Part shown: one piece after another, positions 1-39,331 of the stretch
Numbering within the stretch: the first letter of the stretch is position 1
Layout of the letters: each line of letters starts with the position of its first letter
Source: SAR202 cluster bacterium
GTDB lineage: Bacteria; Chloroflexota; Dehalococcoidia; Lucifugimonadales; UBA6952
Assembly: GCA_009392515.1 (NCBI GenBank)
Contig: VFGE01000018.1
Coordinates: 1 to 39,331, forward strand
Direction: 5' to 3'
DNA: 39,331 bases
Notes under the pieces: generated by a model
Databases searched by the model: none
Told to the model about the DNA's origin: nothing
What the model saw: only the letters and a program-made list of their open reading frames with translations
Program-made: the position numbers and the translations under genes

Positions 1-567
1 AGAGGTTAGACATCTTGGGCACCAATTGATTATTTTTTCACCTCGATAAATTCTACCTTTATTATATAAATTCACAAAGGTAGTTCTCACCGCAAGGCTC
101 GGGCCTTCATCTAAAGTAAAAGACTTTCTAGACCAATCACATGAAGCTCCTAAACTGTTAAATTGTTCATCAATAATGCCACCATATTTATCAACCCATT
201 CCCAAACGTGTTCAAGAAACTTTTCTCGACCAATTTCATGCCTAGATACACCTTGAGTATCCATTAGCATTTTTTCAACAACAACTTGAGTAGCAATCCC
301 AGCATGGTCGCTACCTGGGAGCCATAATGTCGATTTACCTTTCATACGATTCCAACGAATTAAAGCGTCCTCAATCGCTGTAGTTAATGCATGGCCATAA
401 TGTAAAGTTCCAGTAACATTTGGAGGGGGCATTATGACAGTAAATGGATCTTTATTATCATCCATATCTGGTGAAAAAAGGTTTTTTTCCTGCCAATATG
501 AATAAATTATTTTTTCGACTTTATTATAGTCATATGATTTTGGAAATTCATTATCTGTTTGATTCAT
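1..567 (-). CDS. valS: Valyl-tRNA synthetase, N-terminal part (cut by window edge)
   Basis: Class I aminoacyl-tRNA synthetase that charges tRNA-Val. The frame is open for 189 codons from ATG at 567 to the window edge; the rest of the gene lies outside. The class I signature PPPNVTGTLHYGHAL is at residues 47-61, with the HIGH motif as H56-Y-G-H59. The last visible residues include an NWCPRC stretch typical of the start of the editing/CP1 insertion in the Val/Ile/Leu group. The PPPNVTG form of the motif points to ValRS rather than IleRS. It follows coaBC by 15 bases on the same strand and is probably the last visible gene of the cofactor operon. No clear Shine-Dalgarno sequence precedes the ATG. 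Confidence 0.93.
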   Translation of the reverse strand, partial: MNQTDNEFPKSYDYNKVEKIIYSYWQEKNLFSPDMDDNKDPFTVIMPPPNVTGTLHYGHALTTAIEDALIRWNRMKGKSTLWLPGSDHAGIATQVVVEKMLMDTQGVSRHEIGREKFLEHVWEWVDKYGGIIDEQFNSLGASCDWSRKSFTLDEGPSLAVRTTFVNLYNKGRIYRGEKIINWCPRCLTS

Positions 568-582
568 TGATTTTGTATCGAT

Positions 583-1785
583 TTAAGATTTCATTATTTG
601 CTTAAGTTTGTCCAAAATTATATTTGCAACTTCGTATTTAGATTGCAAAGGGTAATCTGTAAGAGTTCCTGATTTATCAATGATAGAAACTTTATTTGTA
701 TCTACAGCAAATCCTGCACCTTCAATAGTAACATCATTAGCTACTATAAATTCTAGATTTTTATTGTTTAATTTTTTTATTGCATTTTGTTCAAGATTTT
801 CTGTTTCCGCAGCAAATCCTATTTTTTTTACCTTATCTGGAATATCTTGTAGAAAATCTTCATTTTGAACTAATTCAATATACATATCATGATCTTTTTG
901 TTTTTTGATTTTATTATCAGCGATTTCTTTCACTCTGTAATCACTAATAGCGGCCGCCATAATCACAGCGTCTGCATTACTACATTCTAATAAAACTGAA
1001 TCTCTCATTTCAGAAACTGTCTCTACATGAGAAACCTTAATACCAAAAGGATCTGGTAAATATTTCGATGCTGAGACCAAACTAACTTCAGCTCCTCTTT
1101 CTAGAGCAGCTATTGCTATACTATACCCCATTTTACCCGATGATCTATTTGAAATAACTCTAACTGGATCAATCGGTTCAGAAGTACCACCCGCACTAAC
1201 AACAATCTTAAACCCTTCTAAATCTCCATGCTCTGCTAGTTTTAATTTGATATGGCTTATAATTTCTTGAGTTTCTAATAATCTCCCCCATCCTTCTAAA
1301 CCAGATGCCATTCGACCATAATTCGGTCCAGCCATAGTAAAGCCACGTGTTTCCAAAATGCTAATATTTGATTGAACTATTGGATTATCATACATATTCG
1401 CATCCATAGCAGGTGCAACAATAACTGGTGCTGTAGTGGCAAGAACAGTTGTTGTTAAACTATCATCGGAAAATCCATGAGCAAGTTTAGCTATAGTATT
1501 TGCTGTTGCGGGACTTATAAGAATTAAATCAGCCATTTCTGCCAAAGCAACATGTTCTACACTAAATTTGGATTTTTCATCAAACATCTTAGTAATAACC
1601 GGTAAATGTGTGATACTTGTAAAGGTTAATGCACTAACAAATTGTTGAGCAGAATCAGATAATATCACATATACATTAGCACCAAGTTGTATTAATTTAC
1701 TAGCCAGATCAACAGATTTGTAACAAGATATACTTCCTGTTACTCCTAATATTATATTTTTATCTTTTAATATCGAATCGTTCAT
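583..1785 (-). CDS. coaBC: Bifunctional phosphopantothenoylcysteine decarboxylase / phosphopantothenate-cysteine ligase
   Basis: Catalyses two consecutive steps of coenzyme A synthesis: ligation of cysteine to 4'-phosphopantothenate (CoaB) and FMN-dependent decarboxylation to 4'-phosphopantetheine (CoaC). The N-terminal flavoprotein half shows the GVTGSIS start, the active-site His in SVEHVALAEMAD, SPATANT and the PAMDANMY substrate-recognition clamp. The C-terminal half starts near residue 195 with VVSAGGTSEPIDPVRVISN followed by RSSGKMG, and carries the KIKK lysine motif. At 400 residues it is the normal full length. It lies 11 bases downstream of coaX, so three steps of CoA biosynthesis are encoded together. 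Confidence 0.97.
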   Translation of the reverse strand: MNDSILKDKNIILGVTGSISCYKSVDLASKLIQLGANVYVILSDSAQQFVSALTFTSITHLPVITKMFDEKSKFSVEHVALAEMADLILISPATANTIAKLAHGFSDDSLTTTVLATTAPVIVAPAMDANMYDNPIVQSNISILETRGFTMAGPNYGRMASGLEGWGRLLETQEIISHIKLKLAEHGDLEGFKIVVSAGGTSEPIDPVRVISNRSSGKMGYSIAIAALERGAEVSLVSASKYLPDPFGIKVSHVETVSEMRDSVLLECSNADAVIMAAAISDYRVKEIADNKIKKQKDHDMYIELVQNEDFLQDIPDKVKKIGFAAETENLEQNAIKKLNNKNLEFIVANDVTIEGAGFAVDTNKVSIIDKSGTLTDYPLQSKYEVANIILDKLKQIMKS

Positions 1786-1796
1786 AAAGCATGTCT

Positions 1797-2561
1797 TTAA
1801 ATATTTAAATTATAGATAATCCTTAAACCTTCTAAGGTTAAATTTTCATTCACATGATCGAAGATATCAGTAACATTGCTAAATAAAGTTGAAAGGCCTC
1901 CAGTACCAATTATTATAGGATTTGCTTCCATTTCTTCTGAAAATTTTTTAACCATTCCCTCTATCATGTATACATTCCCTAAAACTAAGCCTGATTGTAA
2001 TGAAAGTGTAGTAGATTTACCAATAACATTTTCTGGAGCCAACAATTCTACTCTTTTCAGTTGAGACGTGTTAGAAAACAATGCATCAGCTGATAATCTA
2101 GCACCTGCTGCAATTGATCCACCTAAGTATTCACCTTTTTGTGATATAGCGTCAAAAACTGTAGCAGTTCCACAATCTACTACTATTGCTGGGCCTCCAT
2201 ACATATTAAACGCTGCTACTGCGTCTGTTATCCTGTCACTACCAACATCTCTCGGATTGTCATATAAAATTTTAATTCCAGTTTTAATGCCAGTACCAAC
2301 AATTAGAGGATCTATTGAAAAAAGGTTTTGAGAAACAAGAGTAAATATTGGGTTTAAAGGGGGTACTACACTACAAATAACACAAGAATCGATATCACTA
2401 GTATTTATATTTCTTAAAGATAACAATGAATTTATTGAGAGCAAATACTCTTCTGCAAAACGGTTAGTGTCAGTATTTAAGCGAAATGAAGTAACGATAT
2501 TTTCATTTTCAAAAACACCTATAGTTACATTCGTATTACCAATATCAATAGCAAAAAGCAT
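1797..2561 (-). CDS. coaX: Type III pantothenate kinase
   Basis: Phosphorylates pantothenate, the first committed step of CoA biosynthesis. Type III kinases belong to the ASKHA fold, resist CoA feedback and need a monovalent cation. The N-terminal phosphate-binding motif is AIDIGNTNVTIGVF; the second nucleotide motif is VVDCGTATVFDAI near residue 130, followed by GGSIAAGARLSADALF and a third glycine motif, IIGTGGLSTLF. The 254 residues match the family. It lies between nnr (67-base gap) and coaBC (11-base gap). Confidence 0.96.
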   Translation of the reverse strand: MLFAIDIGNTNVTIGVFENENIVTSFRLNTDTNRFAEEYLLSINSLLSLRNINTSDIDSCVICSVVPPLNPIFTLVSQNLFSIDPLIVGTGIKTGIKILYDNPRDVGSDRITDAVAAFNMYGGPAIVVDCGTATVFDAISQKGEYLGGSIAAGARLSADALFSNTSQLKRVELLAPENVIGKSTTLSLQSGLVLGNVYMIEGMVKKFSEEMEANPIIIGTGGLSTLFSNVTDIFDHVNENLTLEGLRIIYNLNI

Positions 2562-2628
2562 ATATTTATTAAACTCCTATTAAGTTATTTTTTAGTTATT
2601 TTAACATTTTAAGTAAATAAGTAAAAAG

Positions 2629-4266
2629 TTATTTTTGATCTTTTATTTTTTTAATTGCAAAAGGAATATTATCCGCTATATCTGAAGCCAACAAACCTCC
2701 ACTTCCGTATTCATATTTTTTCAAAGTTGCACTCAATCCATGCAAATAGACGCCTAGTAATGCGGAATTTAAGATACTAACCCCTTGAGCCGAAAGAGAT
2801 GCTATCACTCCAGCTAAAACGTCCCCGCTACCTGCTATAGATAAAAGAGACGTGGCAAATGGAGAAATATAATACTTATCAAATTTATCTTTTATTACGG
2901 TATACGGTCCTTTGGCAACTAATGTGTTATTTTCGTTATCATCATTACTTGTTAATTCATCGATTACTTGTTCAGATAATCTATATCTATCATTCAAATT
3001 GATATTTGTTATATTTATCTGCCCTAAATTAGCTAATTCTCCGAGATGTGGTGTTAGAATTGTATTATTTAAATTTATATTCTCGGCTCTAACTAATTCG
3101 GCTAAATTATTTATCCCATCAGCATCGATGATTAAATTAAATTGATTATTATATTTATTATGGCAATCAATTATGAATTTAATTATTTCCATACTTTCTT
3201 GTGATTTCCCCATACCGCAACCAATCAAGATTGAATCATAATTATAAATTTGTTTTTCAAGAACATTATAATTTGATGTACTTGATGAAATCATACCATT
3301 TGACTGTTCATCCAAATGGCAATAAGTTGATTCAGGTAAATAAGAACCGTATGTTGTTATCGCACTTTGAGTAGTAGCGATTGAAACTAAACCTACTCCT
3401 GCACGATAAGCGGATTTCCCTGCAAGAAATGCTGCACCAGGAAACTCTTTAGAACTTCCAATTATAAGTAATTTACCAAAAGTGCCTTTGTAGCTAGAAT
3501 TTTGTCGAAGGGGTAATAGATTTTTAAAATCATTTATTTCTAACAAGAATTTATTTGTTACAATACGAGAATTCACTCCTGATTCTAAAATAAAATAATC
3601 ATGAAAATATTGAATAGCGGGCAAATTGAATAATCCTTTTTTGGGATAATTAAGAGTTAGTAATATATCCGCGACTATTGCTAATTTATTATTCTCTAAA
3701 AACTTATTTTCATAAACCTCACCTGTGTCAGCATTTATTCCTGTGGGAACATCTATGGATATTACTGTATTATTATTTGAATTAGCATTATTTATTATAT
3801 TTGTTAATATTGATAAATCTTTAGAAAGAGGTCGGTTCATACCGACTCCTAAAAGAGAGTCGACAATTATGTTAGCTGTTGCTAGTTTTTCAACTAACTG
3901 TTTTATAATAAAATTCGAATCAGAAAATTCATAGTATTCTATGTCTTGAGTTTTTTTACAGTCAGATAATTGCAATCTAACAAAATCCGGCAATCCAGAC
4001 TTTTTATTAGTATATCTAAATATTGTTACTTTATATCCATCATTGGCTAAATAACAACCTGTCAATATACCATCATTACCATTATTTCCAGCTCCAGAAA
4101 TGATTACAACATTACTGTTCGTTTTGTTAGTAAATTCTAAAGAAATATAGTTTGAAATCGACTGAGCTGCTTTTCTTATCAAAGAATTTGATGATTCCCC
4201 CATAGAATATGATTCTAATTCTGCTTGCTTAATATCTTCAACAGACAATATCTGAATCATTTGCAC
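2629..4266 (-). CDS. nnr: Bifunctional NAD(P)HX epimerase / ADP- or ATP-dependent dehydratase
   Basis: Metabolite-repair enzyme that restores hydrated, damaged NADH and NADPH. The N-terminal YjeF/NAXE epimerase domain (about 1-225) has the GAGNNGNDGILTG motif near residue 60 and VDSLLGVGMNRP. The C-terminal ribokinase-like dehydratase domain (about 235-545) has GTFGKLLIIGSS, NTILTPHLGELANL, a VAKGPYTVI strand and the anion-hole motif SIAGSGDVLAGVIASL. In that last motif the usual GTGD is GSGD, a conservative change. The fused two-domain form is common in bacteria. The start is 2 bases from the end of acpS, indicating an operon. Confidence 0.94.
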   Translation of the reverse strand: MQMIQILSVEDIKQAELESYSMGESSNSLIRKAAQSISNYISLEFTNKTNSNVVIISGAGNNGNDGILTGCYLANDGYKVTIFRYTNKKSGLPDFVRLQLSDCKKTQDIEYYEFSDSNFIIKQLVEKLATANIIVDSLLGVGMNRPLSKDLSILTNIINNANSNNNTVISIDVPTGINADTGEVYENKFLENNKLAIVADILLTLNYPKKGLFNLPAIQYFHDYFILESGVNSRIVTNKFLLEINDFKNLLPLRQNSSYKGTFGKLLIIGSSKEFPGAAFLAGKSAYRAGVGLVSIATTQSAITTYGSYLPESTYCHLDEQSNGMISSSTSNYNVLEKQIYNYDSILIGCGMGKSQESMEIIKFIIDCHNKYNNQFNLIIDADGINNLAELVRAENINLNNTILTPHLGELANLGQINITNINLNDRYRLSEQVIDELTSNDDNENNTLVAKGPYTVIKDKFDKYYISPFATSLLSIAGSGDVLAGVIASLSAQGVSILNSALLGVYLHGLSATLKKYEYGSGGLLASDIADNIPFAIKKIKDQK

Positions 4267-4268
4267 CT

Positions 4269-4634
4269 CTAATGTTTTATAGCAAGTGTCGAAGCAACTG
4301 CATAATTTCTAGAATGTGAAATTGTTAATTGTATTTCTTTAACTTTTTGCTTTTCAGCTATAGCTAAAGCATTTCCATGCAACAATATTGTCGGCGCTCT
4401 CCCGCGTTCACGAACAACTTCAATTTCAACCCATAAAAGCCCTCGTTTACCTGTCCCTAAGGATTTCATCATAGCTTCTTTAGCTGCAAACCTAGCTGCT
4501 AATTGAGGGAAACGACCTCGGCAATAATTCTGTTCTTGCTCTGTATAGATTCGGTTGAGGAATCGTTTACCCCATTTAAGACAGGCATTTTGAATTCTAT
4601 CAATTTCTATTATGTCTATACCATTACCAATCAT
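4269..4634 (-). CDS. acpS: Holo-[acyl-carrier-protein] synthase
   Basis: Transfers 4'-phosphopantetheine from CoA to the serine of acyl carrier protein, activating fatty acid synthesis. At 121 residues it is the usual AcpS size. The two Mg/CoA-binding signatures are present: GNGIDIIEIDRIQ at the N terminus and FAAKEAMMKSLGTG near residues 50-63, followed by the C-terminal LTISHSRNYAVASTLA strand. It consumes CoA made by the downstream coaX/coaBC products, which fits its place in the operon. It starts 13 bases after the RidA-family gene and ends 2 bases before nnr. Confidence 0.96.
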   Translation of the reverse strand: MIGNGIDIIEIDRIQNACLKWGKRFLNRIYTEQEQNYCRGRFPQLAARFAAKEAMMKSLGTGKRGLLWVEIEVVRERGRAPTILLHGNALAIAEKQKVKEIQLTISHSRNYAVASTLAIKH

Positions 4635-4647
4635 AAATATCCTACAA

Positions 4648-5112
4648 TTATTTTATTTCTAATATCATTTCTATTTCTACCGGCCAATTATTTGGTAAAG
4701 CTGCTACACCTACAGCAGATCTAGAATGCTTGCCATATTCACCAAAAACTTCAACTAACAAGTCTGAGCAACCATTTGCAACTAATGGTTGTTGTGTAAA
4801 ATCGGGAGAGGAATTTACCATACAAAATATTTTTACTATCCTAACAACGTTATTTAATGTACCTATTTCATTTTTAATTCTAGACAAAAGGTTTATGCCA
4901 GTTGTTTTTGCTGATTCATAACCTTCTTCTACTGACAAATTATCCCCTAATTTGCCTAATTTTAAATTACCATCTTGATCGGGAAGGGGGCCTGAACCAG
5001 ATAAAAACAATAGGTTTCCAGTTCGAATTGCGGGTACGTAATTTGCTATTGGAACCTGAAGTTCTGGTAATTGAATATTCATTTTTTCTAACTGCTCATC
5101 AAAGTTTGCCAT
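4648..5112 (-). CDS. RidA/YjgF/YER057c family protein
   Basis: Member of the RidA superfamily; characterised members deaminate reactive enamine/imine intermediates, but many subfamilies have other or unknown roles. It resembles the group annotated as atypical RidA or endoribonuclease L-PSP, with NYVPAIRTGNLLFLSGSGP near the N terminus and HSRSAVGVAALPNNWPVEIE at the end. The classic active-site Arg has its counterpart in the HSRSAVG segment. I chose ATG at 5112 (154 residues) because GAGGAAG lies a few bases upstream. The in-frame ATGs at 5127 and 5130 would place that Shine-Dalgarno inside the gene and have none of their own. It is the first gene of the minus-strand cofactor operon. Confidence 0.88.
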   Translation of the reverse strand: MANFDEQLEKMNIQLPELQVPIANYVPAIRTGNLLFLSGSGPLPDQDGNLKLGKLGDNLSVEEGYESAKTTGINLLSRIKNEIGTLNNVVRIVKIFCMVNSSPDFTQQPLVANGCSDLLVEVFGEYGKHSRSAVGVAALPNNWPVEIEMILEIK

Positions 5113-5235
5113 AATATTCTTCCTCATCATATATACCTAGGTAAAAATAATATTAATTTAATACTTGAGTTATTATAATGTAAATCAAAATTAAAAATAA
5201 TAATCATTCTAAGAAATATCAAAGAAGAATATACA
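5113..5235. promoter_or_regulatory. Divergent intergenic region between the RidA-acpS operon and folD
   Basis: This 123-base AT-rich gap holds the promoters of two divergent transcription units. A TATAAT box at 5174-5179 on the plus strand could serve folD, but no good -35 element stands 17 bases before it. The palindrome CCTAGG lies just upstream of the RidA start. No convincing operator was seen. Confidence 0.35.
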
Positions 5236-6126
5236 ATGAGTGCCAATATCATAGATGGAAATAAAATAGCAAACGACATACGTAACGAAGTGTCTGAAAA
5301 AGTCACAACCATTAAGAATTCACAAAATAATATTCCTGGATTAGCAGTAGTATTAATCGGGAACAACCCTGCGTCTATGTCATATGTGAGAGGTAAAGAA
5401 CGCGATTGTGAAATGGTAGGTATTAAGACCCGTACATTTAAAATAGATCAAAATACCTCAGAACAAGAAGTATTGGATTTAATTAAAAAGTTGAATATTG
5501 ATAATAATTATCATGGAATTTTAACACAACTACCTTTTCCTAAACATATTGATGAAAGGTTAATTATCGATGCAATAAATCCTTATAAAGATGTAGACGG
5601 CATTGGAACAAATAGTGCTGGATTATTAAGTATCGATAAGCCCATATTTATACCTGCAACACCTTTAGGAATACAACAAATATTAATACGGTCCAAAATC
5701 GAAACTGCAGGAAAACATATAGTAATTTGCGGAAGAAGCAATCTGGTTGGCAGACCATTATCTATACTATTGAGCCAAAAAGGTATCGGTGGAAATGCGA
5801 CTGTTACTCTTTGCCATACAAGCACTCATGATTTGAAAAAATACACCTTATCTGCTGATATACTAATTGCCGCTATCGGACAACCTAATGCAATAACTCA
5901 AGACATGATAAAACCTCATTCAACTATAATTGATGTAGGTATAAATAGAATTGAGGATTCTAATAAAAAATCTGGTTATCGATTAATTGGTGATGTAGAT
6001 TTTGAAAAGGTTAAAAAAATAGCAAAAAACATTACACCTGTACCTGGTGGTGTAGGGCCAATGACAAGAGCTATGCTACTTAATAACACAATAAAAGCAT
6101 ACGATTTGCAAACAAATAGGAATTAA
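5236..6126 (+). CDS. folD: Bifunctional methylenetetrahydrofolate dehydrogenase / methenyltetrahydrofolate cyclohydrolase
   Basis: Interconverts 5,10-methylene-, 5,10-methenyl- and 10-formyl-tetrahydrofolate, supplying one-carbon units and NADPH. At 296 residues it has normal length. The catalytic residues fall at the same numbers as in well-studied FolD proteins: Tyr50 and Lys54 in SYVRGKERD, Gln98 in LTQLPFP and Asp121 in DVDGIG. The Rossmann part shows ICGRSNLVGRPLS, and the C terminus has the PVPGGVGPMTRAMLL signature. AAGAAG just upstream is a plausible ribosome binding site. It ends 2 bases before queA. Confidence 0.97.
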   Translation: MSANIIDGNKIANDIRNEVSEKVTTIKNSQNNIPGLAVVLIGNNPASMSYVRGKERDCEMVGIKTRTFKIDQNTSEQEVLDLIKKLNIDNNYHGILTQLPFPKHIDERLIIDAINPYKDVDGIGTNSAGLLSIDKPIFIPATPLGIQQILIRSKIETAGKHIVICGRSNLVGRPLSILLSQKGIGGNATVTLCHTSTHDLKKYTLSADILIAAIGQPNAITQDMIKPHSTIIDVGINRIEDSNKKSGYRLIGDVDFEKVKKIAKNITPVPGGVGPMTRAMLLNNTIKAYDLQTNRN

Positions 6127-6128
6127 TA

Positions 6129-7160
6129 TTGGATATTTCAGAATTTGATTATAATTTGCCAGAAGAATTAATTGCACAATCCCCAATTAATAATAGAGAT
6201 GAATCCAGGCTTCTTCTCCTAGACCGAGCAAAACAAACTATTTCACATCATATATTTAAAGAATTACCAGATTTACTAAATAAAAATGACGTACTTGTTT
6301 TCAATAATACTAAAGTTATGAAATGCAGATTAATTGGAGAAATTGTTGGAAGTAAACGAAAAGTTGAAATACTTTTTTTAAACCAAAACAAAGATGGCTA
6401 TTGGGAATGTATAGGAAAACCAGGGCGTTATCTAAAAAATGAAGTTTTAGTTACTTTCGATGAAGATTTACGTGCAGAAATAGTAGCTAAAAATAGTGAC
6501 GGGACAATGTTAGTAAATCTAAGCGATGATACAATGATTGAAAAATTAGGAACTATCCCATTACCTCCATACATAAATAATCATGAGCAAAAGAATACAG
6601 ATAGATACCAAACTGTATATGCGACTGATACTCTTTTAAGTGCAGCAGCACCCACTGCTGGATTACATTTTTCAAATGAAATTTTAAAATCTATTAACCT
6701 AAAAGGCATTGAAAAAGTTGAACTCAGTCTACAAATCGGATTGGGAACATTTCAACCAATCCGTGTAGATAATATCCACGAACATAATATGCACAGTGAA
6801 CAATGGATCATTAATGATGCTGCCGCACATTCTATCAACTCAGCCAAAAATAACCATAAAAGGATATTATCAGTTGGAACAACAGTAACTAGAACTTTAG
6901 AGAGTGCCTATTTGACAAGAAAAGATAAAAGTTCCACTAATATAAATTCCGGATCAGGCTGGACTGATTTATTTATAAAGCCAGGGTTCAAATTCAACGT
7001 TATTGATATGCTCTTAACAAACTTTCATCTGCCGAAATCCACTTTACTCGTTTTATTATCATCATTTGCTTCAAAAGATTTTATAATGGAGGCATATAAT
7101 GAAGCAATCAAAGAAAAATATCGCTTTTATTCTTTTGGTGATGCAATGTTAATTATCTAA
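6129..7160 (+). CDS. queA: S-adenosylmethionine:tRNA ribosyltransferase-isomerase
   Basis: Adds the epoxycyclopentane (oxidised) ring precursor to preQ1 in tRNA during queuosine synthesis, using the ribose of S-adenosylmethionine. Conserved blocks are all present: FDYNLPEELIAQSP, RDESRLLLLDR, VFNNTKVMKCRL, AAAPTAGLHFS, LQIGLGTFQPI, SVGTTVTRTLESA and TNFHLPKSTLLVL. Length is 343 residues, normal. The start is TTG at 6129, 2 bases after the folD stop, which implies translational coupling. The last 12 bases overlap the 3' end of the convergent LysR gene. Confidence 0.96.
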   Translation: MDISEFDYNLPEELIAQSPINNRDESRLLLLDRAKQTISHHIFKELPDLLNKNDVLVFNNTKVMKCRLIGEIVGSKRKVEILFLNQNKDGYWECIGKPGRYLKNEVLVTFDEDLRAEIVAKNSDGTMLVNLSDDTMIEKLGTIPLPPYINNHEQKNTDRYQTVYATDTLLSAAAPTAGLHFSNEILKSINLKGIEKVELSLQIGLGTFQPIRVDNIHEHNMHSEQWIINDAAAHSINSAKNNHKRILSVGTTVTRTLESAYLTRKDKSSTNINSGSGWTDLFIKPGFKFNVIDMLLTNFHLPKSTLLVLLSSFASKDFIMEAYNEAIKEKYRFYSFGDAMLII

Positions 7161-8048
7161 AGATTCTGGGTATAAACTATATAAAAGTTCTAAAAATGAC
7201 TCTACAACTAAACTTCTATTAATAGAGTTCCGTACAATTGCAGAAGTAGGCAAAACAACATTATAATCTTCGATTATTTCTATTTCCTTTAAAGTACCAA
7301 TTAGCAGTTCTTGCTCTACAGAATGTCTGGGTAAAAATGAAACACCCAATCCTCTTTCTATCATTTTCTTTGTCGCTTCTATGCTATCTAAATCCATAGT
7401 AACATTAGGCGCAATTCCAGCCTCTCGTACTACTCTGTTTATTAATACAAAATAACTAGAACCTTTGTCATAAAGTATTAGAGGTTGGGATGCTACATCA
7501 TATATACTAGCTTGTCCTTCGAGTGCAAATTTATGAGATGGATCAGTTACTAAGACTATTTGTTCATCATAAAGGTGTCTAACTTGTAAATCAGGATGAT
7601 ATATTGAACGAGTTAATCCAATTTCCACTTCGTCCTCAAGTACCATGTCGACTATATCTGAGGATCTACCTGTTTTAATTGTAACATCAACTCCGGGGTA
7701 TAATTCCCGAAATTTTTCTACAATGCTAGGTAGTACATATGCACATATAGCTCTTGCCGAACCAATTCTTATTTTGCCAACTGAATTACTATGTACCCCA
7801 AGCACAGCTTCTTTACCATCAGATATAAACTGTAAAATCCTCTCAGCATAAGGAACTAAAGCCTTACCGGCATCAGTAAGGCGAACACCCCTTCCTGTTC
7901 TTTGGAAAAGTTGCTCATTCATCTCTTTTTCAAGTGATATAATCCTAGCACTTAGTGATGGCTGAGTAAGGTCTAATATTTCAGCCGCTTTTGTAAAGCT
8001 TTGATGCTCAACGACTGCAATAAATGCTGAAATTTGAGATGTTTCCAA
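7149..8048 (-). CDS. LysR-family transcriptional regulator
   Basis: The N-terminal winged helix-turn-helix (about residues 1-60) has the LysR signature: FTKAAEILDLTQPSLSARI, followed by LEKEMNEQLFQRTGRGVRLT. The rest (about 90-295) is a LysR-type effector-binding domain, with the GKIRIGSA first strand and the GLGVSFLPRHSV block. Length 299 is typical. The effector cannot be deduced. It is transcribed divergently from the FabG-like gene at 8201, the usual arrangement for a LysR regulator and its target, but this is inference. Its 3' end overlaps queA by 12 bases, tail to tail. Confidence 0.93.
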   Translation of the reverse strand: METSQISAFIAVVEHQSFTKAAEILDLTQPSLSARIISLEKEMNEQLFQRTGRGVRLTDAGKALVPYAERILQFISDGKEAVLGVHSNSVGKIRIGSARAICAYVLPSIVEKFRELYPGVDVTIKTGRSSDIVDMVLEDEVEIGLTRSIYHPDLQVRHLYDEQIVLVTDPSHKFALEGQASIYDVASQPLILYDKGSSYFVLINRVVREAGIAPNVTMDLDSIEATKKMIERGLGVSFLPRHSVEQELLIGTLKEIEIIEDYNVVLPTSAIVRNSINRSLVVESFLELLYSLYPESLDN

Positions 8049-8200
8049 TTTTGTTATCCGGAAATAAATAATAATTAAAAAGTATTTTTTTCTAAATAAA
8101 TTATACTATTTTCTATTGAAATTTTCTATGTATGAATAATAATTAAACAAGTTAATAAAAGTACTATGTGAATTTATAATGTTTAAAATAAGAGGTAACT
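8049..8200. promoter_or_regulatory. Divergent LysR/FabG intergenic region with a repeated AT-rich motif
   Basis: This 152-base region separates the divergent LysR regulator and the FabG-like reductase. The 13-mer AATAATAATTAAA occurs twice, at 8067-8079 and 8135-8147, 68 bases apart start to start, and could be a pair of binding half-sites. In such AT-rich DNA a chance repeat is also plausible. No clear T-N11-A dyad was recognised. Confidence 0.3.
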
Positions 8201-8956
8201 ATGCAAAATACAATAAAACCATTGTCTGGCCAGGTGGCTTTAGTAACTGGAGGGTCTAGGGGAATAGGTAAACAAATAGCGAAAGACTTAGCTGAATTAG
8301 GAGCAGATATAGCTATAAATTACAACAATAGTAAACAAGCAGCACTACTAGTGAAAAATGAAATTACTAATAACAATGGTAAAGCAGAAATATATCAATG
8401 CAATGTCGGGAATAATTCTGCTGTAAATGAAATGATGAACACAATACAAAAACAAATGGGGAATATTAACATACTAATAAATAATGCTGGTATTTCTCGA
8501 GAACGTACTGTTCGAAATATGTCTTTAGATGAATGGGAAGAAGTAATTAATACCAATCTAAATAGTGTTTTTTATTGTAGTCAATCAGTAATTCCACAAA
8601 TGATTGAAAATAAAAAAGGTACAATTATTAATATCGCATCTCTTTTGGGGCAAATTGGCAATATAGGTTTAGCTAATTATTCTGCAAGCAAGGGAGGGGT
8701 TCTCGCATTTACAAGAGGTTTAGCACTTGAATTAGCTCGTTACAATATAACAGTTAATTCTATATGTCCAGGGTGGATAAAAACTGATATGACCGACAGG
8801 ATTCCAGAACAATTGAAAGAAGGAATTTTATCATCTATACCGCTAAAAAAGTTTGGAGAACCTGAAGATATTTCGGAAATGGTTAGTTATTTGATTCTAA
8901 AAGGGTCTTATATTACAGGAACACAAATTCATATTAATGGTGGACTATACATGTAG
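8201..8956 (+). CDS. fabG: 3-oxoacyl-ACP reductase-like short-chain dehydrogenase
   Basis: Classical short-chain dehydrogenase/reductase of 251 residues. The cofactor motif is VTGGSRGIGKQIA (15-27), NNAGIS is at 94-99, and the catalytic Ser147, Tyr160 and Lys164 lie in NIASLLG and NYSASKGG. The C terminus GTQIHINGGLYM is typical of FabG and of acetoacetyl-CoA reductase (PhbB), so either fatty-acid or hydroxyacyl-CoA metabolism is possible. AGAGGT stands 6 bases before the ATG. It is divergent from the LysR regulator and converges on gyrA with 9 bases between stops. Confidence 0.9.
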   Translation: MQNTIKPLSGQVALVTGGSRGIGKQIAKDLAELGADIAINYNNSKQAALLVKNEITNNNGKAEIYQCNVGNNSAVNEMMNTIQKQMGNINILINNAGISRERTVRNMSLDEWEEVINTNLNSVFYCSQSVIPQMIENKKGTIINIASLLGQIGNIGLANYSASKGGVLAFTRGLALELARYNITVNSICPGWIKTDMTDRIPEQLKEGILSSIPLKKFGEPEDISEMVSYLILKGSYITGTQIHINGGLYM

Positions 8957-8965
8957 ATTTTTAAA

Positions 8966-11536
8966 TTATTCTTCTGTATTTTCAGCAGATGAGTCATTAT
9001 TATAAATTTCACCATCTTCATCAATCCCACTATTTTGTAGAGTCGTTTCCAGAGCTGCTTCTTTTCCTTTAGCAGCCTTAGGTTGTGTATCTCTAGCATT
9101 TCTTAGAATAGGGTCCATAGAAGCAATTGACACTGTTTTATCATTTGTTTCCATATTAACAATACTAACCCCTTGGGTTCTTCTACTTAATATTCTTAAT
9201 TCAGCTAAACTAGTCCTAGTTACTTGACCTTGCTCAGATATAATCAAAATATCTTCAGCTTCTTTCACCACTCTCGCTGTAGCTACTGGACCACTCTTAC
9301 TAGTAATCCTAAAAGTAGCAACTCCATACCCTCCTCTATGAGCTGTACGATAGTCGTTTAGTGATGTTGGTTTACCTACTCCTCTTTCACTTATAACCAG
9401 AAGTTGCCCATCAGGATCCACAATATCCATTGCTACAACATAGTCACTATCTCTTAAACGCATACCTCGGACACCACCTGAAATTCTTGAGCTGGATCTT
9501 ACTTCTGTAGAGTCAAATCTTATAGAAACACCATGTTGAGAAACCATCAACACATCAGCACCTCTATCTGCTAATCTAACAGAGATCAAATCGTCACCAT
9601 CTTCTAAATCCATTGAATTTATTCCGTTGGCTCTTATGTTAACTATTCGCTTTAAGTCCATTCTTTTGATTTCGCCCAATTTTGTAGCAAATAATAAATC
9701 TTTTTCTTCTTCTTCTAAAGATTCAACAGCAAGTATAGTTTGAACTTTTTCATCTGGCTTTAAGTTCAAATATTGAACTAATGGGGTTCCACGAGTTGTT
9801 CTGGAAGTATCTGTATTGATTTGATACACCTTATTTTTATAAACTCTTCCTCTATCAGTAAAAAATAATAATGTGTCGTGATTATCACAGACAACTAGAT
9901 CTTTTAACCAATCATCTTCCCTTGTTGTTTGCCCCTTAACTCCTTTGCCTCCGCGATGCTGCCTTCTAAATGTTGTTGCAGGTATAGATTTGATATAGCC
10001 CCGATTACTTAAGGTTATTATGGTTTCTTGGTGAGGTATTTGATCTTCCAAATTGAATCCGGATATTTCTTCAAGACTTATCTCTGTTTTGCGATCATCT
10101 CCAAACTTTTTCTTTAGTTCTTTTGTTTCAGTCTCAATGACTTTTAGTATCTTCTTTCTATCTGCGAGTAATGCTAGATACTCAGCAACAGCTTTAACTA
10201 GGGTGTCATATTCATCTTCAATTCTTTTTCTTTCGAGAGCTGCAAATCTTCTAAGTTGCATATCTAGAATTGCATTTGCCTGAATCTCGTCAAGGTTATA
10301 ACCTGCAATCAAAGCCTGACGCGCAGCGTCTGTGTCATCTGAGTTTCTTATTAAATCAATGATTTCATCTAAATTATCTAACGCTGTTTTTAAACCTTCG
10401 AGGATATGTATCCTAGCATTCGCTTTATCAATTTCAAATTGTGTTCTACGTCTTACAATTTCTTCTCTAAAATCAATATAATGTTGCAAAACTGATTTCA
10501 AAGAAAGTGTTTGAGGTTGTCCGTCGACCAAAGCTAACATGTTGTAATGTAAAGATGTTTGTAAAGCTGTTTGTTTATATAAAATATTTTTTACTACTTG
10601 AGCTTGTGCATCTCTTCTTAATTCAATTACAATTCTCATTCCTTTTCGATCCGATTCGTCACGAATTTCTGAGATGCCTTCAATTTTTTTCTCTTTTGAA
10701 AGTGTAGCAATTTTCTGAACAAGATTTGCCTTATTGGTCATGTAAGGAATATCAGTTATAACAAATTGGTATCTCCCATTTCTACCCAATTCCTCTATAT
10801 CTATATTTGATCTTATTACAACTCTGCCACGACCTGTCTCAAATGCTTCGCGAATACCAGTAGTTCCCATAATTAAAGCCCCGGTCGGGAAATCGGGACC
10901 TTTAACGTATTCCATTAGTTCCTCTACATCAGCTTTAGGGTTACTAATAAGATGAATAATACCGTCACAAATTTCTGACAAATTATGAGGTGGAATGTTG
11001 GTCGTCATTCCTACAGCAATTCCTGTAGAACCATTGACTATAAGATTTGGGATACGTGAAGGTAATACAACTGGTTCGGATAAAGAATCATCAAAATTTG
11101 GTACAAAATCCACAGTTCCTCGGTCAATATCTCCTAGCATTTCCATAGCTATACTTGCCAATTTTGCTTCTGTGTAACGCATAGCTGCTGGTGGATCATC
11201 ATCAATACTTCCAAAGTTTCCTTGTCCATCTACAAGTGGATATCGCATTGAAAAATCTTGAGCTAATCTGACCATTGCATCATAAACTGAAGTATCACCG
11301 TGAGGATGATACTTACCTAATACTTCTCCAACCAATCTTGCACTTTTTTTGTATGAACTTCCAGGACGCATATTCAATTCATCCATAGAATACAAAATTC
11401 TTCGATGAACAGGTTTTAATCCATCTCTTACATCAGGTAAGGCTCTAGCAACTATTACAGACATGGCGTAGTCAATATAGGAACTACGCATTTCATCTAC
11501 TATTCTTACAGGTTTTATAATCTCATTTGTTGTCAT
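8966..11536 (-). CDS. gyrA: DNA gyrase subunit A
   Basis: Breakage-reunion subunit of DNA gyrase, which introduces negative supercoils. The catalytic tyrosine is Tyr121 in [11 protein letters not shown], and the quinolone-region motif [10 protein letters not shown] carries Thr82 and Asp86 (Ser83 and Asp87 in E. coli numbering). The C-terminal beta-pinwheel domain has the GyrA box as [10 protein letters not shown], which favours gyrase over topoisomerase IV ParC. The protein ends in an acidic tail. The start chosen is ATG 11536 (856 residues) because GGGG in TAGGGGC precedes it. An upstream in-frame GTG at 11557 would add seven unconserved residues. It is the last gene of the thrB-lysC block, after a 76-base gap. 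Confidence 0.97.
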
Positions 11537-11612
11537 TTTGCCCCTACAATAAAGCACAATAATATGTATCTAGCAAACAAATTCTACCATATATGGGGGG
11601 GCAAAACAACGA

Positions 11613-12248
11613 TTATTGTACTGCTCGTTCAATAAATCCATCAATTAATGCCCGTACTATAGAAGGACCGTCAATAAATGGATTAAATTGGTAACCTAAA
11701 ACCCAATCGTGTAAAGTACTTTCAATTCCATGGACATAACCAGTACCTAATTCGTAAACAGAAGTAATTAAATCTTTAGATCGTTGGAATTCTTTCATCG
11801 ACTGAGGTAGTGAATTAGGTATTTTAAAAAACCCACCAGAACCAATTATTGCAGCAGTTTTTGATCCTGGAGAAATAAATATATCTAATAAATCATCTGA
11901 AGTTTTAATTTCATCATAAATTTGTTTGGCATTTTTATTAAATAAATCATTTAAGAAATACATGCCTTGGCCAATAGCTAAAACTGGCCGGTTATTATTT
12001 AAAATAGTATTTAATTGAGACTGTAATTCTGTAAAGTGATAGGAGTTAGTGTATATGCAATTGTAATTATCTACTTTACTTGTATCATCGAGTAAAAGCA
12101 TTCCTGAGAAAACAGTTTCATTTTTTGATAGATTTTGAGAAATAGAATCATTAGTGATTATTGTCAGGTCAATAGTTTCAGAAACTTTTTCTAAATATTT
12201 TGGTGTTTCAGAATCTGAAACACCAAAAACCAACACATTTTTTTTCAT
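11613..12248 (-). CDS. Class I glutamine amidotransferase-like (peptidase C26-like) protein lacking the catalytic triad
   Basis: The 211 residues have the layout of a gamma-glutamyl hydrolase/PuuD-like glutamine amidotransferase fold. The nucleophile elbow reads PVLAIGQGMYFLND (88-101), where the family has GxCxG, so Gln94 (codon CAA) replaces the catalytic Cys. The family's final QFHPE block appears as GYQFNPF (185-191): Asn189 replaces His and Phe191 replaces Glu. The preceding VHGIESTLHDWVLG and following IVRALIDGFIERA match the family ending. All three triad positions are changed, so amidotransferase or hydrolase activity is not expected. A binding or regulatory role is possible; function is unknown. 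TAAGGT upstream is the likely ribosome site. It lies 20 bases after the selenoprotein gene. Confidence 0.72.
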   Translation of the reverse strand: MKKNVLVFGVSDSETPKYLEKVSETIDLTIITNDSISQNLSKNETVFSGMLLLDDTSKVDNYNCIYTNSYHFTELQSQLNTILNNNRPVLAIGQGMYFLNDLFNKNAKQIYDEIKTSDDLLDIFISPGSKTAAIIGSGGFFKIPNSLPQSMKEFQRSKDLITSVYELGTGYVHGIESTLHDWVLGYQFNPFIDGPSIVRALIDGFIERAVQ

Positions 12249-12268
12249 ATATTAATTACCTTAGATAT

Positions 12269-12544
12269 TTAGACTTCAAATAATTTTTCGATTACAAGCA
12301 TCTGCAATTCTTTGATTTTATTATAATCAGGCATAGCTTTTTCATCCTTACAATCATAAACTTTTTCTTTTTGTATATACACTTCAAGCCGACCTTTATC
12401 CGCAGGTGTTATTGTGATTGCTATATCACCAGGGTTATGACTAGATAAAAACTCTGCAGCCATCCACGTGGCTACTGGGAAGTACCCTCAACTAACACAA
12501 TATATAATTTCAACATCTATTTTCCCGAATTCAGAATTAGCCAT
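12269..12544 (-). CDS. SelW-like (Rdx family) selenoprotein with in-frame TGA as selenocysteine
   Basis: Reading from ATG 12544 to the stop at 12269 gives 91 residues if the TGA at 12490-12488 is decoded as selenocysteine (U19). The segment VEIIYCVSUGYFPVATWM has the SelW/SelT/SelH (Rdx) CxxU redox motif, Cys16 and Sec19, after the first beta strand. The remainder, ITITPADKGRLEVYIQKEK, matches the family's second half, where a beta hairpin carries the exported loop. Without recoding only a 64-codon fragment from Met28 is visible, lacking strand 1 and the redox motif. AAAGGAG at 12550-12556 stands 5 bases before the ATG. A SECIS-like hairpin follows the TGA. Family members are thioredoxin-fold thiol redox proteins of uncertain substrate. 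The selenocysteine itself is an inference from frame, motif and hairpin. Confidence 0.88.
12456..12475 (-). promoter_or_regulatory. Candidate bacterial SECIS hairpin
   Basis: On the minus strand, nucleotides 13-32 after the TGA form a 7-bp stem (GUAGCCA with UGGCUGC, one G-U pair) closed by the 6-nt loop CGUGGA. The apical loop begins 19 nt after the UGA, and its second base is G, followed by U. This fits the published description of bacterial SECIS elements: short apical loop, 16-37 nt from UGA, a G among the first two loop bases. Pairing was done by eye. Confidence 0.65.
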
Positions 12545-12558
12545 ATTATCTCCTTTGT

Positions 12559-12972
12559 TTATTCAAAATTTCCAGCGTCAGCATCCCCACCAAACGGATT
12601 TAGATCCCACAAATCATATTTTACACCTATCTCAGGTAAAACATGCATAGAAGATGGTTCATTAATACTTCTAATATAATGCCAACTTTCAAGTGATTGA
12701 AATGACACTCCGCAATAAAAACAACATAATCGTTTTGCAGTATCTTTCATCAATTCAATATATTGTTCATATTGCATTTCTGCATATATATTACTTATAC
12801 TTTTTATCTTCATAAACCTATCATTATCAAATGGAATTAATTTTTTCCTAATTGATTCATCTGAAAGGTACGGCAAAGTAATTTCCTCAATGTTTTTACC
12901 CTCAGTTAATTTATCCGGTAGATTTATTGGAGATGCATAGTTGCAACTCATACACCATAACCATAATTCCAT
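12559..12972 (-). CDS. Hypothetical protein with paired CxxC motifs (possible zinc ribbon)
   Basis: I do not recognise this 137-residue protein. It has two cysteine pairs 73 residues apart, Cys7/Cys10 (WCMSCNY) and Cys84/Cys87 (CCFYCGV, with an extra Cys83). This is the spacing expected of a split zinc ribbon or a redox-active pair of knuckles. The N-terminal tryptophans and an SLESWHYIRS segment look structural, and there is no signal peptide or membrane segment. It ends 14 bases before the selenoprotein start and begins 20 bases after the glycosyltransferase, so it is co-transcribed with both. Proximity to a SelW-like redox protein suggests, but does not show, a thiol or metal-related partner role. 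Confidence 0.75.
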   Translation of the reverse strand: MELWLWCMSCNYASPINLPDKLTEGKNIEEITLPYLSDESIRKKLIPFDNDRFMKIKSISNIYAEMQYEQYIELMKDTAKRLCCFYCGVSFQSLESWHYIRSINEPSSMHVLPEIGVKYDLWDLNPFGGDADAGNFE

Positions 12973-12992
12973 TGTTTGCCATCCTTAGAATT

Positions 12993-13715
12993 TTATTTAT
13001 AACGACCGAAAAAGCTATTTAGTCTGATCCTAATAATGTCTATAAACATTTTGAATGAATCTATTGAAGGTCTCACTTTACTGTCTCCATAATAATACCA
13101 ATCTATAGGTATTTCTTTAGTATTGAGTTGTTTTTTTCGGGCCAAGAAGAATAATTCAACATCAAATATAAATCCATTCATAGTTTGTTGTTCAAAAATA
13201 TCCCTGCAGACACTCATATTAAACATTTTGAAACCACATTGAGTATCTTTGATGTTGATTTGTAATAATAATTTTGTGAGAAAATTAAAAACCCTTCCTA
13301 AAACATATCTAAAATAGGGTTCTCCAATTCTACTAGAGAATACACTTTCCCTGGTACCGTATAATATATGATCATTTTCATCCAAATCTAATAGAAACCG
13401 ATCTAATTGAGTAATTGGCATTGATAAATCTGCATCACATATAAAACAATACGCATCATTTGCCATCATGATAGTATCTTTAATTACTGCGCCTTTTCCT
13501 CTATGAGAATATTGAAACAAATGTATATTTGAATGTTTTTCAACATATTTATTAACAACATCCACCGTATTATCATCACTACCATCGTCTCCAATAAGTA
13601 TTTCGCAATGAAAATCTGAATTTGCTAGGTATTCAAGAATAGTATCTAGGGACGCAGAAATTCTCTCCTGTTCGTTATAAACCGGAATGACAATTGATAA
13701 ATTTGATAAGGCCAT
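12993..13715 (-). CDS. Glycosyltransferase family 2, dolichyl/polyprenyl-phosphate sugar synthase-like
   Basis: GT-A fold glycosyltransferase, 240 residues. LSIVIPVYNEQERI (6-19) and ILIGDDGSDDNT bind the nucleotide sugar, and the metal-binding DxD is DAD in FICDADLSMP. The block DTQCGFKMF is characteristic of the Alg5/DPM1-like group that transfers glucose or mannose to a polyprenyl phosphate. No C-terminal membrane helices are present, unlike longer GtrB/ArnC relatives. Its ATG is one base after the lysC stop, so translation is probably coupled. Sugar and acceptor are not determinable here; a role in envelope glycan assembly is likely. Confidence 0.9.
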   Translation of the reverse strand: MALSNLSIVIPVYNEQERISASLDTILEYLANSDFHCEILIGDDGSDDNTVDVVNKYVEKHSNIHLFQYSHRGKGAVIKDTIMMANDAYCFICDADLSMPITQLDRFLLDLDENDHILYGTRESVFSSRIGEPYFRYVLGRVFNFLTKLLLQINIKDTQCGFKMFNMSVCRDIFEQQTMNGFIFDVELFFLARKKQLNTKEIPIDWYYYGDSKVRPSIDSFKMFIDIIRIRLNSFFGRYK

Positions 13716-13716
13716 T

Positions 13717-14928
13717 TTATTTACTTAATCCGAAAACCGAGTGTAAAGCATTTGCTGCAGTTTCTATTTGATTTTCATCTATAATACAAGTTATGCGAAT
13801 CTCCGAAGTAGTAATGAGTTCTATATTGACACCATTGTCTGCCAATGCTCCAAACATACTTGTCGCATATCCAGGATTGTTTTGCATACCAGTTCCAATA
13901 ACACTGATTTTAACTAAATTCGAATTCGTTTCAAAGCCTTTTGCACCAATAGAGTCTATTAAATCCTTTATTATTTCTATTGCAGAATTTAAATCCGAAC
14001 GAGCAACTGTGAATGTCAAATCGGTAATATTATTAGAACCTGCATTCTGCACTATAGTATCAACACTAATACCTTTTTCAGAAAGAGGTTTAAAAATAGA
14101 TACAGCCACCCCTGGTTTATCTGGGACAGATAAAATTGTAATTTTTGCGACATTTTTATCAACTGTTACAGCGTTAACTCGATTATCATTTTCCATAGTA
14201 TTCTCTCCACCAATAATGGTACCTTGACCATCTTTAAAACTCGATTTTACAAATATTGGCATATTAAAAGCAGCGGCTAATTCTATTGATCGAGGTTGCA
14301 TTTTTGCACCATAATTTGCCATTTCGAGCATCTCTTCAAAACTAATGTAAGGTAATAGTTGCGCATTTTTAACGATATTGGGGTCTGCGTCAAATATACC
14401 TTCTACATCTGTATATATTTCACAACGATCTGCATTTAAACCAATTGCTAATGCTACAGCAGACAAGTCCGAAGCACCTCGTCCTAAAGTAGTCACTTCA
14501 TTATCTTCATTAACTCCCTGAAATCCAGCAACAACAACAATTTTACCTTCATCAAGTTCTTTGTTTATTCTTGCAGGAACCATTTTATTTATTCTTGCTT
14601 TTGTATGAAGCTGATCTGTTCTAACGCCAGCTTGTTCACCCGTTAGAGCAATACTTTTGAATCCTAATGATGAAACAGCCATAGAAACCAATGAACAGGA
14701 GACTATTTCTCCAGTAGACATTAATAAATCCATTTCTCTTGGAGACGGGTCTGTATTTAATGAATTTGCTAAATTAATTAAATCGTCAGTAGTTTTACCC
14801 ATTGCAGAAACAACCGCTACAACTTGAAATCCTTGTTTATAACTTTCCACAATTCGATGAGCCACATTACTAATTTTATTAGCATCTGCTACCGAACTGC
14901 CACCATATTTATGTACTACTATGCTCAT
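13717..14928 (-). CDS. lysC: Aspartate kinase
   Basis: Phosphorylates L-aspartate, the first step toward lysine, threonine and methionine. The amino-acid kinase domain has VHKYGGSSVADANKI at the N terminus, LMSTGEIVS, TLGRGASDLSAVALA and YTDVEGIFDADPNIV. Two C-terminal ACT domains follow (TILSVPDKPGVAVSIF; then KISVIGTGMQNNPGYATSMF), as expected for an allosterically inhibited monofunctional enzyme. I chose ATG 14928 (403 residues): AAAGG precedes it and the family N terminus begins there. A TTG at 14949 would add seven residues. The start is one base after the thrB stop. Confidence 0.96.
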   Translation of the reverse strand: MSIVVHKYGGSSVADANKISNVAHRIVESYKQGFQVVAVVSAMGKTTDDLINLANSLNTDPSPREMDLLMSTGEIVSCSLVSMAVSSLGFKSIALTGEQAGVRTDQLHTKARINKMVPARINKELDEGKIVVVAGFQGVNEDNEVTTLGRGASDLSAVALAIGLNADRCEIYTDVEGIFDADPNIVKNAQLLPYISFEEMLEMANYGAKMQPRSIELAAAFNMPIFVKSSFKDGQGTIIGGENTMENDNRVNAVTVDKNVAKITILSVPDKPGVAVSIFKPLSEKGISVDTIVQNAGSNNITDLTFTVARSDLNSAIEIIKDLIDSIGAKGFETNSNLVKISVIGTGMQNNPGYATSMFGALADNGVNIELITTSEIRITCIIDENQIETAANALHSVFGLSK

Positions 14929-14929
14929 T

Positions 14930-15838
14930 TTAATACCTTTGTGCCCCAAGTATAGATGGGGCAGAGACTATTGCATCACCATTTAATTGTAATTTGTCCC
15001 CAGCGTCTCTCATTTCATAAGTAACAGTTATTTCACGCCCATTAGTAAATGCCAAAATGGTTGGGCCTGCCCCTGAGAGGCAAGCTCCAAGAGCTCCTCC
15101 ATCCATAGCAGATTTAATCACAATGTCCATACCTCTAAAAACTGCTTTACGTGAAGGTTGATGCAGTGCATCTTGCATCGCCACACTCAGTAACTTGAAA
15201 TCACTCGTATTTAAGGCATTTATCAGCAAACCAAGTCTTGAAATATTATAAACTGCATCCATTCTAGACACTGTATCTTTTAATAGATTTCTGGCCTCAT
15301 CAGTTGCCATAGAAAAACCAGGGATATACAAAACACAACGTAAATCTTCAGGTATGGCAATGTTTTGATGAATTAAGTTTCCGCTATTATCATTTATGAC
15401 TAATATACAACCGCCATATAAAGCTGCTGCTACATTATCGGCATGACCTTCGATTTCATTTGCTAATTTAAGAATTAAATCGTAATCAATCGAATGTTCA
15501 CATATGTTAACAGCCCCTAATAAACCAGCAATAATAGCACTAGAACTACTACCTAATCCTCTAGAAACAGGAATATTATTTTCACAGTTAATTAGTAATC
15601 TAGGTGGTTTTATGTCAAAATATGAAAAATATTTATGGGCTGAAGCAATAATAAGATTATCGCTACCCGTATTTAAAACATCTTGACCTTGGCCAGTAAT
15701 TATTACTTGGTCTTTTTTTTCATCTGTTATAGTAAATTCAACATAATTCCAAATATCAAGTGCCATACCAAGGCAATCAAATCCTGGGCCTATATTTGCT
15801 GTGGTTGCTGGGACTTTAATCCTAACTGATTTTTCCAT
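14930..15838 (-). CDS. thrB: Homoserine kinase
   Basis: GHMP-family kinase that phosphorylates homoserine for threonine synthesis. The substrate-side motif is RIKVPATTANIGPGFDCLG, the ATP-binding glycine loop is PVSRGLGSSSSAIIAGLLG near residue 90, and GALGACLSGAGPTILAF is the third GHMP motif. The start is placed at ATG 15838 (302 residues): TGGAG lies 10 bases upstream and family members begin there. An upstream ATG at 15865 has no ribosome site. It is paired with lysC, so aspartate-family synthesis is grouped, although homoserine dehydrogenase and threonine synthase are not in the window. Confidence 0.95.
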   Translation of the reverse strand: MEKSVRIKVPATTANIGPGFDCLGMALDIWNYVEFTITDEKKDQVIITGQGQDVLNTGSDNLIIASAHKYFSYFDIKPPRLLINCENNIPVSRGLGSSSSAIIAGLLGAVNICEHSIDYDLILKLANEIEGHADNVAAALYGGCILVINDNSGNLIHQNIAIPEDLRCVLYIPGFSMATDEARNLLKDTVSRMDAVYNISRLGLLINALNTSDFKLLSVAMQDALHQPSRKAVFRGMDIVIKSAMDGGALGACLSGAGPTILAFTNGREITVTYEMRDAGDKLQLNGDAIVSAPSILGAQRY

Positions 15839-15904
15839 ATATATAACTCCAGTAATATTATACATATCTGTAGCTAATGAGACAACGTGAGATAAGAATA
15901 GAAA

Positions 15905-16918
15905 CTAATTAAGTAGGGTTTTTAATATCTTTTCAGTATATTCTAAATCTCCAGCAGGCATTTGAATTAATTGCAGATCTGCACCAAGATTAGATCGCTC
16001 GATAAATTTATCTCTTATTTCTTCAATCGTTCCAATTACTTGCATTGATTCAATCATTTCATTTGTTATTGCATTTATAGATTTATCAACATCTCGAGCT
16101 TCCCAAGCTTCCCTAGAAGATTGTACCTCTTCTTCAAATCCATTACGAATCAAAGCTTCCCAATAAAATGTACCCATTCTATTAATATAGTAGTGGACTA
16201 ATTGTTTTGATTGAAGCCATTTAGATTCATCATCATCTCCATTTAGAACAACAAGTCTCGTTTGAGGAGCAATAGTTAAACTTTTACTTGAATCCACTAA
16301 ATCAGCACCTTCTTGCAACCCTGTCCTTAATGATGAAAACTGTTCTTTGGGCCAATGGATAGGAAATATCCCGTCAGCTATTTCTCCGGATTGTTTTATG
16401 GATTTTGGGGTTAATGACGCAATATAAATTGGAATATAATTTCTTGGGCGATCATATTCTAACCGAAACCCACGTTCTAATTTGTAAATTTCACCATCAT
16501 AAAATAATTTCTCTCCTGAAATGAGAATTTTGAATATATCTATATATTCCCTCATTCTTCTCAATGGTTTTTGGTAATCAATACCATGAAAATGTTCTAT
16601 AACATTTGCTCCTGAAGCACCTAAACCGAAGATCATTCTTCCATTTGAAAGTACATCTAGTGAGGCAAATTCTTGCGCCAATGCAGCTGGGCTTCGTGAA
16701 AAAGAATTCAATATACAAGATCCTATTTGAATTGAGTTAGTTTGTGTTGCTATTAGACTCATCCAAGGTATTGCAGATAAACCCCAAGCCTCGGAGACCA
16801 TTACACATTCAACCCCCAAACTCTCAGCTAATTTGATTTTATCTATACCCAGCTTCCAGTCTTGAGCAGATGTTTCATTCCTAACTCCGCCAAATTGGGC
16901 TAATATTCCAAGTCTCAT
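15905..16918 (-). CDS. LLM-class flavin-dependent oxidoreductase (F420- or FMN-type)
   Basis: Bacterial luciferase-like TIM-barrel protein of 337 residues. Recognisable blocks are RLGILAQFGG (strand 1), IQIGSCILNSFSRSPAALAQ, FASLDVLSNGRMIFGLGASG and IPIYIASLTPKSIKQSGEIA, the order seen in methylene-tetrahydromethanopterin reductase-like and alkanal monooxygenase-like enzymes. Whether it uses F420 or FMN, and its substrate, cannot be read. AAGGAG precedes the ATG. It lies just downstream of two CaiB genes (15-base gap), so it probably acts on a CoA-linked or carboxylate substrate of the same pathway. Confidence 0.9.
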   Translation of the reverse strand: MRLGILAQFGGVRNETSAQDWKLGIDKIKLAESLGVECVMVSEAWGLSAIPWMSLIATQTNSIQIGSCILNSFSRSPAALAQEFASLDVLSNGRMIFGLGASGANVIEHFHGIDYQKPLRRMREYIDIFKILISGEKLFYDGEIYKLERGFRLEYDRPRNYIPIYIASLTPKSIKQSGEIADGIFPIHWPKEQFSSLRTGLQEGADLVDSSKSLTIAPQTRLVVLNGDDDESKWLQSKQLVHYYINRMGTFYWEALIRNGFEEEVQSSREAWEARDVDKSINAITNEMIESMQVIGTIEEIRDKFIERSNLGADLQLIQMPAGDLEYTEKILKTLLN

Positions 16919-16933
16919 ATGTCTCCTTATAGT

Positions 16934-18154
16934 TTATTCTAATATGCCTTTTGAAATTAATTCAGCAAAAAGTTCATCTGGTATGTCTAATATATCTTTG
17001 CAAATATATTCTAAATGTTCTCCTAATAAAGGTGCCGCAGTGTCTGGGAATCTATCACTATTTTCATAGATAAAACTGGGAGTCAAAATATGATGATATC
17101 CCATATCTTGATGAGCTCTTACAACAAAATGATTACGATGTCTTAATTGTGGATCACGAAACAAATCAGAAGCATTTTGAACAACACCTGCAGGAATTCC
17201 ATTTTGTTGCAACAAATGCATCAATCTAAATGAATCCTGATTCTTTGTCCATTCACTTATAATTTCATCCAATTCTAGTTCATTATTTTTTCGATTTTCA
17301 AAAGTATTAAATTTTGGATCATCTTTAATATCATTTCTTCCCATCAGATTACAAAATACTGACCATTGTTGATTATTTTCAATAACTATTGAACACCAAC
17401 TATCATCTCCACTACATGGATATGTATTATGAGGACAATAATCAACATCTTGATTCCCCATACGTGTAGTTAATTTCCCTTCATTCAAATAATACATTAA
17501 TTGAGGACCGGCAAACTGGAGCGTACTTTCAAACATTGATTGGTCAATATATTGTCCTTTCCCTGTACGATCTCTATAATCCAAGGCTGCCATAACTGCA
17601 ACTATAAAATAATTCCATGAAACAAAATCAGCATATGCAGAATAAGGCCCAACAGGATCTTTATCTGGCCAGCCGGTATTTTCATACCAACCAGATAACG
17701 CAGCAGCTAACTGACCAGTACCCCGTAAATCTGCATATGGTCCTGTGTTACCCATTAGACAGGCACTTAACATTATTAGTTCAGGTTTAATTGTAGCTAA
17801 GTCATCGTATGTCATACCCCACATAGGCAAAACTCTTGGGGTAAAAGCAGTCACTACTATATCTGCCCAAGGAACAAGGTATTCTTTAACAAAATTTACA
17901 CTTTCTGGATTCCTCATATTAATAGGGAGTGAAAGTTTACCAGCATTATACATTGCAAAATAACCACTTCGGTTTGGACTGGGATCTTCTCCTTTATAGG
18001 GGGTGGCTGATCTTAATGTGTCTGAACGACTGGAAGATTCAATTTTTATGACTTGTGCTCCGCAATCAGATAATATCCGTGTTGAAGCTGGCCCCATTAC
18101 AATGGTTGTAAAATCCAGTATTTTAATACCTTCAAGCGGTTTATTCTTATTCAT
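16934..18154 (-). CDS. CaiB/BaiF family III CoA-transferase, with catalytic Asp
   Basis: Family III CoA-transferases move CoA between carboxylic acids through an Asp-linked acyl intermediate. The N terminus has the family fold start, LEGIKILDFTTIVMGPASTR, then CGAQVIKIES. By eye the catalytic Asp aligns with Asp176 in SAYADFVSW, followed by GKGQYIDQSMFEST. The C-terminal PLLGEHLEYI block is present. At 406 residues it has normal length. AGGAAAG precedes the ATG. It follows a second CaiB gene by 7 bases; the partner lacks the Asp, so the two may form a heteromer. Substrate unknown. Confidence 0.92.
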   Translation of the reverse strand: MNKNKPLEGIKILDFTTIVMGPASTRILSDCGAQVIKIESSSRSDTLRSATPYKGEDPSPNRSGYFAMYNAGKLSLPINMRNPESVNFVKEYLVPWADIVVTAFTPRVLPMWGMTYDDLATIKPELIMLSACLMGNTGPYADLRGTGQLAAALSGWYENTGWPDKDPVGPYSAYADFVSWNYFIVAVMAALDYRDRTGKGQYIDQSMFESTLQFAGPQLMYYLNEGKLTTRMGNQDVDYCPHNTYPCSGDDSWCSIVIENNQQWSVFCNLMGRNDIKDDPKFNTFENRKNNELELDEIISEWTKNQDSFRLMHLLQQNGIPAGVVQNASDLFRDPQLRHRNHFVVRAHQDMGYHHILTPSFIYENSDRFPDTAAPLLGEHLEYICKDILDIPDELFAELISKGILE

Positions 18155-18161
18155 AACTTTC

Positions 18162-19364
18162 CTATAATTTTGCTTTTATTTCATCATTGTGCTCACCTAA
18201 GGATGGAGCACTTCGATAATATTTCATTTCAAATTCTGATGATAAAAATGGAGCTCCTGGATACTTAAGTGCTCTATCTAGATTCTTATTAAAGTTACTA
18301 TGCCAAAATTGCCTTGAATTTAATTGTGGATTTTCTACTACATCTCCTAAATGATTTACTGGTGCCATCGTATATCTCTCTCTAACTGCTGCTTCAAGTA
18401 ATTCAGATTTAGTTTTGGTTTTTAAAAATTCTCCAATGGCCCCAAACACTTTCTCTCTATCCTTTTCAGGTGTATTTAAAGCATCAAAAGTCGACCAATC
18501 AAAATCTTTGAGATAATCAGGAATCTCTCCTTCTTTTTCCATCCATCCAATTACACCTTGTTGTACGCTTTCCCCCAAACGTCCACCAAAACTCATAAAT
18601 ACCACATATCCATCTTTACATGGGTAAAGGGTTCGAGTTCTTGTAGTGCCAAATTGTCTCCATCCACCTTCTCTCTTCAAGATAACATCTTCATATTCAT
18701 ACCATTGATACGTATGAGTCAAAAACCAAGGACCAGTATGTTGTACAGATTGATCTATAAAATCTCCCACTTCATTTTGGTTTCTTTTGTATAAAGCAAT
18801 TAATGCTGCTGATGCTGCTGATGCTGATGCATGATAATAAGATTGGGGAGTTATACTAATTCGAACAGGTGCTCGTTCAGGATCTCCACACATCCACATA
18901 TATCCTCCAAGAGACCAGACTACTAAATCAGGCCCTAAATAATTCATGTAAGGGCCATCTTGGCCAAAAGGGGTGATTGACGTCATGATCAATTTAGGAT
19001 TTATTTTTTTCAAATCTTGATAACTCAATCCTTTGGATTTCAAATATCCTGGATCAAATGAATCAAATAAAAAATCTGTATCAATAATTAACTTTTTAAA
19101 TATTTCTAAATCTTTATTTTTTTCTAAATCTAGAGTGATTCCTCGTTTATTAGCATTTAAATAATGCCATTCATAACTGCTATCAATATGAGGTTTATCA
19201 TTAATAAATGGACCTCTAAAGCGACTTAAATCACCATTAGGAGATTCAATTTTTATCACGTTAGCACCTAAGTCAGCAAAAATTTTGCCAGATAAACTAC
19301 ATGCACCTTGCGTCATATCTAATACTTTATATGGAGATAGCATACCTGCATTCTGATAATTCAT
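18162..19364 (-). CDS. CaiB/BaiF family III CoA-transferase-like subunit, catalytic Asp not found
   Basis: The 400-residue protein has family III features: YKVLDMTQGACSLSGKIFA, LGANVIKIESPNGD, LIMTSITPFGQDGPY and the final PSLGEHNDEIKAKL. In the segment where family members carry the catalytic Asp, this protein reads PQSYYHASASAASAAL (173-188), with no acidic residue. It may therefore be a structural or substrate-binding subunit of a complex with the next gene, 7 bases downstream. The start may be Met8 at 19343, since family members often begin near MLSPY and no Shine-Dalgarno precedes ATG 19364. It is the first gene of the minus-strand block, directly downstream of the MMPL terminator. Confidence 0.88.
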   Translation of the reverse strand: MNYQNAGMLSPYKVLDMTQGACSLSGKIFADLGANVIKIESPNGDLSRFRGPFINDKPHIDSSYEWHYLNANKRGITLDLEKNKDLEIFKKLIIDTDFLFDSFDPGYLKSKGLSYQDLKKINPKLIMTSITPFGQDGPYMNYLGPDLVVWSLGGYMWMCGDPERAPVRISITPQSYYHASASAASAALIALYKRNQNEVGDFIDQSVQHTGPWFLTHTYQWYEYEDVILKREGGWRQFGTTRTRTLYPCKDGYVVFMSFGGRLGESVQQGVIGWMEKEGEIPDYLKDFDWSTFDALNTPEKDREKVFGAIGEFLKTKTKSELLEAAVRERYTMAPVNHLGDVVENPQLNSRQFWHSNFNKNLDRALKYPGAPFLSSEFEMKYYRSAPSLGEHNDEIKAKL

Positions 19365-19414
19365 AACAATTTAAACTAAAATTTAAATATCTGATTTTCA
19401 TACTTGATTAATAT

Positions 19415-19454
19415 AAAAAAAACATCGTTGAAATACTACTATTTCAACGATGTT
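19415..19454 (-). terminator. Intrinsic terminator of the MMPL/RND gene
   Basis: A perfect 14-bp inverted repeat (AACATCGTTGAAAT, 19421-19434, with its complement at 19441-19454) encloses a 6-base loop. On the minus strand it is followed by a run of eight T residues (two in the stem). It lies 33 bases after the MMPL stop and 50 bases before the CaiB start, separating the exporter from the CoA-transferase block. Confidence 0.88.
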
Positions 19455-19486
19455 ATTTAGCTTTAATAGTAAAAATTGAAAAAATA

Positions 19487-21667
19487 TTAATTTTCAGCTT
19501 CAAATTTCACAGTGGGTAACCATTCTAACCATTTTGGCATATACCAATTGTATTCACCCAAAAGTTTCATACTAGCAGGAACTAAAATAATACGTATAAT
19601 AGTTGAATCTAACAATATGGCAACCAATAGTCCAAATCCAATTTGTTGCATCATCAACATTTCTCCCAAAGCAAAGCCACCAAAAACAGCGACCATTATC
19701 AACCCTGCTCCTGTGATTATAGTAGCTGTAGAACTTAGGCCATATGAAACTGCAAGTGTGTTATCTTTTGTTTTATTATAGAATTCTTTTACTCTGCTCA
19801 GTAAGAATACGTGATAATCCATCGACAAACCAAAAACAACACAAAACAAAAATAAAGGAATCCAGGCCTCAATAATATCGGTTTGTTGAAAACCAAAGAT
19901 TTCATTTCCAATTCCTTTTTGAAATACCAAAACAAGTAATCCATAAGCCACACCAACAGAAAGTAAATTCATTAGAACAGCTTTAATAGGTATGACTATC
20001 GATCTAAATGTCATCATTAATAAGATGAAGCTTAATGTCAAAACTAATGCAAAAACATACGGTGTAAATTCATCAACCATTTGATAAAAATCGGCATAAA
20101 AGGCGTGATCTCCACTTACATAAATAGAGGAATCTAATCCAGAAAATGCCTCAGGAACAATGGAATCACGTAGTCTTTTAACAGTATTTTCAGATTGGCT
20201 ACTACCAACTACTGATGCAGTTGCAATTCTTATTAATGCCACATCATTTTGTGAATTAATTTGAGGAGTCCCAAGAATACCAATCAAATCAGGATCACCT
20301 TGTACCAGCTGAGATAATATTTCTACAGCACTATTTAAAGCCTCAGGTGCAAATCTGCCAGAAACAACTATATCTTGAGTTGAAATAGAACCATATGAGA
20401 ATTCTTCACTTAAAACATTATAAGCTTTTACGATATCCATATCTTCTGGCATTGTATCAATACCATTAGCCCCTGTAACAAGAGAATTAGTTTGCATTGA
20501 AATGGGAACGAGTACTATTAACACAACTACTAAGCTGATTATTGGAAATCTCATTACAAAACCTGCAAATCTTACCCAAATGTTTGCAGAACTTGTAATT
20601 TCAACACTTTTTGAAGTTCTACTATTTAAAAAAGGCACTCTTAACGAATTTAATTTGTCTCCAAGTAAACCTATTAATGATGGTAAAAGTGTAAGACTAA
20701 TCAAAATTGAAACCACAACTACAATTAAAGCTCCAATACCTAAGCTTACAAAAACTAGGGTAGGTACAATTACGATACCTAATAAAGCTAGCATTACAGT
20801 TATTCCACTAATTACTACGGAACGTGTTGCTGTGGATGCAGTTCTTCTAACCGCTTCAATTTTATCAAAATCTTGATTTCGTTCCTCTCGATATCTTGAA
20901 ATAATAAACAAGGTATAATCTATACCGACAGCTAGACCTATCATTGTTACCATATTAGTTATAAAAAACGACAACTGGTATATGTTTCCAATAATAGCTA
21001 CTAATCCAGTAGCTATTACTATACCGAGAAGAGCTAATATAAGTGGAAGCACTCCTGCTACTAATCCGCCGAAGACCAAAATCAAAATTACTAACGCAAC
21101 TGAACCTCCAATAGATTCACCACGAATCAAATCTTCTTCAGATAGTTTATTGGAAGCAGAAGCGATTGATGCTTCACCTAATATCAATACTTCAAAGTTT
21201 GGTTCTTTATTATATTTATCAACAATTTCAATGACTTTAGGTACATTTTTTATACCTGCGTCCACACTAACAGACAAAGTCAATCCAATCAAAGTAGCAT
21301 TTTGATTTTTAGAAACTGATTGAGGATCCTGTGTTTGGTAATAACTGTAGTTATTTTTTATTATGTTTGGGCCTAACTTAGTTAAATCTGTCTGAATCGA
21401 AGTAACTAAGTTTTCAAATTCAGGATTACTCACCTTGAAAGTATCTGATTTTACTACGATTAATTCGCTAGCAAGTCTCGGTCCTGTCAAATCAAGCAAG
21501 GCTTCTTGGCCTTTTTCTGATTCTGGTTGAGTAATAAAAGTAAATTCAGTTGTTAAACCATCTTCCAAAAATGAAATATTTAAGTAAATAGATAAGGCAA
21601 AAATAAATAACCACGAAAAGATTACTTTAAAAGGGTTTTGAGCGCAATAAACAGCTAATTTTTCCAT
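19487..21667 (-). CDS. MMPL/RND-family membrane transporter
   Basis: Integral membrane exporter of 726 residues with the duplicated MMPL layout: one N-terminal helix, a large extracytoplasmic loop (about 35-185), a cluster of five or six helices, a central loop, another single helix near 385, a second extracytoplasmic domain and a final helix cluster. The paired signatures AVGIDYTLFIISRYREE and GLSMDYHVFLLSRVKEF carry the intramembrane Asp-Tyr residues proposed for proton relay in MmpL/HpnN-type proteins. Substrates of the family include lipids, hopanoids and drugs; none can be assigned. GGGAGG lies 10 bases before the start. It is a single-gene unit ended by the hairpin at 19415-19454. Confidence 0.93.
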   Translation of the reverse strand: MEKLAVYCAQNPFKVIFSWLFIFALSIYLNISFLEDGLTTEFTFITQPESEKGQEALLDLTGPRLASELIVVKSDTFKVSNPEFENLVTSIQTDLTKLGPNIIKNNYSYYQTQDPQSVSKNQNATLIGLTLSVSVDAGIKNVPKVIEIVDKYNKEPNFEVLILGEASIASASNKLSEEDLIRGESIGGSVALVILILVFGGLVAGVLPLILALLGIVIATGLVAIIGNIYQLSFFITNMVTMIGLAVGIDYTLFIISRYREERNQDFDKIEAVRRTASTATRSVVISGITVMLALLGIVIVPTLVFVSLGIGALIVVVVSILISLTLLPSLIGLLGDKLNSLRVPFLNSRTSKSVEITSSANIWVRFAGFVMRFPIISLVVVLIVLVPISMQTNSLVTGANGIDTMPEDMDIVKAYNVLSEEFSYGSISTQDIVVSGRFAPEALNSAVEILSQLVQGDPDLIGILGTPQINSQNDVALIRIATASVVGSSQSENTVKRLRDSIVPEAFSGLDSSIYVSGDHAFYADFYQMVDEFTPYVFALVLTLSFILLMMTFRSIVIPIKAVLMNLLSVGVAYGLLVLVFQKGIGNEIFGFQQTDIIEAWIPLFLFCVVFGLSMDYHVFLLSRVKEFYNKTKDNTLAVSYGLSSTATIITGAGLIMVAVFGGFALGEMLMMQQIGFGLLVAILLDSTIIRIILVPASMKLLGEYNWYMPKWLEWLPTVKFEAEN

Positions 21668-21875
21668 TTAATCAAGGCCTCCCGAAAATGCTAACAACTT
21701 TATTTATGAATTATATACATAACATTATAACAAAATATTAACAAAATATGTTGTCTATTCCCAACAAGCAGGAAGTATACTTATGATTTTAAAACCTATT
21801 TTAAATGCTAGTAAACATGAATATAAAGGTTTATAATCCCGTATGTAAATGCAACCTTGAAGAAACGAGGATGAT
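21668..21875. promoter_or_regulatory. Divergent intergenic region upstream of the catabolic operon
   Basis: This 208-base AT-rich gap separates the MMPL gene and the plus-strand catabolic operon. Two plus-strand promoter candidates can be seen: TTGTCT (21751-21756) and TATACT (21776-21781) with a long 19-base spacer, and an isolated TATAAT at 21832-21837 without a good -35. GAAACGAGG before the ATG of the first gene is the ribosome site. No obvious operator dyad was found. Confidence 0.3.
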
Positions 21876-22835
21876 ATGAGAGCTGCTCAACTGACAAGTC
21901 CAAAAACGTTAGAACTTATTGAAACGGACGTTCCTGCACCTAATGAAAATGAAATTTTGGTTAAACTAGAAACTATTTCTGTCTGCGGAAGCGACTTAAG
22001 AAAATATGATGCAGTACTTCCCGAAGAAGAATACCCATTAGAAATTGGAAAACCTAATCATGAATGCATAGGAATAGTTGTTGAAAGTAAATCAAATATT
22101 TACAAAGTGGGAGACAGAGTAATTGTTCTTGCTTCAAAGTCTGACGGTCTCAAAGAATACATGACAGAGCATGAAACAAATGCTGTTTTAGTTCCGAACT
22201 ACGGAGATCCCGCAGTATGGTTGATGTGCCAACCTATGGGAACAGTTTTATTCTCATGTCAAGAGACAGGATCGTTCCTAGGTAAAAATGTTGCTATATT
22301 AGGACAAGGGCCAATTGGATTAAACTTCACAAGTTTAGTGGCCGCCGGGGGGGCTAAAAATGTAATTACTACTGACTTACTAGACAACAGACTAGAAGTT
22401 TCAAAAAATATTGGTGCAACTCATACTATAAACCCTAGCAAATCAAATCCTCTTGAATTAGTAGAAGAAATAACTAATGGAGAATTAGTCGATATTGTTA
22501 TAGAAGCTGCAGGCGAAGAATCTACTCTGAATCAGTGTTTTGATCTTGTTAAAAGACAAGGATTTGTAACTTTGTTTGGTGTTCAATGGAATGAAAACCT
22601 AAATCTAGAAATTGGCACTATGTTTGATAAACAGATTAAACTTATCGCCACATCAAGCGCTAGAAGTGGTAGAAGAAATATTGCTGTAGAACAAACTATA
22701 AGCCTTGTCGACCAAAATCGATTATCACTTGACCATTTAATTACTCACAGAAAAACTTTTGATGATGTTCAGCAAGCATACGACATGTATAGTGATAAAA
22801 CAGATGACTGTCTAAAAGTAGTTATGGAATTTTAG
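21876..22835 (+). CDS. Zinc-type medium-chain alcohol dehydrogenase lacking the structural-zinc lobe
   Basis: Medium-chain dehydrogenase/reductase of 319 residues. Catalytic zinc ligands are visible as Cys37 in SVCGSDLRKYD and His62-Glu63 in KPNHECIG. The Rossmann motif GQGPIGLNFTSLVAAGG leads to NVITTDLLDNRLEV, whose acidic residue suggests an NAD preference. The four-cysteine structural zinc lobe usual after residue 90 is missing: the chain runs directly from DRVIVLASKSDG to LKEYMTEHETNAVLVP, which also explains the short length. It is the first gene of the operon and overlaps the next start by one base (TAGTG). Likely oxidises a secondary alcohol or polyol; substrate unknown. Confidence 0.9.
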   Translation: MRAAQLTSPKTLELIETDVPAPNENEILVKLETISVCGSDLRKYDAVLPEEEYPLEIGKPNHECIGIVVESKSNIYKVGDRVIVLASKSDGLKEYMTEHETNAVLVPNYGDPAVWLMCQPMGTVLFSCQETGSFLGKNVAILGQGPIGLNFTSLVAAGGAKNVITTDLLDNRLEVSKNIGATHTINPSKSNPLELVEEITNGELVDIVIEAAGEESTLNQCFDLVKRQGFVTLFGVQWNENLNLEIGTMFDKQIKLIATSSARSGRRNIAVEQTISLVDQNRLSLDHLITHRKTFDDVQQAYDMYSDKTDDCLKVVMEF

Positions 22836-24043
22836 TGAAAATTATGAAGAATTTTTTAGATGGTATTAGGGTTTTAGATTTCACACAGTACATTTCTGGC
22901 CCTTATTGCACAAAATTATTTGCAACATTAGGGGCAGAAGTTTTAAAAATAGAAAAACCAAGAACTGGAGACCCTCTAAGGCATCAACCTCCATTTGCAA
23001 ATAATATTAACTCACCCGAAACAGGTGCTTGGTTTTTGTATCTAAATACTTCTAAAAAAAGTATTTGCATAGATTTAAAAACTACTGAAGGAAGAGATAC
23101 TATTCTTAAGTTAATTCCGAATATCGATTTAATTATTGAAAATTTTTCCCCGGGCACTATGAACAAACTTGGGCTTGATTATAAAACCATGTCAGCAATC
23201 AACCCTGCAATAGTAATGACATCTATTTCAAATTATGGACAAAATGGACCTTATAGTGATTGGAAAGCAACTGAGCTTAATTTGTATGCTTCAGGTGGAC
23301 TGATGAAGATAACAGGAGAGCCAGATAATTACCCATTAAAAGAAGGAGCTCCATTAGCTCAACTAGGTTGTGGACAAAATGCCTTTGTAGCAAGTCTAGG
23401 AGCAACGATGCTAGCCGAAGACACGGGTATTGGTCAATATATTGATATCTCAATTGCAGAGTATGGAACTAATGTTATGGAAAATGCTTTTATGCAATAC
23501 AGTTATTCAGGGGTAGAATATACAAGAGTAGGCAATAGGGGATACGGAAGAGCTGCATGGGGTATTTATCCTTGTGCAGACGGTTTTGTAGGAATTATTT
23601 CAGGTCCTGATCATCGCTGGTCTGAATTTGCTTCTATTATGGGAAGAGAAGAATTATCAGATCCCAAATATGGAACAAGAAGTGGACGACTAGAATATGC
23701 AGACGAAATTGATGCTTTAATGCTACCCTGGTTAATCGAAAACAAAAAAGAAGATATATTTAAAGCAGGACAGGAACACGGCCTAGGATTTGCATACGTT
23801 TCAACGATTAGCGACATTCTCGAAATGGAACAACTTATTGATAGAAGTTACTTTATTGAAATCGAGCATCCTATAGCTGGCACTTTATTGTATCCAGGTA
23901 TGCCGATAAAAACTGACCTAGACAAATGGGTATACTCTAGATCACCTCTTTTAGGAGAAGACACGAAACCTACATTGAGCAAATATACACCAATGACAGA
24001 ACAATCAATAGAAGAAGGGATAACCAAAGGGTATCTTCAATGA
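22835..24043 (+). CDS. CaiB/BaiF family III CoA-transferase-like subunit, catalytic Asp replaced
   Basis: The 402-residue protein has LDGIRVLDFTQYISGPYCTK, LGAEVLKIEKPRTGDPLR, IVMTSISNYGQNGPYSDW and the PLLGEDTKPTL ending of family III enzymes. At the expected Asp it reads APLAQLGCGQNAF, with Gln176-Leu177 instead of Asp. The downstream neighbour, which overlaps by 4 bases, retains an Asp there, so the two probably work as a pair. The start is GTG 22835, overlapping the dehydrogenase stop as TAGTG; ATG 22844, three codons in, is an alternative. Neither has a strong ribosome site, consistent with translational coupling. Confidence 0.88.
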   Translation: MKIMKNFLDGIRVLDFTQYISGPYCTKLFATLGAEVLKIEKPRTGDPLRHQPPFANNINSPETGAWFLYLNTSKKSICIDLKTTEGRDTILKLIPNIDLIIENFSPGTMNKLGLDYKTMSAINPAIVMTSISNYGQNGPYSDWKATELNLYASGGLMKITGEPDNYPLKEGAPLAQLGCGQNAFVASLGATMLAEDTGIGQYIDISIAEYGTNVMENAFMQYSYSGVEYTRVGNRGYGRAAWGIYPCADGFVGIISGPDHRWSEFASIMGREELSDPKYGTRSGRLEYADEIDALMLPWLIENKKEDIFKAGQEHGLGFAYVSTISDILEMEQLIDRSYFIEIEHPIAGTLLYPGMPIKTDLDKWVYSRSPLLGEDTKPTLSKYTPMTEQSIEEGITKGYLQ

Positions 24044-25311
24044 CCATAAATATGCCATTAAAAAATCTCAGAGTGTTGGATCTATCTCGTATATGGGCAG
24101 GCCCTTATGCGACAAAATTACTTGCAGATTTAGGAGCAGAAGTCATTAAATTAGAATCTTTACGTGTTTATGATAGTCATAGGGGTCCAGTTAATCCTAA
24201 TCCTGGAATAGTTTCATATCCAAATGCAGATCCAGGAGAAAACCCATGGAACAGGAATGGGTGGTTTAATTGCCTACACATGAATAAATATGGCATAACA
24301 TTAGAGCTTACTACTCAAGAGGGAAAAAATACTTTCGAGCAACTACTTTCGATTTCAGACGTATTAGTTGAAAATTTCAGACAAGGAAGCCTTGAAAGAC
24401 TGGGTTATCCTTATGAAAAAATTAAATCTATTAGACCCGATATAATCTATGCTTCAATGCCAGCTTTCGGAAATACAGGACCATGGAAAAAATATTTAGC
24501 TTATGGAATTGGACAAGAACAGTTATCTGGTATGGCCCATATGACAGGATATGACAATGACGGCCCTATAAAATCAGGTATAAACCATGGAGATCCTATA
24601 ACTGGATCTCATGCAGCGGGTGTCATACTAGCAGCACTGAGATACAGAAAATATACTGGTGAAGGAATGTACTTAGATGTTTCTCAACAAGAATCTGCAG
24701 TATCTCTGATAGGGGGAGAATTGATAAAATATCAAGTCTCAAATGAAGAACCGATTCGAATAGGTAATAAATCTAATTTATATTGTCCACATAATATATA
24801 TCCTTCAAAAGGAAATGATGAATGGATTACGATTGCTGTTACCGACGACAATCAGTGGAAAATATTACTTTCTAAAATAAATGCACCAGAATTGAATAAA
24901 TATTCTTCTTCGGACTTAACTAACAGAAAAGCCAATGAATCTGAAATTGATAAAATTATCTCCGATTGGTCTATAAATTACGAAAAATATGAATTAACTC
25001 ATATTTTACAATCTGTAGGAATTCCTTCGGCACCAGTTATGGGAGCTCCAGACCTTTTTAATGACCCTCACTATATAAAAAGAGAAACATTTGAAACAGT
25101 AGAACATGCCGAAGCTGGTGTACACATATATCCGGGTATACCATGGAAAATGTCCCAAACTCAAAACGAAATCAAATCAGCATCACCACTGTTAGGAGAA
25201 CATCATCAACAAATATATGGTGACCTTCTAGGTCTATCAGAAAAAGAACTATCTGAACTTTTGGATTCAGGTACAATAGGATACAAACCAACAGGTTCTA
25301 GAATCTTTTAA
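24040..25311 (+). CDS. CaiB/BaiF family III CoA-transferase, with catalytic Asp
   Basis: CoA-transferase of 423 residues with LKNLRVLDLSRIWAGPYATK, LGAEVIKLES, IYASMPAFGNTGPW and the ASPLLGEHHQQIYG ending. The probable catalytic Asp is Asp185 in NHGDPITGSHAAG, followed by GEGMYLDVSQQES. It overlaps the preceding CaiB gene as ATGA, the tightest coupling in the window, and precedes a crotonase-like gene by 29 bases. The pair probably activates a carboxylic acid to its CoA thioester for the following enzymes. Donor and acceptor cannot be read. Confidence 0.92.
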   Translation: MTINMPLKNLRVLDLSRIWAGPYATKLLADLGAEVIKLESLRVYDSHRGPVNPNPGIVSYPNADPGENPWNRNGWFNCLHMNKYGITLELTTQEGKNTFEQLLSISDVLVENFRQGSLERLGYPYEKIKSIRPDIIYASMPAFGNTGPWKKYLAYGIGQEQLSGMAHMTGYDNDGPIKSGINHGDPITGSHAAGVILAALRYRKYTGEGMYLDVSQQESAVSLIGGELIKYQVSNEEPIRIGNKSNLYCPHNIYPSKGNDEWITIAVTDDNQWKILLSKINAPELNKYSSSDLTNRKANESEIDKIISDWSINYEKYELTHILQSVGIPSAPVMGAPDLFNDPHYIKRETFETVEHAEAGVHIYPGIPWKMSQTQNEIKSASPLLGEHHQQIYGDLLGLSEKELSELLDSGTIGYKPTGSRIF

Positions 25312-25340
25312 TTGAATAATTTATCCGAGGAGGGAAATAA

Positions 25341-26102
25341 ATGTCAGATGAAGTATTATATAAGGTTGAAAACGGTATTGCGTTTATTACACTTAATAGA
25401 CCCGACAAACTCAATGCAATAAATCCTGAGATGCGAGAAATGTTATGGGATGCCTTTCAAGACGTTAAACATAACTCTAAAGTAAGATGTGCCATTGTTA
25501 CTGGCAATGGTAAAGCATTTTCTACAGGCCATGATTTAGTTGCAATGGCAAATGCCAGAGCCAATGAAGGGCCTTCAACAGGGGACTTATATGTTGTTCA
25601 ATCAAATATCTGGAAACCTATAATTAGTGCTATAAATGGTATTTGTTTAGCACAAGGTTGTGGTATTGCTTTAGGAAGTGATATACGAATAGCCTCCAAA
25701 GAAGCTCAATTCGGTTGGCCTCAAGCTAAAAGAGGTATTTCTTCTGTAAGTGGTCCAGCATTATTATCCCAAGTTGTACCAAGAAATATTGCATTTGAAA
25801 TCCTTTTTACTGGAGACTTTTTATCAGCAGAAAAAGCTTTAGAGTTAATGCTTGTAAACCATGTAGTAGAACCCGATCAAGTATTACCAACAGCTATTGC
25901 ACTTGCTGAAAAAATTACTGCTAATGCGCCTTTATCCTTAGCTGCTATAAAAGAAGCATCAGTAAATGGAGCTGCTATGGACTTAGAAAGAAGAGTAGCA
26001 TATGCCCAATTAAAACGTGATAATGTACTTAACTCCGAGGATGCTAAAGAAGGAGTTAAAGCATTTGCTGAAAAAAGACAACCTGTATGGAAAGGTAAAT
26101 AA
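25341..26102 (+). CDS. Enoyl-CoA hydratase/isomerase (crotonase) family protein lacking both catalytic Glu
   Basis: Crotonase-fold acyl-CoA enzyme of 253 residues with GIAFITLNRPDKLNAINPEM, the oxyanion-hole segment AFSTGHDL (59-66) and INGICLAQGCGIALGSDIR (98-116). In hydratases the two catalytic glutamates sit in GGGxELALACD and in FGxPE; here these positions are Gly108 and Gln128 (FGWPQAKRG). Simple hydration of an enoyl-CoA is therefore unlikely. Other family chemistries (hydrolysis, isomerisation, decarboxylation, C-C cleavage) use different residues. A strong GAGGAGGG ribosome site precedes the ATG. Its place after the CoA-transferase pair fits an acyl-CoA substrate. Confidence 0.9.
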   Translation: MSDEVLYKVENGIAFITLNRPDKLNAINPEMREMLWDAFQDVKHNSKVRCAIVTGNGKAFSTGHDLVAMANARANEGPSTGDLYVVQSNIWKPIISAINGICLAQGCGIALGSDIRIASKEAQFGWPQAKRGISSVSGPALLSQVVPRNIAFEILFTGDFLSAEKALELMLVNHVVEPDQVLPTAIALAEKITANAPLSLAAIKEASVNGAAMDLERRVAYAQLKRDNVLNSEDAKEGVKAFAEKRQPVWKGK

Positions 26103-26123
26103 TAATTTAAAAGGAGAAGCCTT

Positions 26124-27488
26124 ATGGGAGCTACAGATACATTAGTAAATTTTATTCATAAAACTGAATTATCCGACATTCCAAAAGAAGCTATCAATAT
26201 CACTAAAAAACATATAATTGACTGGTTTGCTACAGCCATAGCAGGATCAAATGAAGAAGCTGGGGCAATACTTCACGATTATGCCAGCGAAATAAGTGGT
26301 AGCAACCATGCAAATATTATTGGTACATCAATTAAGGGTTCAGTTGATAATGCGGCTTTTATTAATGGGTCTCTAGGCCATCTTCTAGACTATGATGATA
26401 TGGGTTTTTCTCATCCTACAACTTGTATTTTACCGGGTTTACTTGCGTTAGCCGACAAAAATAAAATAAGTGGCAATAAAATACTCCTTGCTTTGGTTTT
26501 GGGATATGAAGTATTTGAAAAACTATCATTTTCTGCCAGACCGTATGAAGGCTCTCTTAGAAAACGCGGTTATCATCCAACATCTCTATATGGGACAATG
26601 GCCGGGGCTGCTGCCTGCGCTAAACTATTAGATTTAAATATAGAACAAACTAAAAGATCTTTAGGTATTGCAGGGAGTATGGCTTCTGGTTTAAGTCAAA
26701 ATTTTGGAACATGGGTAAAAGGAATGCACGGTGGTAATTCTTCTAGAGCAGGAGTAGTGTCCGCAACTTTAGCCAGTAAAGGTTATTATGCAGATGAAGA
26801 AATAATAGAAGGAGACCACGGCTTTTTTCACGCAATTCACATTGAAGGTAATTATGATTTAGAAAAAGTTACTCAAAACTTAGGAAATCCATGGGCTATT
26901 GTCTCACCGGGACTAAGTGTTAAACAATACCCATGCTGTGGTGGTAATCACAGAGCTTTAGACGCAGCGTTATCAATAATTCAAGAAAATAACCTTTCAT
27001 ATGAACAAATTGAAACATTAACTGCCCAGTGTCATCCAGATTTAATAAATTTATTGAGATTTATGAAACCTAAAAAAGGTTTTAATGGTAAATTCAGTCT
27101 AGACTATAATATGGCAGCAGCCATAGTTTATGGAGAAGTGAAAATTCACACATTCAGTGATGAAATAGCGAGTGACCCCCGTATGAGAGAAGCTATGGAT
27201 TCAAAAATCATTATCGAACAACATCCTGAATGGACACATGAACAAACATCTCAAGGGACCCCTATAACAATCAAAACCACTGATGGTAAAGAATTTTCAA
27301 AAAGTGTTGCTATACAAAATTGGCATCCTACAAAACCAATAACAAATAATGAAGTAGAAGAAAAGTTTCGCTACTGTGCGGAAAATAGCCAATTGCCACA
27401 ACAAAATGTAGAAAAAATTATAGAAATGATTTGGAATTTAGAAGAATGTAATGATATTAATTCATTAACTTCACTATGCACATTCTAG
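26124..27488 (+). CDS. MmgE/PrpD family protein
   Basis: Member (454 residues) of the family that includes 2-methylcitrate dehydratase PrpD, Bacillus MmgE and cis-aconitate decarboxylase. It starts with the all-helical domain (IKGSVDNAAFINGSLGHLLD followed by YDDMGFSHPTT), typical of the active-site Asp/His region. The C-terminal lid domain includes LSVKQYPCCGGNHRALDA. Reactions in the family are dehydrations or decarboxylations of branched di- and tricarboxylates. GGAG in AAAAGGAGAAG gives a good ribosome site, 21 bases after the crotonase gene. Exact substrate unknown. Confidence 0.92.
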   Translation: MGATDTLVNFIHKTELSDIPKEAINITKKHIIDWFATAIAGSNEEAGAILHDYASEISGSNHANIIGTSIKGSVDNAAFINGSLGHLLDYDDMGFSHPTTCILPGLLALADKNKISGNKILLALVLGYEVFEKLSFSARPYEGSLRKRGYHPTSLYGTMAGAAACAKLLDLNIEQTKRSLGIAGSMASGLSQNFGTWVKGMHGGNSSRAGVVSATLASKGYYADEEIIEGDHGFFHAIHIEGNYDLEKVTQNLGNPWAIVSPGLSVKQYPCCGGNHRALDAALSIIQENNLSYEQIETLTAQCHPDLINLLRFMKPKKGFNGKFSLDYNMAAAIVYGEVKIHTFSDEIASDPRMREAMDSKIIIEQHPEWTHEQTSQGTPITIKTTDGKEFSKSVAIQNWHPTKPITNNEVEEKFRYCAENSQLPQQNVEKIIEMIWNLEECNDINSLTSLCTF

Positions 27489-27503
27489 TTTGGCAGGAAT
27501 TGT

Positions 27504-28457
27504 ATGAACACTAAAATTGAATTTGGTATGAGTTTATCGGGAGGGCCCGAAGATATTATTCAGGAAGCAAAACGAGTTGAAAATCTCGGATTTGAATATA
27601 TATCTGGAGGAGAACATTTTATGCGAGGGTCACCTCCAAGTTCCACTAATTCTATTCTAACAGCATTGTCTGTTGCTGCAGGTGCTACAGAGAGGGTAAA
27701 ACTTCTTTCCGCAATTTTATTACTCCCGTTTTACAACCCATTGCTTCTTGCTAAATTTACTTCAACACTAGATATTGCATCACATGGAAGATTAACCTTA
27801 GGAATAGGAGTAGGGGGTGAATTTCCTGTAGAGTTTGAAGCTGCTGGAATTAATGTAAAACACAGAGGTAGTCTAAGTAATGAAATACTTGAGATACTTC
27901 GAAGCCTATGGACAAAAAACAGCACCACATTTAAAGGCCAACACTTCAATTTAAAAGAAGTTAGTATAAATCCATTACCTATTCAAAAACCACATCCGCC
28001 AATTTGGGTAGCTGGTAGACGGACACCAGCAATGAAAAGAGCGGTCAAATATGGAACAGGTTGGTTTCCATATTATTATAGCCCTGAAATGTATAAATCT
28101 AGTGTTAATGAGATTAACCAAATCGCCAATGAAGAAAAAATCGATATTAGTGATTTCGAATGGGGGTTTATGCCATTTATATCAATTCATAAAAATTATG
28201 AAGAAGCTACAAAAATAGCAGCTGAGGCACTTGGAGGAAGGTATTTATACAACGGGAATTTCGCTAATATTGTAAAAAAGTATTGTATCCTTGGCTCTAC
28301 TAAAGAATGTGTAGATAGGATACAGGAATACATAGATGCTGGAGCTAAAAAAATTATATTTAATATATCCACAACAGCTGGAGCAAAAGATAAAATAATA
28401 CAGTCAGAAGTTATTTCTAAAGAAATCATTCCTGAAATAATAAATATAAATAAATAA
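27504..28457 (+). CDS. LLM-class flavin-dependent oxidoreductase
   Basis: Luciferase-like monooxygenase fold, 317 residues. Blocks seen are IEFGMSLSGGPEDIIQEAKR, GFEYISGGEH, VKLLSAILLLPFYNPLLLAK, the GRLTLGIGVGGEFPVEFEA signature and HPPIWVAGRRTPAMKRAVKY. These resemble F420-dependent reductases and FMN monooxygenases of the LLM class. It follows the MmgE/PrpD gene by 15 bases with AGGAA ahead of the ATG. In the operon it could hydroxylate, desaturate or reduce the pathway substrate; cofactor unresolved. Confidence 0.9.
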   Translation: MNTKIEFGMSLSGGPEDIIQEAKRVENLGFEYISGGEHFMRGSPPSSTNSILTALSVAAGATERVKLLSAILLLPFYNPLLLAKFTSTLDIASHGRLTLGIGVGGEFPVEFEAAGINVKHRGSLSNEILEILRSLWTKNSTTFKGQHFNLKEVSINPLPIQKPHPPIWVAGRRTPAMKRAVKYGTGWFPYYYSPEMYKSSVNEINQIANEEKIDISDFEWGFMPFISIHKNYEEATKIAAEALGGRYLYNGNFANIVKKYCILGSTKECVDRIQEYIDAGAKKIIFNISTTAGAKDKIIQSEVISKEIIPEIININK

Positions 28458-28469
28458 TCGAGGAGAAAA

Positions 28470-29558
28470 TTGGAAGTAAAGATAAATAAAGATAGATTAG
28501 TTCAGACATTTATTGATTTGGTTAAAATCGACAGCCCTTCAGGAGAAGAAAAACAAGTAGGAGAATATTTAGAAAAACGATTACTAGCTATGGGTTTTGT
28601 AGTCCAATTTGACTCATATGGTAATTTAATCGCTTCAGAACCTGGGAAAAACCATATGCTTTTATCGTGCCATATGGATACTGTTGAGCCAGGTAGGGGG
28701 ATTAAACCAACTATTGAGGGTAACAAAATTACCTCTGATGGAACAACAATACTCGGAGGGGATGCTAAAGCAGGAGTAGCAGCAATTCTTGAAGGACTTC
28801 AAACAGCATATGATAATGGTATTGATAGAATAGATTTACAGCCAGTATTTACTAGAGAAGAAGAAATTGGTCTTGTTGGAGCACAAAATATAGATTTTGA
28901 CCTCATTATCGGAACACACGGGGTAGTATTTGATGGAAATGGTTCAGTAAGTCGTGTTTTTACAGCAAGCCCAACATACATTGGATTTAATATTTCTGTA
29001 AAAGGTAGAGCAGCACATGCAGGAGTTGAACCTGAAAAAGGTTTATCTGCTATAAGAATTGCTTCTGAACTCATTGCAAGTTTAGAACAAGGAAGATTAG
29101 ATGAAGAAACGACCTTTAATATAGGTAAAATTGAAGGAGGAACAGTAAGAAACGCAGTTCCTGAAAACACAATAATTGAAGGTGAATTCAGAAGTCATAA
29201 CATTGAAACAATTGAACTTCTCCAATCAAGTGTAAAAGCAAAAATTAGTGAATTTCGTGAAAAATATCCTGACGCAGAAATTACAGATTCCTTTAGGGAA
29301 AACTTTGCTGCATATAAATTAACTCCAGATGACTCAATGGTTCAACTTGCATGTTCAACAATGATTGATATGGGGGTTAACCCTACATTAGAGACTACTG
29401 GAGGTGGTACAGACGCCAATGTATTTAACAAACATGGAATCCCGTGTGTGGTAGTTGGTATGGGTACAAATGACATGCATACAGTCAGGGAGTATGTGAA
29501 AATTGATGAATTAGAGGAAGTAGCTCAATTTTGTCTTAACTTAATATCAAAAAAATAA
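28470..29558 (+). CDS. M20-family metallopeptidase (PepT-like)
   Basis: Di-zinc hydrolase of 362 residues in the M20 family. The first ligand motif is SCHMDTV (His68, with Asp70), the bridging Asp98 is in LGGDAKAG, the general-base pair Glu130-Glu131 is in TREEEIGL, and the dimerisation domain begins near TASPTYIGFNISVKGRAAHA. The last ligand is probably the His of MHTVREYV. It resembles tripeptide aminopeptidase T but could hydrolyse an amide or N-acyl bond in the operon's substrate. The start is TTG 28470 with AGGAG 4 bases upstream. Confidence 0.9.
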   Translation: MEVKINKDRLVQTFIDLVKIDSPSGEEKQVGEYLEKRLLAMGFVVQFDSYGNLIASEPGKNHMLLSCHMDTVEPGRGIKPTIEGNKITSDGTTILGGDAKAGVAAILEGLQTAYDNGIDRIDLQPVFTREEEIGLVGAQNIDFDLIIGTHGVVFDGNGSVSRVFTASPTYIGFNISVKGRAAHAGVEPEKGLSAIRIASELIASLEQGRLDEETTFNIGKIEGGTVRNAVPENTIIEGEFRSHNIETIELLQSSVKAKISEFREKYPDAEITDSFRENFAAYKLTPDDSMVQLACSTMIDMGVNPTLETTGGGTDANVFNKHGIPCVVVGMGTNDMHTVREYVKIDELEEVAQFCLNLISKK

Positions 29559-29569
29559 AAGGTAAAAAT

Positions 29570-30607
29570 ATGGGGACAATAAAAGAAATCAGAGTAGATA
29601 TTCCTAATCAAAATCATTTAACCCAAGTAATAGTAACTGTAGAAACTATAGAAGGTGAAACTGGCTATGGTGAAGCTTGGTGGGGTATACCTAATACAAG
29701 TTACCCTGGCTCTACATCTTTCCCCATTGCAAGTGTTATAGAAAATCTAATTACACCACATTTGATCGGGAAGGATAGCAGAACAATTGAAAAACACTGG
29801 TTTGATATCTGGGAATATGGTTATAGATATGCTGATCAAGGAATATTCTCAATGGGATTGTCAGGTGTAGATATCGCGCTTTGGGATTTATTAGGTAAAG
29901 AATTAAGAGTACCTGTTGCCCAATTACTTGGAGGAGTAATGCACGATGGATTGCCTGCTTATGCAAGCCTGCCACCTTTGAGGGATCCAGACCTAGTTAT
30001 AAGTGAAGTGAAAAGGGCAATAGAATCCGGTTTTAATGCAGTAAAACTACATGAAATAGATCCAATGTATGTCCATTTATTGCATAATAATTTTGGAGAT
30101 TCTTTAGGAATTATGGTTGATGTAAATGGTCATTTTTCATTAATTGAAGCTATCGCTTTTGGAAAAGAAATATCGAATCGCAATATAATCTGGTATGAAG
30201 AGCCTGTAAGACCAATGCGAGATCACAAATCAATAAAGAAAGTTTCCGATCAAACAAGACTTCCCATAGCTGCAGGTGAAAATGAATATACTCTAAATGA
30301 TTTTAAAAACATTTTAGAATCAGACTGTTTGACTTACCTACAACCTGAGATAACGAAAATAGGGGGGTTAACAACTGCAAAAAGAATTTCAGGTCTCGCA
30401 GAACTATATAATACTGCTCTTTGCCCTCACAACTTTAGAATAGGTCCTTCATTATATGCTTCCATTCATTGGGCATTTGCTTCACCAATGGCTACTTGGA
30501 TTGAAGTCCCTTGGATTCAAGGAACTTTTGCTGGTGAATATCCTCTTCCACCTATTTCAGAAGGGAAAGTATATTTACCAGAAGGTAGTGGTCTGGGACT
30601 AAAATAA
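29570..30607 (+). CDS. Mandelate racemase/muconate lactonizing enzyme family protein (enolase superfamily)
   Basis: Enolase-superfamily enzyme of 345 residues; the family abstracts a proton alpha to a carboxylate. The capping domain is at the N terminus and the barrel starts near 125. Visible catalytic elements are Lys159 and His161 in NAVKLHEID, metal ligand Asp184 in IMVDVNGHFS, Glu210/Glu211 in WYEEPVRP, Glu237 in AAGENEY, Glu260 in LQPEITKIGG and His287 in CPHNFRIG. A His paired with an acidic residue resembles mandelate racemase and acid-sugar dehydratases, but Glu260 replaces the usual Asp. A dehydratase or racemase of a hydroxy acid is the likeliest role. It lies 11 bases after the M20 gene. 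Confidence 0.9.
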   Translation: MGTIKEIRVDIPNQNHLTQVIVTVETIEGETGYGEAWWGIPNTSYPGSTSFPIASVIENLITPHLIGKDSRTIEKHWFDIWEYGYRYADQGIFSMGLSGVDIALWDLLGKELRVPVAQLLGGVMHDGLPAYASLPPLRDPDLVISEVKRAIESGFNAVKLHEIDPMYVHLLHNNFGDSLGIMVDVNGHFSLIEAIAFGKEISNRNIIWYEEPVRPMRDHKSIKKVSDQTRLPIAAGENEYTLNDFKNILESDCLTYLQPEITKIGGLTTAKRISGLAELYNTALCPHNFRIGPSLYASIHWAFASPMATWIEVPWIQGTFAGEYPLPPISEGKVYLPEGSGLGLK

Positions 30608-30629
30608 CAAAAATCTCACAGGAAATACT

Positions 30630-31505
30630 ATGAAAATTGGAATAGAATTAGCAATTAAGACACCTGTGAACGAAATAGAACAGGCAATAAAGCTTTGTGA
30701 AAAACATAATTTAGACAGAATTTGGATTCCTGATTCTAATATTTCCCTCTGGGAATTCTGGTCAATACTAGGTCTTACTGCAAATGTTTCTAACAAAATA
30801 AGAATAGGGGCAGGGGTGACATCGCCATATCAAAGAAACCCTGTTGTAATGGCACAAGCTGCAGCAACAATAGATCAACTTTCAAATGGTAGACTAGATA
30901 TGGCATTAGGGAGAGGTAGTCGATTTTGGCTTTCAAATATTGGGATAGACGGAGTTGATGATGGATTAAATGAATCTTTTGAAATTTTAAAATCTCTTTT
31001 TGCTGGTAATGAATTAGATTACTCTGGAAATCAATTTAATATTAAGTCACCAGCTTTACGACAGTCTATAATTCAAGAAACTATACCAATATATATAGCA
31101 AACACGAGTGAATACTGGACGGAAAAAGCAATAAATTTTGCAGATGGTATTCATACCTACACTACAAATATAAATCTATTAAATTACATGAATGAAGCAT
31201 CAAATAAAGCAATTCAAAAACCGTTTTATAAAATTACTACGATTGGATATATTCAACCCAAAGAAGTCGAAACGTGGTGGGTATCAAATTTTGCAAAAAA
31301 CAGAAACTTACAACTACTTTGTAATAGAAATTCTGATGATATAGATATAGAAGAACTAAAAAATGACCTTATTTTTAATAACAAAAAATCTCTTAACCAA
31401 CAAATATCAAAACTAGAATCAGCAAATTTTGATGAGTTAATGATAGCCTATCGAAGACCTGAAGATTTGGAATATATATTAAAAACAGTTAAAGATTGCA
31501 CATAG
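30630..31505 (+). CDS. LLM-class flavin-dependent oxidoreductase, Mer-like
   Basis: The third luciferase-like protein of the window, 291 residues. IWIPDSNISLWEFWSILGLT, IRIGAGVTSPYQRNPVVMAQ and TIDQLSNGRLDMALGRGSRF match the class closest to F420-dependent methylene-tetrahydromethanopterin reductase-like enzymes. It is shorter than the other two and its C-terminal third is lysine- and asparagine-rich. ACAGGAAA precedes the ATG. Its stop overlaps the likely GTG start of the transporter gene by one base (TAGTG), so it belongs to the same operon. Substrate unknown. Confidence 0.86.
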   Translation: MKIGIELAIKTPVNEIEQAIKLCEKHNLDRIWIPDSNISLWEFWSILGLTANVSNKIRIGAGVTSPYQRNPVVMAQAAATIDQLSNGRLDMALGRGSRFWLSNIGIDGVDDGLNESFEILKSLFAGNELDYSGNQFNIKSPALRQSIIQETIPIYIANTSEYWTEKAINFADGIHTYTTNINLLNYMNEASNKAIQKPFYKITTIGYIQPKEVETWWVSNFAKNRNLQLLCNRNSDDIDIEELKNDLIFNNKKSLNQQISKLESANFDELMIAYRRPEDLEYILKTVKDCT

Positions 31506-32722
31506 TGGCATATATAAAAAGGATTTACTATGGATGGTATATAGCGCTTTCAGGCACTATAACTAGCTTTATTTCTTTAGCAGTACTACAAATAGGACAC
31601 GGTGCATTTATAAATGATATTTATGATGAACTTTCTTGGAGTATGACTGCAATATCTACCGGTTTTTCAATCAGGGTCTTTGGAGCAGGAATATTATCAC
31701 CCTTAGGTGGATATCTAATTGATAAATTTGGGCCTAGAATAACCTGTATTACTGGCACCACTTTAACATTTATTGGATTAATTTTGTTTTCAATAATGAC
31801 TGAATTATGGGTTTTTTATCTCTCCTCAATAATAATTGCAATTGGTATGAGTATAGGTTCACATAACGCTATAACAGCGTCAATTATGCACTGGTTTGAT
31901 AAAAAGAGAGGCTTTGCTTATTCATTCTCTGCAACAGGAAGGGCTTTAGGATATATCGGAATAGTTCCAATAACATTACTATTGACCAACTATGGTTGGC
32001 GAGATACCTCATTGTATGCTTCTTATTTTTTCTTTATTGTGTCTTTACCCGCTTCTTTTGTGATAAAACCGAATCCAGAACTAGAAAATAAATCTCTAAT
32101 AAAACCTAAATCTGAAAAAAAGATAATCAATAATGAATATGGAATAGTTGATGCTTTAAAAACACCTGCATTTTGGTTTTTAGCATTTGCGCAATTAATT
32201 TACAGTTTTGGGAATCAAATGAATTTAGTTCATCAGCAACCAGCATTGAAATCAATTGGATATTCATTAAGTTCCGTTGCTTTGATTGTAACCATATTTG
32301 GTGGAATCCAAGTCTTTGGAAGACTTGGGTCAGGGTGGATTGGAGATCGTATTGGTAGATCGTTTTTACTTATGATTAGCTTTTTGCTAATGGGAGTTGG
32401 ATGGATTGGGCTTCTTTTTGCAACTCCTGATGCAATATTTTTTATTAGCCTGTATCTACTATTCTATACAGCAGGACAATCAGCTCATACAGCAACGGAT
32501 CAAACTGTAGTAGCAGATTTTTTTGGAATTACAAGGTTTGCTACAATAAAAGGTTCAATGCAATTAATTGCACTATTGGGAGGAATTACAGGTCCTATTA
32601 TGGCTGGACGCATTTATGATGTATATGGTAGTTATGACATAGCATTTATTATTTTATGCCCTGTAGTTAGCTTAGGTACCTTGTGCGTATTTATGGCAAG
32701 AAAACTAAGTAATAAAAATTAA
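31505..32722 (+). CDS. Major facilitator superfamily transporter
   Basis: Twelve-helix MFS permease of about 405 residues. The N-terminal YYGWYIALSGTITSFISLAV and LGGYLIDKFGPRITCITG (loop 2-3 signature) resemble the monocarboxylate and oxalate/formate antiporter-like branch; a second copy of the loop motif is LGSGWIGDRIGRS. A hydrophilic central loop (about 190-215) joins the halves. I chose GTG 31505, which overlaps the preceding stop as TAGTG; a TTG at 31496 would give three more residues. It is the last gene of the operon and probably imports the carboxylate that the operon degrades. Confidence 0.91.
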   Translation: MAYIKRIYYGWYIALSGTITSFISLAVLQIGHGAFINDIYDELSWSMTAISTGFSIRVFGAGILSPLGGYLIDKFGPRITCITGTTLTFIGLILFSIMTELWVFYLSSIIIAIGMSIGSHNAITASIMHWFDKKRGFAYSFSATGRALGYIGIVPITLLLTNYGWRDTSLYASYFFFIVSLPASFVIKPNPELENKSLIKPKSEKKIINNEYGIVDALKTPAFWFLAFAQLIYSFGNQMNLVHQQPALKSIGYSLSSVALIVTIFGGIQVFGRLGSGWIGDRIGRSFLLMISFLLMGVGWIGLLFATPDAIFFISLYLLFYTAGQSAHTATDQTVVADFFGITRFATIKGSMQLIALLGGITGPIMAGRIYDVYGSYDIAFIILCPVVSLGTLCVFMARKLSNKN

Positions 32723-32742
32723 TATTTTTATCTGCTAGAAAG

Positions 32743-32771
32743 TTGAAAATGAAATAGTCTTTTTATAAAAT
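32743..32771 (+). promoter_or_regulatory. Candidate sigma-70-type promoter of the Ldh2-M16 unit
   Basis: TTGAAA (32743-32748) and TAAAAT (32766-32771) are separated by 17 bases, each matching its consensus at five of six positions. They lie in the 74-base gap after the MFS gene, and the strong ribosome site TAAAGGAGGT at 32783-32792 follows. Predicted by eye only. Confidence 0.45.
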
Positions 32772-32796
32772 TAAGACATACTTAAAGGAGGTTGTC

Positions 32797-33879
32797 ATGG
32801 TTTTAGAAGTATTCCATGTAAGTGAAGAGGATTCTATTAGAATTGATGCTAATCGACTAAGAAATACAGTTGAAGCATTATTTAAAAGTGCAGGCATGCC
32901 CGAACATGATGCAAAAATAGCAACTGATTGTCTATTAAGTGCAGATCTTCGCGGAGTCGATAGCCATGGCGTATCCAATATGCTACGCGTATATATGCAA
33001 AACATAAATGATGGTGTTATAAACCCTGCACCAGATTGGAAAATAACTAACGAAAGATTATCCATAGCAAATATAGACTGTGATAGAGGGCTGGGAATAG
33101 TAATAGCCCCTCAAGCAATGGAAATCGCAATTGAAAAAGCAAAAGCGACCGGAATTGGTGTTGTAACTATGGCTAATGGTGCACATGCAGGTATGGTTGC
33201 ATATCATGCAATGTTAGCACTAAAACACGATATGATCGGCATGTCTATGACAGCAGCAGGAGCACAAGTTCTACCTACTTTTGGAGCTGAGCCTAGACTT
33301 GGCACTAACCCTATAGCAATTGCAGCACCTGCAAATAAAGAAAGACCTTTTGTTTTTGATGCTGCTACAAGCTCTGTAGCAGTAAATAAAATTAACCTTG
33401 CAAAAAGAATGAACGTTGCGATACCTGGAGGACTGGTTGCTCAAGCTGATGGAACACCTATATTAGAAGAATCCTTAGTGCCTGATAACTACAAATTGCT
33501 CCCTACGGGATCAACTAGAGAACAAGGGTCTCATAAAGGATACGCACTAGCTTGTATGGTTGAGATATTATGTAGCATTATGTCTGGGAGTGGTTTTGGA
33601 TTTTCAAATGAACGAGGAAGAGCCCAAAGTTATGTTGCAGCATATGATGTTTCAGCATTTACCGACGTTAATGAATTTAAAAATACTATGGATGAATTTA
33701 TAAAAAGCCTACGTGAAACACCCCCAGCACCTGGACAAAATGAAGTTGTAATCCCAGGACACCCAGAATTTGATGAAGAAATAGAACGTGGACAAAAAGG
33801 TATACCTTTACATAAAGAAGTTATCCAATGGTTCGATGATATTTGTGGTGAATTAGGAATAAATTCAATATGGAAATAA
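32797..33879 (+). CDS. Ldh2-family (malate/L-lactate/ureidoglycolate) NAD(P)-dependent oxidoreductase
   Basis: Member (360 residues) of the Ldh2/MDH2 family, which is unrelated to classical lactate dehydrogenase and oxidises 2-hydroxy acids such as malate, sulfolactate, ureidoglycolate or 2,3-diketogulonate. The catalytic His is His57 in RGVDSHGVSNM. The cofactor and substrate segments appear as GAHAGMVAYHAM, LGTNPIAIAAPA and SHKGYALACMVEIL. The ribosome site AAAGGAGGT is close to perfect and has its own candidate promoter, so expression may be higher than, or independent of, the upstream operon. The last 10 bases overlap the M16 gene. Confidence 0.92.
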   Translation: MVLEVFHVSEEDSIRIDANRLRNTVEALFKSAGMPEHDAKIATDCLLSADLRGVDSHGVSNMLRVYMQNINDGVINPAPDWKITNERLSIANIDCDRGLGIVIAPQAMEIAIEKAKATGIGVVTMANGAHAGMVAYHAMLALKHDMIGMSMTAAGAQVLPTFGAEPRLGTNPIAIAAPANKERPFVFDAATSSVAVNKINLAKRMNVAIPGGLVAQADGTPILEESLVPDNYKLLPTGSTREQGSHKGYALACMVEILCSIMSGSGFGFSNERGRAQSYVAAYDVSAFTDVNEFKNTMDEFIKSLRETPPAPGQNEVVIPGHPEFDEEIERGQKGIPLHKEVIQWFDDICGELGINSIWK

Positions 33880-36521
33880 AATATCGCGACCTAATACTCC
33901 CAAATGGATTACAAGTAATCATTTCAGAAAATCACACATTGCCTACAGCTGCAGTAAACTTATGGTACCATGTTGGATCTAAAAATGAACAAATAGGTAA
34001 AACTGGATTCGCCCATCTTTTTGAACATATTATGTTTGAGGGTTCAAAAAATCATGATACTGGATTTTTCCAAGCCATAGAAAAACTTGGAGCATCCCTT
34101 AATGGTTCTACAAATTCTGACCGTACAAATTATTGGGAAAATTTTCCAAGTAATTACTTGGAATATATCCTCTGGTTAGAATCAGACAGAATGGGTTTTT
34201 TGCTTGAAGCATTCGATCAAAAAAAATTCGATACCGAAAAAGACGTAGTTAAGAATGAAAGAAGACAAAGCTATGAAAATAGACCTTATGGGGTGTCACA
34301 TCTTGTATTACAAGAACTCATTTATCCAAGCCCTCATCCATATCATTGGCCAACCATTGGGTATCACGAAGATTTAGATAGTGCCAATTTAGATGATGTC
34401 AAAGATTTTTTTAAAAAATATTATGTGCCAGCTAACGCAAGTATTTCTATAGTAGGAGATATAGACCTAAATAAAACAGAAGAATTAGTATATAAATATT
34501 TTTCAGAAATACCTAAAAGTCCTAGACCAGAAAAACTAAAATCCTACCCTGTACGATTATCAGGAAATATAGAAATGTCGATTTATGACAAAATCACTTT
34601 GCCTGCAATCCAACTAGCTTACCCTACAGTCGAAAAATTCCATAATTATGAAGCTGCCCTAGATCTATTATCAATAATTTTAGGAGACGGTGAAAGCAGT
34701 AGATTACATAAAGCTTTAATTAATCGAGAACAGATCGCAATAGACGTATCGGTTTACCATGATTCAAACGAAATAGCAGGAGATTTTAAAGTTGATGCTG
34801 TTGCTGCTGAGTCGATAGATATTGATAATTTATTAACTAAATTACAAAAAGAATTTGACAACATAGCAAATACACCTTTTACACTTGAAGAGCTCGAACG
34901 ATCTAAAAACAAAATAATAACTGGAAGAGCAAGAAGACTTTCGCGCAATGGGGGATTTGGAGGCAGAGCAGACCTATTAAATTTCTATAATGTTTATCAA
35001 TCCAACCCAAATCTTATCAATACGGATACTTCAAGATACCAAGATGTAACCTTGGAAGACTTAAGTAATGTATTTAATAAATACATATACAATCGTAATC
35101 ATGTAGCATTAAAAACATTACCACAACCTAGTAATGAAAACGTATCTATTCAAGTACCTGAAATTGATCGATCCATACCGCCCCATACAGAACAATCCTC
35201 AGAATATGTGCCAGAAATACCTACCTTACATAGTTTAAAAAATGGTATGAAACTAATTTTTCAACAAAAAACTGATAATGAATTAGTTTCATTTAAACTC
35301 TTAACTCTTGATGGTGCAATGACAGATCCTAAAACAATGTCTGGATTGACAAACCTCACTACAGAATTACTTGCTACAGGTACAGAAAACCGCACAATTA
35401 CAGATATTGCTAATGATTTCGAGTATATAGGCAGTCATTTAAACTATATGACGGGTAGAGAAACTACAGTACTTGATTCTGAATCTCTAAATACGTTATG
35501 GGGGACAGGATTAGAAATAATCGGAGACATATACGAGAATCCAGTCTTCCCAGAGAATGAAATTAAAAGAAAGGTCAAAGAACAAATCACAGAACTATCT
35601 ACTATTAAAGACAGTCCAAACGCATTAGCAAGGATAATTTTTCCTCAAATAATTTATGGGGATGCTTCTCAATTCGGCCATCCAATACTAGGTGCTGCCA
35701 ATAGTCTTTCTGCAATCAAACAACAAGATATTATTAAACATCATAAATCAAGAGATACAAATGAAACATTTCTTATAGTAACTGGCAATACGACACTTGA
35801 AGAAATAGAAAAATATTCAGATCGAGCCTTTAAGCAGAAATATAACACAATTGATAAGAAGCATTCTCCTAATATCGAACTTGAAAAACTTCCTATATAC
35901 AATATAGTTGATCTCCCTGGAGCCCCTCAAACTGTTATACGTGTAGGCTTCCCATGGAAAGGACGTAAGGACAGTCAATATTATGCTGCAACAGTTTTAA
36001 ATCAAATACTCGGGGGGCAGTTTACTTCCCGTATAAATACAAATCTACGACAAGACAAAGGTTACACCTATGGGTTTCATTCATGGTTTGATTGGTCCGA
36101 GAACCATTCAATTTATTCAACTGGAGGATCTGTACAAACGAGCACAACTATGGCCTCGCTTCAAGAAATATATAAAGAAATCGAAGAATTTAAAACTTCT
36201 CGCATCCCTCAAAAAGAAGAGTTTGAAGAAGCAAAATCATCTTTAATTCGGCAATATCCATCTGCATTTGAATCGAACTCATCAGTAAATAATATTTTAA
36301 CAAACATTGCTTTACATAGTTTGGGAACAGATTATTATCAAAACTATTGTCAAAATATTGAAAAAGTAACTATCGATGAAGTAATGCAAGTAGCAAAGGA
36401 ATTACTGTCTATTCAATCTATTATTATATTGATTGTTGGGGATAAGACAGTTATCGAAAACGATAAGAATAAATTAGATATTACATTTACAGATATAACT
36501 GAAAAATACATTCAAAAATAA
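33870..36521 (+). CDS. M16-family zinc peptidase, both halves fused
   Basis: Zinc metallopeptidase of 883 residues made of two M16 modules in one chain. The first has the inverted zinc motif HLFEH (His49, Glu52, His53) and the third ligand Glu130 in KNERRQ. The second half (from about 450, ending with the KGYTYGFHSWFDW arginine/tyrosine-type loop) lacks HxxEH, having MSGLTNLTTELLATG at that place, and so is the non-catalytic partner. In many bacteria the two halves are separate proteins. There is no signal peptide, so a cytoplasmic peptide-degrading role is likely. Its ATG lies inside the end of the Ldh2 gene. A hairpin follows the stop. Confidence 0.93.
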   Translation: MEIKYRDLILPNGLQVIISENHTLPTAAVNLWYHVGSKNEQIGKTGFAHLFEHIMFEGSKNHDTGFFQAIEKLGASLNGSTNSDRTNYWENFPSNYLEYILWLESDRMGFLLEAFDQKKFDTEKDVVKNERRQSYENRPYGVSHLVLQELIYPSPHPYHWPTIGYHEDLDSANLDDVKDFFKKYYVPANASISIVGDIDLNKTEELVYKYFSEIPKSPRPEKLKSYPVRLSGNIEMSIYDKITLPAIQLAYPTVEKFHNYEAALDLLSIILGDGESSRLHKALINREQIAIDVSVYHDSNEIAGDFKVDAVAAESIDIDNLLTKLQKEFDNIANTPFTLEELERSKNKIITGRARRLSRNGGFGGRADLLNFYNVYQSNPNLINTDTSRYQDVTLEDLSNVFNKYIYNRNHVALKTLPQPSNENVSIQVPEIDRSIPPHTEQSSEYVPEIPTLHSLKNGMKLIFQQKTDNELVSFKLLTLDGAMTDPKTMSGLTNLTTELLATGTENRTITDIANDFEYIGSHLNYMTGRETTVLDSESLNTLWGTGLEIIGDIYENPVFPENEIKRKVKEQITELSTIKDSPNALARIIFPQIIYGDASQFGHPILGAANSLSAIKQQDIIKHHKSRDTNETFLIVTGNTTLEEIEKYSDRAFKQKYNTIDKKHSPNIELEKLPIYNIVDLPGAPQTVIRVGFPWKGRKDSQYYAATVLNQILGGQFTSRINTNLRQDKGYTYGFHSWFDWSENHSIYSTGGSVQTSTTMASLQEIYKEIEEFKTSRIPQKEEFEEAKSSLIRQYPSAFESNSSVNNILTNIALHSLGTDYYQNYCQNIEKVTIDEVMQVAKELLSIQSIIILIVGDKTVIENDKNKLDITFTDITEKYIQK

Positions 36522-36550
36522 AAGGCCAGGTTACGGACACCTGACCTTTT
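36520..36550 (+). terminator. Intrinsic terminator after the M16 peptidase gene
   Basis: AAAAGG-C-CAGGT (36520-36531) pairs with ACCTG-A-CCTTTT (36539-36550) around a 7-base loop, with one C/A mismatch. The hairpin starts in the stop codon of the M16 gene and ends in TTTT. The opposite strand also reads into a T-rich tract, so it may work in both directions. Confidence 0.7.
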
Positions 36551-36672
36551 CACACTACTTATAGTAACTACCAAGGATTGCTTAGTACATATTCACAATA
36601 ACATCAAGTTTCGAATATGTCCAATATTTTTTTAATCAGCATTATTAATTACTCAATCTCATCTAAATTATT
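36551..36672. other. Intergenic region between convergent genes
   Basis: These 122 bases separate the M16 terminator and the stop of the ankyrin lipoprotein gene. They are AT-rich and I see no open frame, RNA gene or second convincing hairpin. Confidence 0.6.
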
Positions 36673-37212
36673 CTATAAATCAGATGCACTTAAAGCATTT
36701 TTATTTGATAAGGCAGTTATAATTTCATTAATTATAGAAAGTTTTTTCTCATCCTTTATATTAATTACTTTTGTATAATTGGCTGTATCCAATGGTGTCG
36801 TTCCATTTCCATCTACATAATTTATTTCTGCTCCAGAGTCAATTAATAAATCAACCATTTCTTTTTGAAGAAAAAATACTGCCCAATGTAATGGTGTAGC
36901 TTTATCTTTATTATTGGCTTCTAAGTTTATATCTGCACCATTAGAAAGTAGAAGATCTACAATTTCAACATTTCCTTTAACTACTGCCAGATGTAATGGA
37001 TGAGCACCTGCTAATGGTATTCCAACTGGAACAGGGTAATTATTTATATTTGTGCCCGTATCTATGTGTTGTTGTACAATTTCAATATTTTCTTTATCGA
37101 TTGCAGTCAATAAATCAATAGAAGGAGTTGAATTTTTAGTATTATCACTACAAGACAAAGTAACGATCATAATACTTGTAAGTAAAAACAAAGCTACGAG
37201 CCGATTGAACAT
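36673..37212 (-). CDS. Ankyrin-repeat lipoprotein
   Basis: The 179-residue protein starts with a type II signal peptide: Arg4, a hydrophobic core VALFLLTSIMIV, and TLSC with Cys21 as the lipidated residue. The lipobox is imperfect, with Thr rather than Leu at -3. Three to four ankyrin repeats follow (about 35-150), with HPLHLAVVKGNVEIVDLLLS and TPLHWAVFFLQKEMVDLLID as the clearest, then GTTPLDTANYT. Ankyrin repeats bind proteins, so an envelope-anchored adaptor is likely. ATG 37212 is chosen because AAGGAAG precedes it; a TTG at 37233 would overlap the aminotransferase stop and has no ribosome site. It is 13 bases downstream of the aminotransferase gene. Confidence 0.87.
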   Translation of the reverse strand: MFNRLVALFLLTSIMIVTLSCSDNTKNSTPSIDLLTAIDKENIEIVQQHIDTGTNINNYPVPVGIPLAGAHPLHLAVVKGNVEIVDLLLSNGADINLEANNKDKATPLHWAVFFLQKEMVDLLIDSGAEINYVDGNGTTPLDTANYTKVINIKDEKKLSIINEIITALSNKNALSASDL

Positions 37213-37225
37213 ATACTTCCTTATA

Positions 37226-38584
37226 CTAACCAAGTTGATTAGATAATTTACCTAAAATCAAATCCATTCTTCCGATAAATTCATCAATTTCATCACTAGT
37301 AATACACAATGGTGGCGACATAGGTATCACATCACCTACACGGCCTAAAAGTGCATGTTCTCTCATTAAAACCGCACCTTTCTTTGCTAGTTCATCTTCC
37401 TTGGAAAATTTTTCTTTTGTTGATCTATCCTTTACCAATTCAATAGCGCAAAGGAGTCCAAGACCACCACGAATATCTCCTACAATTTCATGTTTTCTAA
37501 GAGTTTGTAGTTTTTCGTACAGATAATCCCCCATAACACGAGAGTTTTCAACCATTCCTTCATTGATCATAATATCTAAATTTGTAATGGCTGCAGCACA
37601 TGCAACAGGATTTCCCCCAAATGTAATAAGGCTTCTGAAAGTTTTATCATCATCCCCGATAAAAGCATCTGCTACTTTTTTTGAAGCGATTGTTGCACCA
37701 ATAGGTATATATCCGCTAGTCAAACCCTTCGCAACAGTCATAATATCTGGCGTTATACCCCAATGCTCAACAGCAAACATTTTGCCAGTTCTTCCAAATC
37801 CAGTTATCACTTCATCACAAATCAACAAAACTCCATATTTATCACATATTTCACGTACTAAAGGCCAATATCTAGGATCGGGAATGTGAATTCCGTTAGC
37901 AGCTGAAATTGGCTCTCCTATAACAGCAGCTACAGACTCAGGTCCTTCGTGCAATATTGCGCGCTCAATGTCATATGCACATTCTATTGGATCCTGATAT
38001 ATATCACGATAATTATCAACATTAGAAACATGGATATTACCTGGCATCAAGGGACCATAATCACCTGGAGCACCAACTCCTCCTCCTCCAAGACTTATGC
38101 ATGCATGAGTAGCTCCGTGATACGAGCCTCTTCGGCTAATTACTTTCCAACGTGATTGTCCGTTGTTACTATGATATTTTTTTGCCATTTTCAAAGCTGT
38201 TTCAACCGCCTCTGAGCCACCACTGACAAAATAAATACGGCTTTCTTTATCTGGTGTCAAAGACGCTAATTTACCCGATAATTCAACAGTAGCCGGGCTA
38301 ACTGTACCACCTGGTGAATAGGAAACTTGTGTCATTTGTTTATAAACAGCTTCTGCTATTTCATTTCGACCATGGCCTATATTTTTTAACCACATACCAG
38401 CTATGGTATCAAACCATTTTACCCCTTTTAAATCTTCGACCCAGACACCACTGGCTTCTCCAACGAGGGTAATACCAGTGTCATCAGAAAGATCTCCCGC
38501 TTGTCTGGAGTGGGGCCAAAAATGAGCTGATGCAATATCTTTTAAATTTTCTAAATCTTCCCCAGTTCTTGTATCTAGAGCCAT
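37226..38584 (-). CDS. Class III (omega-type) aminotransferase
   Basis: PLP-dependent fold-type I aminotransferase, 452 residues. YFVSGGSEAVETALK (118-132) binds the cofactor phosphate, RGSYHGATHAC stacks on the ring, Asp257 in LICDEVITGFGRTG contacts the pyridine nitrogen, and Lys286 in MTVAKGLTSGY forms the Schiff base. The N terminus (HFWPHSRQ) and the length resemble omega-amino acid:pyruvate or taurine/adenosylmethionine-like transaminases. The amino donor is not determinable. It is the first gene of a two-gene unit with the ankyrin lipoprotein, divergent from mutS. Confidence 0.93.
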   Translation of the reverse strand: MALDTRTGEDLENLKDIASAHFWPHSRQAGDLSDDTGITLVGEASGVWVEDLKGVKWFDTIAGMWLKNIGHGRNEIAEAVYKQMTQVSYSPGGTVSPATVELSGKLASLTPDKESRIYFVSGGSEAVETALKMAKKYHSNNGQSRWKVISRRGSYHGATHACISLGGGGVGAPGDYGPLMPGNIHVSNVDNYRDIYQDPIECAYDIERAILHEGPESVAAVIGEPISAANGIHIPDPRYWPLVREICDKYGVLLICDEVITGFGRTGKMFAVEHWGITPDIMTVAKGLTSGYIPIGATIASKKVADAFIGDDDKTFRSLITFGGNPVACAAAITNLDIMINEGMVENSRVMGDYLYEKLQTLRKHEIVGDIRGGLGLLCAIELVKDRSTKEKFSKEDELAKKGAVLMREHALLGRVGDVIPMSPPLCITSDEIDEFIGRMDLILGKLSNQLG

Positions 38585-38731
38585 AATTACACCTCATAAA
38601 AAGATTTTAAAAGAATAACTTACTACAAATTTGGAAATATTCTATACAAAAATATAGACTAAAACAACTTAAATAACAAAAGTGTTTAATGTAATATATA
38701 TCTATTGAGCAGATCGATCACTGAGTAAAAA
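38585..38731. promoter_or_regulatory. Divergent intergenic region between the aminotransferase and mutS
   Basis: This 147-base AT-rich gap must hold promoters for both divergent genes. I could not single out a convincing -35/-10 pair or operator on either strand. Confidence 0.4.
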
Positions 38732-39331
38732 ATGACTACACCAATTAGACGTCAATATTTATCAATAAAAGCGGAACATAATGACGCACTTCTTTTATTT
38801 CGTATGGGAGATTTTTACGAAACTTTTGACAATGATGCTGAAATTATTTCAAAAGATCTAGATATAGCTTTAACTTCCAGGGAAATGGGTAAAGATAATC
38901 GAGTTCCTTTAGCTGGAATTCCATATCATGCACTCGATTCATATCTGGCAAAACTCATTAATAAAGGTCATAAAATTGCTATTTGTGAACAAATTACAGA
39001 TATAGAAAATAGCTCAGTAAAAGGGTTAATGGATAGAGAAGTAGTTAGAGTTATTACACCTGGCACAATAATTGAACCGTCAATACTTAATGATAAAAAA
39101 AATAACTATATTGTCAGTTTGGTACTAAAAAATAATATAGCAACAATTGCCTTTATAGATACAAGTAGTAGTAATATTATCGAAATAATAGATACTCCTA
39201 GTATAAACCTCCCTTTGGAACTCGACAGAATAAACCCAGCTGAAATTATTAGTTCTGAAGATCAACCAGCCCAGATAAATGAGTTTATTATTACAAATTC
39301 AAATGAAAGCTTTTCTAATGTCGCAAATTCA
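38732..39331 (+). CDS. mutS: DNA mismatch repair protein MutS, N-terminal part (cut by window edge)
   Basis: Mismatch-recognition ATPase. The frame is open for 200 codons from ATG 38732 to the end of the window. The mismatch-binding motif is RMGDFYETF (23-31), with Phe27 and Glu29 corresponding to the Phe and Glu that stack on and contact the mispaired base. It is followed by LTSREMG, RVPLAGIPYHALDSYLAKLI, KIAICEQ and VVRVITPGT, the conserved order of MutS domain I. Domain II begins near residue 115. The clamp and ATPase domains lie outside the window. The N terminus before QYLSIKAEH is short (7 residues), which is within family variation. Confidence 0.95.
   Translation, partial: MTTPIRRQYLSIKAEHNDALLLFRMGDFYETFDNDAEIISKDLDIALTSREMGKDNRVPLAGIPYHALDSYLAKLINKGHKIAICEQITDIENSSVKGLMDREVVRVITPGTIIEPSILNDKKNNYIVSLVLKNNIATIAFIDTSSSNIIEIIDTPSINLPLELDRINPAEIISSEDQPAQINEFIITNSNESFSNVANS

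Follow-up and report, generated by a model that had tools for sequence, protein, structure and literature searches.

A selenoprotein W-like gene with an in-frame TGA and a downstream SECIS-type hairpin in the SAR202 cluster

Background

The DNA examined here (hereafter the window, 39,331 nucleotides) is a contig (C18) of a 1.55 Mb, 98.45% complete genome of a SAR202 cluster bacterium (Chloroflexota, Dehalococcoidia). Between two genes of its minus strand lies a gap of 310 nt (12249-12558), which is otherwise empty and which is filled by a frame containing a single internal TGA. Is this TGA a stop, a defect, or a codon for selenocysteine (Sec)? An earlier note, made from the letters of the window, favoured the last answer: the frame would encode a small protein of the Rdx/SelW type, with the TGA at the position where the family carries its Cys or Sec, and a SAR202-like host would then possess a selenocysteine machinery. 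It also stated that marine metagenomes are known to contain SelW-like selenoproteins, and the literature bears this out. The Sargasso Sea study of 2005 reported 48 SelW-like sequences (PMC1088965), and the GOS study of 2008 counted 427 Sec versus 56 Cys sequences of the SelW-like type (PMC2398784); it is the most abundant selenoprotein family of the sea. Chloroflexi are mentioned in neither paper.

Results

The features of the locus, all on the minus strand, are as follows.

12272..12544, minus strand: predicted selW-like selenoprotein gene, 91 codons, ATG at 12544-12542, stop TAA at 12271-12269
12488..12490, minus strand: in-frame TGA, predicted Sec codon 19 of the CxxU motif; Cys at this position in homologues
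12499-12497, minus strand: TGT codon of Cys16 of the CxxU motif
12550..12556, minus strand: Shine-Dalgarno-like AAAGGAG, 5 nt upstream of the selW ATG, read from the sequence
12456..12475, minus strand: bSECIS-type hairpin GTAGCCA-CGTGGA-TGGCTGC, 7 bp stem and 6 nt loop, from folding and covariation
12559..12972, minus strand: 137-aa gene of no assigned family upstream of selW, with 14 nt between its stop and the ATG of selW
11613..12248, minus strand: 211-aa gene of no assigned family downstream of selW

The frame of 91 codons, its single TGA, and the ATG with AAAGGAG upstream are present exactly as the earlier note had described them. With the TGA read as U, the product is MANSEFGKIDVEIIYCVSUGYFPVATWMAAEFLSSHNPGDIAITITPADKGRLEVYIQKEKVYDCKDEKAMPDYNKIKELQMLVIEKLFEV. 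This read-through protein matches the Pfam Rdx family (PF10262) with 53.8 bits (cut-off 22.6) over residues 11-80, TGA included, and profile positions 2-71 of 74. It also matches TIGR02174 (CXXU_selWTH) with 35.5 bits (cut-off 34.2), again with the TGA within the matched stretch. The score against the narrower family NF041051 is 45.5, under its cut-off of 88. Since the PF10262 and TIGR02174 matches exceed their cut-offs, the frame is not a chance one, and the assignment to the Rdx/SelW type with the motif C16-V-S-U19 stands. A phmmer search of the PDB with the same protein returned SelW-related or SelT/SelW/SelH-type proteins, and the printed alignments of 2p0g and 3dex place a Cys exactly opposite the TGA. 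Given this homology to proteins of solved structure, the product may have a thioredoxin-like fold. Cys homologues in SAR202 and elsewhere likewise have their Cys aligned exactly with position 19, and the motif is invariant in our family alignment A3 (Sec read as C). The TGA therefore occupies the Cys/Sec position of the family, as had been proposed.

The 137-aa and 211-aa genes flanking selW in the window are not beside selW in the relatives read, and the idea of conserved operon partners was rejected on this ground. An Rfam scan of the window gave no matches. No convincing candidate for another hidden TGA gene was seen in the window with a filter that was crude and missed selW itself, and no viral contigs appeared in the homologue scan. 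Elsewhere in the window (36673-37233), an ankyrin-repeat protein of 186 aa (Ank_2, 5.6e-31) adjoins a class III aminotransferase.

A selW homologue was found in 192 of 250 genomes of the host's order. Among the approximately 150 selW matches listed, nearly all have exactly one in-frame TGA; three genomes (G049, G052, G244) have no internal stop and one match has an extra TAG. About 70 of these loci were read. The last codon of the CxxX motif in these loci is TGA, except for TGC in three loci (L065, L066, L067), which come from exactly the three genomes listed without an internal stop. Two of the loci (L057, L089) were set aside from this tally: the script had caught an unrelated upstream motif, and their frames visibly contain CVPU. 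Most selW starts in the order are preceded by Shine-Dalgarno-like purine tracts. Degraded upstream frames in close homologues sharing the stop had been named as a finding that would speak against a selenoprotein; the close homologues share the same TGA, and their upstream frames are intact and conserved, with no decay. The only congener in the genome set (G226) has no selW match and keeps the Sec machinery. Our first impression of a selW loss in this genome was dropped: gyrA, which lies in the same segment of the window, has no match there either, so the assembly probably lacks the segment and the absence of selW is uninformative.

The host genome contains all the components needed for reading the TGA as Sec. 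SelA (515 bits), SelD (354 bits) and SelB (338 bits) score above their curated cut-offs, and a tRNA-Sec (61.2 bits) scores above the Rfam cut-off and is also called by ARAGORN as tRNA-SeC with a TCA anticodon. The machinery predicted for the lineage, the absence of which the earlier note had named as a refutation, is thus present, and tRNA-Sec and SelB are above cut-offs in all of ten further genomes of the order, from seven genera. On contig C35 (locus L001, 1152-1598), the tRNA-Sec gene lies 25 nt downstream of a same-strand thioredoxin gene (107 aa, WCGPC). The host selD itself (contig C37; locus L014, 1480-2533) has an in-frame TGA within MSHCAGUAAK, which makes it a second selenoprotein of the genome; this site is the known Cys/Sec catalytic position of the enzyme. 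In both TGA genes read in the host genome, selW and selD, the TGA thus falls at a known Cys/Sec redox position. Contamination of the assembled genome by the window contig was considered and rejected: its GC content (33.9%, versus 34.2% in other loci of the host genome) and its tetranucleotide profile (r = 0.92 against the rest of the genome) agree with the other host contigs, so that it is not an obvious contaminant.

The 31 genes tallied in the window end with TAA in 22 cases, TAG in eight and TGA in one, making TGA the rarest stop of the window, albeit on small numbers. The one TGA-terminated gene is the CaiB gene, with its stop at 24041-24043, the very gene that the earlier note had cited for TGA as a true stop. 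UGA is therefore not globally reassigned.

A hairpin follows the TGA. Its loop, CGUGGA, has G as the second and U as the third nucleotide and lies 19 nt downstream of the UGA, and the predicted folding energy is -9.1 kcal/mol. In every criterion (spacing, loop with G, stem, folding energy) it agrees with the model of bacterial SECIS elements given in PMC13188914. The 36 nt downstream of the TGA have 61% GC in a window of 34% GC; only 0.1% of in-frame stretches attain as much. The GC3 of the window is 20%, yet this stretch uses synonymous codons that are rare in the window, among them GGG, TAC, TTC, GCC and ACG, with synonymous fractions of 0.13, 0.22, 0.16, 0.10 and 0.06, respectively. When codons were resampled with the protein kept, p for the fold ranged from 0.0018 over 36 nt to 0.03 over 48 nt. 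Single-sequence folds of longer stretches (61-65 nt) are no better than shuffles, and most relatives, taken one by one, have modest codon-preserving scores (median p 0.19). The signal is thus a local one that shows in the comparison of sequences.

The comparative part of this signal comes from wobble sites. Within the subgroup of the window gene, all 31 distinct sequences have a standard pair between alignment columns 18 and 33, both third codon positions, and five pair types occur. The other subgroup (A2) has a register-shifted stem, in which 19 of 20 sequences preserve the third-position pair 21/33, with four types. Sliding the partner column abolishes the signal in both subgroups. In 79 Cys homologues, these positions pair about as often as expected by chance (34-47% observed versus 39-41% expected). 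Stems are longer in TGA genes than in Cys homologues (Mann-Whitney p 1e-13, or 3e-7 when the Cys genes are restricted to those of SAR202). Shuffles leave the relatedness among the sequences in place. Hairpins reaching -7.5 kcal/mol occur in 59% of TGA genes, 5% of Cys homologues and 1% of background stretches in a simple, bulge-free scan, which leaves about 40% of TGA loci short of this value. Two stem registers thus occur in the sister selW groups A1 and A2, and the Trp codon UGG of the loop is fixed throughout.

The guess of a SAR202-like host also proved right. One genome of the host's order (G108) gave the same matches, at the same positions, as CP046147.1, the record of Candidatus Lucifugimonas marina JH1073, of which the NCBI lineage is SAR202 cluster. 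The host and a cultured SAR202 bacterium thus share one order. JH1073 has SelA and tRNA-Sec, together with a tandem selW pair in which a Cys copy is directly followed by a TGA copy (1276405 and 1276752; locus L193 1151-1761). The Sec copy starts with MADVPAKVHAEIEYCVPUSYHS.

When position 19 was masked and 114 proteins were placed in a maximum-likelihood tree, only three Sec/Cys changes were required, versus 35.7 expected for shuffled labels. The contig scan behind the sample evidently used a pattern with Cys codons, favouring Cys homologues, and to that extent the proportion of Sec to Cys proteins in the tree is biased. Rooted at its midpoint, the tree suggests that Sec was ancestral and was converted to Cys three times, a direction that we infer from a short alignment with unbalanced sampling and a root placed for drawing only.

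Discussion

The window almost certainly carries a functional gene for a SelW-like (Rdx) selenoprotein of a low-GC SAR202 bacterium, in which TGA is read as Sec. The frame, the family, the conserved TGA, the Cys at the same site, the Sec machinery, and a covarying hairpin restricted to the TGA genes are all observed. From the established biochemistry of the E. coli Sec pathway and of the Rdx family, the steps of its expression and action may be proposed by analogy. SelB-GTP with Sec-tRNA(Sec) would be held at the hairpin just 3' of UGA19; the ribosome arriving at UGA19 would then insert selenocysteine rather than terminate, and translation would continue. The product would be a small thiol/selenol redox protein, with C16-x-x-U19 after strand 1 at the active-site position of the Cys/Sec homologues, and the C16/U19 pair presumably cycles between a selenenylsulfide and the thiol/selenol form. 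The function of SelW-like proteins was called unclear in PMC1088965, where an interaction with glutathione was reported.

One might suppose instead that the TGA is a nonsense mutation or a base error in a former Cys gene. A single genome alone would be insufficient to exclude this. The TGA, however, is shared by almost every homologue listed from the 192 genomes, with both flanking frames intact, Shine-Dalgarno-like sequences at most starts and residues conserved, and the covarying hairpin is found in TGA genes only. Because the same TGA is seen in dozens of independent assemblies, a sequencing error is excluded in practice, and a pseudogene or error is rejected as having virtually no chance of being correct. 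Nor do we see any realistic prospect for the TGA being a real stop, so that either a peptide of 18 residues or a downstream product lacking its start would be made. That TGA terminates the gene at 24041-24043 agrees with such a reading inasmuch as it argues against global reassignment, but a true stop would mean that the motif-bearing start of the family is lost in nearly every genome of the order, yet both parts are conserved at the protein level, and sister lineages have Cys in place of the TGA.

It is also very improbable that a variant tRNA or a general reassignment makes UGA a codon for Cys, Trp or some other standard residue. Reassignments of UGA do exist in other bacteria. Against one here stand the full Sec system of the genome, the TGA ending a normal gene of the window, the known Cys/Sec redox positions at which TGA sits in both genes read, and the position-specific hairpin downstream of the TGA. 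On the strength of the Sec machinery and the stop of the CaiB gene, global reassignment is rejected, in agreement with the earlier note, which had judged it unlikely.

Returning to the selenoprotein reading, we consider it more likely than not that SAR202 is an order-wide Sec-using ocean lineage and one unassigned source of the SelW-like selenoproteins that dominate marine metagenomes, and that Sec was ancestral in SelW, with some lineages duplicating the gene and converting one copy to Cys, as in Ca. L. marina. If so, the function of the SelW family and the reason for Sec retention become testable. JH1073, a cultured strain in which a Cys and a Sec copy lie side by side, is a direct test system. 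The window gene assigns a known marine selenoprotein family to an abundant, barely cultured ocean lineage and shows that the Sec trait is retained even in a small (1.55 Mb) genome of 34% GC. Such genes are easily truncated or skipped where TGA is taken as a stop. Covariation at wobble sites, with Cys homologues as the negative control, offers a clean route for confirming bacterial SECIS elements.

The paper on SAR202 cultivation (PMC10444878) does not mention selenium, and a sponge study (PMC5649159) reported that symbiont bins from several phyla carry SelA and SelB. In the open-access literature, no paper turned up in which SAR202 and selenoprotein occur together, and those joining SAR202 and selenocysteine were not about SAR202 selenoproteins, which is weak evidence of novelty given the restriction to open access.

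How does the window gene compare with known systems? Animal selenoprotein W is also a member of the Rdx family with a CxxU motif, and eukaryotic SECIS elements lie in the 3' UTR. The eukaryotic SECIS is, moreover, of another type, with quartet and AA features (PMC1088965). The Cys-containing Rdx/SelW-related structures 2p0g, 3dex, 2obk and 2fa8 are homologous in sequence over approximately residues 7-80, but they have Cys for Sec, are 103-107 aa long and are distant (E-values 1e-5 to 6e-4). The tandem pair of JH1073 (CP046147.1) shares the order, the family, and the TGA at the same motif of its second copy; it differs in the adjacent Cys copy and in a Sec copy that shares about 34% identity with the window protein and falls on another branch of the tree. 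The SelW-like sequences of the Sargasso Sea and GOS metagenomes are alike in CxxU, in a bacterial SECIS-type hairpin with a loop G, in their small Rdx/SelW-type product and in their marine origin. Those are reads without a stated SAR202 host, whereas the window gene stands in a genome with the machinery and belongs to an order-wide set. As a protein family, SelW is thus well known already; what looks new is that it can be assigned to SAR202 across the order, together with the evidence from covariation.
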